Under the pieces are notes generated by a model. That model was not told where the DNA came from. It was given only the letters and a program-made list of their open reading frames with translations, and made no database searches. A DNA stretch of 64,000 nucleotides from an uncultured Paracoccaceae bacterium (GTDB lineage Bacteria; Pseudomonadota; Alphaproteobacteria; Rhodobacterales; Rhodobacteraceae), in contig CANLDA010000002.1 in the NCBI GenBank assembly GCA_947489325.1, positions 310,001-374,000 of the forward strand, read 5' to 3'. A program made the translations under genes and the position numbers. Shown here one piece after another: positions 1-64,000 of this stretch (position 1 is the stretch's first letter; each line of letters opens with the position of its first letter).

Positions 1-21
1 TAGACGCTAGTTAGCTACACT

Positions 22-38
22 TTGACTAATCGCGTCAA
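22..38. promoter_or_regulatory. Repressor operator-like inverted repeat
   Basis: TTGAC and GTCAA half-sites face each other across 7 bases (TTGACtaatcgcGTCAA). The same half-sites are clustered in the divergent promoter region at 443-501, so this is probably a further repressor site, here downstream of the repressor gene. Bases 1-139 otherwise show no gene. Confidence 0.4.
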
Positions 39-139
39 GGTTGTGAGTTGTGCATAAGTGGGGAAAGGTAGTGAACATTGCGTGATGATAGATTGACCTT
101 GCTAATTGAGATATCAAGCAAGACAGGATTAACGATAGA

Positions 140-427
140 CTATTGGGAAGCTTTGTTGATGTGCTTGTCCATCCAAGCCCTACGCACTGTGGCTGGCAAT
201 GCATCAAAATTGCCAGCATATATGAAATCTAGTGACAGCCCGTATGTTTCTCGTAATGCAAGTGCTCCATCGAGCGACAAGCGAAACTGACCAGTTTCCC
301 AATTTGCAAGCTGTGCGCGTTTTAAGCCAGCCCGTTCAGCATAATCGCCTTGAGAAAGACCTTCATAGTCTTTCCGGTGCCAGCGAATTCTATCGCCAAT
401 ATCCGAAAATGGGTGTTCTGTAGACAT
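140..427 (-). CDS. XRE-family phage repressor-like regulator
   Basis: This 95-residue protein has a helix-turn-helix of the XRE/Cro-CI type at roughly residues 22-70, with the pattern LSQGDYAERAG, then RAQLANWETG. It lies opposite to the early operon and shares an operator-rich intergenic region with the gene at 507, which is the usual arrangement of a lysogeny repressor. There is no C-terminal peptidase or oligomerisation domain, so it is shorter than CI-type repressors. The ATG at 427 lacks a clear Shine-Dalgarno sequence. It could instead be an accessory regulator if the main repressor lies outside the window. Confidence 0.8.
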   Translation of the reverse strand: MSTEHPFSDIGDRIRWHRKDYEGLSQGDYAERAGLKRAQLANWETGQFRLSLDGALALRETYGLSLDFIYAGNFDALPATVRRAWMDKHINKASQ

Positions 428-442
428 GGGTAAATATCGCCT

Positions 443-501
443 GTCAAATTTTCTGACGCAATTGATGTTCGATTGACTTGACGAATGTCAAAATATTTGA
501 C
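443..501. promoter_or_regulatory. Divergent early promoter region with TTGAC/GTCAA operators
   Basis: Half-sites are GTCAA at 443, TTGAC at 473, TTGAC at 478 facing GTCAA at 487, and TTGAC at 497. The pair at 487-501, GTCAAAATATTTGAC, has perfect 6-base arms. The cluster fills the gap between the leftward repressor and the rightward gene at 507, so binding here would control both. The -35/-10 elements are not clear enough to place because the operators overlap them. Confidence 0.6.
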
Positions 502-506
502 AAATC

Positions 507-755
507 ATGTGCATGAACATGAAAGTCAAAACTCTCTTTAACGAATTGCGAGCTGCTGGTGTGGAAGATCATCGGCTTTGTAAGCTGCTTGAGATTGGCC
601 CTTCTGCGTTGCGTTCCGCACGCACCAGCGTTGCTATATCTGGGCGTTGGTATGGACCATTAAAGCAACTTGCAGATGCTAATCACGTAGCATGCCCAAT
701 GGATGCATTTTCGTGGTCTGGGCAATTACTTGATCCTGAAAAGGGTGCAGCATGA
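507..755 (+). CDS. Small early regulator, possible Cro-like protein
   Basis: An 82-residue protein is encoded immediately rightward of the operator cluster, where Cro or another early regulator is expected. The N-terminal part is helical and compatible with an HTH fold (LFNELRAAGV, then LCKLLEIGPSALRSAR), but I do not recognise a family. Three in-frame ATGs occur in the first five codons (507, 513, 519) and there is almost no leader, so the exact start is uncertain. The stop overlaps the next small ORF by ATGA. Confidence 0.6.
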   Translation: MCMNMKVKTLFNELRAAGVEDHRLCKLLEIGPSALRSARTSVAISGRWYGPLKQLADANHVACPMDAFSWSGQLLDPEKGAA

Positions 756-847
756 TCGGTCCTTTTTGTTGTTCTGGTCATTTCTCATGCCCACAATGTG
801 TCACGCCTAAGTGCGTGCGCATAGGAAACGAGGTTTCCCATGCCTGA
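752..847 (+). CDS. Tiny Cys-rich peptide, zinc-knuckle-like
   Basis: A 31-residue ORF starts in an ATGA overlap with the previous gene and ends inside the start of the next one. It carries six cysteines and a histidine within its first 21 residues (CCSGH, SCPQC, PKC), which resembles a minimal zinc-binding knuckle. The tight coupling on both sides supports translation. The function is unknown, and chance remains possible at this length. Confidence 0.4.
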   Translation: MIGPFCCSGHFSCPQCVTPKCVRIGNEVSHA

Positions 848-1289
848 TTTGCGCAAAATTTCCCGTGCCAATATGAAATCGATTGTCGACTGGTTTGGGT
901 GTTTTGATGCTGTTGCTGAATCCATCAATGCCCGGTGGGGCGGGGGTGCCAGTAAGGGAACCATCAGTAAAAAGGTTTCGGGCACGCTGGATTGGACTCT
1001 GGCGGATGTCATTGCATTAGAGGATGCATCGGGGCGGTTTCCTGTGACGCGCTTGATGGCGCGTCGGCTGGAAGATCGTGTCGCCATGGCTGAAAATTCT
1101 CTGATGATCCAATCGGGCATCATTGCCAAGGAAAGCGGTGAAGCGATTTCAGCCATTCTTGCCGCAGAACAATCCTGCTGTGCTGATGAAAGGGCGCAAG
1201 CCATCAAGGAAATTGATGAGGCGATGCTGGCGTTGCGTCAGGCGCGCGCTCGTTTGGAAATGCATGCGCATGATGTGGGTGCGGAATGA
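840..1289 (+). CDS. Phage regulatory protein, CII-like helix-turn-helix
   Basis: A 149-residue protein. The first 75 residues look like a CII-type DNA-binding domain: an N-terminal helix, then SKGTISKKVSG resembling a recognition helix and a hydrophobic helix WTLADVIALED. The C-terminal half is a long charged helix that could mediate oligomerisation. Its place after the Cro-like gene in the rightward early operon fits a CII-like activator. An intrinsic terminator follows at 1401-1440. Confidence 0.55.
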   Translation: MPDLRKISRANMKSIVDWFGCFDAVAESINARWGGGASKGTISKKVSGTLDWTLADVIALEDASGRFPVTRLMARRLEDRVAMAENSLMIQSGIIAKESGEAISAILAAEQSCCADERAQAIKEIDEAMLALRQARARLEMHAHDVGAE

Positions 1290-1385
1290 TGAATTGTGCT
1301 GATCTGAAACACGCGGGCGGGCGAGACCTTGCCTTTGTAGCCCATACCGTAGGGGGCGTGGGTGTCCGCAAGGTGTGCCTCCTTA

Positions 1386-1402
1386 CCTCCCTGTTGGACT
1401 GG
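1386..1402 (+). repeat. 17-bp direct repeat, copy 1
   Basis: CCTCCCTGTTGGACTGG occurs here just before the terminator stem and again at 2028-2044, 642 bases away. The copies are identical and the flanks differ. They bracket the 1453 gene and the distal end of the leftward cassette. Confidence 0.6.
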
Positions 1403-1440
1403 GCCGTGGGTAGCTGCTTGCCCCCACGGCCCCTTTTTTT
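1401..1440 (+). terminator. Rho-independent terminator of the first early transcript
   Basis: GGGCCGTGGG at 1401-1410 pairs perfectly with CCCACGGCCC at 1423-1432 and is followed by C and seven T residues. A 56-codon ORF (1286-1456) spans the hairpin, but I do not consider it a gene. Transcription into 1453 onward would need read-through or a new promoter. Confidence 0.85.
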
Positions 1441-1452
1441 GGGGGTGGTGGC

Positions 1453-1761
1453 ATGAAAGGTTTCCAAAATGCATCGGTGCGAGGGGTTTTGCCTGTTGAC
1501 CCTAAAACTGGTCAGCAGGGCTTTAGCTTTGATCTGGAAGACGGTTCTATCGTTCGTTTGAAATTGGGCGTGGGGTGTGCTGCGACGCTTTCTGCTTTGA
1601 TCATTGAATACAGAGAAACTTACCAAGCTGACTTTGAAAGTGGGGCAACTTGCCAATCTTCAATGTCTTCGGGGAGTCCACATTCAGATGGATCGCCGCA
1701 GTCCGGCCAAAAAGTAGTGCCGCCAACCAAGTCTTCAAAAGCGGAGATTGGAAATGCATAA
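1453..1761 (+). CDS. Phage hypothetical protein, possibly with a replaced C-terminus
   Basis: A 102-residue ORF starts 12 bases after the terminator, behind a G-rich ribosome site. Residues 1-58 look like a compact folded domain (FSFDLEDGSIVRLKLGVG, then a helix ending in IIEYRETYQ). Residues 60-102 are low-complexity (Ser/Gly/Pro/Lys) and lie antisense to the better-looking leftward ORF at 1620-1871. I infer that the original C-terminus was lost when the leftward cassette arrived. I do not recognise the family. Confidence 0.5.
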   Translation: MKGFQNASVRGVLPVDPKTGQQGFSFDLEDGSIVRLKLGVGCAATLSALIIEYRETYQADFESGATCQSSMSSGSPHSDGSPQSGQKVVPPTKSSKAEIGNA

Positions 1762-1871
1762 CTTCCAAGGTTGTCATCATCAAAAAACGCGCAATATCGA
1801 GCATTCTGTTTCCGTATCGACCACACCCCATGTCGGGTGGTGTGGTGAATATAATAACGATCCCAGTTCAT
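1620..1871 (-). CDS. Hypothetical protein of the leftward cassette
   Basis: This 83-residue ORF has an aromatic- and acid-rich composition typical of real small proteins (DRYYIHHTTRHGVWS, FFDDDNLGSYAFP, EDIEDWQVAPL). It is on the strand opposite to the surrounding early operon and overlaps the low-complexity end of the 1453 ORF by 142 bases. A TTG start at 1886 is also possible, but the ATG at 1871 is preferred. No family is recognised. It may act with the other leftward genes at 2051 and 2613. Confidence 0.5.
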   Translation of the reverse strand: MNWDRYYIHHTTRHGVWSIRKQNARYCAFFDDDNLGSYAFPISAFEDLVGGTTFWPDCGDPSECGLPEDIEDWQVAPLSKSAW

Positions 1872-1993
1872 ATAATTTGGTCCCAAGTTTAAATGACACG
1901 TATTTTCCAGAGATACCTTGTGTAGTCAAATCTTCTGCGGTGTCCCCACGGGGCGTTTTTTCAAGAAGCCTCCGGAACCGTAAAAAGTATCGA

Positions 1994-2039
1994 GCGGCGA
2001 ATTTCGTCGCCGCCCAACAGGTTTTGTCCTCCCTGTTGG
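1994..2039 (-). terminator. Tandem hairpins between two leftward genes
   Basis: GCGGCGA/TCGCCGC (1994-2000 with 2007-2013) and CCAACAGG/CCTGTTGG (2014-2021 with 2032-2039) form two adjacent perfect stems just downstream of the leftward gene ending at 2051. On the minus strand they are followed within ten bases by TTTTT, so they may form a weak terminator. The second stem contains the 17-bp repeat. Confidence 0.4.
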
Positions 2040-2044
2040 ACTGG
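2028..2044 (+). repeat. 17-bp direct repeat, copy 2
   Basis: An exact copy of the sequence at 1386-1402. Here it overlaps one arm of an 8-bp hairpin. Confidence 0.6.
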
Positions 2045-2050
2045 ACCGAA

Positions 2051-2308
2051 TTACCGGGTCAGAAGTCTAAGTGCTTCTTGGTGTGCTCCCGGATAGGCCT
2101 CAGAATTGAACACTTCTCCCAATCGATAAGTGTTCGTGCCCAATTTTTGCGCGATGATTTGATACTTTTCAGCTTGAATACGCATGATCCAAGCGGTTAC
2201 AGCATCGTCATAAGTGAGGCTGGGCCGCTTTATGTGGACCGGATTGAGCTTGACACCCGTGATAGGGTGTCGGTCGTCGGGCGTCATATCCCGTCTCGGT
2301 ATTGCCAT
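2051..2308 (-). CDS. Small conserved-looking phage protein
   Basis: An 85-residue protein. The ATG at 2308 has a good ribosome site (AAAGGAT) and is preferred over an in-frame upstream start at 2443. An N-terminal basic stretch (MAIPRRDMTPDDRHP) is followed by a helical domain, LTYDDAVTAWIMRIQ, which looks like a folded nucleic-acid-associated or regulatory protein. I do not recognise the family. It belongs to the leftward cassette, with an inverted repeat at 2412-2442 upstream that may regulate it. Confidence 0.6.
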   Translation of the reverse strand: MAIPRRDMTPDDRHPITGVKLNPVHIKRPSLTYDDAVTAWIMRIQAEKYQIIAQKLGTNTYRLGEVFNSEAYPGAHQEALRLLTR

Positions 2309-2411
2309 GGAATTTATCCTTTCATGGCTTTGGCGATCACAATGGGCGGGGGTCAGATATCGCCCGTGATCGTATGTTGCTGCACTTTGCAGAAGGGTGC
2401 AGTTTCCTTCG

Positions 2412-2442
2412 TGGGACCAGTGGAGTTGATTCGCTGGTCCCA
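2412..2442. promoter_or_regulatory. Inverted repeat upstream of the leftward gene
   Basis: TGGGACCAG (2412-2420) and CTGGTCCCA (2434-2442) are perfect 9-bp arms around 13 bases. The core GGTCCCA is repeated at 1879-1885, upstream of the 1620 gene, so it may be a shared operator of the cassette. No T-run follows. The rest of 2309-2612 is AT-rich, with no credible ORF on either strand, and probably holds the leftward promoter. Confidence 0.4.
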
Positions 2443-2612
2443 TTCATTGTCTGCTATTTCGGACGGTGAATGGAAGCATTTCATCTGCAAATATTACAAA
2501 ATTTCTTTTTCATATCACAATATGTGGTGTTTGCATTTAGAGGATATACCACGGTGTGTCCTTGGATTGATAAAAATCCGTAAAGCTGACCTCGCGCCGA
2601 GCTGGAATTGTT

Positions 2613-2768
2613 CTAGTGTTGTTCTAGCGCTGAAATATCTACTCTCTCCATGGTTGAATATAACTTCTCGATATTGCGAGCAGTGGCATCGCCGCTTTGC
2701 TTTTTTGGTGTGTCTTGAGGGAGTGTTTTGTGGTGCACGGGTTTCGCGGATTGAGGGGAATCACTCAT
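2613..2768 (-). CDS. Possible small leftward hypothetical protein
   Basis: A 51-residue ORF from the ATG at 2768, polar at the N-terminus and ending in an amphipathic helix (RNIEKLYSTMERVD). It starts back-to-back with the rightward gene at 2767 and covers that gene's ribosome site, which weakens the case. TTGTTCTAG is directly repeated at 2608-2616 and 2619-2627 over its end. Confidence 0.3.
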   Translation of the reverse strand: MSDSPQSAKPVHHKTLPQDTPKKQSGDATARNIEKLYSTMERVDISALEQH

Positions 2769-3483
2769 GAGCGCGGCTTCCACCAAACCTTTGTTCAAGG
2801 CAATCAAGCCAAAGAAGCGCCGTGATGTAACACAAGGCGTCTTGCCGGGTGATTATCCTGAACAGTTTCGACAAGAGCAGCGTGACACACGGGATCCGCT
2901 AGATTATGATCCTACGCCCCCAGATGCCACGGCAGCAGCTTTATCTGTACTGGCCGAACGGATGCGTGCAATTGGTGGTCCTGTGTTTGAGTCTGCTGTT
3001 GGTGCTGGGCACATCGCTTATGTGTTGCGCGACTGGGGATTTGACGTGATCGGTGCGGATGTCGTTGATCGCGGCTATCCCGGTGTGGTCTTGCAGAGCT
3101 TTTATGACTTTCGAGAACGCCCATCATTGGATGACCAGCAATCTCGCATCATGTTCACGAATCCGCCTTATTGCGAAATCAATTCCCGCGATGGGCATGG
3201 GCGTTGGCTGCGTCATGCGCATGATTTGGGATTTGATTTAGTGGTCATGCTGTTGAACGCGGATTGGTCCTATGCGCGCCAAAACGGGCTGGATGAACTG
3301 CATGCCCGATATCCTGTCAGTGTTGAATACAAATGTTGTTGGAAAATCGACTTTCGAGGCGGTGGAAGCCCGCCGCAACGCAATGCGTGGCTGATTTGGG
3401 ATGTGGATCATCAAGGCGAAACAATCTCACGCCGCCTGTTTCGTGACGCAGGTGGGTTTAAATGTCAGGGGGTATTGTTATGA
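2767..3483 (+). CDS. Phage N6-adenine methyltransferase-like protein
   Basis: A 238-residue protein with a class I SAM-methyltransferase core. Motif I is ESAVGAGHIAYVL near residue 75, an acidic motif II follows (VIGADVVDRGY), and the catalytic NPPY tetrad is at about residue 135. The NPPY motif marks amino-methyltransferases acting on adenine or cytosine in DNA. It is one of three predicted methyltransferases in the prophage, and no partner restriction enzyme is visible. The ATG at 2767 follows a GAGGGG ribosome site, and the next gene starts in an overlapping TTATGA. Confidence 0.75.
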   Translation: MSAASTKPLFKAIKPKKRRDVTQGVLPGDYPEQFRQEQRDTRDPLDYDPTPPDATAAALSVLAERMRAIGGPVFESAVGAGHIAYVLRDWGFDVIGADVVDRGYPGVVLQSFYDFRERPSLDDQQSRIMFTNPPYCEINSRDGHGRWLRHAHDLGFDLVVMLLNADWSYARQNGLDELHARYPVSVEYKCCWKIDFRGGGSPPQRNAWLIWDVDHQGETISRRLFRDAGGFKCQGVLL

Positions 3484-3887
3484 GTGACCTGTCCGCGGAA
3501 CAGATTGCGATTTTGGAAAATAGCCGCCGGATTATCTGTCTTGAAAATCGGATTGACGAATTGAAGGCGTGCTGTGATCGGCGTGTGTCAATTCTTGCGA
3601 AAGTATTGTCGCGTGTGCGCGTCGATCCTCAAACTGAATGCTGGGGCTGGACTGGCCCCACCTCTGGTGATGGACGCGGCGGCGGGTATGCGCGAATGTC
3701 TTTGGATGGCCAGACGGTGGCTGTGCATCGCGTTATGGCCACGCTGTTCATGGGGTATATTCCGGGCAAAAAACAAGTGGATCATACGTGCCGCAATCGG
3801 CTGTGCGTGAACCCGGAACACTTGGAAATTGTAACCCACAAGCGAAACCAAAAGCGACGTGCTGAAGCTGCAAAGGTGAGGACATGA
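3480..3887 (+). CDS. HNH endonuclease
   Basis: A 135-residue protein with an HNH nuclease domain of the phage/homing type: the core VDHTCRNRLCVNPEHLEIVT contains the DH pair, two zinc-type cysteines, N and H. The N-terminal helix precedes a DNA-binding region with WGWTGPTSGDGRGGGYARM. Such free-standing HNH enzymes are common in phage early operons. It might help packaging or cut competitor DNA, but no role is shown here. An alternative in-frame ATG lies at 3462. It overlaps both neighbours by 4 bases. Confidence 0.85.
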   Translation: MSDLSAEQIAILENSRRIICLENRIDELKACCDRRVSILAKVLSRVRVDPQTECWGWTGPTSGDGRGGGYARMSLDGQTVAVHRVMATLFMGYIPGKKQVDHTCRNRLCVNPEHLEIVTHKRNQKRRAEAAKVRT

Positions 3888-4105
3888 AGATGCGGCCATT
3901 GATCATCTCACGTGCGCATCACCCGTTGAGCCCAGCCTGCCCAATTCACCTGCGCCGAATTTGCGGTGTTTGTCAGAAATTCGAGGCACGCTCCATCCAG
4001 ACCACCGCGCGTTGTCAAGAATTTGGGGCAATGAAAAACGGAATGGCAGACGCCGCCGATTGTGAATTCTGGACGCGCAAGGCTGCTGGGAAGGGCGTGA
4101 GATGA
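3884..4105 (+). CDS. Small Cys-containing phage protein
   Basis: A 73-residue protein in the overlapping early operon. Four cysteines are spaced as in a small zinc-binding fold (CGVC, then RC and DC), with the C-terminal stretch DAADCEFWTRK. I cannot assign it a known function. ATGA overlaps on both sides indicate coupled translation. Confidence 0.55.
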   Translation: MKMRPLIISRAHHPLSPACPIHLRRICGVCQKFEARSIQTTARCQEFGAMKNGMADAADCEFWTRKAAGKGVR

Positions 4106-4281
4106 CGGATCAAGATAGAATTGAGGAACTGAAGCGGGTGGACGTGTTTTTGCATGCGGCTGCGGATGCGCTTGAATCGGTGGATCATGACCAAGCAAAA
4201 GATCTGTCTGGTGATCTCCAAGGGGTGTGGCAGGGAGTGAATAAACTTCGCCGTCAGTTGGAACGAGGTCAGGCAGCATGA
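4102..4281 (+). CDS. Small helical phage protein
   Basis: A 59-residue ORF running from an ATGA overlap with the previous gene to an ATGA overlap with the next. The sequence is a helical pair rich in charged residues (DRIEELKRVDVFLHAAADALES, broken here by a turn at HDQAK). Its codon usage matches its neighbours. The function is unknown. Confidence 0.55.
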   Translation: MTDQDRIEELKRVDVFLHAAADALESVDHDQAKDLSGDLQGVWQGVNKLRRQLERGQAA

Positions 4282-4364
4282 CCGGATTCTTACCGATTTT
4301 GATTGAAATCAGGCAGGCGAATTTTAGCGCCTCTGAGTGCGGTAAGGGGGCGTTGGCGACGTGA
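4278..4364 (+). CDS. Possible 28-residue leader-like ORF
   Basis: A 28-codon ORF fills the gap between two real genes exactly, overlapping each by 4 bases. It may be a coupling peptide rather than a functional protein; chance cannot be excluded at this length. Confidence 0.3.
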   Translation: MTGFLPILIEIRQANFSASECGKGALAT

Positions 4365-4753
4365 CCCTTATGAAAAACGCCAGCGCGAATGCCCCTCATG
4401 GGCATTTTACCTTTGAATCCTTTTATGACTGCGCGGCGGCGCAATTGGACGTCACGCCCCTGCATGTGCCGGGTGTTTGTTTCAACCCGCTGTGTTCGCG
4501 GGATTTTTCACTTGCGCGCAACTGGCAACGGTATTGCAGCACGGAATGCCGTTTGATCGGTGAACGTGAAATGCGCCGGGTGGGTGTGCTGGCCGCGCCT
4601 GCCGTGATGGCGTTTGAAATGGGGCGGCGCGCGCAAGCTGATGATCCGCTTTCTGACCTGCGCCGCGTGGCGCGCAATTACCGTGACAACCTCGGCGCGG
4701 CATGGCTGCGTGATCGTAAGGCAAAGCAAACAAGTTTGCGGGGGGGTGGATAA
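4361..4753 (+). CDS. Zinc-finger phage protein
   Basis: A 130-residue protein with a four-cysteine zinc knuckle near residues 40-63 (CFNPLC, 16 residues, then YCSTEC). The C-terminal half is helical and basic. The start is either the overlapping GTG at 4361 or the ATG at 4370. Proteins with this knuckle are common in phages of this host group, but I know of no established function. It ends 1 base into the next gene. Confidence 0.6.
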   Translation: MTLMKNASANAPHGHFTFESFYDCAAAQLDVTPLHVPGVCFNPLCSRDFSLARNWQRYCSTECRLIGEREMRRVGVLAAPAVMAFEMGRRAQADDPLSDLRRVARNYRDNLGAAWLRDRKAKQTSLRGGG

Positions 4754-5373
4754 TGTTCACGCCCATTCGAGATGGCCGTGGAGTGCCGCGCCAAGAATGC
4801 ACATGCGACAGCTGTGGTCGTGTTGAGGTTGTAGCGGCCAATCACGGAAAAGACGGTGCAGATGGTGCTGGCCGCGCCGCCACGAAAATTCAAAAAATGG
4901 GGTGGTCCTATATAGGCAAGCGACTGCGTTGCCCCACCTGTGAAGCGGCAAGAAAGGTGAAGGATGTGAAGGTTAAAGACGATAAAACTGTAAAAACAGA
5001 GCCTCCCGTTCCTACGCGTGCGCAGAAGCGATCCATAATGGACCTTCTGGAGGATGTGTATGATGTGGAAAGCGAATGTTATTGTCAGGGCGATACTGAT
5101 GAAACCGTCGCTGGCGTCCTCGGACTGCCACCTGCATGGATCGAGCAGTTACGTGAGGAATTCTTTGGGCCTACGGGCGCGAATGAAGACATGCAAAAAC
5201 TGTCTGTAGATGTCCTGAAGTTGTTGAGGGCGTCAGAGACGCAGCGCCGGGATGCCGTGGCGCATTTGGTCAAGCTGGACGTCACAATTGCTGATGCAAA
5301 ATCTCTTTTAGATCGTTTGAAGGCGGTCGAAAAAGCGGTTGGTCCGCGTCTGTTGGGGAAGGCGGTGTCGTGA
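4753..5373 (+). CDS. Zinc-ribbon phage protein
   Basis: A 206-residue protein. The N-terminal part holds paired cysteines CTCDSC and CPTC, about 45 residues apart, forming a probable zinc ribbon. A basic linker (KVKDVKVKDDKTVK) and a helical C-terminal half follow. A nucleic-acid-binding role is inferred from the fold. The ATG directly follows the stop of the upstream gene, and the stop overlaps the start of the methyltransferase. Confidence 0.6.
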   Translation: MFTPIRDGRGVPRQECTCDSCGRVEVVAANHGKDGADGAGRAATKIQKMGWSYIGKRLRCPTCEAARKVKDVKVKDDKTVKTEPPVPTRAQKRSIMDLLEDVYDVESECYCQGDTDETVAGVLGLPPAWIEQLREEFFGPTGANEDMQKLSVDVLKLLRASETQRRDAVAHLVKLDVTIADAKSLLDRLKAVEKAVGPRLLGKAVS

Positions 5374-7232
5374 TGACTGACCTGTCCCCCATGATCATTG
5401 ACAGCTTTGCGGGTGGTGGCGGGGCCAGCACCGGGATTGAAATGGCGCTGGGGCGTAGCCCTGATGTGGCGATCAACCACAACGAAAAGGCGCTGGCGTT
5501 GCATGCGGCAAACCATCCTGAAACGCTGCACCTGAATAGCAATATCAGGGACGTGGACCCGTTAACCGTGACCAAGGGGCGGCATGTGGGCCTGTTATGG
5601 GCCAGCCCCGATTGCAAGCATTTCAGCAAGGCAAAGGGGGGTAAGCCAAAGGATCGCAATATCCGTGATTTGGCATGGGTTGTGGTGCGTTGGGCCAAGG
5701 ATGTGAAACCGGATGTGATCCTTTTGGAGAACGTCGAGGAGTTCCGCACATGGGGGCCGATTTGCGATGCAGGCAAGCCCATCAAGGGGCTTGAGGGTGT
5801 CATATATGAGTTGTGGTGCAAGAGCCTGAAAGAGGCCGGTTACAAACTGCAATGGAAAGAATTACGCGGCTGTGACTATGGCGATCCAACCATTCGAAAG
5901 CGGTATTTCATGGTGGCGCGTCGCGATGGTCGCCCGATTGTCTGGCCAAAACCAACCCACGGCGATCCAAACAGTGCAGGCGTCAAATCCGGCAAGTTGC
6001 AGCCATGGCGCACGGCGGCGGAATGCATTGATTGGTCACTGCCGTGCCCGTCGATTTTCGACACGGTTGCGCAGATCAAAGAAAAGCACGGGTTGGCGGC
6101 AAAGCGCCCGCTGGCTGAAAACACAATGGCGCGTGTCGCGCGGGGTTTAAAACGGTATGTTCTGGATGCAGAACGCCCGTTTTTGGTGCAAAACAATGCG
6201 CCATGTTTGGCAACGTTCTATGGACACACGGGCGGGCGTAGCAAGCGCGCGGCGGATATTGCAGAGCCGCTGCGTACTGTAACTGTGGAAAACAGGCATG
6301 CGCTTGTGGCCCCATCAATCACACGTTTCAATTCCGGTGCCACGGGGCAGGATATGCGTGAACCGTTGGCCACGATCACGGCAAACAGCTTTATCAAGCG
6401 CCCCGGTGGGGCTGCGCCTCTTGGATTGATTGCGCCAGTTTTGACTTATGCGCAACACGGCGGGCGCAATCGGTCGGTGACAGAGCCGCACCACACGATT
6501 TGCGCCAACACCAAAGATCAGAATGCGGTGCTGGTTCCTTCACTTGTTGGATGTGGGGGGCGTGCTGCCCAAAGTCGCCCGCGGGGCGGGTATGAACCAT
6601 TAGCAACGTTGACCACAAAGGCCGATGTCTGCCTTTCGTCTTGTTTCATTGCGCAACATAACGGCACTCGCTCTGGGTTCAATCCGGGGCGCTCTGTTGA
6701 TCAGCCAATTTCGACGCTGACGCGCTCTGGATCACACCAAAATGTGGTCGCGCCTTGGTTTGTGAAATACTACGGCACGGGTGATGGGGCCCGTCTCGAT
6801 GAGCCATGCCACACGATCACCGCGCGGGATCGGTTTGGGCATACACAAGCTGACCTGGCATCGGTTCCCAGCTTTGGGCCGGAACATGAGGCCAAGGCGC
6901 GCGCTGTCGCTGATTTGATGCGCGCGCATGGATATTGGGATGGTGGCGCGTTCGTCACCCTGACCATTGACGGTGAAACCTTTGTGATCGTTGACATCGG
7001 TATGCGCATGTTGACACCGCGAGAGTTGTTCACGGCGCAAGGTTTCCCGTCTGATTACGTGATCGAAGGCGTCTGGACGCAATCCGGCGATGATTGGACG
7101 TGGGTGCCATTTACCAAATCGGTTCAGGTCAGTGGTTGCGGCAACAGTGTGTGCCCCGGCGTGGCGCGCGCATTGGTCGATGCCAATTGCAATCATTTGA
7201 AACAAGAACAGGGGGTGCGTGATGCAGGCTGA
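5373..7232 (+). CDS. DNA (cytosine-5) methyltransferase with repeated target region
   Basis: A 619-residue enzyme predicted to methylate C5 of cytosine in DNA using SAM. Motif I is FAGGGGAS at about residue 12, the catalytic motif IV is SPDCKHFS with Cys81 (Asp precedes the Cys instead of the usual Pro), motif VI is ENVEEF at about 119, and RKRYF is a motif VIII equivalent. Between about residues 270 and 500 there are six imperfect repeats centred on EP-L/H-x-T-I/V-T. The C-terminal end returns to conserved motifs (RELFTAQGFP, GNSVCPGVA). It probably protects phage DNA from host restriction. The start at 5373 is preferred over the GTG at 5370. Confidence 0.9.
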   Translation: MTDLSPMIIDSFAGGGGASTGIEMALGRSPDVAINHNEKALALHAANHPETLHLNSNIRDVDPLTVTKGRHVGLLWASPDCKHFSKAKGGKPKDRNIRDLAWVVVRWAKDVKPDVILLENVEEFRTWGPICDAGKPIKGLEGVIYELWCKSLKEAGYKLQWKELRGCDYGDPTIRKRYFMVARRDGRPIVWPKPTHGDPNSAGVKSGKLQPWRTAAECIDWSLPCPSIFDTVAQIKEKHGLAAKRPLAENTMARVARGLKRYVLDAERPFLVQNNAPCLATFYGHTGGRSKRAADIAEPLRTVTVENRHALVAPSITRFNSGATGQDMREPLATITANSFIKRPGGAAPLGLIAPVLTYAQHGGRNRSVTEPHHTICANTKDQNAVLVPSLVGCGGRAAQSRPRGGYEPLATLTTKADVCLSSCFIAQHNGTRSGFNPGRSVDQPISTLTRSGSHQNVVAPWFVKYYGTGDGARLDEPCHTITARDRFGHTQADLASVPSFGPEHEAKARAVADLMRAHGYWDGGAFVTLTIDGETFVIVDIGMRMLTPRELFTAQGFPSDYVIEGVWTQSGDDWTWVPFTKSVQVSGCGNSVCPGVARALVDANCNHLKQEQGVRDAG

Positions 7233-7264
7233 TCGTCACTGGTGGCCATTCGAAAGGGGGGCTG

Positions 7265-7915
7265 ATGGAACATGATTTAGCGCCTGATATGTGGCCATTA
7301 AAGCGGGGTGATACGTTATCCAATCACGATTGGTTCCCGTTCCATTCGCATCGGTTCTTGTCGTCTAGGTTTGTGTCAATGTCTTGCATGAAGAACCGCA
7401 GGGGTGATTTGGGCACGGCTGTCATGTTGTGGTCAGAAGCAATGCGTCAAGACCCGGCTGGCACCTTGCCGACCTGTGATTTTGAGTTAGCCAACCTTGC
7501 GCGATACGCGACGGTTGAGGACTGGTTAGAGGTCAAGGACGGCGTTCTATATGGTTGGGTGGATGTGTTGGTTGAGGATGCAAATCTTGCCGATCCGGTC
7601 AAACGTTTAGGGCACACGGGGTTCATGCAGTCCATTGTACAGGACATGCATAAGCGCAAAGCGGGGCGTGATGCCGCGCGCGAGGCGGGTAATCTTGCCG
7701 TCAAGAAAACGCGCATCCGCAAAAAGCTGCTGGAGATGCAGGTCGAGCCGCACATCATCGCAGACGACCGGGCGATTCATGAGTTGGCAGAACACTTCCA
7801 TCATTCAGGGTTGTACATCACCTACGACAACTTGCGCACGGCCATGGTCGAAGTTCTTGGATATGGTGGACAGGTCCGAAAGTTCCCCGGAACGGAACGA
7901 TCATCGGGCGACTGA
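7265..7915 (+). CDS. DUF1376-like phage replication protein
   Basis: A 216-residue protein. The N-terminal region (WFPFHSHRFLSSR, then GDLGTAVMLWSEA) resembles the DUF1376 domain seen in phage replication initiators and helicase-loader-like proteins, which has a winged-helix character. The basic middle (KKTRIRKKL) may bind DNA. Just beyond its stop lies a cluster of CTGAAAT repeats that could be its binding site and an origin. No other replication gene is visible in the window, so it is the best local candidate initiator. Confidence 0.6.
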   Translation: MEHDLAPDMWPLKRGDTLSNHDWFPFHSHRFLSSRFVSMSCMKNRRGDLGTAVMLWSEAMRQDPAGTLPTCDFELANLARYATVEDWLEVKDGVLYGWVDVLVEDANLADPVKRLGHTGFMQSIVQDMHKRKAGRDAAREAGNLAVKKTRIRKKLLEMQVEPHIIADDRAIHELAEHFHHSGLYITYDNLRTAMVEVLGYGGQVRKFPGTERSSGD

Positions 7916-7966
7916 AATCAACTGAAATGAAGTGAAAGATTACTGAAATATTTCAGTCAATTTCAG
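7911..7966. repeat. CTGAAAT iteron-like cluster
   Basis: ACTGAAAT starts at 7911 and 7921 and a variant GTGAAAG at 7932. The perfect 16-bp palindrome ACTGAAATATTTCAGT spans 7942-7957, and another AATTTCAG follows at 7959. Six copies in 56 bases, the first three spaced by about 10 bases, resemble replication iterons or an operator array. The cluster overlaps the end of the replication-like gene. Confidence 0.6.
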
Positions 7967-8017
7967 CAAGATTACTGTAACTGCCCTACAGGGTAACACA
8001 GTAAAAAATAACAAAAA

Positions 8018-8044
8018 AAACCTTTCCTACAGATCGAAAGGTTT
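8018..8044 (-). terminator. Perfect hairpin with a U-tract on the minus strand
   Basis: AAACCTTTC and GAAAGGTTT are perfect 9-bp arms around 9 bases. The A-run at 8013-8020 becomes a T-run directly after the hairpin on the minus strand, giving a leftward intrinsic terminator. No leftward gene is visible to its right, so it may end an antisense or origin-associated RNA. Confidence 0.45.
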
Positions 8045-8101
8045 GAGAGCGAAGAACGAGCCGCAAGGTGGATTGGCTTAGAAAATCAGGAGTGTGTTGC
8101 A

Positions 8102-8689
8102 ATGAACAGTGCAGAACAAAAAGCGGGTGAAAAGCAGGTGAGTGAGGTGTTGATTGTGCCTCTGTTGCTGTTGGGCATGACAAAGCATTCAACGCTGACC
8201 AAGGCCGCATTTGAGGCGATGCTGAACGAACTGCGCCAAAAGCTGGCCTATATGTCAAAGGATAACCTAATCCAGTTGCGGGAACGGATTGAGGCGCATC
8301 CGGCTGGACCTGAAAAGGATAGGTTCCCAAAGGCAATCACCATCTTGCCGTGGGCCCGTGCGATTCAACCGCCGTCAGATGTTGGGCCGTCGCCATTGAT
8401 CCGCAAGGTCATGAGCAGCCCTCTTGGGCGCGAGGCTTTGGCAAAGGGGTGGGCACCAGAGCTGTTGGCGCATGTCAAGGCAGTGCGTGAGTGGCCGGGA
8501 AATTGGACGGTGACGAAAATCAAAGAAAGTGCAGATCGTGCCATTGGCAGGCTTGGGGACATAGAGTTGCGCATGTCGCGTTCTGAGGATGTTGGGGCGG
8601 ATGATCTGCGGTGGCGTGATGAGCGGATGGCGCAAATACGCCGCTGTCAAGACATCGCCGAAATGGCTTTGAGTGAGGTAGGGGCGTGA
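8102..8689 (+). CDS. Phage hypothetical protein upstream of the NusG paralogue
   Basis: A 195-residue, mostly helical protein with a clear ribosome site (AGGAG) before the ATG. The C-terminal half is rich in Glu and Arg (RLGDIELRMSRSEDVG, then DERMAQIRRCQD). I do not recognise the family. Its stop overlaps the region containing the possible starts of the NusG-like gene, so the two are translated together and may act in the same early-to-late step. Confidence 0.6.
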   Translation: MNSAEQKAGEKQVSEVLIVPLLLLGMTKHSTLTKAAFEAMLNELRQKLAYMSKDNLIQLRERIEAHPAGPEKDRFPKAITILPWARAIQPPSDVGPSPLIRKVMSSPLGREALAKGWAPELLAHVKAVREWPGNWTVTKIKESADRAIGRLGDIELRMSRSEDVGADDLRWRDERMAQIRRCQDIAEMALSEVGA

Positions 8690-8691
8690 GC

Positions 8692-9366
8692 ATGATGGGG
8701 CAGATCGAGGCGCGTGAGATGCAGTGGTTCGCGGTGCGTATGAAGCCCAAAAGCAACGGTGGACCACGCACGGCGCGTGTAGAGGTGAAGCGTGAAAGCT
8801 ATATCAACCGCGCAGGCAAACCTGCCTATCGGGATGTGAAGGGGTCGGGCAAGCGGGTCTTCCTTCCTGAGCATTTATTAAAGCGTGCTGGGTTTGAAGT
8901 CTTTTTGCCAGTGAAGAAGGTGTTGCGTATCAAGAACCGTTTCACCAAAGAAAAACATCTGGTGGCGGTGCCACTATTGGCCGATTGGATGTTCGTTGGG
9001 ATGCCGATTGTTCAATTTGAGTATGGTCAGGGTTTGCCCGGTTGGAAAACCTTGATGGACATGGATGTTGTTGCGGGTGTGATGGGGACAGGTGGAAGGC
9101 CAATCATGATGTCAGACCGGATGATGATGCGTCTGATGCGTCAATTTGGTGGGGATCGGATTGCGCCTGAGATCAAACGGCGAATGGTAGCACGCAGAAA
9201 TTTCGAAGTGGGTGATACAGCACGGGTGGTGAATGGTCCGTTGGAAGGTATAAACGTCTTTATTGTTGATATTGCAGGGAAAAATGCAAAGGCCGTATTG
9301 AATATCTTGGGTGGAAATTTTGAAATTGAAATCAATGCAGACCTATTGACTAAGGCTGAACAGTGA
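8692..9366 (+). CDS. NusG-family (NGN-KOW) antiterminator paralogue
   Basis: A 224-residue protein. The NGN domain opens with WFAVRMKPKS at residue 12, continues after a 45-residue insertion with FEVFLPVKK and PLLADWMFVGM, and ends with VVAGVMGTGG. A C-terminal KOW domain starts near residue 171 (VGDTARVVNGPLEG). Specialised NusG relatives such as RfaH and LoaP bind RNA polymerase and carry it through terminators. Here the gene sits immediately before a promoter, leader and terminator and then the late genes, which is the position of lambda Q. The GTG at 8686 is an alternative start. Recruitment signal and target operon are inferred. Confidence 0.85.
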   Translation: MMGQIEAREMQWFAVRMKPKSNGGPRTARVEVKRESYINRAGKPAYRDVKGSGKRVFLPEHLLKRAGFEVFLPVKKVLRIKNRFTKEKHLVAVPLLADWMFVGMPIVQFEYGQGLPGWKTLMDMDVVAGVMGTGGRPIMMSDRMMMRLMRQFGGDRIAPEIKRRMVARRNFEVGDTARVVNGPLEGINVFIVDIAGKNAKAVLNILGGNFEIEINADLLTKAEQ

Positions 9367-9390
9367 AGGGATATCGCGCCCGATTGCTGA

Positions 9391-9419
9391 TTGTTAAGTG
9401 TCGGGCGCAAATTGTTAAG
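9391..9419. repeat. Paired TTGTTAAG repeats before the late promoter
   Basis: TTGTTAAG occurs at 9391-9398 and 9412-9419, 21 bases apart, ending six bases before the -35 element at 9425. The reverse complement, CTTAACAA, occurs three times at 11001-11039 upstream of the terminase small subunit. This suggests one phage protein binds both regions. Confidence 0.55.
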
Positions 9420-9424
9420 GGCTG

Positions 9425-9453
9425 TTGACAGATTTAGGAAAACTGAGTTAACA
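9425..9453 (+). promoter_or_regulatory. Strong sigma-70-type promoter, candidate late promoter
   Basis: A consensus -35 (TTGACA, 9425-9430), a 17-base spacer and a -10-like TTAACA (9448-9453) are followed by about 165 bases without a gene and then an intrinsic terminator. The predicted start is near 9460. Confidence 0.65.
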
Positions 9454-9459
9454 CGGAAT

Positions 9460-9624
9460 CAGGATGACCCCAAGTCCCTGCCAAAAGAGGTAATCACAGC
9501 GAAAGCTGGAAGTGGCATACCGAGGCCCCCGGATAGGTGAAAAGGCAATAGCCGGTCACCGCGTCTAAAATTAAGAGATATGCCCAAAGGCAAAGCCCGG
9601 CTGCAAAGTCCGGGCTATTTTTTT
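9460..9624 (+). ncRNA. Candidate terminated leader RNA (6S/put-like)
   Basis: This non-coding stretch between a strong promoter and a terminator would give an RNA of about 163 nt. It contains a GAAA-tetraloop hairpin (CAGC/GCTG, 9497-9508) and a two-part stem (GGTGA/TCACC, 9536-9560, enclosing GGC/GCC). The layout matches the short RNA made from lambda pR' in the absence of Q. A role as the loading signal of the upstream NusG paralogue is inference. The start is predicted, not measured. Confidence 0.45.
9594..9624 (+). terminator. Intrinsic terminator of the late leader
   Basis: AGCCCGG (9594-9600) pairs with CCGGGCT (9610-9616), followed by ATTTTTTT. It would block the late genes unless RNA polymerase is modified. 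Confidence 0.85.
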
Positions 9625-9657
9625 ACGTGGCATCGGCATCGAGGGATGCGCGGTGCT

Positions 9658-9672
9658 TTGTCATTCTGACAA
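9658..9672. promoter_or_regulatory. Short operator-like palindrome
   Basis: TTGTCAttcTGACAA is a perfect inverted repeat 27 bases before the start of the secreted-protein gene at 9699. It differs from the repressor half-sites by one base per arm and could keep this gene under phage control. Confidence 0.35.
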
Positions 9673-9698
9673 TGATCATTCCAAGATTGGAGACTGTA

Positions 9699-10061
9699 AT
9701 GAAGCGAATTATCACGGCTGGATTGGCCGCTATTTCTGGACTTATGCTTGCAACTGTTTCGATGGCGCATCACGCGGATGCTGATTTGATGGTGGGCCAG
9801 CTGGTCCATGGTGAGATTTATGAACTGACGCTTGTGCCGAATGGTGCGGACCTACTGGCTGTGTCTGAGGCCATGGAAGGCGTTGATGTTGTTCCAGACG
9901 GCTCGGTTGCCGCAGTGGTTCTGTCCTTCCAACAAACATCTATCACTGAACCCATGTCGGCGCGCGCCTCGTTGTCTGTGTCCAAAGTCGATGATGCAAT
10001 GCGCCTGTGGCGTTCGCGTGTCGCGAATTCGATTACCGTCCAACCCTATCTGCTGATTTAA
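9699..10061 (+). CDS. Secreted small protein, terminator-flanked accessory gene
   Basis: A 120-residue protein with a classical signal peptide (MKRIITAGL, hydrophobic core, cleavage likely after SMA, about residue 23). The mature part is a small beta-rich domain with no recognised family. GGAG at a suitable distance favours the ATG at 9699 over upstream starts. It is boxed by terminators at 9594-9624 and 10085-10118, the arrangement of a lysogeny-expressed accessory gene (moron). A periplasmic role in the host is inferred. Confidence 0.65.
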   Translation: MKRIITAGLAAISGLMLATVSMAHHADADLMVGQLVHGEIYELTLVPNGADLLAVSEAMEGVDVVPDGSVAAVVLSFQQTSITEPMSARASLSVSKVDDAMRLWRSRVANSITVQPYLLI

Positions 10062-10084
10062 GGCGTAGGGCCTGAGAAATGATA

Positions 10085-10118
10085 AGCCGGATGCAGAATG
10101 CTGCGTCCGGCTTTTTTT
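10085..10118 (+). terminator. Intrinsic terminator after the accessory gene
   Basis: AGCCGGAtGCAG (10085-10096) and CTGCgTCCGGCT (10101-10112) form a long stem with one mismatch and a 4-base loop, followed by seven T residues. It is the second terminator the late transcript must cross. The stretch to 10308 holds no convincing gene. Confidence 0.85.
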
Positions 10119-10308
10119 GTAAGTGCAGCGGCGTTGAAAGCTGGTTGATCACCATAGAGAAACGCGTGGCCTTGGTTGGTGCTGAAAGCAATGTGTCTGG
10201 ACTATATCCTGTAAGACCGAGACGGCAGGTGTGAACGCCGGAATAAACCCAATCACGCTGGATAGTCGGAGTAGCGCCCGACCTGTGCTTGCTAATAGAG
10301 GTGTCGGA

Positions 10309-10875
10309 ATGTTCAAGATTGGTGAAGTCGATGTCAAAGGGCTTGAGCAATACGGCAATATGTTGGGTGCTCTTGGTTCTGTAGAGGCCCCAAAGGTGCA
10401 GGCGCGTGCTCTAAACCGGACAGGCGATATGGCGCGCACACAGGTGGTTAAGGCGCTGGCAAAGCAAACTGGGTTGCCGCAAAAGACAATTCGCAAGGCG
10501 CTTCATGTCAAACGCTCTTCATGGACGTCTTTGGACTATGTGATCTATTCACGGGGCGGCAACATTTCGTTGAAGTATTTCAAGCCACGGGAAACCCTAC
10601 GGGGCGTGACTGCCTTGGTGCGTGGTGAACGTGAGTTGTTTGAAGGCACGTTCATGAAGGGTGGCAGCTTTGTGAAGGGGCGTGTGGACATCGGTATGGG
10701 TGGCCATGTGTTTGAACGCATCGGAGGCCGGACTGAGCTGGAGCGTGTGCGGTCGGGTGTCTTCATTCCTGATGAGATGATCCAAGGCGAAAGTGTTGCG
10801 GCCTTTGACCGCGTCGTCAAAGAAGTATTGCCGCGCCGTGTCGATCATGAATTGAACCGCGCGCTGGGGATTTAG
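10309..10875 (+). CDS. Phage minor tail protein Z-like (GPZ family)
   Basis: A 188-residue protein. The ATG at 10309 follows GAGG and matches the natural N-terminus (MFKIGEVDVKGLEQYG); an upstream in-frame ATG at 10231 is less likely. The block ARALNRTGDMARTQVVKAL, then TGLPQKTIRKAL, is typical of prophage minor tail protein Z, a neck or tail completion component. In lambda, Z follows FII; here it lies before the terminase genes, as in some mosaic prophages. Confidence 0.7.
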   Translation: MFKIGEVDVKGLEQYGNMLGALGSVEAPKVQARALNRTGDMARTQVVKALAKQTGLPQKTIRKALHVKRSSWTSLDYVIYSRGGNISLKYFKPRETLRGVTALVRGERELFEGTFMKGGSFVKGRVDIGMGGHVFERIGGRTELERVRSGVFIPDEMIQGESVAAFDRVVKEVLPRRVDHELNRALGI

Positions 10876-10942
10876 GGGCTGTTGCTGCCCTTAAATTCAT
10901 TAAATCTAACGCCCAAAAATCTAGGGACCGTAGCCCATATCG

Positions 10943-11039
10943 ACCGCGCGCGGTGCGGAAGCAGCCCGAGGGTTCGGTAGTCAGACGCTGTTTGGGAAGC
11001 CTTAACAAATGGGGATTGCTTAACAATTGGGCTTAACAA
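10943..11039. other. Candidate cos site (cosN-like palindrome plus three direct repeats)
   Basis: The perfect GC-only 12-bp palindrome ACCGCGCGCGGT (10943-10954) is followed at 11001, 11019 and 11032 by three direct copies of CTTAACAA, and then by the small terminase gene at 11071. Lambda has the same order: cosN, three R sites bound by gpNu1, then Nu1. The assignment is by position and pattern only. The rest of 10876-11070 has no gene. Confidence 0.4.
11001..11039 (+). repeat. Three CTTAACAA direct repeats
   Basis: Copies at 11001-11008, 11019-11026 and 11032-11039, all in the same orientation. The same 8-mer in inverse orientation occurs twice before the promoter at 9425. Confidence 0.65.
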
Positions 11040-11070
11040 AAATGGTTGATGATTGGCTTTGAAAGAATAG

Positions 11071-11778
11071 ATGACTGATGCCGTTGAACATATGAGCCAA
11101 GCCGATTTTGGGCGGCATATGGGTGTTAGTCGCGCTGCAGTTTCACAGTGGAAAAGTAAGGAAATTCTGACTGAAGCTGCGTTCACAAAGCCCGGCAAGA
11201 AAGGAAAGGTGGTCGTCGCTGTTGCGATTGAAGAGGTCCGCAAGAACAGGGACATTGGTCAATCATGCGGGAATGGTTTGGATACCAAGCCTAAAGTGGA
11301 TGAACCCCCGGCACCAATTGCGCCCGGACTACCGCTTGAGCAACCTTCGAGTGATGAAGATGCCTCTGAAACTCTGAAGACTGGCGAGATTAAAAAAGCG
11401 CCGGCTGACAATTCTGGGACTATCGAAAAAAAGGATTCTGTTGAGGATCTCATCAAGCAAGCCAAGCTGGAAGAGCAGCTTCGAAAAAATCGACAGGCAG
11501 CGGCTGAAGAAGCGCTGCGGTCTGGCTTGCTTATTGCTTCTGATGATGCCCGAGAACAGATGGGACGGGTGGCCGTTACTTTGCTTCAAACCTTCGACGG
11601 GGCCTTGCCTGATTTTGCGACCGCGCTTGCTGAAAAGTTTGGAATCCCACAGCGGGATGCACTTCATTTGCTGAAGGCAGAATTTGTAAAGGTGCGGGAT
11701 AAGGCTTCAAAGAAAGAGCGCGCGCGATCTGAACAAATGAAATCCAAAGATAAGGTTTCCATTTCGGAGGATTCATAA
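11071..11778 (+). CDS. Terminase small subunit, Nu1-like
   Basis: A 235-residue protein with an N-terminal winged-helix/HTH (MSQADFGRHMGVSRAAVSQW, residues 8-27) as in lambda gpNu1, a Pro/Glu/Ser-rich linker, and a long helical C-terminal part starting near LIKQAKLEEQLRK that should bind the large subunit. It recognises the packaging site on phage DNA. It is directly followed by the large subunit with a 1-base overlap (ATAATG). An alternative start at the internal Met, residue 8, is possible. Confidence 0.8.
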   Translation: MTDAVEHMSQADFGRHMGVSRAAVSQWKSKEILTEAAFTKPGKKGKVVVAVAIEEVRKNRDIGQSCGNGLDTKPKVDEPPAPIAPGLPLEQPSSDEDASETLKTGEIKKAPADNSGTIEKKDSVEDLIKQAKLEEQLRKNRQAAAEEALRSGLLIASDDAREQMGRVAVTLLQTFDGALPDFATALAEKFGIPQRDALHLLKAEFVKVRDKASKKERARSEQMKSKDKVSISEDS

Positions 11779-13727
11779 TGTTGGACATCGATGTCGCCAG
11801 TGCCGAATGGATGATGCATGATGTCTTGGCGGACGTGTTGGACCCACCGCCAGATGTCGATTATTTGCAGTGGGCTGAAACCAACATCGTGTTTTCCAAA
11901 CGTGAAAGCCCGATGCCAGGACCGTACAATCGGGAGCGGTTTAGTTATTTTGATGAAATCCTGAAGGCTCTTTCGCCGGATGATCCGTGCCGGATTGTGA
12001 CTTTGTCAAAATCTGCGCAACTGGGCGGCACAGTTCTGGCAAACATATTCACGGGCGGGTCGATGGATATGGACCCCGGCGATTTTCTGTATGTCCACCC
12101 GACTGAAGAAAACGCCCGTCGCTGGTCTAAAATGAAATTGTCCCCGATGTTGAAAGGCACCGAGGCGCTCAAGAATATCTTCCCGCAAAAGGCGCGGGAC
12201 GGGCAGGATTCAGTTTCATACAAGGAACGTAAGGATGGCCGGGGAGCCATTCAGATATCAGGCGCGAATTCGCCTGCGTCGCTGTCACAAGTATCAATGT
12301 CCCGACAGGTTCAGGATGACCTAGCCAAATGGGAAATGAACAATGCAGGTGATCCTGAAACGCAGGCTGACAGCCGCTCTCAGGGGTATGAGTTTGCCAA
12401 AATCTTCAAGATTTCGACGCCTTTGGTTATGCCGGGGTGCCGGATTACGACTAGTTTTGAGGCTGGATCGCAAGAGTATTTGCACGTGCCGTGCCCGCAT
12501 GATGAATGCGGTCATATGCATGTCCTGGAGTGGGAGAATTTCCTAGCACATCTGGATGAAGAGCATCCAGAGAATGCCCACTTCACTTGCCCCGATTGTG
12601 GGGCCGAGATCCACGAACATCATCGCGCCAAGATGTTGAAGGGTGCAGAGTGGGTTGCTGAGAATCCAAAGATGATGCGTGTGCATCGGTCGTTTCATAT
12701 CTGGTCGGTCTATTCATGGCTGCAATCCTTTGAACGCATTGCACGTTCATGGATCGCGGCCAAAGGTGATCCTGCGAAGGAGCAAACGTTCCTGAATGAC
12801 GTTGTAGGGCGTGCTTATCGTTTTATCGGGGATGCGCCACCATGGGAGGAATTGCGCGACCGGGCAATGGAATCCAGCTATTCGCGGGGATTTATTCCGG
12901 CGGGATATCCGTATGTGACGTGCGGTGTGGACGTGCAGGGTGATCGGGTTGAATGGCAGGTGGTGGCGTGGGGTCCGCGAAAGCGTCGCGCTGTGATCGA
13001 ATATGGTGTGTTCCAAGGCTACATTGGAGATGATGATTGCCGTACAAGTTTGAATGGCTTGGTGAAACAGACCTATGCGAATGCTTATGGTCGCAAAGTC
13101 GGCATTGATTTGTTGGCGATTGATGGCAACGCATACACAGAGGACGTCTGGGGGTGGGTTAAAAAACACCCTGCATACAAGGTGATCATGGTGCGTGGAC
13201 GTCACGAGGAACATGTGGCGCTGATCGAACGGGTGAAGAAAGAGAAGAACAAGCAGGGCAAAGTCGTCAACTATTCTCGACGGTTTTATAATTTTGCCAC
13301 CTCAATCCTGAAAATGAGTTTTTACAAGAACGTCAGGAAAGATGATCCAGAATTGACGGGGCATGTTTTGTTTCCGCGTGGTTTGGATGAAGAATATTTT
13401 CGGCAAATCACAGCAGAGAGCCGCAAGGAAACGATCACTAAGACGGGTCATAAAAAGTTTGCATGGGTGAAAGACCCCAACCAAGCCAATGAAGGTTTGG
13501 ACACAATGATGCAGGCGGAGGCCGCATTTATTCGAAAGTCCGGTACCACGCGCGATCTGATGGACGATGAATGGAAACGCTTGTTTGCTGAGCGCGAATG
13601 CCCACCCGAAGATTTGCAAGGTGATTTTGAAGATTTGTTGATGGCAACACAGCCCCAAGCGGTTGCGCCACCATCAGAAGAAGACAGCGTGAATCAGCGC
13701 ATCCGTAATAAGTGGAGCAAGAAATAG
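11778..13727 (+). CDS. Terminase large subunit, gpA family
   Basis: A 649-residue packaging ATPase and endonuclease of the lambda gpA type. The Walker A-like loop SKSAQLGGT is at about residues 77-85, with an acidic Walker B region downstream and a C-terminal nuclease domain (VDVQGDRVEW, then LAIDGN). Two Cys pairs (CPHDEC, CPDC) near residues 240-275 form a probable zinc site. It pumps DNA into the procapsid and cuts at cos. The length is usual for the family. Confidence 0.93.
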   Translation: MLDIDVASAEWMMHDVLADVLDPPPDVDYLQWAETNIVFSKRESPMPGPYNRERFSYFDEILKALSPDDPCRIVTLSKSAQLGGTVLANIFTGGSMDMDPGDFLYVHPTEENARRWSKMKLSPMLKGTEALKNIFPQKARDGQDSVSYKERKDGRGAIQISGANSPASLSQVSMSRQVQDDLAKWEMNNAGDPETQADSRSQGYEFAKIFKISTPLVMPGCRITTSFEAGSQEYLHVPCPHDECGHMHVLEWENFLAHLDEEHPENAHFTCPDCGAEIHEHHRAKMLKGAEWVAENPKMMRVHRSFHIWSVYSWLQSFERIARSWIAAKGDPAKEQTFLNDVVGRAYRFIGDAPPWEELRDRAMESSYSRGFIPAGYPYVTCGVDVQGDRVEWQVVAWGPRKRRAVIEYGVFQGYIGDDDCRTSLNGLVKQTYANAYGRKVGIDLLAIDGNAYTEDVWGWVKKHPAYKVIMVRGRHEEHVALIERVKKEKNKQGKVVNYSRRFYNFATSILKMSFYKNVRKDDPELTGHVLFPRGLDEEYFRQITAESRKETITKTGHKKFAWVKDPNQANEGLDTMMQAEAAFIRKSGTTRDLMDDEWKRLFAERECPPEDLQGDFEDLLMATQPQAVAPPSEEDSVNQRIRNKWSKK

Positions 13728-13729
13728 CT

Positions 13730-15334
13730 GTGACTGGCCTTATCAAAAAAGCGATGCGGTTGATGCGTCCAAATGGTTCGCAAAGTGCAGATGGTTCTGT
13801 TTCTAACCGGACCACTGCGCGCTATTTGCGTGACACGAAAAGCGGCGCGATTGCATCACGGGTAGCGCCGCTGACAAACAGCCGGGATGACATCCGGCGC
13901 GCTTGGTCGCGCAGCGCAGGTTTGGCCATGGACCTAATCCAGAATTCAGGCCGTCTGAAGGGGGCTTGTGACCAAGTGATTGCAGACACCGTTGGTGTTG
14001 GTTTGACCTTGAACCCTGACCCGGACCTGACCGGGCTTGGTTATTCGGATGAAGAAAAGGCTGAATTCATTCGGGTGTTGAAGCGCCGCTGGAAGGCGTT
14101 CTGGCACGACAAAAATGAATGCGACATGCGGGGCAAATTGAGCGGCCCACAAATGGTCGATATTGGCCTGCGGTGGGACATTGCCTTTGGGGAAGTCACG
14201 GGTGTCTTTGATTTCTTCGATGATACTGACCGCAGCCACTATGGCATTGCGACCGGAACAAAGTTGTGTCTGGTGCCACCGCAGAAGTTGGTGCAGGACA
14301 CCAATGCGCTTGAAGGGATGTTTCAGGGCGTGCGTCACGATGGCAAGGGACGTCCAGTCGCTTATCGTTTCGATACCAGTCTCGATGGCGCGCGCGCTAA
14401 ACGTGACTATGCGGCGTTCGATACAGATGGCCGACCGATGGTCATGCACATTTTTGACCCGATGGACGCCACGGATGTCCGGGGGATATCAAAACTGGCA
14501 CCTGCATTTCGCAAACACATTCAGGCTGAAATGCTGGATGATGCGACCCTGCAAATGGCGTTGCTGCAAACCATCTTCGCCATCACATTGACTTCGGAAA
14601 CGCCAAGCGCTGACGCATATGAAGCCTTGGAAGTCCTGAAGGAACAGGGTGGCGACGGGATTGAATACGGCAAGGAATATCTTGGCTATTTGGCAGGAAG
14701 TCTGGATGCAGCGGCTGACAGTCGAATTTCGGTTGGTGCTGACCCGCAAGTTTCGCACTTAGGACCGGGACAAAAACTCGGCTTGGAAACGGCCAATGTT
14801 CCAGGCAAGGATTTCCTGCCATTCTCGAACAGCCTTGCGCGTGACATGGCGCGCACTATTGGGTGTTCATACGGCGGTTTGACCATGGATTACACTGATG
14901 CATCTTATGCCAGTGTTAGAATGGAAACGTCGTCATTGTGGCCTGTTGTAACGCGTCGGCGCGAACGCACAGCCGCACCTATGTGTCAGGCTGTTTATGA
15001 GAACTGGTTGGATGAAGAAATCGGCGAAGGCCGTATCCCCTTCAAAGGCGGGTACGCGGCATTTCGTGCACATCGGAAACGTGTTTGCGTTGCTGCATGG
15101 CAAGGACCAGCCAAACCAACAGCGGATGATTTCAAATCAGCGAGGGCATCGACTGAACGTTTGCGCAATGGAACAAGTTCAATCGCTCAGGAAACCGGTG
15201 ATCTTGGGGTGGACCCGGATGCATTGTTTGAAGAGCGTCAGCGCGAACATCAACGTTACTTGGATGCTGGGATGGAATCGCCTTATGCCGCTAAATCCGC
15301 AGCACCTGTTGTTCAAGCGGAGGTAGTTGAATGA
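13730..15334 (+). CDS. Portal protein, lambda gpB family
   Basis: A 534-residue portal subunit forming the dodecameric ring at the DNA entry vertex. Typical features are RRAWSRSAGLAMDLIQNSG near the N-terminus, KGACDQVIADTVGVG, the HIFDP segment, and IGCSYGGLTMDYTDASYAS near residue 385. The probable start is the GTG at 13730, just past the large-subunit stop; an upstream GTG at 13712 is also in frame. It lies between terminase and the gpW-like gene. Confidence 0.9.
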   Translation: MTGLIKKAMRLMRPNGSQSADGSVSNRTTARYLRDTKSGAIASRVAPLTNSRDDIRRAWSRSAGLAMDLIQNSGRLKGACDQVIADTVGVGLTLNPDPDLTGLGYSDEEKAEFIRVLKRRWKAFWHDKNECDMRGKLSGPQMVDIGLRWDIAFGEVTGVFDFFDDTDRSHYGIATGTKLCLVPPQKLVQDTNALEGMFQGVRHDGKGRPVAYRFDTSLDGARAKRDYAAFDTDGRPMVMHIFDPMDATDVRGISKLAPAFRKHIQAEMLDDATLQMALLQTIFAITLTSETPSADAYEALEVLKEQGGDGIEYGKEYLGYLAGSLDAAADSRISVGADPQVSHLGPGQKLGLETANVPGKDFLPFSNSLARDMARTIGCSYGGLTMDYTDASYASVRMETSSLWPVVTRRRERTAAPMCQAVYENWLDEEIGEGRIPFKGGYAAFRAHRKRVCVAAWQGPAKPTADDFKSARASTERLRNGTSSIAQETGDLGVDPDALFEERQREHQRYLDAGMESPYAAKSAAPVVQAEVVE

Positions 15335-15600
15335 CTATTTCAACCACCGTTAAAATTGGCGCTGATACAATCGACATTTCAATGCCGTGTGATGTGTTGA
15401 CAGCTTTGAAGAAAATGCAGCTAAAGCTGGCCGTTGGGGGCATTCGGGAAACTGTTCGCATCGACGGTGAAGAAATCACATTCATGCGTGCCCATGATCA
15501 CCGACTGGCGTCATTGATCACGCATTATGAGAGTGAATGTGCCCGACAGGGTGGCGGAAAAAAGCGGCCACGTTTCGCAAAACGGTTTCGCTACACATAA
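15331..15600 (+). CDS. Head-tail joining protein, gpW-like
   Basis: An 89-residue protein resembling lambda gpW: a short helix (DVLTALKKMQLKL), a beta hairpin (RETVRIDGEEITFMRA), a second helix (RLASLITHYESEC) and a basic C-terminal tail ending near RFAKRFRYT. gpW plugs the portal and prepares the head for tail joining. It overlaps the portal gene by 4 bases. In lambda, W lies before B; here the order is reversed. Confidence 0.75.
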   Translation: MTISTTVKIGADTIDISMPCDVLTALKKMQLKLAVGGIRETVRIDGEEITFMRAHDHRLASLITHYESECARQGGGKKRPRFAKRFRYT

Positions 15601-15720
15601 AGTTCTGACACCTCAAAATGAGGTTCTGAGGCCCGAACGGTAAACATTAGAACCCGTCAAACCGGGGTTAGGCGACAAGGGCGCCAATGATCCCCGGACC
15701 CAATTCACAAGGAGACAGAA

Positions 15721-16788
15721 ATGGCCGTTTTAGTGGACGGCGAACTCATGCTTTATGGGTTCGTTGGCGATAATTATTGGGACGAAGGCTTTACTGACAC
15801 AGATGTCATTTATGCCTTGGCCGAACTTGGGCGGAATGCAGATGTTACCGTTCGTATCAATTCCGGTGGCGGATATACTGACCACGGGATCGCGATTTAT
15901 AATGCCCTTGCCGCGCATCAAGGGGAAGTGTCGGTAATCATTGATGCAATGGCCGCGTCATGCGGTTCATTGATTGCAATGGCTGGCGATACAATCACAA
16001 TGCGTGCCGGGTCTGAAATGATGATCCACGGCCCGTCTGGTTTCGCATTTGGAAAAGCCCAAGATTTGGAAGCATATGCGGAACATGCGCGGAATTTAGG
16101 GCGCGGCATGGCCGAAATCTATGCCGAACAGTCTGGTGAAGATGTCGAAGACCTTTTGAAAGAAATGGAAGGTGAAATTTGGCTAACGCCGGATGAGGCG
16201 GTGGAACGTGGCTTTGCGACAGATGCTGTGAAAGCCAAATCCACCAGCGTTGCGGCTTATGATTTTCGTCAATACGCAAACGCACCAAAACGACTCGTCG
16301 CAATGGCAAAGAAGAAAAAATGGTCTTTTGATGCCAAGGCGCAGAAGGCGGCGTCCGCTGCCAAACCCAAACCCAAACCCAAAGCCAAGGATAAGGAGAA
16401 ACCCACCATGGCAAAACCAACCGCGCCAGCGGTACCGGAAGCTGCGCCCAATACGGCTGCAGTGGTGTCTGCTGATGATGTGAAAGCCCGGATTAAGGCA
16501 ATCACAGAAGATGAGGCGGCGCAAGGCTGTGAGGGGCTTGCGAAGCATCTGGCATTTGACACGGATATGTCTGCCGCTGATGCCATTGAGGCATTGAAGG
16601 CAGCGGCAGGGGATACGCCTGCGCCTGTGGTCGATGATCCTGCGAACCCCAAAGACTATCAAGCGCGGCGGACTGCTGCGTCTCAGTTGGCGCAACCGGG
16701 TGTCGGAACTGTGCCTTCTAAACAACCCACAAATCAAATCGACACGGCCAGCATTTATGCAGCTCGTCGCGCGCAGAAAGGGGCATAA
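15721..16788 (+). CDS. Head maturation protease with fused scaffold (gpC/Nu3-like)
   Basis: A 355-residue protein. Residues 1-190 form a ClpP/S49-type serine protease: the INSGGG motif at about 47, the catalytic Ser in DAMAASCGS (Ser80) and the His in MMIHGPSG (His103). A Lys/Pro-rich linker follows, then a helical scaffold-like region from about residue 230. It processes portal and scaffold during capsid assembly and cleaves itself. An excellent internal ribosome site at 16393 suggests that the scaffold is also made separately. Confidence 0.9.
   Translation: MAVLVDGELMLYGFVGDNYWDEGFTDTDVIYALAELGRNADVTVRINSGGGYTDHGIAIYNALAAHQGEVSVIIDAMAASCGSLIAMAGDTITMRAGSEMMIHGPSGFAFGKAQDLEAYAEHARNLGRGMAEIYAEQSGEDVEDLLKEMEGEIWLTPDEAVERGFATDAVKAKSTSVAAYDFRQYANAPKRLVAMAKKKKWSFDAKAQKAASAAKPKPKPKAKDKEKPTMAKPTAPAVPEAAPNTAAVVSADDVKARIKAITEDEAAQGCEGLAKHLAFDTDMSAADAIEALKAAAGDTPAPVVDDPANPKDYQARRTAASQLAQPGVGTVPSKQPTNQIDTASIYAARRAQKGA
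16408..16788 (+). CDS. In-frame internal start for a capsid scaffold (Nu3-like)
   Basis: AAGGAG at 16393-16398 lies 9 bases before an in-frame ATG at 16408, codon 230 of the protease gene. It would give a 126-residue scaffold (MAKPTAPAVP to the shared C-terminus). Lambda makes its scaffold Nu3 in the same way from within gene C. Translation from this start is inferred from the signal. Confidence 0.65.
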   Translation: MAKPTAPAVPEAAPNTAAVVSADDVKARIKAITEDEAAQGCEGLAKHLAFDTDMSAADAIEALKAAAGDTPAPVVDDPANPKDYQARRTAASQLAQPGVGTVPSKQPTNQIDTASIYAARRAQKGA

Positions 16789-16791
16789 GAC

Positions 16792-17175
16792 ATGGAAGCT
16801 GTAACAATGCAAACCCGCAATCTTTCATTCCTTCTGTCAGAGGGTCCGGGACGAATTTCGCGAGCACAAGCAATCATTCCCGCAGGAACTGGTGTGGTCG
16901 CCGCAGGCACCGCAATTGGCGAATTGACTGCTGCTAAAGGCAGTTTTGTGCCATCACCAGATGCCGAGGTTGCGGGCATTGAAGGTGCCGAAGTGGCGAC
17001 TGCTATTCTGGCCTATGGCGTGGATGCGACAGATGAAGATGTGGAAGTTCTCATCATTGATCGCCTCGCCGAAGCCAAACTGCCGATGCTGACGTTTCAC
17101 GCGTCTGTGGATGATGAAACCAAAATTGCTGCCAAGGTCGCACAGCTTGACGCTGTCGACATTCGTGCACGGTAA
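16792..17175 (+). CDS. Head decoration protein, gpD-like
   Basis: A 127-residue protein of the lambda gpD (HDPD) type, which forms trimers on the expanded capsid. Diagnostic stretches are RAQAIIPAGTGVVAAGTAIGE and AILAYGVDATDEDVEVL. It starts 3 bases after the protease stop and precedes the major capsid gene, as in lambda. The first Met (16792) or the one at codon 6 could initiate. Confidence 0.85.
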   Translation: MEAVTMQTRNLSFLLSEGPGRISRAQAIIPAGTGVVAAGTAIGELTAAKGSFVPSPDAEVAGIEGAEVATAILAYGVDATDEDVEVLIIDRLAEAKLPMLTFHASVDDETKIAAKVAQLDAVDIRAR

Positions 17176-17189
17176 AGAGGGAAATTACT

Positions 17190-18182
17190 ATGTGGGAAGA
17201 ATTCACAATTGTTGCTTTGACGGCAACGTTGAACAATCAACCATTTGTGCCGGGCCAACTTGGCGCGCTGGATATCTTTGATGAAGAAGGTGTATCAACA
17301 ACCACCATCAAAATCGAAGAGCAAAACGGTACATTGGCGATCATTGAACCCTCTGCGCGTGGTGCGCCGGGACAAACAGTCGATGATGATGACCGCCGCT
17401 TGATTCCATTCGAAGTCGATCACTTTGAAATCCCTGATACGGTTCTTGCCGATGAAGTTCAGGGTGTTCGCATGTTGGGCCAAACTGACCAACTTGAAAC
17501 GGTGCAAAACCGAATTGACTCCAAGTTGGTTAAGCATGCGCGTAGTTTTGATGCGACCCTTGAACATCAACGTGTGGGTGCAGTGAAGGGCATTATCTTG
17601 TCTGGGAAGGGTAAGGTTCTTCACAACTTGTATGATCGCTTCAATCTTGCTGTTCCGGCGGCGATTTCACTCGGTATTGATAACCAAGTGTCAGGCATTG
17701 CTGGTAAGATCAAAAAAGAAGTGGTCTATTCCATGGAAGATGATCTTGATGAAGCGTATGATCACATGCATGCAATGTGTGGTCGCGACTTTCATGACTA
17801 TCTTTGGGGACAAAATGAAATTCGCGAAACGTTCCTTGCTGACAATCAAGGCTATCAATTGCGCGATGGCGCACCTGATGTTTTCCGTGCAGGCAAGGTG
17901 ACGTTTGAACGCTACCGTACCGGGAAAAAAGCGGCCACGGCTAACGGTGGAAATGCCTTTATCGCAGACAATGAGGCGCGCGTTTTCCCTACGGGTGTGC
18001 CTGATTTGTTTATCACACGTTTTGCGCCAGCTGACTTGGAAGAAACGGTCAACACAATCGGTCTGCCGCGTTACGCGAACCAGTACGCGATGGCCAACGG
18101 CAAGGGTCGGCACCTGGACTCGCAAATGAACGCGATTTCGCTTTGTACCCGTCCGGGTGCATTGCGCAAACTGACCATCTAA
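17190..18182 (+). CDS. Major capsid protein, gpE family
   Basis: A 330-residue HK97-fold capsid protein of the lambda gpE family. Recognisable parts are FEVDHFEIPDTVLADEVQGV, DSKLVKHARSFDATLEHQR, the GRDFHDYLWGQNE segment and the C-terminal GVPDLFITRFAPAD. The length is close to lambda gpE (341). The ribosome site GAGGG precedes the ATG. Confidence 0.93.
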   Translation: MWEEFTIVALTATLNNQPFVPGQLGALDIFDEEGVSTTTIKIEEQNGTLAIIEPSARGAPGQTVDDDDRRLIPFEVDHFEIPDTVLADEVQGVRMLGQTDQLETVQNRIDSKLVKHARSFDATLEHQRVGAVKGIILSGKGKVLHNLYDRFNLAVPAAISLGIDNQVSGIAGKIKKEVVYSMEDDLDEAYDHMHAMCGRDFHDYLWGQNEIRETFLADNQGYQLRDGAPDVFRAGKVTFERYRTGKKAATANGGNAFIADNEARVFPTGVPDLFITRFAPADLEETVNTIGLPRYANQYAMANGKGRHLDSQMNAISLCTRPGALRKLTI

Positions 18183-18210
18183 ACAGCACCATTTCAAAAT
18201 CACATAACAG

Positions 18211-18236
18211 AGGCCCGGTGCGAAAGTGCCGGGCCT
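18211..18236 (+). other. Stable hairpin after the capsid gene
   Basis: AGGCCCGG (18211-18218) and CCGGGCCT (18229-18236) are perfect arms with a 10-base loop. There is no T-run, so this is more likely an RNA-stability or processing hairpin protecting the capsid mRNA end than a terminator. Confidence 0.45.
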
Positions 18237-18294
18237 ATGGCTGCATTCTCATGCGTATGGGCGCATTGGAATTCAGCCACCAAAGGAGACAATC

Positions 18295-18843
18295 ATGGCA
18301 AAGGCGACAGCGAAGAAAAAGTGGGTAGCATTCAAAAGCAATGCGACAATTCCAATGGCGATTTTGGGCGAAAAAGAGGATCGCAAAGTTCAGGTTGGTG
18401 AAGTTATTGAGGTTCCGGCGACATATGCTGATCATGTTGTTCAGGACGGCTTTGCCGAGTTTTCTGATGCATTGACAGCAGCCACCACAAAAAAGCAGCC
18501 AAAGGTCGATGTGGATGCAAAGGGTAAAATCCAGAAGCTGGAAAAAGACCTGAAGGCCACGCAGGGTGCATTGAAAACGTCGGAAGATGAAGTTGCTGAT
18601 CTGAAGGTGAAACTTCAAGAAAGCGTAGATGCTGTGACCTCGCTAACTTCTGAACTTTCTGACGCAAACGATGCTTTGGCTTCAACCATCAGTGCGGCGA
18701 AATCCCCAGAAGTGGTGGATGCTGAAGCGCGTGTTGCGGACGCACAAGCTGCGTTAGATGCTGTTGGGCTGGGTAAGCCAGCAGGCCCTGAGATTGCGGC
18801 TCTGCAATCAGCACAGCAAGCCTTGGCAGAACTACAAAGCTAA
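18295..18843 (+). CDS. Head protein in the FI position, coiled coil
   Basis: A 182-residue protein. Residues 1-60 form a small beta domain (KKKWVAFKSNATIPMAILG), followed by a long Lys/Asp/Ala-rich coiled coil (KIQKLEKDLKATQGAL, then TSLTSELSDANDALA). It occupies the place of lambda FI. I infer a role in head assembly or DNA packaging but see no clear homology. The start at 18295 follows GGAG and is preferred over 18226. Confidence 0.6.
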   Translation: MAKATAKKKWVAFKSNATIPMAILGEKEDRKVQVGEVIEVPATYADHVVQDGFAEFSDALTAATTKKQPKVDVDAKGKIQKLEKDLKATQGALKTSEDEVADLKVKLQESVDAVTSLTSELSDANDALASTISAAKSPEVVDAEARVADAQAALDAVGLGKPAGPEIAALQSAQQALAELQS

Positions 18844-18880
18844 TAATTGGTTATTCGGCCTTTTTGGTAGGAGGTGGCTG

Positions 18881-19258
18881 ATGTCGTTACGTGAAGAACT
18901 GGCTGAAGAGCTGAAAGAGGCGGTCGATGAGGAATGGGCCGAGGTCATCAAACTGCTACCTCAGAGCGATGGTGTTCCAGACGCCAATCGTGAACCGGTA
19001 CTTTTTGATGCGGTTCTTAGGACGGGGGATCGCGCTGTGGTTGGCATGCAGTTTGGGCGATCACGCGAAGCAAGCGGTGGCCTTTCCGCAGAGGGTGGCC
19101 AACTTAGAATTAACCGTTCTGCATATCCTGAACTGGTTATTCGTCAACATGACAAGATTGTTGCGCAGACACGTCACGGTGCGCCGATCTTTGAAATTTC
19201 ACAGGTGGATGATCGGTCGCACTTGCGCCTGATCTGTACATTGTCGGAGGCACGTTAA
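18881..19258 (+). CDS. Head-tail connector in the FII position
   Basis: A 125-residue protein. A helical N-terminus (LREELAEELKEAVDEEW) is followed by a compact beta domain with LVIRQHDKIVAQTRHGAPIF. Lambda FII occupies this place and is of similar length. The ATG at 18881 has a strong AGGAGG site. The stop overlaps the next gene (TAATG). The role is inferred mainly from position. Confidence 0.55.
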   Translation: MSLREELAEELKEAVDEEWAEVIKLLPQSDGVPDANREPVLFDAVLRTGDRAVVGMQFGRSREASGGLSAEGGQLRINRSAYPELVIRQHDKIVAQTRHGAPIFEISQVDDRSHLRLICTLSEAR

Positions 19259-20046
19259 TGTCGATTGCGAAAATGGCGCTGCGTATTTCTGCGGTGCAAG
19301 CCTTGAAAGCTGCAGGGACACTTGTGGGCGACAATGTCTTTGACAGTAAAATTTCCGCGTTTGATCACACTGCCGATGGGGATTTGAGCACGCAGCAGGA
19401 TCGGCCTTTTATTGCGGTATACACCGAAGGTGGTGATGCTCAGGAACTAGAACGCTCTGGTTTGCGCAGCAACGGGGATGTGACGCTGATTTTTAACTTT
19501 GGCGTCTCAATTTCGATGTTTGTCACTGATCGTGAGACAGGCGGGGCCACATTGGATGGCGACGGTGAATGGCTGCAGGCGATTCCGGCAACTGATGCGC
19601 AGTTTGAGGCGATCCTTGATGTGATCGAAGTCCAGATTTTGCGGGCGTTGGTTGAGCCGGACAATGCTTGGGCGCAGATTTTTGGGCGGTTTGTGTTTGG
19701 GTATGTCAGTAAAAAATCCCTTCGCACAAATAGCAAGATGGATGACGTTCGTATTGCGGCAGGTCAAATTCGTCTGACAGTGTCCACAATCGCCGATCCG
19801 ATCTTTGGTCAAGAGTTGCCGGCAGGTGGTCCATGGGCTGCATTGCTGGCAGCGTTTAACGCGGCAAACCTGCATCAATATCAGTTTATTGATGGCTTGA
19901 TCGGCGTGCCAAGTGGGGACGTCAGTGGGTCGCTTGAACGGCTCTTGGGGATCACGACTGAGACGGCTCATTCCCTTCAGTTGTACAATTTTGATGGTGT
20001 GCCGTTGGGGGTTACCTTTCAATCGTCACCGACCATTGACGGGTGA
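19258..20046 (+). CDS. Phage tail completion/terminator-like protein
   Basis: A 262-residue protein between the head and baseplate modules, where tail terminator or completion proteins lie. Early residues (FDSKISAFD, then RPFIAVYTEG) and the central VQILRALVEPDNAWA recall tail terminator-type alpha/beta folds. There is no firm family match, so the role is from context only. Confidence 0.5.
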   Translation: MSIAKMALRISAVQALKAAGTLVGDNVFDSKISAFDHTADGDLSTQQDRPFIAVYTEGGDAQELERSGLRSNGDVTLIFNFGVSISMFVTDRETGGATLDGDGEWLQAIPATDAQFEAILDVIEVQILRALVEPDNAWAQIFGRFVFGYVSKKSLRTNSKMDDVRIAAGQIRLTVSTIADPIFGQELPAGGPWAALLAAFNAANLHQYQFIDGLIGVPSGDVSGSLERLLGITTETAHSLQLYNFDGVPLGVTFQSSPTIDG

Positions 20047-20052
20047 TCGAGA

Positions 20053-20601
20053 ATGAATGGAATTGTTGATGAAATCGGCGATTTGCGCCGCCGCCTTTCG
20101 GCGCTTGAGCGTAAAAGCAACTCCATCGTTCGCTACGGGATCGTGCGAGAGGTAGATCCAGAAACCGGACGTGCCCGTGTTGGCCTTCAGGATGGCGAAG
20201 GGGGCGAATTTCTGACGCCATTCATTCCATGGCAAGAGGCGGCAACAGGTGCTGCCAAATCACATATGCCGCTGTCAGTCGGTCAAGCGGTCGAATTGAA
20301 ATCCCATACCGGGGATATTGTCGACGCTGTAATCCAAGGCAGTCTGAATTCAAGCGAGAATCCACGGCCTTCATCAAAAGGCGATGAATACGTCCTTCTA
20401 CAGGTCGGAGCGGCTTTGGTTCGTGTGGCCTCTGGGGGCGACAAAATCGAAATGTCTGTCGGTGGCGTATCCCTGACGGTCAGTTCTGCAGGCGTCGAAA
20501 TTGCAGGCGGTCAAGTCACACACAACGGAACAAACATCGGAGACACACACACGCATGGCGGTGTTTCTCCGGGTCCAAACAACACATCCACACCAAACTA
20601 A
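20053..20601 (+). CDS. Baseplate spike protein, gpV family
   Basis: A 182-residue P2 gpV-type membrane-piercing spike. An N-terminal coiled helix (LRRRLSALERK) and an OB-fold (IVRYGIVREVDPETGRARVGL) are followed by a narrow beta helix with a metal-binding tip, THTHGG, near residue 167. It trimerises at the tail tip. This marks the switch from lambda-type head genes to P2-type tail genes. Confidence 0.9.
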   Translation: MNGIVDEIGDLRRRLSALERKSNSIVRYGIVREVDPETGRARVGLQDGEGGEFLTPFIPWQEAATGAAKSHMPLSVGQAVELKSHTGDIVDAVIQGSLNSSENPRPSSKGDEYVLLQVGAALVRVASGGDKIEMSVGGVSLTVSSAGVEIAGGQVTHNGTNIGDTHTHGGVSPGPNNTSTPN

Positions 20602-20612
20602 GGAAAGTTATC

Positions 20613-20849
20613 ATGTCTAATGATATTGAGCACGATCTTGTTGAATATGAAGTCACCATCGCGCGGGAAATTGCGGGACAGTGGCGCAAGGTTGGTGAGC
20701 GTCTTGAGATGCACCCCACTGCGGCAAAATACTATCTGGCTCCGCTGGGGCGGGGTTTGGTGCGCGCAAAAGACAAAGCGGCGGCGGCACAAGCACCGAC
20801 AAATGCACCGCAAAAGACTGCGCCGAAATTGTCCAAAAAACAGGACTGA
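20613..20849 (+). CDS. Small protein between gpV and gpW
   Basis: A 78-residue protein with a helical N-terminal half (DIEHDLVEYEVTIAREI) and an Ala/Lys/Pro-rich tail. There is a good ribosome site, and it sits tightly between two baseplate genes. I do not recognise it; a baseplate accessory role is inferred from position. Confidence 0.5.
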   Translation: MSNDIEHDLVEYEVTIAREIAGQWRKVGERLEMHPTAAKYYLAPLGRGLVRAKDKAAAAQAPTNAPQKTAPKLSKKQD

Positions 20850-20854
20850 TCATC

Positions 20855-21244
20855 ATGGATATGGACCCGGCCACAGGCGAAGCTGTTGAGGGTTGGGCGG
20901 GGGTGGTGAAAAGCCTGCAAACCATACTGGCCACCCGCCTTAGCACGCGCGTGTTCCTTCGAGAGTTCGGATCACGTGTTGGCAACCACATCGACGCCCC
21001 GATGAATGATGAAAACATCCTATCGCTTTATGTTTCAGTGGCTGAGGCTATTGAGCGTTGGGAGCCCCGCTTTGATCTCAGTGGTGTTCAGATTGAGCCA
21101 AATTCTAGCGGTGTTTTGATCATGTCAATTTCAGGAACCTACGTTCCAAACGCGCATCTTGGAGACTTTTCAGTGGTCTCTGACAGTGCGCAGGTAATCC
21201 GTTTCCAAAGTGATCGGATTGAAAACTGGAGACTTGCCGCATGA
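20855..21244 (+). CDS. Baseplate wedge protein, gpW/gp25 family
   Basis: A 129-residue protein of the P2 gpW/T4 gp25 family. The diagnostic core is ILATRLSTRVFLREFGSRV, then EAIERWEPRFDL. It joins the sheath to the baseplate wedge. It overlaps gpJ by 4 bases. Confidence 0.88.
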   Translation: MDMDPATGEAVEGWAGVVKSLQTILATRLSTRVFLREFGSRVGNHIDAPMNDENILSLYVSVAEAIERWEPRFDLSGVQIEPNSSGVLIMSISGTYVPNAHLGDFSVVSDSAQVIRFQSDRIENWRLAA

Positions 21245-22197
21245 GCCGCTTTGCGTCGCTAGATCTATCTGCACTTCCTGATCCAAGTGCAGTGGTTACG
21301 TTGGATTACGATGCGCTTCTGGAAGCACGCCTTGTCGAGCTGCAGGCGCGTTTAAGCGAGGCGTTTTCCCCATCAAAGGTGGATGAAATCATGGCGCTGG
21401 CACGCAATATTGCGGCCAGCCCTATGCGGTATTTGAATGAAGCCGCCGCCGCGCGTGAGTTGGTGTTCAACAACAAGTTGAATCAAGCCTTGCGTTCAAT
21501 CCACCTCGCAACGGCTATTGGCACAGATCTTGATTTGATAGGTGCTGACAGGGGGGTGACACGTCGTATTCTTGACGACTCTGATCCCAAAAACGTGGTG
21601 TATGAGGGGGATGAGCCGTTTCGCGCCCGTATCCAGCTTGTCATTGAAGCATTTTCACCGCACGGCACGGAAGGATCATATGTTTATTGGACGCTGGATG
21701 CGGATGTAGACGTCGTCGATGTTGCCGTTTATGGCCCAAACCATGACGTTGTGCCTGCGGTCGAGCCTTCAAATGTAAAGATTGTGATTGTTGGTCGCGA
21801 TGGCGATGGCTCTGCGCCGCAGGATATGTTGGATGCGGTTTATCAAAACTGCATTCCAGACAAGCGACGTCCAGCAGCTGATCGGGTGGAAGTGCTTTCG
21901 GCCATATCAGTGCCATATGCGATCAATGCCGTTTTGCACGTCACAACGCCAGAGGCGGCTGATGCAGTGCTGGCTGCTGCAAATGAAACCGTGCAGGCCT
22001 TCATCAATAACCGTTTGCGCGTGGGTCGCAAAGTGTATCGCACGTCGCTGGCGGCGTCTTTGGCCGTTGCTGGAGTGGTGGATGTCGTTGTCGCAGAACC
22101 TGCTGTTGATGTTGAAATATCGGAATGGCAAGCGCCGCATTGCACTGGCGTGACGTTGGATGTTGAGGTCATCACGGGCGGGTGGCGTGATGTCTGA
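21241..22197 (+). CDS. Baseplate assembly protein J
   Basis: A 318-residue P2 gpJ-type wedge protein. Typical parts are ASPMRYLNEAAAARELVFN near residue 60, the GTDLDLIGADRGVTRR segment, and DKRRPAADRVEVLSA. The gene lies between W and I as in P2, with overlaps on both sides. Confidence 0.9.
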   Translation: MSRFASLDLSALPDPSAVVTLDYDALLEARLVELQARLSEAFSPSKVDEIMALARNIAASPMRYLNEAAAARELVFNNKLNQALRSIHLATAIGTDLDLIGADRGVTRRILDDSDPKNVVYEGDEPFRARIQLVIEAFSPHGTEGSYVYWTLDADVDVVDVAVYGPNHDVVPAVEPSNVKIVIVGRDGDGSAPQDMLDAVYQNCIPDKRRPAADRVEVLSAISVPYAINAVLHVTTPEAADAVLAAANETVQAFINNRLRVGRKVYRTSLAASLAVAGVVDVVVAEPAVDVEISEWQAPHCTGVTLDVEVITGGWRDV

Positions 22198-22918
22198 TCT
22201 GTCTGAAAGTTTACTGCCAGCCACTGCGCCGGACCTGTCTAAAGTTTTGGATTTGCTGGAAGGTCGTCTGTTATCGCTTCCTGTCGAAATGATCACAAAA
22301 GACCCTTGGAAAGTTCCTGTTCAATATCTGGATCATTTGGCATGGGAAAATTCCGTTGATGTCTGGGACGCGACCTGGACTGAAGAAACCAAAAGAAGAG
22401 CCATTTCGGTTGCAGCAGAAGTACATCGCTTCAAAGGAACGCCGCATGCAATCAAAAAAGCGCTCACTGTCTTTGGTGTTGAAGCTGAGTTGCTGGAGTG
22501 GTGGCAAGATAGTGGCTCGGGTGTGAACGGCACTTTTGACGTTCGGGCGTTTGTATCCGATGGACCGGGCATTCTGAATTCGGGTTTGTATGATGCCAGT
22601 ATCATCAATGCGATGCAGTCAGTTTTGAATTCGACGTCGCCAGTGTCGCGAAAGTGGGCATTGAAGATGGGGGTGAAAACGACCGCGCCAATGTATGTTG
22701 CGGCCTATTCGTCTGTGCGCATGATCGTTCGGGCCACGCCCTTCCAGCCGCCAATTCCAGCCGCAACCGCAACCATCGGCGTGGCGGCGGCGTCCTTTGT
22801 CAAAATCACTGCGCGCGCGGCAACGGGCGGCACTTCTGAAACCCCACCAAACGCCCTGCTAGGCGTGACTGGAGAGCCCATGATTGGCCTCTCTGGAGAA
22901 ATTATCGAGGTACTTTAA
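22190..22918 (+). CDS. Tail protein I
   Basis: A 242-residue P2 gpI-type baseplate protein. The N-terminal part contains LPVEMITKDPWKVPVQYLDHL, then LAWENSVDVWD and the conserved HRFKGTPHAIKKAL. The last 60 residues are Ala/Thr-rich and variable. The ATG at 22190 overlaps gpJ; its stop overlaps the tail-fibre start (TTTAATG). Confidence 0.9.
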   Translation: MSDLSESLLPATAPDLSKVLDLLEGRLLSLPVEMITKDPWKVPVQYLDHLAWENSVDVWDATWTEETKRRAISVAAEVHRFKGTPHAIKKALTVFGVEAELLEWWQDSGSGVNGTFDVRAFVSDGPGILNSGLYDASIINAMQSVLNSTSPVSRKWALKMGVKTTAPMYVAAYSSVRMIVRATPFQPPIPAATATIGVAAASFVKITARAATGGTSETPPNALLGVTGEPMIGLSGEIIEVL

Positions 22919-24054
22919 TGTCATTCCCAACATTCGTGACTGAGCTTGGCAAGATTAAGATGGCGCAATCTTTGGCCGATGGCACCCCCATTCAACCAAA
23001 CGAGATCGCGTGGGGCGATGGTGATTATGTGGCCACCGGGTCGGAGGCGGCATTGCAAAGCGAGCGGGGCCGCAAGGACATCCAGATTGCAGAAATTTCA
23101 CCTGATGATCCAGAACGGGTGATTTTCGAGGTCAGTTTAGATTTTGAGGAAGGCCCGTTCACAATTCGCGAGGCGGGTCTTTTTGATGCCGATGGGGATT
23201 TGCTGGCAATCTGCACCTACACTGAGGCGATTCCGAAGGCCAAGGATTCCACATCGGTGGCTTTAAGTTTGGCGGTGTTTTTCTCAAATTTGGCCAACCT
23301 GAATTTAGTGATTAACAGTGCAGGAAACTATGTCACCCAAGCGCAGGCTGCAGCCTATGCTTCCAAAGCCACAAGCATCCTTTCCGGTGGTGGCCTGTCA
23401 GGTGGGGGTGACCTGACAGGTGACCGCACGTTGAGCGTGAACTTCGCGTCAGAGGCGGAGGCTGTGGCTGGGGTGGCGGTTGATAAGGCCGTGACGCCTG
23501 CGACTGTTAAATCTGCCATTGATGCGCTGATCAATAGCGCGCCGGGGCAGTTGGACACGCTGGATGAATTGGCGGCGGCTCTTGGTGATGATCCCGATTT
23601 TTCGGCAACAATTGTTGCGCAATTAGCGGCACAAAAGATGCCATCCGGCGTGATCCAAAATTACGCAGGCGCAGCCGCCCCGGCGGGGTGGTTGGAATGT
23701 GATGGCGCGGCGGTGTCGCGCGCGACCTACGCTGACCTGTTTGTCGCGATTGGCGAAACATTCGGCAATGGTGATGGGGCAAGCACATTCAATCTGCCGG
23801 ATTTGCGCGGCGAGTTCGTGCGCGGTTGGGACAATGGGCGCGGTGTTGATGCTGGCCGTGCTCTTGGATCGGCGCAGGCGGATGAAGTTGGGCCGCACCA
23901 GCACGACATCAACCACTATACAAACTCAGATAACACCGGGAGCAACATCGCGGGTGCCAACGGTAACACAAACCAGACATGGCAAACTGAGCTGTCGACG
24001 GGCACCGAAACACGCCCACGCAACATCGCACTGATGTTCATTATTCGCACGTAA
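22918..24054 (+). CDS. Tail fibre protein with collar domain (gpH-like)
   Basis: A 378-residue fibre. The N-terminal 150 residues are the P2 gpH-type attachment domain (FVTELGKIKMAQSL, then FTIREAGLFDADGDLLAI). The middle has repeated fibre-like turns, and the C-terminal part is a collar domain (PAGWLECDGAAVSRATYADLF, split here at FVAIGETFGNG, then FNLPDLRGEFVRGWD). The end is rich in His, Asn and Thr, likely the receptor-binding tip. It determines host range. Confidence 0.88.
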   Translation: MSFPTFVTELGKIKMAQSLADGTPIQPNEIAWGDGDYVATGSEAALQSERGRKDIQIAEISPDDPERVIFEVSLDFEEGPFTIREAGLFDADGDLLAICTYTEAIPKAKDSTSVALSLAVFFSNLANLNLVINSAGNYVTQAQAAAYASKATSILSGGGLSGGGDLTGDRTLSVNFASEAEAVAGVAVDKAVTPATVKSAIDALINSAPGQLDTLDELAAALGDDPDFSATIVAQLAAQKMPSGVIQNYAGAAAPAGWLECDGAAVSRATYADLFVAIGETFGNGDGASTFNLPDLRGEFVRGWDNGRGVDAGRALGSAQADEVGPHQHDINHYTNSDNTGSNIAGANGNTNQTWQTELSTGTETRPRNIALMFIIRT

Positions 24055-24064
24055 GGGGGCTGAC

Positions 24065-24538
24065 ATGTCAAAGATCAATACATTCCCGTTGCGTTCTGTC
24101 TTGAAATCCAGTCATCGATTTTTGGCGTTCGATGAGGCTGACCTGTCAGAGTCACCAGACGGCACCACGGTTCTGATTGATGGCGCGGTCCTGATTGCCG
24201 TGATCAATGCCGCCGAAGCCGCAACCAAGATGCAGCGCCGCGCCCGGACGGGCGCGAATGAGGTGCTGGCTTTGGCGGATATTAACGCAGGTATCACCAT
24301 GGATCGTGCCACCGCGAATGAGTTGTTGATCCAGCCAAACGCGACAGAAAACATTCCTGATGAGGCCGTGACAAATGTTATTCAAATCGGGGCCGGTCAG
24401 ACCACCATTCGCGCGGCGGCTGGAGTTACGATCAACGGCGTGGACGCGGGCAGTGTTGTCATTGCGGGCCGTTGGAATGGTGTGGCGTTGTGGCAGATGG
24501 CAACAAACGTCTGGATCGCGTCGGGGGCGCTGGCCTGA
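24065..24538 (+). CDS. Tail-fibre accessory protein
   Basis: A 157-residue protein directly downstream of the fibre gene. The sequence is beta-rich with regular turns (INAGITMDRATANELLI, then QIGAGQTTIRAAAGVTING), as in fibre repeats. No family is recognised. A fibre assembly or capping role is inferred from context. Confidence 0.5.
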   Translation: MSKINTFPLRSVLKSSHRFLAFDEADLSESPDGTTVLIDGAVLIAVINAAEAATKMQRRARTGANEVLALADINAGITMDRATANELLIQPNATENIPDEAVTNVIQIGAGQTTIRAAAGVTINGVDAGSVVIAGRWNGVALWQMATNVWIASGALA

Positions 24539-25416
24539 TGATGCATCGCACATGGCGCATTGGGGCGTTGTCGCGCACGCCACCGCCGATTTCCGCCACC
24601 CATACGTTTGATTTTCTGGCGTCCTTACCGCCTGAGTTTGCGTTCATGCGTGCAGGCGAAGCCTCATATTTCGATAATGCTGGCGTGTTGCAAATGGCGG
24701 CAATCAATGTTCCGCGATTTGATCATGATCCCGTGACATTTGCACCGCGGGGAATGCTCTTTGAAAATCAGACCACGAACATCTGTTTGCATTCTGAGGA
24801 TATGGATCACGGCCTTTGGGTCAAGGCAAGCGTTACCATAGTCGCTGATGAACACGCGGCACCAGATGGTGCGATGACAGCAGATCGCGCGGATATTGGC
24901 GGCGGCACAACCCGGCTTGAACAAAGCATCACTGTTGTTGCTGAAACTGAATACACAGCGAGCTGGTGGGTTTATGATGACCCCAATGAGAGCGGCACAA
25001 CAGGTCAGTATCGCATCTATGACAACAGCAATGGGGCATACATTGGTCAAGCCACCTATGCCCTGAGCGCTGGATGGGCGCGTGTGTCTGTGACCTTCAC
25101 AACACCGGCTGCGTGTAACTCGATCCGAATAACTCCGGTTTTCAAAAGTTACGACGATTTTTGGATTTGGGGCGTTCAAGTCGAAACGAGCGGCACCGCG
25201 ACAAGCTACATCCCAACCACATCGGGCACCATGACCCGTGCGGCAGACAATCCGACCTTGAACGTTGATCTGGGCGTTAAGGATGCGCGCGTCACTTACG
25301 GCGATGACAGCTATGACGACATGCCCAACCAAACGGCAAACACGGGCTGGTGGCCTGCCAGCTTGTCGGGATCACATGTGAAGAAGATCCAGTTCTATGC
25401 GCCGGGGGATTTGTGA
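24538..25416 (+). CDS. Carbohydrate-binding-like tail protein
   Basis: A 292-residue protein whose central part looks like a beta-sandwich carbohydrate-binding module (TRLEQSITVVAETEYTASWW, then GWARVSVTFTTPA). The same layout is seen in phage minor tail and fibre tip proteins that bind surface glycans. The ATG at 24538 overlaps the previous stop. It probably contributes to adsorption; the ligand is unknown. Confidence 0.6.
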   Translation: MMHRTWRIGALSRTPPPISATHTFDFLASLPPEFAFMRAGEASYFDNAGVLQMAAINVPRFDHDPVTFAPRGMLFENQTTNICLHSEDMDHGLWVKASVTIVADEHAAPDGAMTADRADIGGGTTRLEQSITVVAETEYTASWWVYDDPNESGTTGQYRIYDNSNGAYIGQATYALSAGWARVSVTFTTPAACNSIRITPVFKSYDDFWIWGVQVETSGTATSYIPTTSGTMTRAADNPTLNVDLGVKDARVTYGDDSYDDMPNQTANTGWWPASLSGSHVKKIQFYAPGDL

Positions 25417-25829
25417 TGGATTTTACAGAAGGCTTCATCAAGACGACAAACATTGCGGCCTTGCGCGCATGGCTGTCAGTCATGCAGGGCGCGACATCCC
25501 GCCGGATTTCGTCAGATATCACCATCGCGGCACCGAATGGCCACGCGCTGATCCACCTGCGCATTCCAACGGCGGATGTGATCCCCCTGACGCAACTGGC
25601 CGGGGCCAGCGGCGTATCCATCGAAATATTGGCACAGGCCCCATATGACGCGACACAAGGGCCTATGGGCATGCTTGCGTTGGTCTATGCCGCACTTGAC
25701 GCCAATGCCACGGCACGCGCCGATTACGATGCTATCCGAGGCGCTGCAACGCAGGTTATTCGCACGCTGGATGGCGATGACGTGCCCATTGATGTTGCCG
25801 TCGCCCCTGCTTTTGGGGGGATTGCATGA
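25416..25829 (+). CDS. Tail-associated hypothetical protein
   Basis: A 137-residue protein overlapped by both neighbours. It is mixed alpha/beta with segments such as NIAALRAWLSVMQG and VIPLTQLAGASGVS. No family is recognised. It belongs to the fibre/accessory block between gpH and the sheath. Confidence 0.5.
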   Translation: MDFTEGFIKTTNIAALRAWLSVMQGATSRRISSDITIAAPNGHALIHLRIPTADVIPLTQLAGASGVSIEILAQAPYDATQGPMGMLALVYAALDANATARADYDAIRGAATQVIRTLDGDDVPIDVAVAPAFGGIA

Positions 25830-26308
25830 AACAGTATCTTGCCTTTTATCGCGGCAAGGGGCGTTGGGATGATCATATTGTCCGTGCCGCCACGCGCAGC
25901 CAGTTCAGCCATGTTGAACTGGTTTTGCCAGATCCGGGTTTTAACCCTGATAAGGACGTATGCATCGGGCAAATTTTGTCTGCCTCTGGTCGTGATGGTG
26001 GTGTGCGCGAAAAAACCGTATGTTTTGCCAAGGAAAACTGGACCTTCAAAGAGGTGTCAGATTGGGCGCATCCATATGCCTACGCGAGAGCGCAGCGCCA
26101 TATTGGTGCGCCATACGATTGGGTTGGCATTGCGTTCAATTTTGTCATTCCTATCCGGCGGCAGAACAGTCACGCGTGGTTCTGCTCAGAATTGTGTGGT
26201 TGGGCCTTGGGTCTGTCTGAGGCTTGGACGCTTTCGCCGGGTGATCTTTCGTTGCGCATAGACGAATTGAATGAAGCCTCTGAGAAGGCGCGCAGGCCCG
26301 ACCTTTAG
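25826..26308 (+). CDS. Permuted NlpC/P60-like cysteine peptidase
   Basis: A 160-residue protein with the circularly permuted papain-like arrangement of YiiX/YaeF relatives: His in QFSHVELVL (about residue 29), GAPYDWVG, and the catalytic Cys in HAWFCSELCGW (about residue 120). Such enzymes cut peptide or amide bonds in cell walls or lipids. In a tail module it may open the peptidoglycan during DNA entry. A terminator follows. Confidence 0.75.
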   Translation: MKQYLAFYRGKGRWDDHIVRAATRSQFSHVELVLPDPGFNPDKDVCIGQILSASGRDGGVREKTVCFAKENWTFKEVSDWAHPYAYARAQRHIGAPYDWVGIAFNFVIPIRRQNSHAWFCSELCGWALGLSEAWTLSPGDLSLRIDELNEASEKARRPDL

Positions 26309-26353
26309 GCCGCATAGGTCGATCAAACACACGTCATCAACTTAGAAACCTAA

Positions 26354-26378
26354 CCCCGGCGCTTGAGGCCGGTTTTTT
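26354..26378 (+). terminator. Intrinsic terminator before the sheath gene
   Basis: CCGGC (26356-26360) and GCCGG (26368-26372) form a short stem, with outer C/T-rich bases and six T residues (26373-26378). It lies inside the late operon, so late transcription must read through it, or the sheath gene has its own start. Confidence 0.6.
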
Positions 26379-26394
26379 GTAAAGGGAGAATGCA

Positions 26395-27573
26395 ATGTCA
26401 TTTCTTAGCTTCCACCACGGCACGCGATTGTCGGAATCCAATGAAACGCCTGTAATTGTACAGATCGGCCAAACGGCTGTTGTGTGCTTGCTGGTCACCG
26501 CACCTGATGCGGATGCGGCAAAGTTTCCGTTGAATGAGCCTGTGCTTTTGCCGGGTGATATTTCACTTGCAGCGGACCTTGGGGACGCAGGCACTGGTAA
26601 GGATGCCGTGGATGATGTCTTTGACCAAGTTGCCACATATACGATCGTTATTCGTATCGATGAAGGTGTCGATGAAGCGGCAACGCTTTCAAATTTTGTC
26701 GGCGATGCCACTCAAATGACGGGTGTGCATGCCTTGAAAAAGTGCATGCCCAAACTCGGTTTGCAACCGCGTTTGATTGCCGCTCCGGGGTTCACTTCTG
26801 GGGATGGGGTGACAGCAAATCCAGTCGTTGCCGAATTGATCGGTGTCCTTGATGAACTTGAAGTCGTGGCATTTGTTGATGGGCCTGACACGAATGATGC
26901 AGACGCATTGGCCTACCGCGCCCAGATCAATTCGCAGCGGGTTTATGTTGTAGATCCGAAGGTGCAGGTTTGGGATACCGCAACGAACGCCTATGTTGCG
27001 CGGCCAGCATCGGCGCGTTTCGCCGGGGTTCAGGCGCGCGTGGATACTGGTTTGGGCTTTTGGAATTCCTTGTCAAACAAACCCGTCACCGGCATCGGCG
27101 GTGTGTCTCGGGTTATTTCCTATGGCATTCAGTCGAATTACCTGAATGAGAATGGCATCGGCACAATCGTCAATCACGGCTCTGGCCCTGTGACATGGGG
27201 TAACCGGGCGGCAACTGATGATGATCTCTGGAAATTTCTGTCTGTGCGCCGCACGGCGGACTTCATCAATGAGGCAATCAAGGCTGCTTATCTTGAGTTT
27301 GTCGATAAACCGTTTTCAGCCGCAAATGTGAAACTTTTGATTGAAAGCGGTAATGCTGCGATGCGCAAATTCAAAGCGGCTGGCGCGATCATTGGTGGCA
27401 AGGTGTGGTTGGATGAAACCAAAAACCTGCCAGAACAATTGGCGGCAGGACAAGTGACGCTGTCGATGGATTTTGAGCCGCCAGCGCCTATGGAAGATAT
27501 CGAATTGATCGCGCATCGCAATATCGAATACTACCTCGAATTGACCCGCGACGCGGTTTCGCAGGCCGCGTAA
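26395..27573 (+). CDS. Contractile tail sheath protein
   Basis: A 392-residue P2 FI-type sheath subunit. Recognisable parts are GVHALKKCMPKLGLQPRLIAAPG, broken here for length at GFTSG, then RTADFINEAIKAA and the C-terminal PAPMEDIELIAHRN. It drives contraction on adsorption. A GGGAG site precedes the ATG. Confidence 0.93.
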   Translation: MSFLSFHHGTRLSESNETPVIVQIGQTAVVCLLVTAPDADAAKFPLNEPVLLPGDISLAADLGDAGTGKDAVDDVFDQVATYTIVIRIDEGVDEAATLSNFVGDATQMTGVHALKKCMPKLGLQPRLIAAPGFTSGDGVTANPVVAELIGVLDELEVVAFVDGPDTNDADALAYRAQINSQRVYVVDPKVQVWDTATNAYVARPASARFAGVQARVDTGLGFWNSLSNKPVTGIGGVSRVISYGIQSNYLNENGIGTIVNHGSGPVTWGNRAATDDDLWKFLSVRRTADFINEAIKAAYLEFVDKPFSAANVKLLIESGNAAMRKFKAAGAIIGGKVWLDETKNLPEQLAAGQVTLSMDFEPPAPMEDIELIAHRNIEYYLELTRDAVSQAA

Positions 27574-27596
27574 TTCATCCTTTCTGAACAGAAACC

Positions 27597-27623
27597 AAGG
27601 GGCCGCTGAGCGGTCCTTTTTTA
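27597..27623 (+). terminator. Intrinsic terminator between sheath and tube
   Basis: AAGGGGCCGC pairs imperfectly with GCGGTCCTT across TGA and is followed by T residues to 27622. It is the second terminator inside the structural operon. Confidence 0.65.
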
Positions 27624-27638
27624 CTTTGGAGAAGACCA

Positions 27639-28145
27639 ATGAAAACAACCCCCGCATATATCCTGCGGAATTGCACGCTGTGGCTGAATGGCGATGCCAA
27701 AGCCGGGCAATCCTCAGAGATGACGATCCCGCCAATGAAGGTGAAAACCGACAAGATGCGCAATGGTGGCATGGCCATGGAACGGGAGGTACCGCAAGGG
27801 TTTGAGCGTGAAAACGCCAAGTTCAAGATGCCTTCGTTTGAGCCGCACACCATTTCTGCAATCAATTCTATGCCCGGCACAGATGGCACATTGATGATCA
27901 CTGGCGCATTGGTGGATGAGGATGGCACCGTCAACAACGCCACGGCCTACATGCGAGGGTTTCTGAAAGAGGCTGATTTCGGCACATGGAAGCCCGGTGA
28001 CACTTCTGAATCCGATTACATGTTCGCATGGGAATATATGAAAATCGAAGTTGGCGGAAACGTTCTGATCGAAGCCGATGATTTCGACGTGAACATCGGC
28101 GGCGTAAGTCAGACGGGTGACATCCGTTCTGCGCTCTTGCTGTGA
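27639..28145 (+). CDS. Major tail tube protein
   Basis: A 168-residue P2 FII-type tube protein: AYILRNCTLWLNGDAKAGQ near the N-terminus, the MKVKTDKMRNGGMAMEREVP segment, and DDFDVNIGGVSQTGDIR near the end. It forms the rigid inner tube through which DNA passes. GGAG precedes the ATG. Confidence 0.93.
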   Translation: MKTTPAYILRNCTLWLNGDAKAGQSSEMTIPPMKVKTDKMRNGGMAMEREVPQGFERENAKFKMPSFEPHTISAINSMPGTDGTLMITGALVDEDGTVNNATAYMRGFLKEADFGTWKPGDTSESDYMFAWEYMKIEVGGNVLIEADDFDVNIGGVSQTGDIRSALLL

Positions 28146-28156
28146 AAGGTTTGACT

Positions 28157-28480
28157 ATGGAACTTCCAATCACGGTGCCGCTGACGCGTCCAATTGAAGT
28201 TGATGGCAAGACCTGGAGTGAGCTTTCTTTTGATGAACCTGATCTTGATGCAGAGATTGCATTCATGGAAATGCAGGAAGGTCTACCTGATGAGCCTTCT
28301 GAGGCTGACTTGACCAAGATTACTCGGTTCTGGCTGGCAACGCTGTCTGGTATGCCTGAAAAGGTAATTGGTAAGATCAAGAGCGCGGATAGATCCGCTG
28401 TGATCAAGGCAATGGATCAAGTGTTTGATCAGGTTAAGGCGCGGGATAAGTCGTCGGGAAACGACGAGGCGGCAGCGTAA
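28157..28480 (+). CDS. Tail assembly chaperone E
   Basis: A 107-residue P2 gpE/Mu gp41-type chaperone that binds the tape measure protein during tail assembly. Recognisable parts are the N-terminal ITVPLTRPIEVDGKTWSEL and the central EADLTKITRFWLATLSGM. The ATG at 28157 has AAAGG upstream; a GTG at 28142 is also in frame. Near its end lies a GGGAAAC slippery heptamer in the correct phase, producing the longer E-E' protein. Confidence 0.85.
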   Translation: MELPITVPLTRPIEVDGKTWSELSFDEPDLDAEIAFMEMQEGLPDEPSEADLTKITRFWLATLSGMPEKVIGKIKSADRSAVIKAMDQVFDQVKARDKSSGNDEAAA

Positions 28481-28632
28481 CTGCAGATGATCTGCGTTTT
28501 GCTGCCGGGTTCACGGCACAGGTGCTCAACAAAAGTCTGACTGATGTATTGCGAATGAAGATTTCTGAATTTGTGAAATGGAATGCCACGGCTTTGAAGT
28601 TGCACGAGGCCATGCGCCTAAAGCTGGGGTAA
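28157..28632 (+). CDS. Frameshifted tail assembly chaperone E-E'
   Basis: A -1 shift at GGGAAAC (28456-28462) joins E to a second ORF in the -1 frame that is open from 28450 to 28632. The extension begins RRGGSVTADDLRFAAGF and continues as a clear helical domain (SLTDVLRMKISEFVKW) ending at TAA 28630-28632. E' has no convincing start of its own. Two-product chaperones made this way are standard in P2, lambda and Mu-like phages. The fusion should have 157 residues. Confidence 0.8.
28456..28507 (+). promoter_or_regulatory. Programmed -1 frameshift signal
   Basis: The slippery heptamer G-GGA-AAC is at 28456-28462, followed after 7 bases by a perfect 7-bp stem, CGGCAGC (28470-28476) with GCTGCCG (28501-28507). 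A smaller GCAG/CTGC hairpin lies inside the loop. Phase and spacing are right for -1 frameshifting. Confidence 0.8.
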
Positions 28633-28633
28633 C

Positions 28634-28849
28634 TCAGTCGTCGGAAAGGGGGGATTGAAAGGCGTTCAATTCTGCCTTTCCCATCCGGTCTGGTCCACTT
28701 TGGTGGGTGAACAGTTTGTAGATCGCAATCAGCAGTGCAGCAAAGGCCAGAGCGCCCCAGATGCCGCCTGCATAAATCCCGATCAGGTATGTGGCTGCAA
28801 TCGCCATACCAATCATAACAACCGCAAAAATCATCGCAAAAATATCCAT
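28634..28849 (-). CDS. Small two-TM membrane protein on the opposite strand
   Basis: A 71-residue protein with two hydrophobic segments (MDIFAMIFAVVMIGMAIAAT and GGIWGALAFAALLIAIY) and a polar C-terminal tail. It lies antisense in the gap between E' and the tape measure gene, a spot where accessory genes are often found. Superinfection exclusion is a plausible role, but the family is not recognised. The ribosome site is weak. The stop lies 1 base past the end of E'. Confidence 0.6.
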   Translation of the reverse strand: MDIFAMIFAVVMIGMAIAATYLIGIYAGGIWGALAFAALLIAIYKLFTHQSGPDRMGKAELNAFQSPLSDD

Positions 28850-28898
28850 GCTTACAACATAAGCATGATGAGCGACTTTCTCAAGGTGACCTAAGAAA

Positions 28899-31478
28899 AT
28901 GGCAAAGAAGCGCGTCGAATCTGAACTGGTTATCAAGGCCGTCGATAAATACTCAGAGCACATCAAGGGCATGGGTAAGGTCACAGGCGCATTTGCAGAA
29001 AAAGTGCGCGCGGAAATGGGCAGTTTGCAAAAGCAACGCGGCCCATTGAATATGATCAAGGATTTTAAAAAACAGCAGGATGTCGTTAAGCAAAGTGGTC
29101 TTGCACTTGAGAAAATGAACGAGCGTGTGCGCCAGCTGATGCACCGCAATAAAACGGCAACGAACGTGACTGCCGGAATGCGCAAAGAGTTGGATCGCGC
29201 GCGCACGGCAGCGAAGCGACTGGCGGATCGGCACCATAGAAATCGAGAGTCGCTGCATGGATTGCAGAAACAGCTTTCTGCAGCCTCGGTTAACGTGCGC
29301 GACTTGGCTGGCGAAGAACGACGTCTGACATCGGCTTTAAAGCAATCGAATGCGGCATTTGAAAGCAGGGCGCAGAAAATGGCGCGCGTGGCTGAGATGC
29401 AGCGCAAGATTTCCGCCGGCCGCGAACGCATGGATAAATCTCTGGCGCGTGCCGCCAACCTCAGTTTTGTCGGGGGGGCTTCTGTTCAGACCGGGCGCAA
29501 TATTTTGCGCGGTGTTTCCAGTCCAGTCAACGATGCCAAGAGCATTGAAACCGCCATGGCGGATGTGAAGAAGGTTGTGGATTTTGAAAGTCCTGAAGCC
29601 TTTGCGCAGATGAAGGCGGATATTCTTAGCCTGACAACAGACGAAAACATTCCAATGGCTGCTGAAGGTATTGCGGCCATTGTTGCTGCGGGTGGTCAAG
29701 CCAACATTCCACGCGATGAGTTGTTGGAATATGCAGAAATGGCTGCAAAGGTTGGTGTGGCATTTGATGTCTCTGCAGAGCAGGCAGGCACGGGAATGGC
29801 CGAAATCAAAACCATGATGGGGTTTTCCCTGAAAGAAACAGGTTCGCTATTCGACGCGATGAACCACCTTTCCAATAAGTCTGCAGCAAAGGCATCTGAT
29901 ACATTGGAATTCTTCAATCGTGTGGGTGCTGATGGTAAGGGGTTCGGGTTTGACCCGACTGAGACGCTTGCCTTTGGCGCGGCAATGATCGCAGCAGGTG
30001 GGCGTGCGGATACGGCGGCAACCTCATTTCGCAATATGGGCAAAGCATTGACGCGTGGTAAAAGCGCGACAGATCGCCAAAGGTCTGCGATGCGAAAACT
30101 TGGGCTGGATTCCAAGGATGTGGCGAAAAGCATGCAGAAAGATGCCGTCGGCACAACGATGGATGTCCTGCGTCGCATGAAGGGCCTGAAAGATCATGAG
30201 CGTGCATCGGTCATGTCAGACCTGTTTGGCGATGAAGCGCGTGAGTTGACGAAACTTATGAACAACATCGATTTGGCACCTCAGTTGCTGGAGTTGGTTT
30301 CAAAGCCGGAAAGTTATGCAGGCAGTTCCGATGCGGAATTTCGTGCACGAAGCGCCACCACGGAAAATAATGAGGATTTAACACGCAACGAATGGCGACG
30401 ATTGAAGTCTGTGGCGGGCGATACGGTATTACCTGTCTACAATGACATTTTGGACAAGACGCGAGAAATCATCGCATCAACAACCAAGTGGACTGAAAAA
30501 CATCCAGTGCTGACCAAATGGCTACTTTTGGGAACGGCTGCACTTGGGGCGATGGCGGTTGCGGGTGGTGTGTTGCTTACAGCTGCTGCTGGCTTGATCG
30601 GCACACTGGCGGTTCTGCGTTTTGGTTTGGTTGGTTTTGGCGCGCGTGCTGTTTTTGCAGGTGGTGGCATTTCACAGTTGATCGGGCAGTTTGCCGGGTT
30701 GGGCCGTATGAAAAAATTCAGATTGGCAAGCCGGATCACGCCGCTTCGTTGGACGTCCAAACTTATTCCCGCAATTGGTTGGTCTGGTATGTCGTCTCGG
30801 TTGGGGCGTTTCGGGATGAATAATTCGGGCTGGGGGCGTCTGATAACACCTTTGAAATGGTTTGGTCGAGGTGCTTTGAGGTTAATTCCTGTTATCGGTT
30901 GGGCAGCGATGGCTGCTGAAATTGGTTTGTTTGCTTGGAAATACCTTGGTCTGAAAGAACTGCCTTGGCGGGACTATTTGAACAAGGTGATTGAATGGAA
31001 AGAGTGGTTCTTTAGTTTTGCATGGACTGACTTTCTTCCTGAGTGGGATTGGTCTGATATCATACCATCTTTGAACCTCTCGCAGATGTTTGGGGCAAGT
31101 GGGGAAAGTTCTGCACCAAAATCACACCCGCTGATGCAGCGCCGCGCCACAGGTGGACCATTTGGCAAAAACCCTCTGTTGGTTGGTGAGCGCGGCCCTG
31201 AACTCTATTTCCCAAACAGATCAGGGTTTATTGCGACACATTCACAGCTGCAGAAGATGCGCAGCCTTGCGCAAGGGATTGGGGTTGCCAGTGCTGTCGC
31301 TGTTGGTTCTGGGGTGCCTGCTGCCGCTTCATCTGGGGTGGGGGGCATTACAGTCACGGGCGGTATTCATATTGGGATTCCAGCGACCGTTACAGACCCG
31401 CGTGCTGCTGCTGAGTATGTCATCGATGGGTTCAACGACCTGATTGCGGATTTGCGTGATTCCGAATTTTCAGACTAG
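28899..31478 (+). CDS. Tail tape measure protein (TP901 type)
   Basis: An 859-residue protein that sets tail length. Residues 1-170 are coiled coil, the conserved tape-measure domain lies at roughly 200-450 (AMADVKKVVDFESPEAFAQM, then GQANIPRDELLEYAEMA), hydrophobic membrane-like segments occur at about 545-590, and the C-terminal part contains LLVGERGPELYFPNRSG. At about 2.6 kb it predicts a tail of moderate length. It follows the frameshifted chaperone gene as expected. Confidence 0.92.
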   Translation: MAKKRVESELVIKAVDKYSEHIKGMGKVTGAFAEKVRAEMGSLQKQRGPLNMIKDFKKQQDVVKQSGLALEKMNERVRQLMHRNKTATNVTAGMRKELDRARTAAKRLADRHHRNRESLHGLQKQLSAASVNVRDLAGEERRLTSALKQSNAAFESRAQKMARVAEMQRKISAGRERMDKSLARAANLSFVGGASVQTGRNILRGVSSPVNDAKSIETAMADVKKVVDFESPEAFAQMKADILSLTTDENIPMAAEGIAAIVAAGGQANIPRDELLEYAEMAAKVGVAFDVSAEQAGTGMAEIKTMMGFSLKETGSLFDAMNHLSNKSAAKASDTLEFFNRVGADGKGFGFDPTETLAFGAAMIAAGGRADTAATSFRNMGKALTRGKSATDRQRSAMRKLGLDSKDVAKSMQKDAVGTTMDVLRRMKGLKDHERASVMSDLFGDEARELTKLMNNIDLAPQLLELVSKPESYAGSSDAEFRARSATTENNEDLTRNEWRRLKSVAGDTVLPVYNDILDKTREIIASTTKWTEKHPVLTKWLLLGTAALGAMAVAGGVLLTAAAGLIGTLAVLRFGLVGFGARAVFAGGGISQLIGQFAGLGRMKKFRLASRITPLRWTSKLIPAIGWSGMSSRLGRFGMNNSGWGRLITPLKWFGRGALRLIPVIGWAAMAAEIGLFAWKYLGLKELPWRDYLNKVIEWKEWFFSFAWTDFLPEWDWSDIIPSLNLSQMFGASGESSAPKSHPLMQRRATGGPFGKNPLLVGERGPELYFPNRSGFIATHSQLQKMRSLAQGIGVASAVAVGSGVPAAASSGVGGITVTGGIHIGIPATVTDPRAAAEYVIDGFNDLIADLRDSEFSD

Positions 31479-31489
31479 GAGAATGATAG

Positions 31490-31912
31490 ATGGCAGGGCC
31501 AGTAACGATGGCGCTGGGGGCATTTATGTTCCGAGCGCATGGGTTTGGGTACACCGATCTTGAGCGCACGCTTGATACCAGTTGGGCAGAGTTGAATACA
31601 GCAGGGCGTCTTAATGCTTTGCAGTGGACTGGCCCAAAATCAGACGTGGTGGTGATTAAAGGGGTGTTATTTCCAAAAGCCTTTGGGGGCACCACTACGC
31701 TTGAAGGGGTGAAACTTGCGGCCAAAAACGGTGTGCCTTTGATGCTTGTGTCTTTGGGTGGGCGGATTTTTGGACGCTACGCAATTCAAAAAGTCACTGA
31801 TGCGGGAACGCTGCATGACCGGAACGGCACCCCTTTACGGGATGCATACACTCTCGAACTGAAGCGATCTTCTGGCGGGATATCCCTTCGATCATTGATT
31901 GGGTCAATCTGA
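31490..31912 (+). CDS. Tail protein U
   Basis: A 140-residue P2 gpU-type protein at the tail tube end: AFMFRAHGFGYTDLERTL, then LQWTGPKSDVVVIKGVLFP. The order T-U-X-D matches P2. The stop overlaps the start of X. Confidence 0.9.
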   Translation: MAGPVTMALGAFMFRAHGFGYTDLERTLDTSWAELNTAGRLNALQWTGPKSDVVVIKGVLFPKAFGGTTTLEGVKLAAKNGVPLMLVSLGGRIFGRYAIQKVTDAGTLHDRNGTPLRDAYTLELKRSSGGISLRSLIGSI

Positions 31913-32121
31913 TGGCACAGATCTATAAAACAGTCTCTGACGATGCGGTCGATTTGATTTGCTACCGTCATTATGGCGAACAGGCAGGTGTGGTTGAGCA
32001 AGTTCTCGAAGCCAACCCGCAGCTTCGTGGCAATGTGTATCGCTTACCTGCAGGTGTCGATTTGGTCTTGCCGGATGTCACGGCAAATGCGTCGAAAGGG
32101 GCCGTGAAGCTATGGGATTGA
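31912..32121 (+). CDS. Tail protein X, LysM-like
   Basis: A 69-residue P2 gpX-type protein. The LysM-like fold shows in AVDLICYRHYGEQAGVVEQV, then LEANPQLR and GVDLVLPDV. It is a small baseplate component. It overlaps U and D. Confidence 0.9.
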   Translation: MAQIYKTVSDDAVDLICYRHYGEQAGVVEQVLEANPQLRGNVYRLPAGVDLVLPDVTANASKGAVKLWD

Positions 32122-33134
32122 TTGGGGGCGCAAATAGCCATCCAAAAGTTGTCGTGACGGTTGATGGCGAGCCTGTGAGTGGCGAGTTTCATGAGGCGTT
32201 GAACCAGTTGAAAATCACGGACAAGGAAGGCATTCGTGCGGATAAGGTTGAAGTGACATTTGCCGATGCCCCGCCGCATTTTGCCTCCCCTAGACGTGGG
32301 GCGCTGGTGTCAGTTTCCTTGGGCTATCAGGGGCAGGCGGATGTGTTCGTCGGATCATTTGTGATTGATCGCACCGAATTTGGATGCCTGCCTTACAAGA
32401 TCAAAGTTGTTGGGCATTCGGCTGACCTTCGCGCTGGAATGAAGGGTGCAAAATCGCGCCACTGGGATGATGCATCGGTCAAAGCAATCGTTTCGCAGAT
32501 CGCGGGTGAATATGACCTTGATCTGCGCATATCTGATGCGGTGTCCTCGCATGTCTATGCGTATATTGCGCAGCAAGATGAATCCGATTTGAACTTTATG
32601 GAACGGCTGTCGCGTCGGCACAGCGCGCTGTTTTCAATTAAGAATGGCACGTTGCTATGGTTGGAAAAAGGGGTGGGGAAGTCATCGAATGGTGACAGTA
32701 TTCCGACTGAGTTGATCAAGCGCTCTGCAATTCTTACCGGGTCATGCCGTGTGATCGAGGCGGATGTAGATCGCTTTGCGCGCGTCAAAGCGTACTGGCA
32801 GGATTTTGATGGGGGCAGGCGGCAATCAGTTGTCGTTGATGCACATCCTGACGCCACCGGGGAAACTGAGCTTCGTGAGACCTATAGCAGTGCAGAAGAG
32901 GCGCGTATCGCAGCGGATGCGGCTGTCAAGGAAATGCTGCGCGGATCAATCACCACCTCATGCTCTATCGTTGGGCGTCCGTCGCTGCTGTCGGGTCAGC
33001 CGATTGTCTATTCCGGGGTGCGTCCGGGGGTGGATGGTCGGGAATTTATTCTTGATGAGGTCAGTCATGTGTTTTTGAAGTCTGAAGGCCTCAGAACAAA
33101 TTTTAACGGCAAGCTGAAGCTGCCTGAAGAATGA
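32112..33134 (+). CDS. Baseplate hub protein D (late control D family)
   Basis: A 340-residue P2 gpD-type hub protein linking tube and spike. Characteristic parts are DKEGIRADKVEVTFAD, RDSVD-like RAGMKGAKSRHWDD, and QDESDLNFMERLSRRHSAL near residue 155. Despite its family name it is structural. After it, 33135-33262 holds no convincing gene, only an 11-codon ORF and a possible TTG start for the next protein. Confidence 0.9.
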   Translation: MGLIGGANSHPKVVVTVDGEPVSGEFHEALNQLKITDKEGIRADKVEVTFADAPPHFASPRRGALVSVSLGYQGQADVFVGSFVIDRTEFGCLPYKIKVVGHSADLRAGMKGAKSRHWDDASVKAIVSQIAGEYDLDLRISDAVSSHVYAYIAQQDESDLNFMERLSRRHSALFSIKNGTLLWLEKGVGKSSNGDSIPTELIKRSAILTGSCRVIEADVDRFARVKAYWQDFDGGRRQSVVVDAHPDATGETELRETYSSAEEARIAADAAVKEMLRGSITTSCSIVGRPSLLSGQPIVYSGVRPGVDGREFILDEVSHVFLKSEGLRTNFNGKLKLPEE

Positions 33135-33262
33135 CCGAAAAAGCAGATGCAAGAAGTCGACACTGAATAAATGAGTGCCGATTGAGCGAACCTGTGCAGG
33201 GCGGGCGGCATAACAAAATATCCCTGCGGCAAGAGCAAAGCCAACTTACGAAAGATCACAAA

Positions 33263-33550
33263 ATGAAGCCTATCGAATACTATGTGGCCTTGGCCGCAAG
33301 CATGCTGTTTGTCTTGACCCAGCATAAAGAAAAGACCTGGCTTTCACGTAGCGCGATTGCCGGAAGTTCTGGCGGTATTGGTTATGCGACCGCGCCAGAT
33401 GTTGCGATGATGGTAGGGCGTAGCGAAATCCTCGCAGTCGTCGTGATCACCGCCTTCAGCTACTTCCTGCTTGATGCATGTGGTGCGTTGTTGGCGGATC
33501 GTGAGGCAATCAAGGAAATGGTCAAGCGTCGCCTCGGAGGAAAGACATGA
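33263..33550 (+). CDS. Holin candidate
   Basis: A 95-residue membrane protein with two hydrophobic stretches (YYVALAASMLFVL and ILAVVVITAFSYFLLDACGALL) and a basic C-terminal tail (VKRRLGGKT). It lies directly before the endolysin genes, where holins are found. The ATG at 33263 is chosen; an upstream TTG at 33182 would add 27 residues. Confidence 0.6.
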   Translation: MKPIEYYVALAASMLFVLTQHKEKTWLSRSAIAGSSGGIGYATAPDVAMMVGRSEILAVVVITAFSYFLLDACGALLADREAIKEMVKRRLGGKT

Positions 33551-33687
33551 CCCATACCAAAGCGGCCCTGCGCCGCCAACGTTTTGCGCTGGTTCTTTTG
33601 ATTATTGTGGGGGTGATCTGGGTGGCAATGCCCGTGATGCACCCTGAACCGCGTCCAAGTGCAGAGCAACAGATCCCCGCGCAATAA
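33547..33687 (+). CDS. Small single-TM protein of the lysis block
   Basis: A 46-residue protein with one TM segment (FALVLLIIVGVIWVAMPV) flanked by a basic N-terminus and a short periplasmic tail. It starts in an ATGA overlap with the holin candidate. It may be a second holin or a holin modulator. Confidence 0.6.
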   Translation: MTHTKAALRRQRFALVLLIIVGVIWVAMPVMHPEPRPSAEQQIPAQ

Positions 33688-33711
33688 CGCGCATTCAATC
33701 AGGAGAAAATC

Positions 33712-34266
33712 ATGAAACTTGCAATTGTGGTCGGGCATAACGCCCGAGCGCAGGGCGCGGTGCGTCCTGATACTGGTGAAACCGAATTCGCATGGAATTC
33801 ACGGCTGGCCAAGATGATCGAACAAGAGGCGCGGGATTTTCCCGGTGTTTCTGTTGGTTTGTTTTATCGCACGGCTGGCCTTGGATATGGCCGTGAAATC
33901 AAAAAAGTGTATGGCGAAACAGATCGGTGGCGCGCTGATGCGACCTGTGAGCTGCATTTCAACAGCCATCACAACCCGAACGCCACGGGCACCGAAACCC
34001 TGTCCAGCGGCACGCGTGTGAGCCTGCGTTATGCAGAAGCCTTGCAGGATGAAATGCTGGCCGCGTTGGGCCTGAAAGATCGCGGGGAAAAGATCGTGCG
34101 CAAAGGGCGTGGTTCGGCAAGCCTGATTTCAGGGCGTGCCCCGGCGGCGCTGATCGAGCCGTTCTTTGGCAGTTCCCCCGCAGGGCAGGCCGCAACGGAT
34201 GAGGATCACGAAATGCGTGCATTGGCGCGCGCGATCCTGAAGGCCACGCATTCGGTGTTTGTTTGA
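33712..34266 (+). CDS. Endolysin, N-acetylmuramoyl-L-alanine amidase
   Basis: A 184-residue amidase_3-type enzyme that cleaves the bond between muramic acid and the stem peptide. Zinc ligands are the His in VVGHN (about residue 9), the Glu in TGETEFAWN (about 24) and the His in CELHFNSHHNP (about 81); the catalytic Glu is likely in ALIEPFFG. There is no signal peptide, so a holin is needed for release. AGGAG precedes the ATG. Confidence 0.85.
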   Translation: MKLAIVVGHNARAQGAVRPDTGETEFAWNSRLAKMIEQEARDFPGVSVGLFYRTAGLGYGREIKKVYGETDRWRADATCELHFNSHHNPNATGTETLSSGTRVSLRYAEALQDEMLAALGLKDRGEKIVRKGRGSASLISGRAPAALIEPFFGSSPAGQAATDEDHEMRALARAILKATHSVFV

Positions 34267-34267
34267 T

Positions 34268-34645
34268 ATGGCGTGGCTGTCATTGATCGTGAAATTCCTG
34301 CCTTGGCTGTCCAAGCTGGGCGCTGTGAAGGGCAGGGGCGCGATTGTGTTGGCTGTGGTGGCCGCGTTGGGCGCATCGCATGGCTGGGCCTTCTGGAAAG
34401 GCGGAGATGTGCGTGAGGCTGCGATTGTCGCAGATCAAGCAAAGCAAACCGCCAAAATTAATGCACGCCTGTTTGAGCTTGGTGAACAATTGTCACGCGC
34501 GGCTGCGGAATTGGACGCGGCCCGTGCGGCCAAAAAGATTGTTGAAAGGAGACTGGAAGATGAAGCCCGCAATGATCCCGGCGCTGGCCGTATCGCTCTG
34601 CCTGCTGCAAGCGTGCGGCGACTCGAGTCCCGTTGGGCTGATTGA
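34268..34645 (+). CDS. Inner-membrane spanin (Rz-like)
   Basis: A 125-residue protein with an N-terminal TM (GRGAIVLAVVAALGASHGWAF) and a coiled coil of ELGEQLSRAAAELDAARAAK type reaching into the periplasm. With the o-spanin nested in its 3' end, it would fuse inner and outer membranes at the last step of lysis. The ATG at 34268 follows the endolysin stop closely. Confidence 0.8.
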   Translation: MAWLSLIVKFLPWLSKLGAVKGRGAIVLAVVAALGASHGWAFWKGGDVREAAIVADQAKQTAKINARLFELGEQLSRAAAELDAARAAKKIVERRLEDEARNDPGAGRIALPAASVRRLESRWAD

Positions 34646-34838
34646 GCCACCTAAGCCACCCCCGGCCTTGTTGCGCCCTTGTGCGCATCCGACTGATTTT
34701 TTGCCAGCCGGACCGCTAACGCAGGCGCAAACTGAAATCGTGATGGGGCGTATTGGTGATGAGCTGATTGATTGTCGCCGCAAGCATGGGGCGTTGGTGG
34801 GAGTAGGGCATAAGAAATCTTATGTCAGTGGTCAATAG
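34560..34838 (+). CDS. Outer-membrane spanin lipoprotein (Rz1-like), nested
   Basis: A 92-residue lipoprotein encoded in another frame inside the i-spanin gene and extending past it. The signal peptide ends in the lipobox SLCLLQAC, and the mature part is Pro-rich (EPPKPPPALLRP), as in Rz1. AAAGGAGA lies before the ATG at 34560. Its end overlaps the leftward accessory gene by 7 bases. Confidence 0.8.
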   Translation: MKPAMIPALAVSLCLLQACGDSSPVGLIEPPKPPPALLRPCAHPTDFLPAGPLTQAQTEIVMGRIGDELIDCRRKHGALVGVGHKKSYVSGQ

Positions 34839-35692
34839 GCGCTAATGATCTGGTCGGCCCAATCAATTTGCTTTTCATTTAACATACCTATGCTTTCAAG
34901 CATCTTTGCGTAATCATGAACTTGTCGCAATTTTACAGCTGCACTATGTTTTGAATAGCCAAGTTCTAAAGCTCTATCGAGAACAGGCATCAAAGATTCA
35001 AATTCAAACAAGAAAATATTCAGGTCTCTCTGAAGTCCGAAAATCTTCCCATCTACCTTTTGTGCTTCCTGCTTTACTGCTTCTAGTCCAAGGACTTTTA
35101 TTGCGATGTTGAGTGACATGAATGGAGTGTTGTAGTGAATTTCTAATCGTTTTTCTTCGCTGCCAATTTTGCAATCTATTTCAATTTTTTGCTCTGAATG
35201 AAACCTTTTAAATTGAATGTGATGAAACCCGCATAGATGTCCAATATTTTGAAGATCGAACTTCTCTTTTATAGGCAGATTGTCGCAATAATAGTACAAC
35301 ATTGTTAAGGAGATTAACTCATCACTTAGGTGGCGTTGATAGTCGTGATCGTATAGAAGTTTTCCAATAATCTGATCCATCAAAAGAACTTGCTCTTGTC
35401 GTTCTTGGCGTATCTGGTTTTCTAGAAATTGATCGCGAATCTTCTTAATATTCCAGAATGCTGCTGTGCATGCCAACAAGGCGACGAAGTTTGTCCCAGC
35501 TGTGCTGTAACAGAAATCTACAAGCAACTGATATATTGACGGTTTTTCTGGACTGTCGGGGGCGGCAGAGGTGACCATTTTTGCCAAGGTATTGTTAATT
35601 TGATTTATCAAAAAATATAGGGCTTCTACCATAAGCTCCATCCAGTCAAAATTGTTAATAACAGTTATCAATACAGCGAGATTTATCGGCAT
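34832..35692 (-). CDS. Low-GC accessory membrane protein, candidate exclusion or defence gene
   Basis: A 286-residue protein clearly more AT-rich than its neighbours, in the opposite direction. There are two hydrophobic segments in the N-terminal third (INLAVLITVINNF with LMVEALYFLINQI, and FVALLACTAAFW), then a long basic coiled region (IKKIRDQFLENQIRQERQ) and a large soluble domain. The layout resembles membrane-anchored exclusion or abortive-infection proteins, but no family is recognised. The ATG at 35692 is preferred over the TTG at 35782. Confidence 0.65.
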   Translation of the reverse strand: MPINLAVLITVINNFDWMELMVEALYFLINQINNTLAKMVTSAAPDSPEKPSIYQLLVDFCYSTAGTNFVALLACTAAFWNIKKIRDQFLENQIRQERQEQVLLMDQIIGKLLYDHDYQRHLSDELISLTMLYYYCDNLPIKEKFDLQNIGHLCGFHHIQFKRFHSEQKIEIDCKIGSEEKRLEIHYNTPFMSLNIAIKVLGLEAVKQEAQKVDGKIFGLQRDLNIFLFEFESLMPVLDRALELGYSKHSAAVKLRQVHDYAKMLESIGMLNEKQIDWADQIISAY

Positions 35693-35750
35693 ACTCTTGC
35701 GGAATTTGTCTGTGGTCAAGGCGTTGTGGGTTACGCGGCTTAAGCGAGCA

Positions 35751-35798
35751 ATGAAGTGATCCAAATAGCCTGATCTTCGCAATGAGTGATCACTTCAT
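35751..35798. promoter_or_regulatory. Perfect 11-bp inverted repeat upstream of the accessory gene
   Basis: ATGAAGTGATC (35751-35761) and GATCACTTCAT (35788-35798) are exact arms 26 bases apart, just upstream of the ATG at 35692. They could be an operator pair or form a leader hairpin controlling the low-GC gene. Confidence 0.5.
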
Positions 35799-35846
35799 AT
35801 CGTCCGGTTTACCCCTATCTATAAGGTATAGAAAAGGAGCAATAAC

Positions 35847-36020
35847 ATGGCGCAAGATATTGAAAACGAACTGGAAAAAATCGCACGCAAATTTTGTTTT
35901 GTGAACACATTGAAAACCCAAAATTCTGACGATTTGGATTTTCACGACATCTCGGCGGCAAGCCTGAAGGCGGCGCTGTTGGCGGCGTATGAAGCCGGAA
36001 AAAACGAGGGGGGCGCATAA
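35847..36020 (+). CDS. DUF6900-like small phage protein
   Basis: A 57-residue protein matching the small phage family I recall as DUF6900: IENELEKIARKFCFVNTLKT, then SDDLDFHDISAASLKAAL. AAAGGAG precedes the ATG. The function is unknown. It overlaps the next gene by TAATG. Confidence 0.6.
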   Translation: MAQDIENELEKIARKFCFVNTLKTQNSDDLDFHDISAASLKAALLAAYEAGKNEGGA

Positions 36021-36241
36021 TGAGCGATCAACGTGTGGCGGCGGCCTTGGATATCAATTATGCCTTGGCTTCAGAAACCCTTTTTGACGCAGCAAAGGCT
36101 TGCATGGAGGCGGGTGACATTGCCCGCGCCGGAAACCGCAACGGGGCCATTGGGTGCGCCATAGACGTCAAGCGCCGCCTAGAGGCCGCGTTAGCCTTGG
36201 TCAGTGCCTGCGAAGCACTGCACCAGAATTTGCCGCAATAA
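36020..36241 (+). CDS. Small helical phage protein
   Basis: A 73-residue, Ala-rich helical protein (VAAALDINYALASETLFDAA, then GAIGCAIDVKRRLEAALAL) coupled to the DUF6900-like gene. No family is recognised. A GC-rich hairpin follows. Confidence 0.55.
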   Translation: MSDQRVAAALDINYALASETLFDAAKACMEAGDIARAGNRNGAIGCAIDVKRRLEAALALVSACEALHQNLPQ

Positions 36242-36255
36242 AGAAAAACGACATT

Positions 36256-36274
36256 CCCCCGCCATGTGCGGGGG
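36256..36274 (+). other. GC-rich hairpin
   Basis: CCCCCGC and GCGGGGG form a perfect 7-bp stem with a 5-base loop. No T-run follows; it may end or stabilise the mRNA of the two small genes. Confidence 0.45.
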
Positions 36275-36349
36275 TGTCCGGTGTCTCACCACCGAACACC
36301 ACGCAGCCATACGTTCAAAGGGGCTGCGCCGACATGCCCACAACAGAAT

Positions 36350-36381
36350 GTCGCCCGCGACTCACGCGTGAGTAAGGCGAC
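36350..36381. promoter_or_regulatory. Nested palindrome before the adenine methylase
   Basis: The 14-bp palindrome ACTCACGCGTGAGT (36360-36373) sits inside GTCGCC (36350) and GGCGAC (36376-36381). It ends 18 bases before the methylase ATG. It is either a strong leader hairpin covering the ribosome site region or an operator. ACGCGT and GACTC-type sites are present, but no GATC. Confidence 0.5.
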
Positions 36382-36399
36382 GCTATTCTGGAAACAACT

Positions 36400-37215
36400 A
36401 TGACGACAATGGAAAAAGTGCGGCCTGCCGCACCCGTCGCCCCGTGGCTCGGTGGCAAAAAGGCACTTCACAAGACACTGATTGAGCGGATTGAGCGTAT
36501 CCCGCATGTCTCATACATAGAACCATTCGTGGGGATGGGTGGCGTGTTTTTACGTCGATCATGGAAGCCAAAACTTGAAGTTGCCAACGACTTGAATGGC
36601 GAAATCGTGAACCTGTTTCGTATTTTGCAACGCCACTATCCGCAGCTGATGGAAGTGATGCGGTTTCAACTGGCATCGCGCCGTGAATTTGAGCGGCTGC
36701 GCCACATCGACCCCGCTTCCCTGACAGACCTGGAGCGCGCAGCGCGGTTTCTATATCTGCAAAGATTGGCCTTTGGTGGCAAGCTGGGCGGTGTGTTTGG
36801 TGTGGCGACAGAACGCGGTGCGCGGTTTAGCCTGTCCCGGCTTGAACCCATCCTAGATGCAGCACATGAACGTTTGGATGGTGTTGTGTTTGAGGAACTG
36901 GATTGGTCAGACCTGATCCGGCGATACGATTCCGCAGGTGCGTTGTTCTATCTTGATCCGCCGTATTTCGGCGGGGAGAACGATTACGGTAAGGGGATGT
37001 TTGATCGTGACCAGTTTGCCAAGATGGCCGATCAGCTGGCCACGATCAATGGCACCTTTATTATGTCCATCAATGACACGCCTGAGATTCGCGAAACCTT
37101 TGCGGATTTTCATTTTGACGAAGTGCGCCTAACTTACACTGTGTCAAAGGATGCAGCCAAAAAGGTGGGCGAGTTGATCGTGTCAAATCGGGAAGTGGTG
37201 GCAGGATTGTTGTAG
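36400..37215 (+). CDS. D12-class DNA adenine methyltransferase
   Basis: A 271-residue enzyme of the Dam/M.DpnM type. Motif X/I is VAPWLGGKK, then the SYIEPFVGMGGVFL segment, and the catalytic motif IV DPPY is at about residue 188. It transfers a methyl group to N6 of adenine, by family most often in short palindromes such as GATC. It probably marks phage DNA against restriction or affects gene timing. It lies alone between accessory genes; no nuclease partner is seen. Confidence 0.88.
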   Translation: MTTMEKVRPAAPVAPWLGGKKALHKTLIERIERIPHVSYIEPFVGMGGVFLRRSWKPKLEVANDLNGEIVNLFRILQRHYPQLMEVMRFQLASRREFERLRHIDPASLTDLERAARFLYLQRLAFGGKLGGVFGVATERGARFSLSRLEPILDAAHERLDGVVFEELDWSDLIRRYDSAGALFYLDPPYFGGENDYGKGMFDRDQFAKMADQLATINGTFIMSINDTPEIRETFADFHFDEVRLTYTVSKDAAKKVGELIVSNREVVAGLL

Positions 37216-37227
37216 TGGAAGATTGGG

Positions 37228-37308
37228 TTACCACCTAAACCCCCAATAAGCCCCGGCAAGGATGGCCAATGTCAGGCCGATAACTATCCAGCTTTGTTTT
37301 TTGGTCAT
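37228..37308 (-). CDS. 26-residue single-TM peptide
   Basis: MTKKQSW is followed by a TM stretch (IVIGLTLAILAGAYWGF) and RW. It starts in an ATGA overlap with the small HTH-like gene. It is too short for standard gene calling, but the coupling supports translation. It is similar in length and plan to the peptide at 37588. Confidence 0.55.
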   Translation of the reverse strand: MTKKQSWIVIGLTLAILAGAYWGFRW

Positions 37309-37526
37309 AGTGTTTCCTCTTCGTTGTGGCCCCACGCAGGAAGGCCAGCGGCGACGGCTGACATAGCTAGGGCGAAGGTTTCTTTTACTTCGACTGTGTC
37401 GCCCTTATTTGCGCTGGCCAGCATTGCCTGCGCAGTGTTGCGGTGAACTCCGATCTTTTGGACGATTTCGGAGGCTTTTGAAATTCCAACCACATCCATC
37501 CATTTCAAAAAATCTTGAGAATCCAT
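37305..37526 (-). CDS. Small HTH-like protein
   Basis: A 73-residue protein with a probable helix-turn-helix (ISKASEIVQKIGVHRNTAQA at about residues 15-34), like the small early regulator at 507. It is flanked by two 26-residue membrane peptides under one leftward promoter. It may bind the twin operators at 37730-37779; this is inferred. Confidence 0.6.
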   Translation of the reverse strand: MDSQDFLKWMDVVGISKASEIVQKIGVHRNTAQAMLASANKGDTVEVKETFALAMSAVAAGLPAWGHNEEETL

Positions 37527-37587
37527 TGCAAACTTCCTATATTGGGGTGGAAAGCCGCCCCCCGTTTTGCGGGGAGCGACCTCTCTC

Positions 37588-37668
37588 TTACCAGTGGTGC
37601 CAGACGTTGGTAGCGATTAGCGCCAAGGTGGTTAGAGAGATCAGGATTTGAAGGTGAATGAGTTTCAT
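37588..37668 (-). CDS. 26-residue single-TM peptide
   Basis: MKLIHLQ is followed by a TM stretch (ILISLTTLALIATNV) and the aromatic tail WHHW. A good AAAGGAAA site precedes the ATG. It is first in the leftward mini-operon. The short, hydrophobic design with an aromatic end resembles membrane-active toxins, but such a role is only a hypothesis. Confidence 0.55.
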   Translation of the reverse strand: MKLIHLQILISLTTLALIATNVWHHW

Positions 37669-37691
37669 CTTCGTTTCCTTTCTTCCTGTGC

Positions 37692-37712
37692 GGGGCAGGA
37701 CCATCCTGCCCC
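37692..37712 (-). other. Leader hairpin of the mini-operon
   Basis: GGGGCAGG and CCTGCCCC pair perfectly across 5 bases in the 5' leader, about 24 bases before the first peptide ATG. It may control mRNA stability or translation. Confidence 0.45.
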
Positions 37713-37726
37713 CTCTGCACTCTTAC

Positions 37727-37779
37727 AATATGCACAAAAAAGTGCATAAGCGCAAGTATAAATGCACAAAAATGTGCGT
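37727..37779 (-). promoter_or_regulatory. Leftward promoter with twin operators
   Basis: Minus-strand -35 TTGCGC (37750-37755), a 17-base spacer, and -10 CATATT (37727-37732). The operator ATGCAC-N6-GTGCAT (37730-37747) covers the -10 and spacer, and a near-copy, ATGCAC-N6-GTGCGT (37762-37779), lies upstream, centres 32 bases apart. This is strong evidence for tight repression. Confidence 0.65.
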
Positions 37780-37814
37780 TTATATTAGGTTTGAATGGGC
37801 ATCCCGCAATCCTT

Positions 37815-38033
37815 TCACTGTGCTTGCGTAGGGAATGGATTGAAGGCGTTCTGAACGGTCTCGAATTCATCCTCCCAATCCACTTCAAGATTGTCGGCAG
37901 CTTCTTTTGCTACGCCATGCTTTACAGCCGCCGCGCAGGCCCAGACCATCAACACCATCGCATCATCTGATTTGGCATGCTCAATGACGTTTAGTGCCTG
38001 TGTCACTTGTTCTGGTGTGGGGTGATCTGCCAT
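37815..38033 (-). CDS. Small acidic phage protein
   Basis: A 72-residue protein with helices VTQALNVIEHAKSDDAMVLM and VDWEDEFETVQNAF. The ATG at 38033 overlaps the stop of the upstream ASCH-like gene (TGATG). No family is recognised. Confidence 0.55.
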   Translation of the reverse strand: MADHPTPEQVTQALNVIEHAKSDDAMVLMVWACAAAVKHGVAKEAADNLEVDWEDEFETVQNAFNPFPTQAQ

Positions 38034-38392
38034 CACACGTCCTCTTTGTCTTGTTTCAGATACCGAAATTCAATTCGGTTCACGGGCTTGGTTTCGGCGC
38101 ATTTGTAGTGGGTGGTCATCATTGAAACGAAATCAGCGGGGGCGAATTCCGGGAAGCCTTCGCGTTCGCAATCGTCTTGCGTGATGTGGTTCAAAGGTTC
38201 TGCGCGCACGCTGACAACCTCGATCAGGGCAAGGCGCTTGACCTTTTCACCGCGTCTCAGGCCCATCGCTTTTTCAACGGCCCAGAGCCTGTCACCGGGT
38301 TTCAGAAACCACCAACCAAAGCGGCGGGTCACGTCCTTTGTGCGGTCGTTTACCTGTTGCGTCGTCAGGGCAAAGCTCATGTTTCGTGGCAT
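38033..38392 (-). CDS. ASCH-domain-like phage protein
   Basis: A 119-residue protein resembling small phage ASCH proteins: MSFALTTQQVNDRTKDVTRR, then GDRLWAVEKAMG and the beta strand LALIEVVSVRAEPL. ASCH domains are thought to bind RNA or modified nucleotides. It overlaps both neighbours in the leftward operon. Confidence 0.65.
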   Translation of the reverse strand: MPRNMSFALTTQQVNDRTKDVTRRFGWWFLKPGDRLWAVEKAMGLRRGEKVKRLALIEVVSVRAEPLNHITQDDCEREGFPEFAPADFVSMMTTHYKCAETKPVNRIEFRYLKQDKEDV

Positions 38393-38901
38393 TCAATCAC
38401 CTCGTCTTTGTCCGCAATAAACGCAAAGCCGCTTTCACGGAAAAACTCTTCCTGTTCTTCCCATTCCATGGAATTTAGCCGTTTGACGAGTGAGGCTTCG
38501 CCTGCGATGACCTCAATAGGTTCGCAATATGGGCCATCATAGATCATGAGAAGATCAGCTGTTGGATCGAAGTTTTCGCTAAACGTATGAATTGCGGCTT
38601 TTTTCACATCATCTTCGCTGTTGAAGCGCTGAGTGCTCATGCCAATTTCCCAAAGCGCGTCGCCGTCTTTTTTGCAGAGGTATGCACATTCTTTTTCGGA
38701 AACTAACTTGCGCGATAGTTTAATTGACTCTGGGTGTAGCCTTGCATCTTCGCTTGAGTAACGGGTGCCCTTTCCGTTTTTTCGTCCCTTTAGTTTGACG
38801 CTCAGTTCCCCATAATAGTGTTCGCCGCCAATGGAGAAACGAAAATGAGTAATCTCAAGGTGCACAAGCCATGGTCCGGGGAGGGTGGATAGGTCGGTCA
38901 T
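38377..38901 (-). CDS. Phage hypothetical protein
   Basis: A 174-residue protein with a beta-rich first half (WLVHLEITHFRFSIGGEHYY) and an acidic C-terminal half (EWEEQEEFFRESGFAFIADK). No family is recognised. It is coupled to both the 32-residue ORF upstream and the ASCH-like gene downstream. Confidence 0.55.
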   Translation of the reverse strand: MTDLSTLPGPWLVHLEITHFRFSIGGEHYYGELSVKLKGRKNGKGTRYSSEDARLHPESIKLSRKLVSEKECAYLCKKDGDALWEIGMSTQRFNSEDDVKKAAIHTFSENFDPTADLLMIYDGPYCEPIEVIAGEASLVKRLNSMEWEEQEEFFRESGFAFIADKDEVIECHET

Positions 38902-38996
38902 AACAACAACTTCCCCGATGCCATTTTCTCACCATCAGGTGTACGCAAGTCGATCACCTCTTTTTTCCAATTGCGCTGCCTAAGCTGGATGATCAT
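38898..38996 (-). CDS. 32-residue phage peptide
   Basis: An ORF that exactly bridges DUF5131 and the 174-residue gene with ATGA overlaps at both ends. The sequence is basic (IIQLRQRNWKKEVIDLRT) with two possible beta strands. Tight coupling suggests it is real. Confidence 0.45.
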   Translation of the reverse strand: MIIQLRQRNWKKEVIDLRTPDGEKMASGKLLL

Positions 38997-39997
38997 TCCG
39001 GCACCTCGTTCCATTCACGGCCATCCAGAAGACGTCCGGCTGCTTTCTTGCCGACGCGCTTAACTAGTGCGTTTTTGTGATCAACGTGGCCGTGCTCCTC
39101 GGAGCAATAATAGCCACACTCACTTGTACCCTCTATATTTTCGATCAGTGGTTTTTTTCCGCCACCGATCCACTCGCCATATGGGCCAAGTTCTGCGCGG
39201 TTTACAGGATACCATTCCCCCCACTGTTTGAAAAAGAACTTGGTGCCAGCGGCTTGACATTGATCGCGTAAGGATCGTGCCCAGTCTGGATGCATCGGGC
39301 GGGCGTTGCGGCCAGATTCACCGCCACAGATCACCCAGTCTATGTGCGGTTCACCGCGTTTGTGTGTGCTTAATCCGGGGGTGTCGTGCCATTTTGTCCC
39401 CGCAAGCCAGTTCGCAAAATACCAACCGTTACATCTGTCAGAAAGATCGACCAGACCTAATAATGGTTCCATGCTCAAACCTACCCACGGAATGCCAAAC
39501 CGTGCCTTTAGGTCTAGCAGCTTTGGAATATCCCGGTCAGCCTCTGCCTGATTGACGACTGTGATCATCAACCCAACCCAATGCGGCCATCCGTTTGATT
39601 TCCAAATATCCGGGATCATCTTTTCTACATTCCCGACGCGCTTGGTTAGAAGCTGGATGCGAACACGTGGGGCTACGGTTATCGCGGTGAATGCTTCTCT
39701 GCGCCATTCAGGATCAACAGCATTGTCAAACACATCTGATAGGCTTGAGCAAAACACACGTGGCCAGTGTCCGTTTTCATCATGGAACTTTTCTGCATCC
39801 CGGTTGATCTTACGCAGCTTGGGGATGCCACCCTTTACCTTACGACGTGGTGCACCTGGCCCCCAATGCGACCCGCCAGTGAAGCGAACATCACGCGCCT
39901 CAGCATAGCAATGATCGCAGCCCGGTCCGACCTTCTGACAGCCTTCCCAAAAATTGACTGTGAAATCCGTCCATTCGATTTTGGTTTCATCGGTCAT
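38993..39997 (-). CDS. Phage Gp37/Gp68 family protein (DUF5131)
   Basis: A 334-residue protein of the Gp37/Gp68 family, common in mobile elements. The N-terminal KIEWTDFTVNFWEGCQKVGP and GCDHCYAEARD give a Cys cluster (C-x6-C-x2-C), with CGGESGRNARPMHPDWARSL near residue 240. The fold is related to radical SAM or SPL-type barrels, but no reaction is established. The ATG at 39997 follows GAGAGG and is preferred over 40177. It heads the leftward right-end operon. Confidence 0.8.
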   Translation of the reverse strand: MTDETKIEWTDFTVNFWEGCQKVGPGCDHCYAEARDVRFTGGSHWGPGAPRRKVKGGIPKLRKINRDAEKFHDENGHWPRVFCSSLSDVFDNAVDPEWRREAFTAITVAPRVRIQLLTKRVGNVEKMIPDIWKSNGWPHWVGLMITVVNQAEADRDIPKLLDLKARFGIPWVGLSMEPLLGLVDLSDRCNGWYFANWLAGTKWHDTPGLSTHKRGEPHIDWVICGGESGRNARPMHPDWARSLRDQCQAAGTKFFFKQWGEWYPVNRAELGPYGEWIGGGKKPLIENIEGTSECGYYCSEEHGHVDHKNALVKRVGKKAAGRLLDGREWNEVPE

Positions 39998-40050
39998 CTG
40001 ACGTTCCTCTCTGTGGGTGGGGTGGGGAGAGGTGGAAATTGCCGAGATTC

Positions 40051-40116
40051 GTGTGACACATTGCAAATAAGTGATTGATATGTATGACACAGGCGCAAAT
40101 AAGCGTGTGACACATT
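40051..40116. repeat. Short repeats beside the attachment site
   Basis: GTGTGACACATT occurs at 40051-40062 and 40105-40116, with a variant TGTATGACACA at 40081. GCAAATAAG occurs at 40063-40071 and 40095-40103. They lie 32 bases from the end of the tRNA gene and upstream of the DUF5131 gene, so they could be integrase or excisionase arm sites, or operators of the leftward operon. Confidence 0.5.
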
Positions 40117-40147
40117 TGCATTGAAAACATTGGATTTTTTGGATTTG

Positions 40148-40224
40148 TGGTAGGCCCGGCAGGACTTGAACCCGCAACCAAAGCGTTATGAGCGCTCTGC
40201 TCTAACCAATTGAGCTACAGGCCC
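40148..40224 (-). tRNA. tRNA with CAU anticodon, probably tRNA-Ile2
   Basis: A complete cloverleaf: acceptor GGGCCTG with CGGGCCT (two G-U pairs), D arm GCTCAATTGGTTAGAGC, anticodon stem GAGCG/CGCTT around CTCATAA, T arm GCGGG-TTCAAGT-CCTGC, A73 and an encoded CCA. The body is closer to the lysidine-modified isoleucine tRNA than to elongator Met; it is not the initiator. Its 3' end touches the prophage and is the likely attachment site. Confidence 0.9.
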
Positions 40225-40387
40225 TACCTTGGCGCCAAGTGCTAGCACACCGGGCATGGGCGTCAAGCGGATTTAGAGGCGCAAAATCCCATAATAACAT
40301 CATATGTCGTTTCATGTTTACGACGAGGCGTTGCCTCAGGCGCAGCTTTGGGTTAGGGGCAGCGCAACAGCGATGATGGAGAGCCCT

Positions 40388-41434
40388 ATGAGCGATGGCA
40401 AAACTGGCATTACCTATGCCGATGCAGGTGTGGATATTGATGCGGGCAACGCCCTTGTGGACCGGATCAAACCAGCGGCGAAACGCACCAAGCGATCGGG
40501 TGTGATGGCTGGGCTTGGCGGATTTGGTGCATTGTTTGACCTAAAGGACGCGGGATATGTTGACCCGATCCTTGTGGCGGCTACCGATGGTGTTGGCACC
40601 AAACTGCGCATCGCAATTGACACGGGCAACGTGGATGGCGTGGGCATTGACCTTGTCGCAATGTGCGTAAACGATCTGGTGTGTCAGGGGGCAGAGCCGC
40701 TCTTTTTCCTAGATTATTTTGCCACTGGCAAATTGGATACCGAACAGGCCGCGCGTATCATCGAAGGTATCGCCGAGGGGTGTGCGCAATCTGGTTGCGC
40801 GCTGATCGGTGGAGAAACTGCAGAGATGCCCGGCATGTATGATGGCGGTGATTTTGACCTTGCAGGATTTTCTGTGGGCGCGATGGAGCGCGGCGCGGAT
40901 TTGCCTGCAGGTGTGCGTGAAGGTGATATATTGTTGGGGCTTGGCTCTAACGGGGTGCATTCCAACGGCTATTCCTTGGTGCGCAAACTGGTAGAGGTGT
41001 CCGGCCTTGGGTGGGATGACGATTGCCCATGGGCCGGAGGCACACTTGGCGCAGAATTGCTGACGCCAACGCGCCTTTATGTGAAACAGGCGCTGGCGGC
41101 TGTACGGGCGGGGGGCGTGCATGCGCTGGCCCATATCACTGGCGGTGGTCTGACAGAAAACCTGCCACGTGTACTGCCCGATGATTTGGGCGCTGATATC
41201 GATTTGGACACGTGGGAGCTTGCGCCTGTCTTTAAATGGTTGGCGGCAACGGGTGACATGGCGCAGGTGGAACTGTTGAAAACCTTCAATTGCTCGCTTG
41301 GCATGATCCTTGCAGTTGACGCTGATCAGGCCGATGCTCTGGCGGCATTGCTGATGTCCGAAGGTGAAACCGTTTCACGCATCGGCACGGTCACCAAAGG
41401 TGCAGGTGTTCGTTACACAGGCAGCCTTTTGTGA
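40388..41434 (+). CDS. purM: Phosphoribosylformylglycinamidine cyclo-ligase
   Basis: A 348-residue AIR synthase of de novo purine synthesis: it closes the imidazole ring using ATP. Typical segments are [20 protein letters not shown], then [16 protein letters not shown] (seen as [13 protein letters not shown]), and [11 protein letters not shown]. The ATG at 40388 matches the family's N-terminus; earlier in-frame ATGs at 40304, 40373 and 40376 would add extra residues. It is coupled to purN. Confidence 0.95.
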
Positions 41435-42024
41435 GCAAACGCGTCGCCATATTCATATCAGGAGGCGGATCAAATATGGTCCGCCTTGTCGAGGATATGC
41501 AATCGGGCGATCACGCGGCCATGCCTGTTCTGGTATTGGCCAACGACGCGAACGCAACTGGCCTGAAAAGGGCCGCAGAAATGGGCGTGGCCACGGCTGT
41601 TGTGGATCATCGCCCCTTTGAAGGTGATCGCGAAGCCTTTCAGGCAGCGTTGCAGATGGAATTGGATAAGGTGCAGCCCGATATCCTGTGCCTTGCTGGT
41701 TTTATGCGTGTGCTTACCCAAAGCTTTGTCGCCCCATGGGACAGGCGCATGCTAAACATTCACCCATCTCTTTTGCCCAAATACAAGGGGCTGAATACTC
41801 ATGCCCGCGCGCTTGAGGCCGGGGACTCAGAGGCAGGTTGTACCGTTCATCTGGTCACGCCTAAATTGGATGATGGGCCCATATTAGGTCAGGCACGCGT
41901 GCCCGTGTTGGCTGATGATACCGCCGATATGCTCGCGGCGCGGGTGCTAAAACAAGAACACCAACTCTATCCGGCTGTCTTGCGCCGCTTTGCTGCGGGC
42001 AACACCTCATTGCTCACTCTCTAA
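41431..42024 (+). CDS. purN: Phosphoribosylglycinamide formyltransferase
   Basis: A 197-residue GAR transformylase using 10-formyl-THF. It has the N-terminal ISGGGSNM nucleotide-binding loop, the LAGFMRVL segment, and the active-site [16 protein letters not shown], then GCTVHLV. The GTG start overlaps the purM stop, indicating translational coupling. Confidence 0.95.
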
Positions 42025-42027
42025 GTA

Positions 42028-42054
42028 TTTCTTCTTGGTCAAAATATCCCGGGG
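42028..42054 (+). repeat. 27-bp intergenic repeat, copy 1
   Basis: It begins TTTCTTCTTGGTC and ends ATATCCCGGGG, right after purN. An exact reverse-complement copy lies at 47823-47849 and a close partial copy at 44482-44503. Confidence 0.75.
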
Positions 42055-42055
42055 G

Positions 42056-42104
42056 TTTGGGGGCTGGCCCCCAAGGAAGGGTGCGTTTGGGGGCTGGCCC
42101 CCAA
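42056..42104. repeat. Two hairpin units, 30-bp period
   Basis: TTTGGGGGCTGGCCCCCAA occurs at 42056-42074 and 42086-42104. Each unit is a stem of 8 with a 2-base loop. With the adjoining 27-bp repeat, they fill the purN-rnd intergenic region; the rest to 42235 has no gene. Confidence 0.7.
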
Positions 42105-42235
42105 TCAAAGATGCGCTTTTGTAACGCCCATACAGGGCCTGGTCAGGAACCCAGCCGGAGTATTTGCATTTCCATAGCATTCCTCGTAAGCCTGTATTAA
42201 GGGCCCATCACTCCAATTCAGAAGACCCAGAGCAT

Positions 42236-43396
42236 ATGAAAACCATCACCACCACCGAAGATCTGGCGCAGTTCTGTGAACAAGCGCGCGTATTTCCTTA
42301 TGTCACAATCGACACTGAATTTCTGCGCGAACGCACTTATTATTCAAAATTGTGCCTGATCCAGATGGCTATGCCCGGCGAAACCGAAGAAAATGCAGTG
42401 TTGATTGACCCGATTGCGGGTGATCTGTCGCTTGAACCGCTGTATGATCTGTTTCGTGATACCAATGTGGTTAAGGTCTTCCATGCCGCACGTCAGGATC
42501 TAGAGATATTTTTCTGCGAGGCAGGTGTTATTCCTGATCCATTGTTTGACACCCAAGTCGCGGCGATGGTGTGTGGCTTTGGTGAGCAGGTTGGCTATGA
42601 GACTTTGGTGCGTAAAATCGCCAAGGATAGCGTGGATAAATCCAGCCGCTTTACCGACTGGTCTCGTCGACCACTGTCAGACGCGCAAAAGAAATATGCC
42701 ATTGGCGATGTCACGCATTTGCGTCAGATTTACGAATTTCTTGCCGCTAAGCTGGAGAAGTCGGGACGCAACGGTTGGGTGCGCGAAGAATTGCAGGTTC
42801 TGACCACGCCAGACACCTATCGGGTTGATCCTGAAAATGCCTGGCAACGTGTGAAAACCCGCACCCAAACACCAAAATTTCTAGCGATTGTACGAGAGTT
42901 GGCACGGTTTCGCGAAGGCTATGCCCAAAGTCGCAATATTCCACGCAATCGGGTTTATAAAGATGACGCGATGATCGAGCTTGCCTCGACCAAACCACGC
43001 AGCATAAATGATCTTGGGAAATCTCGCCTGCTTTTGCGAGAGGCCCGCAAGGGTGAAATCGCCGAAGGCATTCTAAGGGCGATCACAGCAGGGCTAGAAT
43101 GCCCGCAGGATCAAATGCCGCGTCCGGACAAAAGTCGGGAAAAATTACAAGTAAACCCGGCGCTTGCCGATCTTTTGCGTGTGCTTCTCAAGGCCAAAAC
43201 CGAAAGCTCTGGCGTGGCCAGCAAGCTGATAGCAAGTGCGGCTGATCTGGATGCATTGGCCGCCGGAGAGCGCGATATACGTGCTCTGTCAGGTTGGCGG
43301 CGAGAGGTTTTTGGCGAAGATGCGCTGCGTCTGTGTGAAGGTAAGGTTGCTTTGGCGGCAAAAGGCACAACCGTTAAAATTGTGCCAATCGCCTAA
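42236..43396 (+). CDS. rnd: Ribonuclease D
   Basis: A 386-residue 3'-5' exoribonuclease for tRNA and small RNA trimming. The DEDDy catalytic motifs are VTIDTEFLRERTYY, FHAARQDLEIF and YAIGDVTHL, followed by an HRDC domain from about residue 210. The ATG at 42236 is preferred to the upstream ATG at 42164. Confidence 0.93.
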   Translation: MKTITTTEDLAQFCEQARVFPYVTIDTEFLRERTYYSKLCLIQMAMPGETEENAVLIDPIAGDLSLEPLYDLFRDTNVVKVFHAARQDLEIFFCEAGVIPDPLFDTQVAAMVCGFGEQVGYETLVRKIAKDSVDKSSRFTDWSRRPLSDAQKKYAIGDVTHLRQIYEFLAAKLEKSGRNGWVREELQVLTTPDTYRVDPENAWQRVKTRTQTPKFLAIVRELARFREGYAQSRNIPRNRVYKDDAMIELASTKPRSINDLGKSRLLLREARKGEIAEGILRAITAGLECPQDQMPRPDKSREKLQVNPALADLLRVLLKAKTESSGVASKLIASAADLDALAAGERDIRALSGWRREVFGEDALRLCEGKVALAAKGTTVKIVPIA

Positions 43397-43417
43397 TTTG
43401 TTTGAATACTTTATCGT

Positions 43418-43927
43418 TTAACGACGAGAGGCAAGCGCGTTACTGGCAGCTTCGACTTTGATGGTGCGCACGCCCACAAGCTGATTGTCAGTCAGGAATA
43501 CTGCGGCTTGAACTTGACGGCTTTGTTCAGACCCATAGCCACCTGAGGTGGGTTGGATCGCCAAAAGCCGATAGGTTAGGACACCATCCACGGGTTTGCC
43601 TTCATTCATGGCCTCAAGAACAACCGAATGGGCGCCCTGTTGTGATGGCACGCCGGTCACTCGGATAATCGCGCCACCTTTGGTACGATCAATCTCAAGA
43701 GACTTAACCGCGCTCACGACGGTTCCTGAATAAACCACTACTTTCTTGCGTTTCAGTCTGGATTGTTTGGGAATGAGAGGATTGGCCTCTTCCGCTTTGA
43801 CGGGCGTGACTTGTGCAGGTTCACTGCGTCCAAACCAGTTGAAAGGGTTTAAGCGGGAGTCACGTACAGTGCCACATCCAGCCAAAACAATCGAAGATAC
43901 CACAATTACGCTCAGTGTCTTACGCAT
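43418..43927 (-). CDS. Predicted outer-membrane lipoprotein
   Basis: A 169-residue lipoprotein: signal peptide MRKTLSVIVVSSIVLAGC with a lipobox (VLAGC), then a conserved-looking domain including NPFNWFGRSE and AIIRVTGVPSQQGAHS. It is typical of Rhodobacteraceae hypothetical lipoproteins. The role is unknown. An in-frame ATG at 43939 is possible. Confidence 0.75.
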   Translation of the reverse strand: MRKTLSVIVVSSIVLAGCGTVRDSRLNPFNWFGRSEPAQVTPVKAEEANPLIPKQSRLKRKKVVVYSGTVVSAVKSLEIDRTKGGAIIRVTGVPSQQGAHSVVLEAMNEGKPVDGVLTYRLLAIQPTSGGYGSEQSRQVQAAVFLTDNQLVGVRTIKVEAASNALASRR

Positions 43928-44041
43928 TACATGCCTCATTCTCTTTGATCTTTGCCTAGCGCATCAGCGCGCGAAAGAAAAGACACAAGGTCTGGACCTT
44001 GGACGGATTGCATCATAGGTCATGTCCAAAAGGAGATGCCT

Positions 44042-44452
44042 ATGGCCAGCGCTGCATTTGAAGAGGTTGTTGAGGATTTCGAATTTCTTGAAGACTGGGA
44101 AGATCGTTATCGCTATGTGATCGAGCAGGGCAAGGCGATGGATCCTTTGGATGACGCGCTGAAAGTACCCGCCACAAAGGTGGATGGTTGCGCCAGTCAG
44201 GTGTGGTTGCATCCGATGATCAAGGAGGGTGTGTTTCGCTTTGATGGTGAAAGTGATGCCATGATCGTACGCGGCCTGATTGCGGTGCTGCGCAAGCTTT
44301 ATAATGATCTTACGGTGGCCGAAATTCTGGTCGTCGATGCCCGTGCTGAACTAGAGCGGCTGGGATTGAATGAGCATCTGTCTTCGCAACGTTCCAACGG
44401 TTTGCGTGCGATGATCGAACGTATTCGTCTGGTGGCCTCTGACGCGTTGTGA
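44042..44452 (+). CDS. SufE-family sulfur acceptor
   Basis: A 136-residue SufE-like protein that takes sulfur from cysteine desulfurase for Fe-S cluster assembly. The active Cys is in VDGCASQVWL, at about residue 52. AAAGGAG lies 8 bases before the ATG at 44042. It is encoded apart from a suf operon here. Confidence 0.88.
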   Translation: MASAAFEEVVEDFEFLEDWEDRYRYVIEQGKAMDPLDDALKVPATKVDGCASQVWLHPMIKEGVFRFDGESDAMIVRGLIAVLRKLYNDLTVAEILVVDARAELERLGLNEHLSSQRSNGLRAMIERIRLVASDAL

Positions 44453-44481
44453 ATCGCCCTTGCGGGCGATGCCTGCGGCGC

Positions 44482-44503
44482 GGATATTTTTACCAAGAAG
44501 AAA
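44482..44503 (-). repeat. Intergenic repeat, partial copy
   Basis: 22 bases (GGATATTTTTACC, then AAGAAGAAA) with one mismatch to the core of the 27-bp repeat. It lies about 30 bases after the SufE gene. Confidence 0.65.
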
Positions 44504-44509
44504 CAGCGG

Positions 44510-44737
44510 TCAGCCTGAATTTGCCTTGGTTTGATAATGATGCAGAACGTAGAGGCGTATGGCTGAGGCAAGACCTGTATCCAGGTCGCGGGCGGCATCA
44601 ATTTCAGCAGCCAATGCATTGATTGGAAGTGACTTTTCTTCGGATATATTTCGGAAGGCACGCCAGAAGTCATCTTCTAGGGACACGCTGGTGCGGTGCC
44701 CTTTGAGGGTGAGAGAGCGTTTTATGGGGCGACTCAT
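44510..44737 (-). CDS. Ribbon-helix-helix domain protein
   Basis: A 75-residue protein of the alphaproteobacterial RHH family: KRSLTLKGHRTSVSLEDDFW, then FRNISEEKSLPINALAAEID. It is probably a DNA-binding regulator. It is coupled to the DUF4169 gene by overlap, a conserved pair in this group. Confidence 0.8.
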   Translation of the reverse strand: MSRPIKRSLTLKGHRTSVSLEDDFWRAFRNISEEKSLPINALAAEIDAARDLDTGLASAIRLYVLHHYQTKANSG

Positions 44738-44910
44738 GACTCTTTTTTGTGTCCATCAATGTGACGCGTGGCTTTGTCGTTGCGTGCCGCATCACGTTGC
44801 TTTTCCACCTTGGAACGCCCGAACTTTATCGCGTTTTCGTCAGCGCGCGCTTTTTGTTCGGTGCGCTGTTTTTGTTTGCGAAATTTATTGAGGTTCACAG
44901 GCTCACTCAT
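44734..44910 (-). CDS. DUF4169 family protein
   Basis: A 58-residue, highly charged protein: [20 protein letters not shown], then FGRSKVEKQRDAARND and HIDGHKKES. It is diagnostic of DUF4169, found with the RHH and fumC genes in Rhodobacteraceae. Function unknown. Confidence 0.85.
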   Translation of the reverse strand: MSEPVNLNKFRKQKQRTEQKARADENAIKFGRSKVEKQRDAARNDKATRHIDGHKKES

Positions 44911-45431
44911 TGGGCACGCTGAACCTCTAGTAAGGTTTCAAACAGGCGATCGCGGGTGGCATCCGACAGGCAATCCACCGACACATGTTCATTGAAATCC
45001 CCTTGCTGATCGCGCTGCACGGGTACCTGACGCAGCAGATCGTTAAAGATCAGACGATCCATTTGCTGCAAGGCTGGATAAACAGATGTGGCGGGATCTT
45101 TGACCTCTTCGGGAGAGGTGGCCTGAGCAGAGGACCAGCGAGCCACCCAGCAAGATTGTATTTCTTCACCTGCAGTGGCGCGCATATCCAGAAAAGCCCG
45201 CACAAGATCCGCATCCAGTCCGGCGGCTGCCGCGCTTGTGGAAAAAGCGTCAATGCGGGCTTGTTCCTGAGAACTGCGGCCCGCAGGGGTGTCGGTATCC
45301 TGTTGAGCAGCTGCAAGGTGGTGCATCCATTCAAATTGGGCATCCAACATGGAAAACATGCGGTTATGCGCGGATGCGGCTGTGCCCGAAAGGATCAGGC
45401 ACAGCGCAGTGGTATGGGCGATCAGCCTCAT
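44907..45431 (-). CDS. Secreted AroQ-gamma-like protein
   Basis: A 174-residue protein with a signal peptide ([19 protein letters not shown]) and an all-helical domain resembling periplasmic chorismate mutases of the AroQ-gamma type ([11 protein letters not shown], then [19 protein letters not shown]). The usual active-site lysines are not evident, so activity is doubtful. It overlaps fumC and DUF4169. Confidence 0.6.
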
Positions 45432-46819
45432 TTAGGGCCGATCATCTGTTCAGGGCGCACAACGGCGTCAAATGTGGCTTCGTCGACAAAGCCCAACGCA
45501 ATTGCCTCTTCCTTGAGGGTGGTGCCGTTCTTATGAGCGGTTTTGGCGACTTTGGTTGCGTTGTCATATCCGATGGTGGGCGCAAGGGCCGTGACCAGCA
45601 TCAGCGACTCTGTCATCAGCTTTTCAATGCGCGGCTCATTTGCCTGAATGCCCATCAGCATACGCTCGGTAAAGCTGTCGCTGGCGTCGCCCAGCAATTG
45701 GATGGACTGCAAGAGGTTATAGCTCATCATCGGGTTATAGACGTTGAGTTCAAAATGCCCCTGGCTGCCGGCAAATTTGATGGCGGCGTCGTTGCCCATC
45801 ACATGGGCGGCAACTTGTGTCAGTGCCTCTGCCTGTGTTGGGTTGACCTTGCCGGGCATGATGGAACTGCCGGGTTCATTTTCGGGCAGGATCAATTCAC
45901 CAAGACCCGAGCGCGGGCCGGAGCCCAGAAAACGAATGTCATTGGCGATTTTGTAGCACGACCCGGCAACCGTCGCCAAAGCGCCCGACATAAAGACCAT
46001 CGCGTCATGGGCGGCCAATGCCTCGAATTTATTTGGGGCGGTGACAAAAGGCAGATTGGTGATTTGCGCCATATTGGCGGCAACTGTTTCGCCCCAACCA
46101 TGTTTCGTATTCAGACCTGTGCCCACGGCAGTGCCGCCTTGTGCCAGCTCATAGATGCCGGGCAGGCAAGCGTTGACGCGCGAAATGCCCATGCGGATTT
46201 GATGTGCATAGCCGGAGAATTCCTGGCCCAATGTCAGAGGAGTCGCATCTTGGGTGTGGGTGCGGCCGATTTTGATGATGTCTTTGAATTCTTCGGCCTT
46301 GGCCTCAAGCCCTGCGGCGAGTTTTTCCAAACCAGGCAGCAACACGTCGCGTACAGACATCGCGGTGGCGATATGCATGGCGGTGGGGAAGGTATCGTTA
46401 GACGATTGCCCCATGTTGCAATGATCATTTGGGTGCACCGGGTCTTTGGAGCCAATCACGCCCCCCAAGATTTCAATCGCACGATTGGCGATCACCTCGT
46501 TCGAGTTCATGTTGGACTGAGTGCCCGATCCTGTCTGCCACACAACCAATGGAAAGTTGTCGTCGAACTTACCTTCGATTACTTCTCCAGCAGCCTGAAT
46601 GACCGCATCGGCAATGGTTGCATCCAGCGCGCCGCTTGCCTTGTTGGCCATAGCGCATGCTTGCTTGATTACACCCAGTGCGCGCACGATAGCGATGGGT
46701 TGTTTTTCCCAACCAATGGGAAAGTTCATGATCGAGCGTTGGGTTTGTGCGCCCCAATATTTGTTTGACGGGACCTCAAGTGGGCCAAAGCTGTCGGATT
46801 CTGTGCGGGTTTCAGTCAT
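45428..46819 (-). CDS. fumC: Fumarate hydratase, class II
   Basis: A 463-residue TCA-cycle enzyme converting fumarate to malate. The signature [17 protein letters not shown] is near residue 317, and [13 protein letters not shown] and the TFPTAMHIA segments are typical. It is iron-independent by family. It is first in a leftward operon with the AroQ-like, DUF4169 and RHH genes. Confidence 0.95.
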
Positions 46820-46880
46820 CGGGACCTCCGGTAAATTCTTTCAAGCAGAGTCATAACGCAACGGACGTAAAGTGCAATGT

Positions 46881-46896
46881 GTATACCATGGGATAC
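46881..46896. promoter_or_regulatory. Palindrome in the fumC-trmJ divergent region
   Basis: GTATACCATGGGATAC is a near-perfect palindrome (14 of 16 positions pair) about 60 bases upstream of fumC. It may be a regulator site; none is known to me with this sequence. The rest of 46820-47024 holds the divergent promoters. Confidence 0.35.
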
Positions 46897-47024
46897 TGTG
46901 TGTCAGGGTGTTGCGGCACGTAACTGTGATTGCGTGTTACGATGTCTTTGCAAATTGATTGGCGTTCGCTTGTCTTGAAGCTGCCGGACCGATAAGAGCA
47001 GGCGATAAGGATGGAGAGCCTAAA

Positions 47025-47771
47025 ATGCCAACTGATACACCGCAACCAAGCATTATTCTTGTGCGCCCACAGATGGGTGAAAACATCGGTGGTGCCGCAC
47101 GGGCGATGTGGAATTTTGGACTGGATCGTATGCGTATTGTTGATCCGCGCGATGGATGGCCCAATCAAAAGGCGGTGGCAATGTCCTCAGGTGCGGGACG
47201 TTTGCTGGATGAGGCAACCTTGCATGATGATGTGGCGAGTGCGTTAACCGATTGCACCTATGTCTTTGCCACAACCGCACGGGCGCGCGAGTTGACCAAA
47301 CCAATTTTCACCCCGGAACGGGCAATGCAGATTGCACAAGAGAAGATTGCCGCCGGAGAAAAGGTTGCGGTGATGTTTGGGCCAGAGCGATCCGGGTTAG
47401 AAAACGACGACATTTCACGAGCAAACGCGATTATCAATGTGCCCGTGAATCCACTCTATGCCTCGCTTAATCTTGCTCAATGTGTGTTGTTGACGGCCTA
47501 TGAGTGGCAGCGCGCAACAGGCGAATCTGAGGCCGAGCGAATGGCAATGGCGAAAACCGAATGGGCCAATAATCAAGAAATTGAAGCATTGGCGCGTCAC
47601 TATGATGAGCGATTGGAAGAGGCGGGGTTCTTTTATCCGGATCACAAGGCCGAAAGCATGAAAATCAACCTTCGGAACATGTGGTCGCGCATGCCGTTTA
47701 CACGTGCGGATGTGCAGATGCTACATGGCATGATGCGCCAGATGGTGCGTTGGAAAGAGCGATCCGATTGA
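47025..47771 (+). CDS. trmJ: tRNA (cytidine/uridine-2'-O-)-methyltransferase TrmJ
   Basis: A 248-residue SPOUT methyltransferase that 2'-O-methylates position 32 of tRNAs. Knot motifs are ENIGGAARAMWNFGL, AVMFGPERSGL and INVPVNPLYASLNLAQ. The C-terminal extension (NMWSRMPFTRADVQMLHGM) is TrmJ-like. The ATG at 47025 fits the family start. Confidence 0.88.
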   Translation: MPTDTPQPSIILVRPQMGENIGGAARAMWNFGLDRMRIVDPRDGWPNQKAVAMSSGAGRLLDEATLHDDVASALTDCTYVFATTARARELTKPIFTPERAMQIAQEKIAAGEKVAVMFGPERSGLENDDISRANAIINVPVNPLYASLNLAQCVLLTAYEWQRATGESEAERMAMAKTEWANNQEIEALARHYDERLEEAGFFYPDHKAESMKINLRNMWSRMPFTRADVQMLHGMMRQMVRWKERSD

Positions 47772-47822
47772 GGTAAGCCGTTGGGGAGGGGCCAGCCCCT
47801 CTTGGCCATGCTGGCCAATTCA

Positions 47823-47849
47823 CCCCGGGATATTTTGACCAAGAAGAAA
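47823..47849 (-). repeat. 27-bp intergenic repeat, exact inverted copy
   Basis: The exact reverse complement of 42028-42054, about 50 bases after trmJ. A GC hairpin (AGGGGCcaGCCCCT, 47788-47801) precedes it. Confidence 0.75.
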
Positions 47850-47929
47850 CATGGGTTTCTTGTATGGGATGACTTGAAGCCATCAGGTCCCGCGCCTAAT
47901 CTTCGAACGAAAGTAATAAAGGGCAGACC

Positions 47930-49069
47930 ATGAGCCAGAAACGCAGTATTTTTGAAGAAGTTGGCGAAAAGAAAGCGGATGCGGCCGTTGTGGCGGGAGC
48001 AATTGATCGTGGCCCCAAAGGCGCGCGGCGCGGCATTCGTTTGTGGTTGATGGTGCTGTTTGCCATGGTTGTTGTAATGATTGTGGTTGGCGGGCTGACG
48101 CGGCTGACCGATAGCGGGTTGTCGATTACGGAATGGAAGCCTGTGAGCGGCGCCATACCGCCGATGAATGAGGCGGATTGGAATGCAGAATTCTTGAAGT
48201 ATCAGGAAATTCCAGAATATCAGTTGCAAAACAAAGGTATGAGCCTGTCTGAATTCAAATCCATCTACTGGTGGGAATGGGGGCATCGCCAGTTGGGGCG
48301 CGCCATTGGTTTGGTTTGGGCGCTTGGGTTCCTTGGCTTTGCCGTTGTCCGCAAAATTCCAACAGGATGGTCTGGCCGCCTGTTGCTGATCGGGGGGCTT
48401 GGCGGTCTGCAAGGTGCGATTGGTTGGTGGATGGTGTCTTCGGGCCTTGGTGGGGATCGGTTGGATGTGGCATCTTATCGTCTCGCCGTGCATCTTGGGC
48501 TGGCTTTTGTGATCCTTGGATTTATCGCTTGGTATGTCTTGTTGTTGGGACGGGGAGAACGCGCTTTGATGCAGGCGCGGCGTGATAAAGAGGCAAAGCA
48601 GTTTTCGTTGTCCACAGGCCTTTTGCATGCCGCCTTTGTACAGATATTGTTGGGCGCGCTGGTGGCGGGAATTGATGCCGGGCGCACATTCACAGACTGG
48701 CCTTTGATGGCCGGAGGTTTCCTGCCGCCTGAGATGTTTGACATGTCTCCGATCTGGGCGAATTTTTTTGAAAACGCAGGTCTCGTTCAATTCATGCATC
48801 GGATGTGGGGATATTTGTTGGTGGCCTTTGCCATTGTTGTTTGGCGGCGAGGGCGTGCATCTGCGCATCTGGCGACACGTGGGGCATTCAATGCGGTGAT
48901 GGCTGCGATTGCGTTGCAGGCGATATTGGGCATCGCCACGGTGCTGTATATCGCGCCATGGCAATTGGCGATTCTGCATCAGATAATGGCGGTTGTTGTG
49001 TGGGTTTTGATCCTTAGGGCGCGGTTCTTGTCACATTACCCGGTCACACGCTCCATTCGCGAAGGATAA
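47930..49069 (+). CDS. ctaA: Heme A synthase
   Basis: A 379-residue membrane enzyme (COX15/CtaA) that oxidises heme O to heme A for cytochrome oxidase. About eight TM helices; conserved GGLTRLTDSGLSITEWKPV-type stretch near residue 50 and heme-ligating His residues, for example in EWGHRQLGR and VQFMHRMWG. Its start follows a repeat-containing intergenic region. Confidence 0.93.
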   Translation: MSQKRSIFEEVGEKKADAAVVAGAIDRGPKGARRGIRLWLMVLFAMVVVMIVVGGLTRLTDSGLSITEWKPVSGAIPPMNEADWNAEFLKYQEIPEYQLQNKGMSLSEFKSIYWWEWGHRQLGRAIGLVWALGFLGFAVVRKIPTGWSGRLLLIGGLGGLQGAIGWWMVSSGLGGDRLDVASYRLAVHLGLAFVILGFIAWYVLLLGRGERALMQARRDKEAKQFSLSTGLLHAAFVQILLGALVAGIDAGRTFTDWPLMAGGFLPPEMFDMSPIWANFFENAGLVQFMHRMWGYLLVAFAIVVWRRGRASAHLATRGAFNAVMAAIALQAILGIATVLYIAPWQLAILHQIMAVVVWVLILRARFLSHYPVTRSIREG

Positions 49070-49073
49070 GTTA

Positions 49074-50549
49074 ATGAGTGCTTTTGAAAAACTGATGCGG
49101 TTTGAACATGACACCCAAGCCTTGGGTCAAATCGCCGGGCGTCTGGGATGGGATCAGGAAACTATGATGCCGCGCAGTGCTGCGGATCAACGCGGCGAGG
49201 AAATGGCCGCGATTGAGGCGGTTTTGCATGGTCGCCGGATTGACCCGCAAGTGGGCGAATGGCTTGCAGAGATCAACGACGGCGACCTGAATGCGGTGGG
49301 CCAAGCGCAGATGCGCCATATTCGCAAAAGTTTTGAACGCACAAGCAAAGTGCCTGCTGATCTGGCCGCAGAGATTGCCAAGGTGACATCCAAGGCACAA
49401 GGCAGTTGGGCCAGTGCGCGGGCGGATGAAGATGTCGCTGCCTTTTTGCCAGTTCTACAACAAGTTGTTGATCTGAAACGCCAGGAAGGTCAGGCATTGG
49501 CCGACGGTGGCGATGTTTATGACGCGATGATTGATGACTATGAACCAGACATGACGGCGGCTGAACTTGTTGCTATGTTTGACGCGATGCGGCCTCGTCT
49601 TGTGGATTTGCGCGCAGCAGTTCTAGAGGCAGATGCCCCAAAAGGGTTGAGCGGTGCGTTTCCTGCCGACAAGCAGATGAAACTGACGCGTGAATTGGCG
49701 CGTGCCTTTGGCTATGACATGAAACATGGGCGCGTGGACAAGGCGGTGCATCCGTTTTCCTCCGGCTCTGGCCATGATGTGCGCATCACCACACGCACAA
49801 GCGAGGACGACCCGTTCAACTGTTTCTATTCGACCATCCACGAGGTTGGGCACGGCTGTTACGAACAAAATATTGATGATGCCTATCTTCTGACGTCATT
49901 GGGGCAGGGTGTGTCGATGGGGGTGCATGAAAGCCAAAGCCGCATTTATGAAAACCAACTGGGGCGATCCCGTGCCTTTACCGGATGGTTGTTTGAGCGC
50001 ATGCGCGACACCTTTGGTGAGATGAATGTGCCGGATGCAGATGCGTTTTATGCAGCGGTTAACAAGGTGCAAAACGGATATATCCGTACCGAGGCCGATG
50101 AGGTGCAATATAACTTGCACATCATGCTGCGGTTTGATTTGGAGCGCGCGCTTATGTCGGATGACCTTGCCGTGGCCGATTTGGAAAGCGCTTGGAATGA
50201 CCGATTTGCGGCTGATTTCGGCTATGCTGTGGACAAACCCAGCAATGGGTGCCTTCAGGATGTACATTGGTCGGTTGGTTTGTTTGGCTATTTCCCAACC
50301 TATTCTTTGGGCAATCTGTATGCCGGATGTTTGCATCAGGCGTTGCGTGCGGCAGTGCCTGATCTGGATGTTGACCTGGCCAAAGGGGAAACCTCTGCCG
50401 CAACGGGGTGGTTAAAGGATAATCTGCAACAGTTTGGCGGGCTGCGCACACCACGCGATACGATTGAACATGCAAGCGGAATGGCCCCATCACCCGAACC
50501 TTTGTTGCAATATCTTGAACAGAAATTCAGATCAATTTACGGGCTATAA
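49074..50549 (+). CDS. Carboxypeptidase Taq, M32 family metallopeptidase
   Basis: A 491-residue zinc carboxypeptidase. The HEVGH zinc motif is at about residue 257, and DVRITTRTSEDDP and GVHESQSRIYEN are family features. It trims C-terminal residues from peptides. It starts 4 bases after ctaA and may be cotranscribed. Confidence 0.93.
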   Translation: MSAFEKLMRFEHDTQALGQIAGRLGWDQETMMPRSAADQRGEEMAAIEAVLHGRRIDPQVGEWLAEINDGDLNAVGQAQMRHIRKSFERTSKVPADLAAEIAKVTSKAQGSWASARADEDVAAFLPVLQQVVDLKRQEGQALADGGDVYDAMIDDYEPDMTAAELVAMFDAMRPRLVDLRAAVLEADAPKGLSGAFPADKQMKLTRELARAFGYDMKHGRVDKAVHPFSSGSGHDVRITTRTSEDDPFNCFYSTIHEVGHGCYEQNIDDAYLLTSLGQGVSMGVHESQSRIYENQLGRSRAFTGWLFERMRDTFGEMNVPDADAFYAAVNKVQNGYIRTEADEVQYNLHIMLRFDLERALMSDDLAVADLESAWNDRFAADFGYAVDKPSNGCLQDVHWSVGLFGYFPTYSLGNLYAGCLHQALRAAVPDLDVDLAKGETSAATGWLKDNLQQFGGLRTPRDTIEHASGMAPSPEPLLQYLEQKFRSIYGL

Positions 50550-50607
50550 CCCTCTGTTGGTGCGGACAGCGGCCTGCGTGTCACTGTCCACACCAATGCG
50601 AGAGTTG

Positions 50608-51231
50608 TTACCGTTCGCTCAGCGCGATTTTGGCGGCGAGACCGACAAATACCAATCCGGCGATTCTGTTAATTACAAGCTGGGCCGTGGGCGAGCGAGT
50701 GAGCCATTGGCTGAGCCCACCTGCCAACAATGCGATTGAGCTGAACACGACAAAGGTGATGGCCATGAAGATCAAGCCAAGTTGCGCGATCTGAAGCAGT
50801 ACCGATCCTTTTGTCGGATCAGTGAATTGAGGAAAGAAAGCCAGAAAGAAAATCGCGACCTTGGGGTTGGTGATATTCATGATCAAACCCCGCCGATAAA
50901 GCGCAATCGGGCGCATCGCTGGCGCGTTTCCCTCAAGTCCCTGCGCGGGTGCGCGAAATGCTTGATACGCGAGATAGAGTAAATAGGCCGCCCCTGCGAA
51001 TTTCAACAACGTAAAGGCGGTTGCACTGGCCTTAATCAAAGCTGCAAGACCAAGCGCCACAGCGGCAGAGTGAAATATCAACCCTGTGCACAGCCCAAGC
51101 ACCACAAACACCCCAGCCCGCGCACCATTCAACGCAGATTGCGTGAGTACGAATATGTTGTCTGGCCCCGGCGCCATCGACAGTAAAAATGCCGCAAATC
51201 CAAAGGCGATGATGATATCAAAGGCAAGCAT
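50608..51231 (-). CDS. LysE/RhtB-family amino-acid exporter
   Basis: A 207-residue inner-membrane protein with five or six TM helices. The diagnostic N-terminus is LLSMAPGPDNIFVLTQSALN, followed by AGVFVVLGLCTGLIFHSAA. It exports amino acids or related compounds; the substrate cannot be told. Confidence 0.88.
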   Translation of the reverse strand: MLAFDIIIAFGFAAFLLSMAPGPDNIFVLTQSALNGARAGVFVVLGLCTGLIFHSAAVALGLAALIKASATAFTLLKFAGAAYLLYLAYQAFRAPAQGLEGNAPAMRPIALYRRGLIMNITNPKVAIFFLAFFPQFTDPTKGSVLLQIAQLGLIFMAITFVVFSSIALLAGGLSQWLTRSPTAQLVINRIAGLVFVGLAAKIALSER

Positions 51232-51313
51232 TCAGAGATCCAACTATCCGGTTTGTTTTGATCTGGCTAAGTTATCCAAGGTGCCAGTGGTTTCCAATAG
51301 ATATATGGTCAAC

Positions 51314-51345
51314 AAAAAAGCTGCCCGACTTTATCGGACAGCTTT
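51314..51345 (-). terminator. Intrinsic terminator of gyrA
   Basis: AAGCTGCCCGA (51318-51328) and TCGGACAGCTT (51334-51344) pair with one mismatch; six A residues at 51314-51319 become T on the minus strand. It lies 24 bases beyond the gyrA stop. Confidence 0.8.
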
Positions 51346-51368
51346 CAGGTCTTCTTGATGATAAGGAA

Positions 51369-54107
51369 TTACTCGTCTGTCGACGCCTCGTCCTCTTCGT
51401 CATTTTGTTCTGCGATCCATGCGACAGAGACAACCTCTTCGCCTTTGCCTGTATTAAAGACACGTACGCCACCAGCGCTGCGCGAGCGGAATGAAATCCC
51501 ATCGACAGGCACCCGGATGGATTGACCTTTGGAGGTGGCCAACATGATCTGATCGCCCATTTCAACAGGGAAAGAAGCCACAAGTTCGCCGCCGCGCATC
51601 GCCTTATCCATAGCAGCAACGCCCATGCCACCACGACCACGCACAGGGTAATCATGGCTAGAGCTCAGCTTGCCTGCGCCACCTTTGGTGATGGTCAGGA
51701 TCAGCATTTCAGCGGCTGACATTTCAGCGTATCGTTCTTGGCTGATGAGCGCGTTTTCATTGACCTCTTCGTCAGGGCTGCCTTCGTCGTCGGTAACGCC
51801 AGCCACGGCGCGACGCATCTTAAGATATGCGGTGCGCTCATCTGCGGATGCTTCAAAGTGGCGAATGATGGACATCGACACAAGCCGATCGTCACCCGAC
51901 AGTCTGATGCCGCGCACGCCAGTGGATTTACGCCCTTTAAAGACGCGCACATCGGTGGTCTGAAAGCGAATTGCGCGGCCAGAGTTGGTGACCAACATGA
52001 CATCGTCATCTTCGTCACAGATGCGTGCGTTGACCAGTTCTACACCTTCAGGCAGATCCATCGCGATTTTGCCGTTGCGTTTCACATTTGTGAAATCACT
52101 TAGGGCATTACGGCGTACGTCACCTGCCGTGGTGGCAAAGACGATTTGCAGGTCTTGCCATTCTTCCTCGGGGCGATCCACTGGCATAATGGCCGCGATC
52201 GACACACCTGTCGGAATGGGCAGAATGTTGACGATGGCCTTACCTTTGGCAGTACGCCCACCTTGGGGCAGACGCCATGTCTTAAGTTTGTAGACCATAC
52301 CATCAGTCGTAAAGAACAACAGCTGCGTATGTGTGTTAGCCACGAAAAGGGTGGTGATCACGTCCTCTTCTTTGGTTTGCATACCAGCGACACCTTTGCC
52401 GCCACGTTTTTGGGCGCGAAAATCAACAAGCGGTGTGCGTTTGATATACCCACCAGAGGTGACCGTCACGACCATATCTTCACGCTCGATCAGGTCTTCG
52501 TCGTCCATGTCTCCGGACCAATCGACGATTTCGGTGCGGCGTGGAATGGCAAAGCTGTCACGTACTTCTTTCAGCTCATCAGAGATGATGCCCATAATAC
52601 GTTCGCGTGATCCAAGAATTTCGAGGTATTCCTTGATCTTACCTGCCAACTCTTCAAGTTCATCTGTGACTTCTTTGACACCAATCTGCGTCAGACGTTG
52701 CAGACGCAAATCAAGAATTGCCCGCGCCTGCGTTTCAGACAAATGATAGGTGCCATCGTCATTCATCGTGTGGGTCGGATCATCAATCAGACGAATGTAA
52801 CCGGCGATGTCAGCAGCAGGCCATGCCCGGGTCATCAGTTTATGGCGGGCTTCGGCAGCATCGGCAGAGCTGCGGATCGTTGCGACAACTTCGTCCACGT
52901 TGGAGACGGCGACTGCCAAACCACACAGGATATGGCTACGTTCGCGGGCTTTGCGTAGGTTATGCGCGGTGCGGCGGGCCACAACATCTTCGCGGAAATC
53001 TATGAAGGCTGTAAGGAAGCCGCGCAGCGTAAGCTGTTCAGGGCGACCACCGTTCAACGCAAGCATGTTACAACCAAAATAGGTCTGCAAAGGTGTGAAA
53101 CGGAACAGTTGGTTCAGCACCACCTCTGCCGTTGCATCACGTTTCAATTCGACGACAACACGCACACCGTTGCGATCTGATTCATCCTGAACGTGGGCGA
53201 TGCCCTCGATGCGTTTTTCGCGTGCGGCCTCAGCGATCTTTTCGATCATCGAGGATTTATTTACCTGATAAGGAATTTCATCGACAATGATGGCATAACG
53301 ATCTTTGCGAATTTCCTCGACCCGGGTTTTGGCACGGATCACAACGCTGCCGCGTCCTTCAAGATAGGCTTTGCGCGCGCCAGACCGGCCCAGCATGATG
53401 CCTCCTGTGGGAAAATCCGGTCCGGGTACAAAATCAATCAGCTGTTCGCTGGAAAGGTCGGGATCATCAATCAATGCCAATGTGGCATCGCAAATTTCAC
53501 CAAGGTTGTGGGGAGGGATGTTGGTGGCCATACCCACCGCAATACCGCCAGCCCCATTCACCAGCATATTTGGGAAACGCGCAGGCAAAACCGTGGGTTC
53601 GCGGTCTTTGCCGTCATAGTTGTCTTGAAAATCAACGGTTTCCTTGTCGATGTCAGACAGCAAAAAGGCGGCAGGTTTGTCCATGCGCACCTCGGTGTAA
53701 CGCATGGCCGCTGGGTTATCGCCATCCATCGAACCAAAGTTGCCCTGACCATCCAACAAAGGCAGAGACATCGAGAAATCTTGCGCCATGCGTACGAGGG
53801 CATCGTAAATCGCGCTGTCGCCATGGGGGTGATATTTACCCATGACATCGCCCACTGGACGCGCTGATTTGCGATAGGATTTTTCGTGCGTGTTGCCCGT
53901 CTCATGCATCGCATAAAGAATGCGGCGGTGCACAGGTTTCAACCCGTCGCGCAAATCTGGAATGGCACGGCTGACGATCACGCTCATGGCGTAATCGAGG
54001 TAGGATGTACGCATTTCGTCTTCGATGGTCACACTTGGACCGTCGTGGTGCATCCGCTCGACTGGTTTTTCGTCTTCGTTTTCAGGGGTTTCCGGCGTGT
54101 CGCTCAC
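51369..54107 (-). CDS. gyrA: DNA gyrase subunit A
   Basis: A 912-residue type II topoisomerase subunit that breaks and rejoins DNA to add negative supercoils. The catalytic Tyr is in [10 protein letters not shown], and the quinolone region [10 protein letters not shown] keeps wild-type Ser and Asp. The GyrA box (QKRGGKGV) and beta-propeller repeats follow. The start is a GTG at 54107 with a weak ribosome site. The acidic tail is usual. Confidence 0.96.
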
Positions 54108-54142
54108 GTATATGTGCTCGCTTCTGTATGGCGTCTATATTT

Positions 54143-54161
54143 TGTTATGCTCCTTATAACA
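54143..54161. promoter_or_regulatory. Inverted repeat upstream of gyrA
   Basis: TGTTATgctccttATAACA has perfect 6-bp arms 36 bases before the gyrA start. It may lie in the promoter or leader and could serve supercoiling control; no factor is known to me. Confidence 0.35.
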
Positions 54162-54243
54162 GAGGCAGGATATAGGGCGCAATGGGCCATACGTTCCAGA
54201 ACTGGCACCGCTTTCGTAGGAGTGCTAACACTCTGTTTTTATT

Positions 54244-54257
54244 GAAAATTAATTTTC
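54244..54257. promoter_or_regulatory. AT-rich palindrome upstream of usg
   Basis: GAAAATTAATTTTC is a perfect 14-bp palindrome 41 bases before the usg ATG, probably in its promoter. Confidence 0.35.
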
Positions 54258-54297
54258 TCTATTGCACAATGAAAATGAGCAGAAAAGGAGAGGCCAA

Positions 54298-54567
54298 ATG
54301 GAGATGAGCGAAACCGAGCTGATGTTAAAGGGATATGGGCTGACAACAGCCGAGATGTTTTATCACATGCCGGACTATGTGCATGTGCTGAATACTTTTG
54401 TCTGGCAGGAATATGACCTGGCGCCTGATCATCCGAAACTGTTTGAATTTATTGCGTTTTGGCAGCGTGAAATCGAAGGCCCTTTGCATTCTGTGCGCTT
54501 TACCCATCGCAAAATGGTGTCGGCGGGAGAATGGCAAAATATGGTGGGGGAATTTACGCTTCATTAG
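54298..54567 (+). CDS. usg: Usg family protein
   Basis: An 89-residue alphaproteobacterial protein of the Usg family: ETELMLKGYGLTTAEMFYHM, then FVWQEYDLAPDHPKL and LHSVRFTHRKMV. Its role is unknown. AGGAGAGG precedes the ATG. Confidence 0.88.
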   Translation: MEMSETELMLKGYGLTTAEMFYHMPDYVHVLNTFVWQEYDLAPDHPKLFEFIAFWQREIEGPLHSVRFTHRKMVSAGEWQNMVGEFTLH

Positions 54568-54646
54568 CGCACACTCATCCGTCCCTGATGGTCCGTCTTC
54601 GTTCAAGTGGCGTAAACGAAGAGCGTTGCGAAGCGAGCGATGAGTG

Positions 54647-55588
54647 TCATGCAGAGCAGCTGGCCCCACCCAATACACAAAACTTGGCGCAGTGAGGGTG
54701 GTTGAGACGCACATCTTTTTCTGCCTCTTGAAGGCTGTGCCCGAGATCAAATTCCGGCACATAAGGAAGCAAGGTGCAAGCAATGACCGATGGTTTGCCA
54801 GCACCTTTGTGTTTCACCACCATGCGAGAGCTGGCGCACATGGTATCGCTGGGAGATTTATCCAAAATATTCCAACAGGCGGTTGTGATTTCCGGAACTT
54901 CCACAGTTTCATCCATCTCAGGGAAAAGAAGTGTTTTTCCAGCGTCTTGCGCGTCAATATCAAAGCGGTTTTCCGCATAAAGCTGCGCATATTTTGCGCG
55001 CGCCTCCACATCACTCTCACCCCAAACAGTGCGTCCGGCCACGGCCATGGTAATCCCGGTATCACGCAACCATCGCATCCCCTCTAATGTCTTCGCAAAG
55101 CTGCCTTTTCCGCGCTCGGTATCGTGCAGCTCTTCCGACCAGTGATCGACGGAAATACGCAAGGTCATCTTGTTGGGATAGGTCGTGTTCAACTTTGCCA
55201 ACTCTTCCTTGACACGTTTGCGTTGCATGGGACGCATCGCGTTGGTCAGGATTAAAACCTCGTATCCGCGTTCCAAAGACCGCCGCGCCATCTCTAACAT
55301 TTCGGGGTTCATGAAAGGTTCGCCCCCAGTAAAGGCAATTTCACGCACCCCCCATTTGCGATCCTCTAGTTGATCCAGATAATCGCTGATTTCATCCGCT
55401 GTCAGATACACCAAGGCATCATTGGTGGGAGAGCTGAGAATGTAACAATTTGCGCATTCGATATTGCATAATGTGCCAGTGTTGAACCAAAGCGTCTGTG
55501 GGTCCGTCAGGGCAACATGCGCACGCTCTTCGCCCTTGGCGGTTAAGAAAGGATCGTTGAACTTAGCGGTTTGCCCTTGGTCTTTCAT
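54647..55588 (-). CDS. Radical SAM protein
   Basis: A 313-residue radical SAM enzyme with the 4Fe-4S motif C-x3-C-x2-C in LCNIECANCYIL, at about residue 40, and the GGE motif FTGGEPFMNP. C-terminal cysteines (AKFCVLGGASC) may bind a second cluster. The substrate is unknown. The ATG at 55588 is preferred over 55681. Confidence 0.85.
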   Translation of the reverse strand: MKDQGQTAKFNDPFLTAKGEERAHVALTDPQTLWFNTGTLCNIECANCYILSSPTNDALVYLTADEISDYLDQLEDRKWGVREIAFTGGEPFMNPEMLEMARRSLERGYEVLILTNAMRPMQRKRVKEELAKLNTTYPNKMTLRISVDHWSEELHDTERGKGSFAKTLEGMRWLRDTGITMAVAGRTVWGESDVEARAKYAQLYAENRFDIDAQDAGKTLLFPEMDETVEVPEITTACWNILDKSPSDTMCASSRMVVKHKGAGKPSVIACTLLPYVPEFDLGHSLQEAEKDVRLNHPHCAKFCVLGGASCSA

Positions 55589-55770
55589 CGCATTGCGCCC
55601 TTTTGTTTCCTTCGTGATAAATAACAAAGACTTGTAAGAAAACGGATTTGCTGCGTCCTGACGCAGTTGTGAAGCGCGCACGGAATGATAGACTTGCGTC
55701 AGATCATATCAAATACACAAGAGATATGCGATTCCAAGGGAGAACACCCCTTGTAGTTCAAGAGGTTAGA

Positions 55771-57222
55771 ATGGTTTCTCGGATAATCCCTGTCGATCCC
55801 TTTGACATCGTGATTTTTGGCGGCACTGGGGATCTTGCGCGCCGCAAGATTCTGCCTGCGTTGTTCAAAAGATTCTGCGATGGACAGATGCCTGGCGAGT
55901 CCCGCATCATCGGGGCTGCGCGCACCGAATTTGATGTTCAGGGCTATCGTGCTTTTGTGCGCGAAGCGGTGATTGAAAATTGTTCTGGTCGGTTGTGCGA
56001 AACTGACAATCTGGCGGCGTTTCTTGAACGTTTGCACTATGTCACGCTTGATGCACGTGGCGAAAAGGGGTGGGATGATTTGACCACCCTGATGCAAACC
56101 ACGTGCATTCGCGCATTTTATTTTTCGGTGGGGCCAAGCCTGTTTGGCGATCTGGCAGAGCGATTGCACCGCCATAATTTGACCGATGAAGACAGCCGTA
56201 TCGTAGTGGAAAAACCATTTGGTCGTGATCTAGAAACAGCGGCACGTCTGAATCGCGTGTTGGCCAGTCACTTCAACGAAGGACAGATTTATCGGATTGA
56301 CCATTATCTTGGGAAAGAGACGGTTCAAAACCTGATGGCGGTGCGGTTTGGCAACATGCTGTTTGAACCCCTCTGGAACAGCCAATACGTTGATCACATC
56401 CAGATCACCGTCGCCGAAGAGGTGGGGGTTGCCGGACGCGGAGCCTATTACGAGAAATCCGGGGCCATGCGGGATATGGTGCAAAACCACTTGATGCAAC
56501 TTTTGTGCCTGATCGCGATGGAACCTCCGGCGAAATTTGAACCTGACGCGGTGCGTGATGAAAAACTTAAGGTTATTCGTGCGCTGGAACCGGTTGATCC
56601 GCACCATATTGTGCGTGGGCAATATGCGATTGGCGATGATGTGCCTAGTTATCGCGAAGATGTCGATAATTCTCGCTCTAAAACGGAAAGTTTCATCGCG
56701 TTGCGCTGTCATGTGACCAACTGGCGGTGGGCGGGCACGCCGTTTTACCTGCGCACTGGTAAGCGTTTGAAGGCGCGTGACAGTCAGATCACCGTTGTGT
56801 TTAAGGATGCGCCACATTCGATTTTTGGCCCCGAAGCAGGGCGTCATCACAATGAACTGACGATTCAGTTGCAACCGGATGAAGGCATTACGCTTTGTGT
56901 AACCATCAAAGAGCCAGGACCGGGAGGCATGCGCCTTGTCGATGTGCCTTTGGATATGAGTTTTGCCGAGGCATTGGGGCCGGATGCGGATGCGCCTGAT
57001 GCTTATGAGCGGCTGATTATGGATGTGATCCGGGGCAATCAGACCTTGTTCATGCGCAATGACGAGGTCGAGGCCGCCTGGGCATGGACCGATCCGATTA
57101 TTAAAGGCTGGGAAGCGCGCAGTGACGTGCCCAAACCTTATGATGCCTTTTCAACCGGACCTGATGATGCCAAGCTTTTGATCCGTCGGGATCGACGTGA
57201 ATGGAGAGGAATAGGCGCATGA
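55771..57222 (+). CDS. zwf: Glucose-6-phosphate 1-dehydrogenase
   Basis: A 483-residue NAD(P)-dependent enzyme oxidising glucose 6-phosphate to the lactone, the entry of the Entner-Doudoroff and oxidative pentose phosphate routes. It has the Rossmann motif IFGGTGDLARRK and the active site YRIDHYLGKE. It heads zwf-pgl-pgi, overlapping pgl by 4 bases. The ATG at 55771 fits the family start. Confidence 0.95.
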   Translation: MVSRIIPVDPFDIVIFGGTGDLARRKILPALFKRFCDGQMPGESRIIGAARTEFDVQGYRAFVREAVIENCSGRLCETDNLAAFLERLHYVTLDARGEKGWDDLTTLMQTTCIRAFYFSVGPSLFGDLAERLHRHNLTDEDSRIVVEKPFGRDLETAARLNRVLASHFNEGQIYRIDHYLGKETVQNLMAVRFGNMLFEPLWNSQYVDHIQITVAEEVGVAGRGAYYEKSGAMRDMVQNHLMQLLCLIAMEPPAKFEPDAVRDEKLKVIRALEPVDPHHIVRGQYAIGDDVPSYREDVDNSRSKTESFIALRCHVTNWRWAGTPFYLRTGKRLKARDSQITVVFKDAPHSIFGPEAGRHHNELTIQLQPDEGITLCVTIKEPGPGGMRLVDVPLDMSFAEALGPDADAPDAYERLIMDVIRGNQTLFMRNDEVEAAWAWTDPIIKGWEARSDVPKPYDAFSTGPDDAKLLIRRDRREWRGIGA

Positions 57223-57890
57223 AATTTGAAACCTATGCCGATCAGGAGATGATGGCGATTGATGTGGCAAATGTGATTGCCTCTGATCTGAGTGCGGCGT
57301 TGCAACACGAAGATCGCATTTTGTTTGCAGTGGCGGGTGGCACCACGCCGGGGCCGATTTTTGACGATCTCTGCGCCGCCGATGTGGATTGGAGCCGCGT
57401 TGATGTGATTGCCACAGACGAACGTTGGGTGCCAGAAACCCATCCGCGATCCAACACGGCGATGATCCGTGAGCGTCTGATGGTCAACCGAGCAGCCAAG
57501 GCGCGGCTGTTGCCACTTTATGCTGCGGCACATGAACCAGAGGAGGTTTTGGCCGAATTGGAATCGATGATTGCCCCGGAATTGCCGATTGCTGTGGCGA
57601 TGATGGGCATGGGTACGGATATGCATACAGCGTCACTTTTCCCGGGGGCAGAGGGGCTTGGGGCCGCGCTGGATCCACATGCGCCGATTCTTGTGCCTGT
57701 CCGGCCAAAAGACCAACCTGAATCCCGCATTACAATGTCAGCGCGCGTGCTGAATGAAACAGTTAGTAAACATATTATCATAACAGGCACGGATAAACGT
57801 CACGCAATCGAGAGCGCGGCACGTCTTGAGGTTGCACAAGCCCCAATTCGCGCGGTAATGAATGACGCAATTGTACATTGGGCAGAATAG
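57219..57890 (+). CDS. pgl: 6-phosphogluconolactonase
   Basis: A 223-residue DevB-type lactonase that hydrolyses 6-phosphogluconolactone. Typical features are LFAVAGGTTPGPIF, ATDERWVPETHPRSN and MGMGTDMHTASLFPG. The ATG overlaps zwf, and pgi starts 3 bases after it. Confidence 0.93.
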   Translation: MKFETYADQEMMAIDVANVIASDLSAALQHEDRILFAVAGGTTPGPIFDDLCAADVDWSRVDVIATDERWVPETHPRSNTAMIRERLMVNRAAKARLLPLYAAAHEPEEVLAELESMIAPELPIAVAMMGMGTDMHTASLFPGAEGLGAALDPHAPILVPVRPKDQPESRITMSARVLNETVSKHIIITGTDKRHAIESAARLEVAQAPIRAVMNDAIVHWAE

Positions 57891-57893
57891 AGC

Positions 57894-59501
57894 ATGTTTG
57901 AAGACCTTGTCGGTCATTTTGAGAAAACGCGGGATCGACGTATTCTTGACCTTTTCGCGGATGATCAACGAGTAAACGACTTCAGCATTACTTTGGGGGA
58001 TGTGCTGTTTGATTTCAGCCGTATCAATATTGACCCAGAAGCGCTTGATCTGTTGTGTGATCTGGCGGCCAAGGTCGATCTGAATAAAAAACGACAAGAC
58101 ATGTTTTCCGGTGTGCATATCAATCGCACCGAAGATCGTGCAGTGTTGCATACGGCGCTACGTCGCCCAGAAACTGACAGCCTGATTGTAGATGGCATAG
58201 ATGTTGTGCCGGGTGTGCATGACACATTGCGCCGGATGGCTGCGTTTTGTGATGACGTGCGTGAAGGCCGTTTTCAAGGGCAGGGCGGGGCGATCACCGA
58301 TGTGATCAACATTGGTATTGGTGGATCTGACCTTGGGCCGGATGTGGCCTGTCAAGCATTGGCACCGTATCATGACGGGCCAAAAACGCATTTTGTGTCT
58401 AATATTGACAGCGCGGACATCACCGAAACACTGGGTGGATTGAACCCGGAAACCACGCTGGTGATCGTGGCCTCAAAATCGTTCACTACTTTTGAAACGA
58501 TGTTAAACGCGCGCACGACAATGAATTGGATGGGGCAGGTGGTGGAAAATCCACGGGCTCAGTTCGTGGCGATTTCAAGCGCTCTTGAGGAAACAGAGGC
58601 CTTTGGCATTTCAGAGGATCGGGTGTTTGGTTTTGAGAATTGGGTTGGGGGACGGTATTCGATTTGGGGCCCGATCGGCCTAAGCCTCATGTTGGCCGTT
58701 GGTCCGGATGATTTCGCGGAGTTTCTCGCGGGCGGTCACGACATGGATCGCCATTTTTGCACGGCGGAGTGGCGCAAAAACATTCCTGTCATGATGGCGT
58801 TGGTTGGAATTTGGCACAGTCAGGTTTGTGGCCATGCAACGCGCGCAGTCATTCCTTATGACAATCGCATGGCGCGACTGCCTGCCTATTTGCAGCAGTT
58901 GGAAATGGAATCCAACGGCAAGCGGGTCGATATGGATGGCAATCCGGTAGATTACCATACAGGGCCTGTTGTTTGGGGAGAGCCGGGCACCAATGGACAG
59001 CATGCATTTTTCCAGCTGATTCATCAGGGCACGCGTATTGTACCGTGTGAATTTCTGATTGCCGCGCGGGGACATGAACCCGAATTGCACCACCACCATC
59101 AGGCGGTGATTGCCAATTGTCTGGCGCAGGCAGAAGCCTTGATGAAAGGTCGCTCTCGTGAGCAGGCGCGCGAAATGTTGCGCGCCCAAGGTGTTGAAGG
59201 CGACGCGCTTGAGCGACTGGCACGTCATCGTGAATTCCCCGGCAATCGCCCCTCGGTTACATTGGCCTATCCACAACTGACGCCACGGATGTTGGGGCGC
59301 ATCATCGCGCTCTATGAGCATCGTGTGTTTGTCGAAGGGGTGATTTTGGGGATTAATTCTTTTGATCAATGGGGTGTTGAACTGGGCAAAGAGCTGGCGA
59401 AATCTCTGTTGAATGCAGTGTCAGAACACCGCCCTTCCCGCAGTGCGGGACCGGGGACGCAGAACATCTTGTCCTTTCTGCGTGAATTTGATCCCGACTA
59501 A
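57894..59501 (+). CDS. pgi: Glucose-6-phosphate isomerase
   Basis: A 535-residue isomerase linking glucose- and fructose-6-phosphate. Sugar-binding segments are GIGGSDLGPDVA, ASKSFTTFET and VGGRYSIWG, with NGQHAFFQLIHQG later. With zwf and pgl it lets fructose phosphates re-enter the Entner-Doudoroff route. Confidence 0.95.
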   Translation: MFEDLVGHFEKTRDRRILDLFADDQRVNDFSITLGDVLFDFSRINIDPEALDLLCDLAAKVDLNKKRQDMFSGVHINRTEDRAVLHTALRRPETDSLIVDGIDVVPGVHDTLRRMAAFCDDVREGRFQGQGGAITDVINIGIGGSDLGPDVACQALAPYHDGPKTHFVSNIDSADITETLGGLNPETTLVIVASKSFTTFETMLNARTTMNWMGQVVENPRAQFVAISSALEETEAFGISEDRVFGFENWVGGRYSIWGPIGLSLMLAVGPDDFAEFLAGGHDMDRHFCTAEWRKNIPVMMALVGIWHSQVCGHATRAVIPYDNRMARLPAYLQQLEMESNGKRVDMDGNPVDYHTGPVVWGEPGTNGQHAFFQLIHQGTRIVPCEFLIAARGHEPELHHHHQAVIANCLAQAEALMKGRSREQAREMLRAQGVEGDALERLARHREFPGNRPSVTLAYPQLTPRMLGRIIALYEHRVFVEGVILGINSFDQWGVELGKELAKSLLNAVSEHRPSRSAGPGTQNILSFLREFDPD

Positions 59502-59646
59502 CCTCAGATTTCCATAATCACACAAGAGTGATCGTCGCGTTCATACCCGTTCAGCGGCCCTGAATTGCTGAGAAATGCATCGACAAGGGTTTGCTCTACG
59601 CAACGTCAAAGCTGACCAATTGGAAAAATTTCTTTCTCAAACACGC

Positions 59647-59658
59647 AAGCACGTGCTT
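59647..59658. promoter_or_regulatory. Palindrome upstream of the coxSLM-type cluster
   Basis: AAGCACGTGCTT is a perfect 12-bp palindrome 42 bases before the first ATG. It may be an operator. The rest of the 198-base gap after pgi has no gene. Confidence 0.4.
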
Positions 59659-59699
59659 AACTTCGCTTAGTACCAAAAAAATAAACTTGGGAGGAGCCA

Positions 59700-60185
59700 A
59701 TGTCACAGGTCACAATGACTGTGAATGGCAAGACTGCGACCGGCGATGTCGAAGGCCGCACCTTGCTCAGCCAATTCCTGCGGGAAAATCTGAACCTTAC
59801 TGGAACGCATGTGGGCTGTGATACCAGCCAATGCGGCGCATGTGTTGTGCATGTGGATGGAAAAGCCGTGAAAAGCTGCACCATGCTGGCACTAGAGGCC
59901 GAGGGCGCCGATGTGGCAACCATCGAAGGCCAAGCTGCACCTGATGGCACATTGAATACAATTCAACAGGCGTTTCAGGATCATCACGGATTGCAATGCG
60001 GGTTTTGCACCCCCGGCATGGTGATGAGCGCAGCGGCCTTGTTGAAAGACAACCCAAAGCCGACTGAGACCGAAGTCCGCGACTATTTGGAAGGCAATAT
60101 TTGTCGCTGCACGGGATATCACAACATCGTCAAGGCGATCATGGCCGCAAGTGGTCAAGATGTGAGCAGCATCGCAGCGGAATAA
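59700..60185 (+). CDS. coxS: 2Fe-2S subunit of a molybdenum hydroxylase (CoxS-like)
   Basis: A 161-residue subunit with two 2Fe-2S sites: plant-type [21 protein letters not shown]-like spacing (C42-x4-C-x2-C-x11-C) and the second site with CGFCTPGM and CRCTGYH. It passes electrons from the molybdenum site to FAD. A strong GGGAGGAG site precedes the ATG. Confidence 0.9.
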
Positions 60186-60291
60186 ACCCTGGAGACCGCG
60201 TCAGGAGAAGGGCGCGGATTTTCGAGTGTTTCTGGAACAATGGAAGAGATGGTCACGCTTTAGGTGATCTCGATTTCAGGGAGGAATTTAA

Positions 60292-62655
60292 ATGCCAAAA
60301 GATCATGGTATTGGCGCCAGTCCAAAACGGCGCGAAGATATCCGGTTTTTAACCGGCGAAGGCAATTACACAGATGATATGAACGTACATGGGCAAGCCT
60401 ATGTGCATTTCCTGCGCTCTGATGTGGCGCATGGGCGCATTGTGAATGTGGATACGGCTGATGCTGCGGCAATGCCCGGCGTTGTGCGCATCTTTACAGG
60501 CGATGATTTTGCAGATGTTGGCAGCATCCCATGCGGATGGCTTGTGACGGACCGCTTTGGCGAGCCAATGCAAGAGCCTGCGCACCCAGTATTGGCGCAA
60601 GGAAAAGTGCGCCATGTGGGCGATCCAATTGCAGCAGTTGTGGCTGACAGTCTGGAACAAGCCCGTGATGCCGCCGAGGCGATCTCTGTGGAGATCGAAG
60701 AACTGCCTGCGGTCGTGGATATGGCGTCAGCACTGCAGGATGGCTCTGTTAAGGTGCATGATGATCTGAAAAACAACCTTTGTTATGATTGGGGGTTTGT
60801 TGAGGAAAACCGTGATGCGGTTGATGCGGCGATCAAAGGGGCGGCGCATGTCACGACGCTTGAGTTGCGCAATCAACGCCTTGTGGCCAACCCGATGGAG
60901 CCGCGTGTGGCAATCGGCGAGTATAGCCGGTCCACAGGTGAACATACGTTACATACAACAAGCCAAAACCCGCATGTGATCCGCCTATTGATGGGGGCCT
61001 TTGTGTTGGGCATTCCAGAGCACAAGTTACGAGTTGTGGCACCTGATGTTGGGGGAGGGTTTGGATCGAAAATTTTCCACTACGCAGAAGAAGCATTCTG
61101 TACCTTTGCTGCTAAGGCAGTTAATCGGCCAGTCAAATGGACCAGTACCCGATCAGAGGCATTCATGAGCGATGCCCATGGCCGTGATCACGTAACCAAA
61201 ATTGAATTGGCGCTGGATGCAGACAATAACTTTGTTGCCCTGCGTACTGACACAATGGCCAATATGGGGGCGTATTTGTCGACGTTTTCGACATCCGTTC
61301 CGACATGGCTGCATGGCACTTTGATGGCCGGCAACTATAAGACACCGCTGATTTATGTGAATGTGAAGGCGGTCTTTACAAACACTGTGCCGGTGGATGC
61401 CTACCGCGGCGCGGGGCGCCCCGAAGCGACATTCCAACTTGAACGAGTGATCGACAAAGCGGCGCGCGAGTTGGGTGTTGATCCGATTGCCCTGCGACGA
61501 CAAAATTTTGTGACCGAGTTCCCATATGCAACGCCAGTGGCGGTAGAATATGATACCGGGGATTATGTCGCGACGATGGACAAACTTGAAGAGATTGCTG
61601 ATCTTTCAGGATTTGAATCGCGGCGGGCTGAAAGTGCGGCGCGTGGAAAATTGCGTGGTCTTGGGGTCAATTGTTACATTGAGGCTTGCGGCATCGCGCC
61701 CAGTAACCTTGTTGGGCAATTGGGCGCGCGGGCAGGTCTGTATGATGCCGCGACAGTGCGTGTGAATGCAACAGGATCAATTTCCGTAATGGTTGGCGCA
61801 CACAGTCATGGTCAAGGGCATGAAACATCCTTTCCGCAGGTTGTTGCGGATATGTTGGGCATAGATGCGGATATGATTGATATCGTGCATGGTGATACCT
61901 CAAAAATTCCGTTTGGGATGGGCACCTATGGGTCTCGGTCGCTTGCGGTATGTGGCTCAGCCATGGTGCGCGCTACTGAGAAGATCATAGCTAAATCCAA
62001 GAAAATCGCTGCTCATTTGATGGAAGCATCTGATGCTGATATCGAGCTGAAGGATGGGCAGTTCACCGTCGCGGGCACGGACAAATCCGTGGCCTGGGGG
62101 GATGTGACGCTGGCGGCCTACGTGCCTCATAATTATCCTCTTGAGGATATTGAACCGGGGCTGGAGGAAACCGCCTTTTATGATCCGGCGAATTTCACTT
62201 ATCCAGCAGGGGCCTATGCCTGCGAGGTTGAGGTCGACCAAGAAACCGGCAAAGTGACCATTGAGCGGTTCAGCGCGGCGGATGATTTTGGCAATATCAT
62301 CAATCCGATGATCGTGGATGGTCAGGTACATGGTGGCATTGGTCAGGGCATCGGTCAGGCGTTGTTGGAAAACTGTGTCTATGACGACAACGGTCAGTTA
62401 CTCAGCGCATCCTATATGGATTACGCGATGCCGCGTGCCGATGAGGTGCCGTTTTATGCGGTGGATCATTCGTGTCAAACACCCTGTACGCATAATCCAT
62501 TGGGCGTAAAAGGCTGTGGCGAAGCTGGCGCGATTGGCAGCCCACCTTCAGTGGTGAATGCAGTGATTGATGCGTTGCAATCAGGTGGCCATGACGTGAC
62601 CCACATTGATATGCCCGTATCCCCAAGCCGCGTTTGGGCGGCAATGAACCAGTAA
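60292..62655 (+). CDS. coxL: Molybdopterin large subunit, form II CO-dehydrogenase-like
   Basis: A 787-residue catalytic subunit. The active-site loop is AYRGAGRPEATF, the form II signature, not the AYRCSFR of true form I CO dehydrogenase. Molybdopterin-binding segments are GGGFGSKI and the catalytic Glu is in GCGEAGAIG. The actual substrate is uncertain: form II enzymes may oxidise CO poorly or use other compounds. Confidence 0.88.
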   Translation: MPKDHGIGASPKRREDIRFLTGEGNYTDDMNVHGQAYVHFLRSDVAHGRIVNVDTADAAAMPGVVRIFTGDDFADVGSIPCGWLVTDRFGEPMQEPAHPVLAQGKVRHVGDPIAAVVADSLEQARDAAEAISVEIEELPAVVDMASALQDGSVKVHDDLKNNLCYDWGFVEENRDAVDAAIKGAAHVTTLELRNQRLVANPMEPRVAIGEYSRSTGEHTLHTTSQNPHVIRLLMGAFVLGIPEHKLRVVAPDVGGGFGSKIFHYAEEAFCTFAAKAVNRPVKWTSTRSEAFMSDAHGRDHVTKIELALDADNNFVALRTDTMANMGAYLSTFSTSVPTWLHGTLMAGNYKTPLIYVNVKAVFTNTVPVDAYRGAGRPEATFQLERVIDKAARELGVDPIALRRQNFVTEFPYATPVAVEYDTGDYVATMDKLEEIADLSGFESRRAESAARGKLRGLGVNCYIEACGIAPSNLVGQLGARAGLYDAATVRVNATGSISVMVGAHSHGQGHETSFPQVVADMLGIDADMIDIVHGDTSKIPFGMGTYGSRSLAVCGSAMVRATEKIIAKSKKIAAHLMEASDADIELKDGQFTVAGTDKSVAWGDVTLAAYVPHNYPLEDIEPGLEETAFYDPANFTYPAGAYACEVEVDQETGKVTIERFSAADDFGNIINPMIVDGQVHGGIGQGIGQALLENCVYDDNGQLLSASYMDYAMPRADEVPFYAVDHSCQTPCTHNPLGVKGCGEAGAIGSPPSVVNAVIDALQSGGHDVTHIDMPVSPSRVWAAMNQ

Positions 62656-62666
62656 GGAGAGCTGAG

Positions 62667-63455
62667 ATGTATAGTTTCGATTTTGAAAAGCCCTCCACAA
62701 TCGCGGATGCGGTTGCGGCGCTGGCGGATGATGACGCGCAAGCATTGGCAGGGGGACAAACGCTGATTCCTACACTAAAGCAGCGCCTCGCCAGTCCTGA
62801 AAAACTGATAAGCCTGACCGGTATTCCTGAGTTGCAGGGCATCTGCACAGGGGATAATGGCGCGTTGTGTATCGGTGCGGGGACGACCCATGCGGATGTT
62901 GCTGCCGGGGCGGGGGCGTTTCCGGCGCTTGCGGCACTTGCGGGTAACATCGGCGATCCGGCAGTGCGCAGTCGCGGCACCATCGGTGGCTCGGTTGCCA
63001 ATAATGATCCGTCGGCCTGCTATCCGGCAGCGGTTTTGGGGGCAGGGGCCACGGTTGTGACCAATGCGCGCGAGATCGCGGCGGATGATTTTTTTGACGG
63101 GTTGTTTGAAACAGCGCTGGAAGAGGGGGAAATCATCACCGAGGTGCGGTTTCCCATTCCTGAGGTCGCCAATTACCAGAAGTTCGAACAACCTGCGTCA
63201 CGCTTTGCGCTTGTTGGGGTGTTTGTGGTCAAGTTCGCAGATGGCGTGCGGGTGGCTGTGACAGGGGCGTCTGAAGAAGGGGTGTTCCGTTGGAGAGAGG
63301 CTGAAAATGCGCTGAGCAATGGTATGGATGCAGCCCTGATCGAAGGTATGTCCCCAAATGCGGATGACATGATCACCGATCTGCACGGATCCGCCGCATA
63401 TCGGGCGCATCTGGTTGGGGTTATGACCCGGCGCGCCGTGGCCGCAGCGAATTAA
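62667..63455 (+). CDS. coxM: FAD subunit of a molybdenum hydroxylase (CoxM-like)
   Basis: A 262-residue FAD-binding subunit: LAGGQTLIPTLKQRL, then NIGDPAVRSRGTIGGSVAN. The S-L-M order fits form II clusters. The ATG at 62667 after AAGGAGAG is preferred. No maturation genes (coxD-G) follow; a terminator does. Confidence 0.9.
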   Translation: MYSFDFEKPSTIADAVAALADDDAQALAGGQTLIPTLKQRLASPEKLISLTGIPELQGICTGDNGALCIGAGTTHADVAAGAGAFPALAALAGNIGDPAVRSRGTIGGSVANNDPSACYPAAVLGAGATVVTNAREIAADDFFDGLFETALEEGEIITEVRFPIPEVANYQKFEQPASRFALVGVFVVKFADGVRVAVTGASEEGVFRWREAENALSNGMDAALIEGMSPNADDMITDLHGSAAYRAHLVGVMTRRAVAAAN

Positions 63456-63480
63456 GAAGAAAATCTAAAATATCTATAAA

Positions 63481-63511
63481 TGACCCGTCCTAGTGGCGGG
63501 TCATTTTTTTT
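63481..63511 (+). terminator. Intrinsic terminator after the coxSLM-type genes
   Basis: TGACCCG (63481-63487) and CGGGTCA (63497-63503), then eight T residues. It overlaps the end of the convergent partial gene. Confidence 0.85.
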
Positions 63512-64000
63512 GAAATATCTTGTAGCAAGATTTGCGTTCGCCCGGCCAGATCGCGGATATTTTCAGCGATGAGTTTAAATCCACAGCCTGCGTCCCCAAC
63601 CCGTGCTGCTTCAATCGAGGCGTTGATGGCGATAAGGTGGATGCTGCGTCCCATGATTTCCGCCGCCTCAACAGTTTGCATTGTATCCCCAAGCCGGGCC
63701 TGATCGCGCCGGTTTTGTTCCTTGCGCAACGTGCTTGTCATTTCGGTCAGAAAGTCTGTGACCAAGGGTTCGATGTGGGCAAGGGCAAGCGTGCGAAAAT
63801 TATCAATCTGACGCAGGGCATCAAGGGGGGTGTCTGAATGCTGCACGATTGGATCATAAACAAGGGTAAGTGCTTCAAGCGCCTTTTGTTGTGTTTGCAA
63901 AAATGAAGACGGCGGTGTGAAATCAACAGGTTTCAACAGCTCTGCAATTTGAGAATTCAGCATCCCGTATGCGCGGGTAATGCGGCTTAAAGACGTTTTT
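63490..64000 (-). CDS. MCP-like signalling protein, partial
   Basis: The C-terminal part of a protein open to the window edge (at least 169 residues). The region IHLIAINASIEAARVGDAG, then FKLIAENIRDLAGRT resembles the hairpin tip of chemoreceptor signalling domains. It is short for an MCP and has no methylation region in view. The ATG at 63961-63963 may be internal, since the frame stays open to 64000. Confidence 0.6.
   Translation of the reverse strand, partial: KTSLSRITRAYGMLNSQIAELLKPVDFTPPSSFLQTQQKALEALTLVYDPIVQHSDTPLDALRQIDNFRTLALAHIEPLVTDFLTEMTSTLRKEQNRRDQARLGDTMQTVEAAEIMGRSIHLIAINASIEAARVGDAGCGFKLIAENIRDLAGRTQILLQDISKKMTRH

Follow-up and report, generated by a model that had tools for sequence, protein, structure and literature searches.

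A NusG paralogue and its structured leader RNA as a probable late antitermination switch in alphaproteobacterial phages

The window analysed here is a stretch of 64,000 nucleotides from an uncultured Paracoccaceae bacterium, and the locus described below (8692-15334) is read on its forward strand. The window belongs to a prophage, whose early operon ends, in order, with a DNA methyltransferase gene, a gene weakly matching a replication protein (7265-7915), a gene of no assigned function (8102-8689) and a gene for a NusG-like protein of 224 aa (8692-9366). The gap between the stop codon of this gene and the TTGACA of a predicted late promoter is 58 bases. The promoter was identified by direct reading as TTGACA-N17-TTAACA (9425-9453, with TTGACA at 9425-9430 and TTAACA at 9448-9453). 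Two TTGTTAAG octamers, recognised by over-representation and conservation, lie 5' of its -35 element (9391-9398 and 9412-9419). The promoter is followed by a non-coding leader RNA, termed type A (9459-9592; model R1, 168 bits), and by terminator t1 (9594-9624), which has a stem at 9594-9616 with a GCAA loop and one bulged base, and a T7 run to 9624 (-15.9 kcal/mol). A small secreted protein, without Pfam or PHROG match and with relatives in L146-L149, is encoded between t1 and t2 (9699-10061). Terminator t2 (10084-10118) has a 13-bp stem and a T7 run (-23.9 kcal/mol, z -6.5). The late operon starts with genes for tail completion/minor tail Z, TerS, TerL and portal (10309-15334) and continues with protease, capsid, sheath and baseplate genes, all assigned using Pfam and PHROGs. 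The original prediction had given the order of NusG-like gene, promoter, leader, terminator and late genes, and when the sequence was re-read all of its coordinates were correct to the base. A candidate second structured RNA at 10185-10308 was rejected, its fold being no better than shuffles. The phage also carries an enoyl-CoA hydratase-like gene among its tail genes (25826-26308; phrog_1128).

The late promoter and t1 were both left unflagged by a simple promoter/terminator scanner, because the -10 element is without its final T and the t1 stem is bulged. The reality of these two predicted elements rests on conservation. In relatives, the t1 stem carries double changes from U-A to G-C and from G-C to A-U.

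The protein encoded at 8692-9366 matched Pfam NusG at 31.3 bits (cut-off 22.2), corresponding to the NGN domain, and phrog_6386 'transcription antiterminator' at 9e-17. A profile search of PDB sequences returned both NusG NGN and KOW. The KOW domain starts near 9202, and this C-terminal part matched isolated NusG KOW domains (e.g. 1nz9, 4.6e-6). Pfam KOW was seen at sub-threshold level only, in relatives. An AlphaFold model of moderate confidence (pLDDT 76, pTM 0.67) was closest in the PDB to NusG, to RfaH and to the NusG of the lambda N complex, and its KOW domain fitted 2mi6 at 1.4 Å. The host genome encodes a separate NusG of its own (90.4 bits), making the window protein a second copy. No match to a Q-type protein was obtained; only NusG and antiterminator families matched this gene. 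The protein is thus a specialised NusG/Spt5 paralogue with NGN and C-terminal KOW domains, distinct from host NusG, and its sequence is far from those of LoaP and RfaH. By reading of the sequence, its N-terminal part contains a basic-rich insertion (residues about 20-55, lying between strand 1 and helix 1), which could possibly make an extra contact with RNA or DNA.

Homologues were reached only via divergent relatives, as tblastn of the window protein against phage records gave no match. A relative with 54% identity was present in a second genome of the same bacterial family. Virus contigs were scanned with the pattern TTGAC-N34..46-CCAAGTCCCTG, which contains no coding sequence, and six matches had a NusG-like gene just 5' of the pattern; with 16 fixed bases this first scan returned mostly chance matches, and only contigs with a NusG-like protein were retained. 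Further contigs were added by a profile search for the protein. Separate scans, each using just the promoter, the early leader motif or the terminator, reached contigs with NusG-like genes in every case; the terminator-pattern matches L168, L170, L176 and L177 were discarded as unrelated coding DNA. Every contig with the NusG-like protein carries a leader, including L151 and the L150 contig, in which the distance to the leader downstream is about 4 and 5.6 kb. Every leader contig carries the protein, with the sole exception of L178, a contig that stops 2.4 kb upstream of its leader. Gene and leader have decayed side by side in the degenerate prophage of G294. Another decayed prophage, L025:8348-9182, has a NusG-like gene broken by a frameshift and the remains of a leader (28.9 bits). 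No type C leader (see below) was found elsewhere in 388 family genomes. Two weak type C matches in host genomes, one protein-coding and one beside transposase-like sequence, were without the protein and were judged to be chance.

The NusG-like gene is the last before the late operon in the window and about 25 contigs. On these sequence comparisons the predicted NusG-leader module is present in about 30 phages of Rhodobacterales, and chance is ruled out. A search of related prophages for the same gene order had been proposed with the original prediction, which named the loss of the leader beside homologous NusG-like genes as a finding against it. The order is conserved in these about 30 phages, six rhizobial phages have it in outline, and the leader is conserved beside the homologous genes.

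The leaders of the Rhodobacterales phages fall into types A, B and C, which have the promoter and terminator in common and differ in fold. Covariance models of the three types gave no cross-matches, and all types, including type D of the rhizobial phages, were below gathering thresholds in Rfam 15. Type A was also found in L146-L149, L091, L178, L180, L151 and the L150 contig. Its consensus fold has a closing helix of 9462-9466 with 9562-9566 (RNAalifold; 97.5% of cells paired), a helix of 9479-9483 with 9513-9517 around a GAAA-loop hairpin at 9494-9510, and a two-part stem at 9536-9560 (9536-9540 with 9556-9560, and 9544-9546 with 9551-9553). In L091/L147 the second of these helices has changed at both bases of a pair, from C-G to U-A. 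The observed changes gave no support to two further type A candidates, a pseudoknot and a GGCAUA/UAUGCC pairing. The predicted CAGC-GAAA-GCUG hairpin is present at 9497-9508; it is not universal, the loop being GCCA in L091/L147 and the other types folding differently, so the recognised feature is probably not the GAAA tetraloop. UUCG is confined to a subset of type B leaders and to a loop of varying sequence.

Covariation was counted as double changes, i.e. pairs altered on both sides, with kinship ignored. Type B had 12 of 51 such pairs and type C 21 of 54, both above all 500 shuffles. Type D had 4 of 11 among six phages, a count reached by 5 of 500 shuffles. Type A had 3 of 32, reached by 27 of 500 shuffles (8 sequences, 91% identical). 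When the pairing was slid by 1-3 columns the signal disappeared in types A, B and C. Compensatory base changes are therefore strong in B and C, clear in D and weak in the window's type A, and the test for covarying leader pairs suggested with the original prediction came out in its favour to that extent. Taken singly, the window leader folded only slightly better than its shuffles (z about -1.4 to -2), and therefore the single sequence could not have proved a structure. Identity between the window and its relatives was 82-89% for the leader, 67-71% for the NusG-like gene and 71-72% for tail Z. The L179 type C leader has AAAGGCRAUAGCCGGU in common with window 9541-9556, at the equivalent place, and the L202 type C leader has a UGC-NNNN-GCUAUG element in common with type D. 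Because of these common elements, the leader types may be distantly related.

The promoter is conserved across leader types A-C. The pattern TTGTTAASGG-TTGAC-N-TTAAC was found in 25 IMG/VR contigs, 21 of which had a leader type 3' of it; L182, L183, L187 and L188 were unrelated. Among 394 family genomes the exact pattern occurred in the window only (0 of the 393 others), and the promoter of G015 differs in the last base of the pattern. The TTGTTAAG octamer was found 6 times in the window against 1.05 expected (9391, 9412, 11001, 11019, 11032 and 35302), with two copies at the late promoter and three just 5' of TerS. The copy beside the -35 element is kept at nearly all related late promoters, and the pairing of late-promoter and TerS sites recurs in most related contigs. 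From this placement, TTGTTAAG could be a shared operator or a binding site for TerS (HTH), possibly tying packaging to late transcription. A CtrA site at the late promoter was dismissed by eye, its spacing being unsuitable.

Recruitment of the paralogue by DNA was considered at this point. The protein would bind a non-template pause element, as RfaH does at ops, or the promoter, as lambda Q does, and the leader would be a separate small RNA. Such a scheme could draw on the promoter conservation and on CCAAGTCCCTG, which is located at about +10 to +20, at constant promoter distance, in the window leader, in part of the other type A leaders and in nearly all of type B. CCAAGTCCCTG was nevertheless rejected as a universal element of the ops kind, being altered in L146/L148/L149/L178 and absent from type C. 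The NGN domain of type C proteins reaches 97% identity with its counterpart in a type B protein, and base pairing is what stays conserved throughout the leader. We regard DNA recruitment as unlikely. The ops element GGCGGTAGCGTG was not seen in the window leader when read by eye, and no DNA motif common to all leader types was found.

The position of the terminators is the strongest sequence argument for antitermination, as the late genes appear to lie behind them. The first late gene begins 35, 47 and 74 bases after t1 in L159, L171 and L180, respectively, and is reachable only by read-through since another promoter hardly fits the shortest of these gaps; late transcription must then cross t1, whether it comes from the late promoter or from further upstream. 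L155-L158 have a second terminator, whose end lies about 30 bases ahead of the first late gene. A second hairpin with T-run was present in about 20 of 25 contigs; a clear second terminator was not seen in L178, L180 and L181, and a simple search gave no terminator in L206. The t1-t2 slot holds only a stub of 3-4 codons (e.g. MKRI*, MKR*) in L153, L155-L158, L163 and L091, and because of these stubs it looks like a cargo site that has been filled and emptied; the secreted-protein cargo is a stub or absent in several relatives.

A short, conserved, structured RNA that ends at a terminator could also be an attenuator or riboswitch opening t1 alone, or an RNA acting in trans on the host, with the NusG-like protein in some other role. 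No conserved alternative pairing that opens t1 was noticed, and the CCGGGC of type C is lost in L171, L179 and L186. In L202 the terminator sequence differs and the leader is kept. Together with the near-perfect coupling to the protein, these observations make such a reading very unlikely.

The part of the protein that would read the RNA was examined by comparing its two domains. The nearest neighbour of the KOW domain had the same leader type in 26 of 26 proteins, against 20 of 26 for NGN, many of the proteins being close relatives and not independent. Two B/C pairs, L153/L156 and L159/L158, are mosaics: the gene is about 95% identical up to base 500, the start of KOW, and identity then drops; promoter and leader are unrelated; identity resumes at t1. 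KOW, promoter and leader therefore move as one block. Joint exchange could be mere linkage, because KOW and leader adjoin, and cases of unlinked gene and leader are too few to separate linkage from function. The B/C pairs are natural swap experiments on RNA recognition by a NusG-family protein. Some type C proteins (L161:5001-5873, L186:7496-8467 and L195) have at their C-terminus a zinc-ribbon tail similar to the restriction alleviation protein Lar, with scores below the Pfam cut-off.

The put RNA of HK022 and EAR RNA bind polymerase directly. The leaders are large, folded, strongly conserved and placed right at the promoter, and the leader RNA itself might likewise be the antiterminator, the NusG paralogue aiding processivity in the way that ConAn1 assists conAn2; in conAn, a pair of protein and RNA already described, the RNA antiterminates. 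A polymerase-binding RNA ought, however, to be the conserved part, and here several dissimilar folds serve the polymerases of related hosts and the protein is constant. RNA and protein also co-occur almost without exception. An RNA antiterminator is, in our judgement, improbable.

Cases outside the main group were found in a phage-plasmid and in rhizobial phages. The phage-plasmid NZ_CP083549.1 of Leisingera sp. M658 (Roseobacteraceae, Rhodobacterales), the one named bacterial relative with the module, encodes a NusG-like protein that shares 50% identity with the type C protein of L156. Its type C leader scored 97 bits with a model in whose building it was not used. The promoter is present, followed by a strong hairpin unlike t1 with a weak T-run, and the module precedes unrelated late genes with a different packaging module. 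In six rhizobial-type phages, namely phi2LM21 and phi3LM21 (Sinorhizobium), vB_MseS-P1 (Mesorhizobium), vB_RleM_PPF1 (Rhizobium), Rivra (Agrobacterium) and a 'Nostoc phage', an annotated NusG or antitermination gene is the last early gene. It is followed by a type D leader, CCCUGA...UCAGGG and then GUGC-NNNN-GCUAUG; a hairpin with T-run comes next in 5 of the 6. The genes downstream are those for HNH/terminase or tail completion. In the protein tree, from which the host NusG branch was left out, the rhizobial-phage proteins form a separate, more ordinary NusG lineage, and the rhizobial and Rhodobacterales groups may therefore be convergent or very old relatives. L207 (PP395642.1), deposited as a Nostoc phage, has genes and leader like those of the rhizobial phages, and on this resemblance its stated host may be wrong. 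For the unexplained 'NusG' genes annotated in phi2LM21, phi3LM21, vB_RleM_PPF1, vB_MseS-P1 and Rivra, the module supplies a predicted function.

Most members of the main group have tail/terminase synteny and common descent, as they would if a phage copy of NusG had come to lie beside a late promoter by chance and the order had simply been inherited. L202 and the rhizobial phages, however, keep the order of NusG-like gene, leader and late genes with other packaging genes, and the contigs with gene and leader kilobases apart retain both. Inherited synteny as the whole explanation is hardly credible.

In our assessment the module is quite probably a late antitermination switch in which a NusG paralogue takes the role of Q and is recruited by the nascent leader RNA. 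This reading is based on the architecture and its conservation, the RNA folds, the coupling between leader and protein, and the pair of terminators that late transcription would meet. The Q-like order of last early gene, late promoter, terminator and late genes behind it is present in the window and its relatives. Before the paralogue is made, the late promoter would give a short RNA ending at t1 (9616-9624). The paralogue, as the last product of the early operon, would then join RNA polymerase during transcription of the leader. The folded leader RNA would recruit it, probably via the KOW domain, and the NGN domain would sit on the polymerase as in NusG or RfaH. The modified polymerase would pass t1 and t2 into the packaging, head and tail genes. 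From sequence we infer the transcription start, the recruitment by RNA, KOW as specificity part, processive read-through and the timing. The late-switch interpretation put forward for this locus is thus supported, with both proposed computational checks passed, and extends beyond the window. The wider proposal we hold to be evenly balanced: that alphaproteobacterial phages have an undescribed, widespread class of late switch with a NusG paralogue in place of Q, whose KOW domain reads the leader that matches it. KOW and leader would pass between phages together as one specificity cassette, and the class would comprise at least four RNA families. These would be new structured RNAs with partner proteins.

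In lambda, Q is the last early gene before pR', a short RNA is terminated at tR' and the late genes lie behind the terminator. The module resembles this arrangement in gene position, in the predicted short terminated RNA and in late genes behind a terminator. Q, however, is unrelated to NusG and is loaded via promoter DNA and a sigma-dependent pause. The LoaP class antagonises NusA-dependent termination. Its small UNCG hairpin differs from the 130-160-base folds of the phage leaders; no UNCG-type hairpin of the LoaP class was found in the window leader, the loop being GAAA there and GCCA in L091. At the dfn leader of Bacillus velezensis, the NusG paralogue LoaP is recruited by a hairpin and relieves an intrinsic terminator (PMC12691694). 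A NusG paralogue, a leader RNA hairpin, a strong intrinsic terminator after it and, as predicted here, read-through of further terminators are the points of likeness, but LoaP is chromosomal, serves antibiotic operons in Gram-positive bacteria and has another gene neighbourhood (PMC12691694). RfaH is likewise a specifically recruited NusG paralogue that spares polymerase from termination; it differs in using a DNA element, in acting on host operons and in being weak on intrinsic terminators (PMC7819879). In conAn of pLS20, a protein and an RNA from the operon start allow many terminators to be bypassed, but this is a conjugation operon of Gram-positive plasmids and the RNA antiterminates (PMC8955417). 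GafZ of the Caulobacter gene transfer agent places an alphaproteobacterial phage-like late cluster under antitermination; it is promoter-bound and works with host NusG, without NusG paralogue or leader RNA (PMC11150451). For a Helicobacter pylori prophage, a NusG-like protein was proposed to act on lysis genes, but the authors liken it to lambda N and describe no promoter, leader or terminator (PMC11321410). NusG-paralogue reviews name RfaH, LoaP, TaA and UpxY, and in the passages covered no phage late switch of this kind is named (PMC7819879). The earlier statement that no NusG-paralogue late switch has been described holds for the openly available papers searched, among which the passing Helicobacter prophage proposal is the only precedent (PMC11321410). 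The module would join NusG-paralogue antitermination, as in the host operons of RfaH and LoaP, with phage late control, as exercised by Q proteins.
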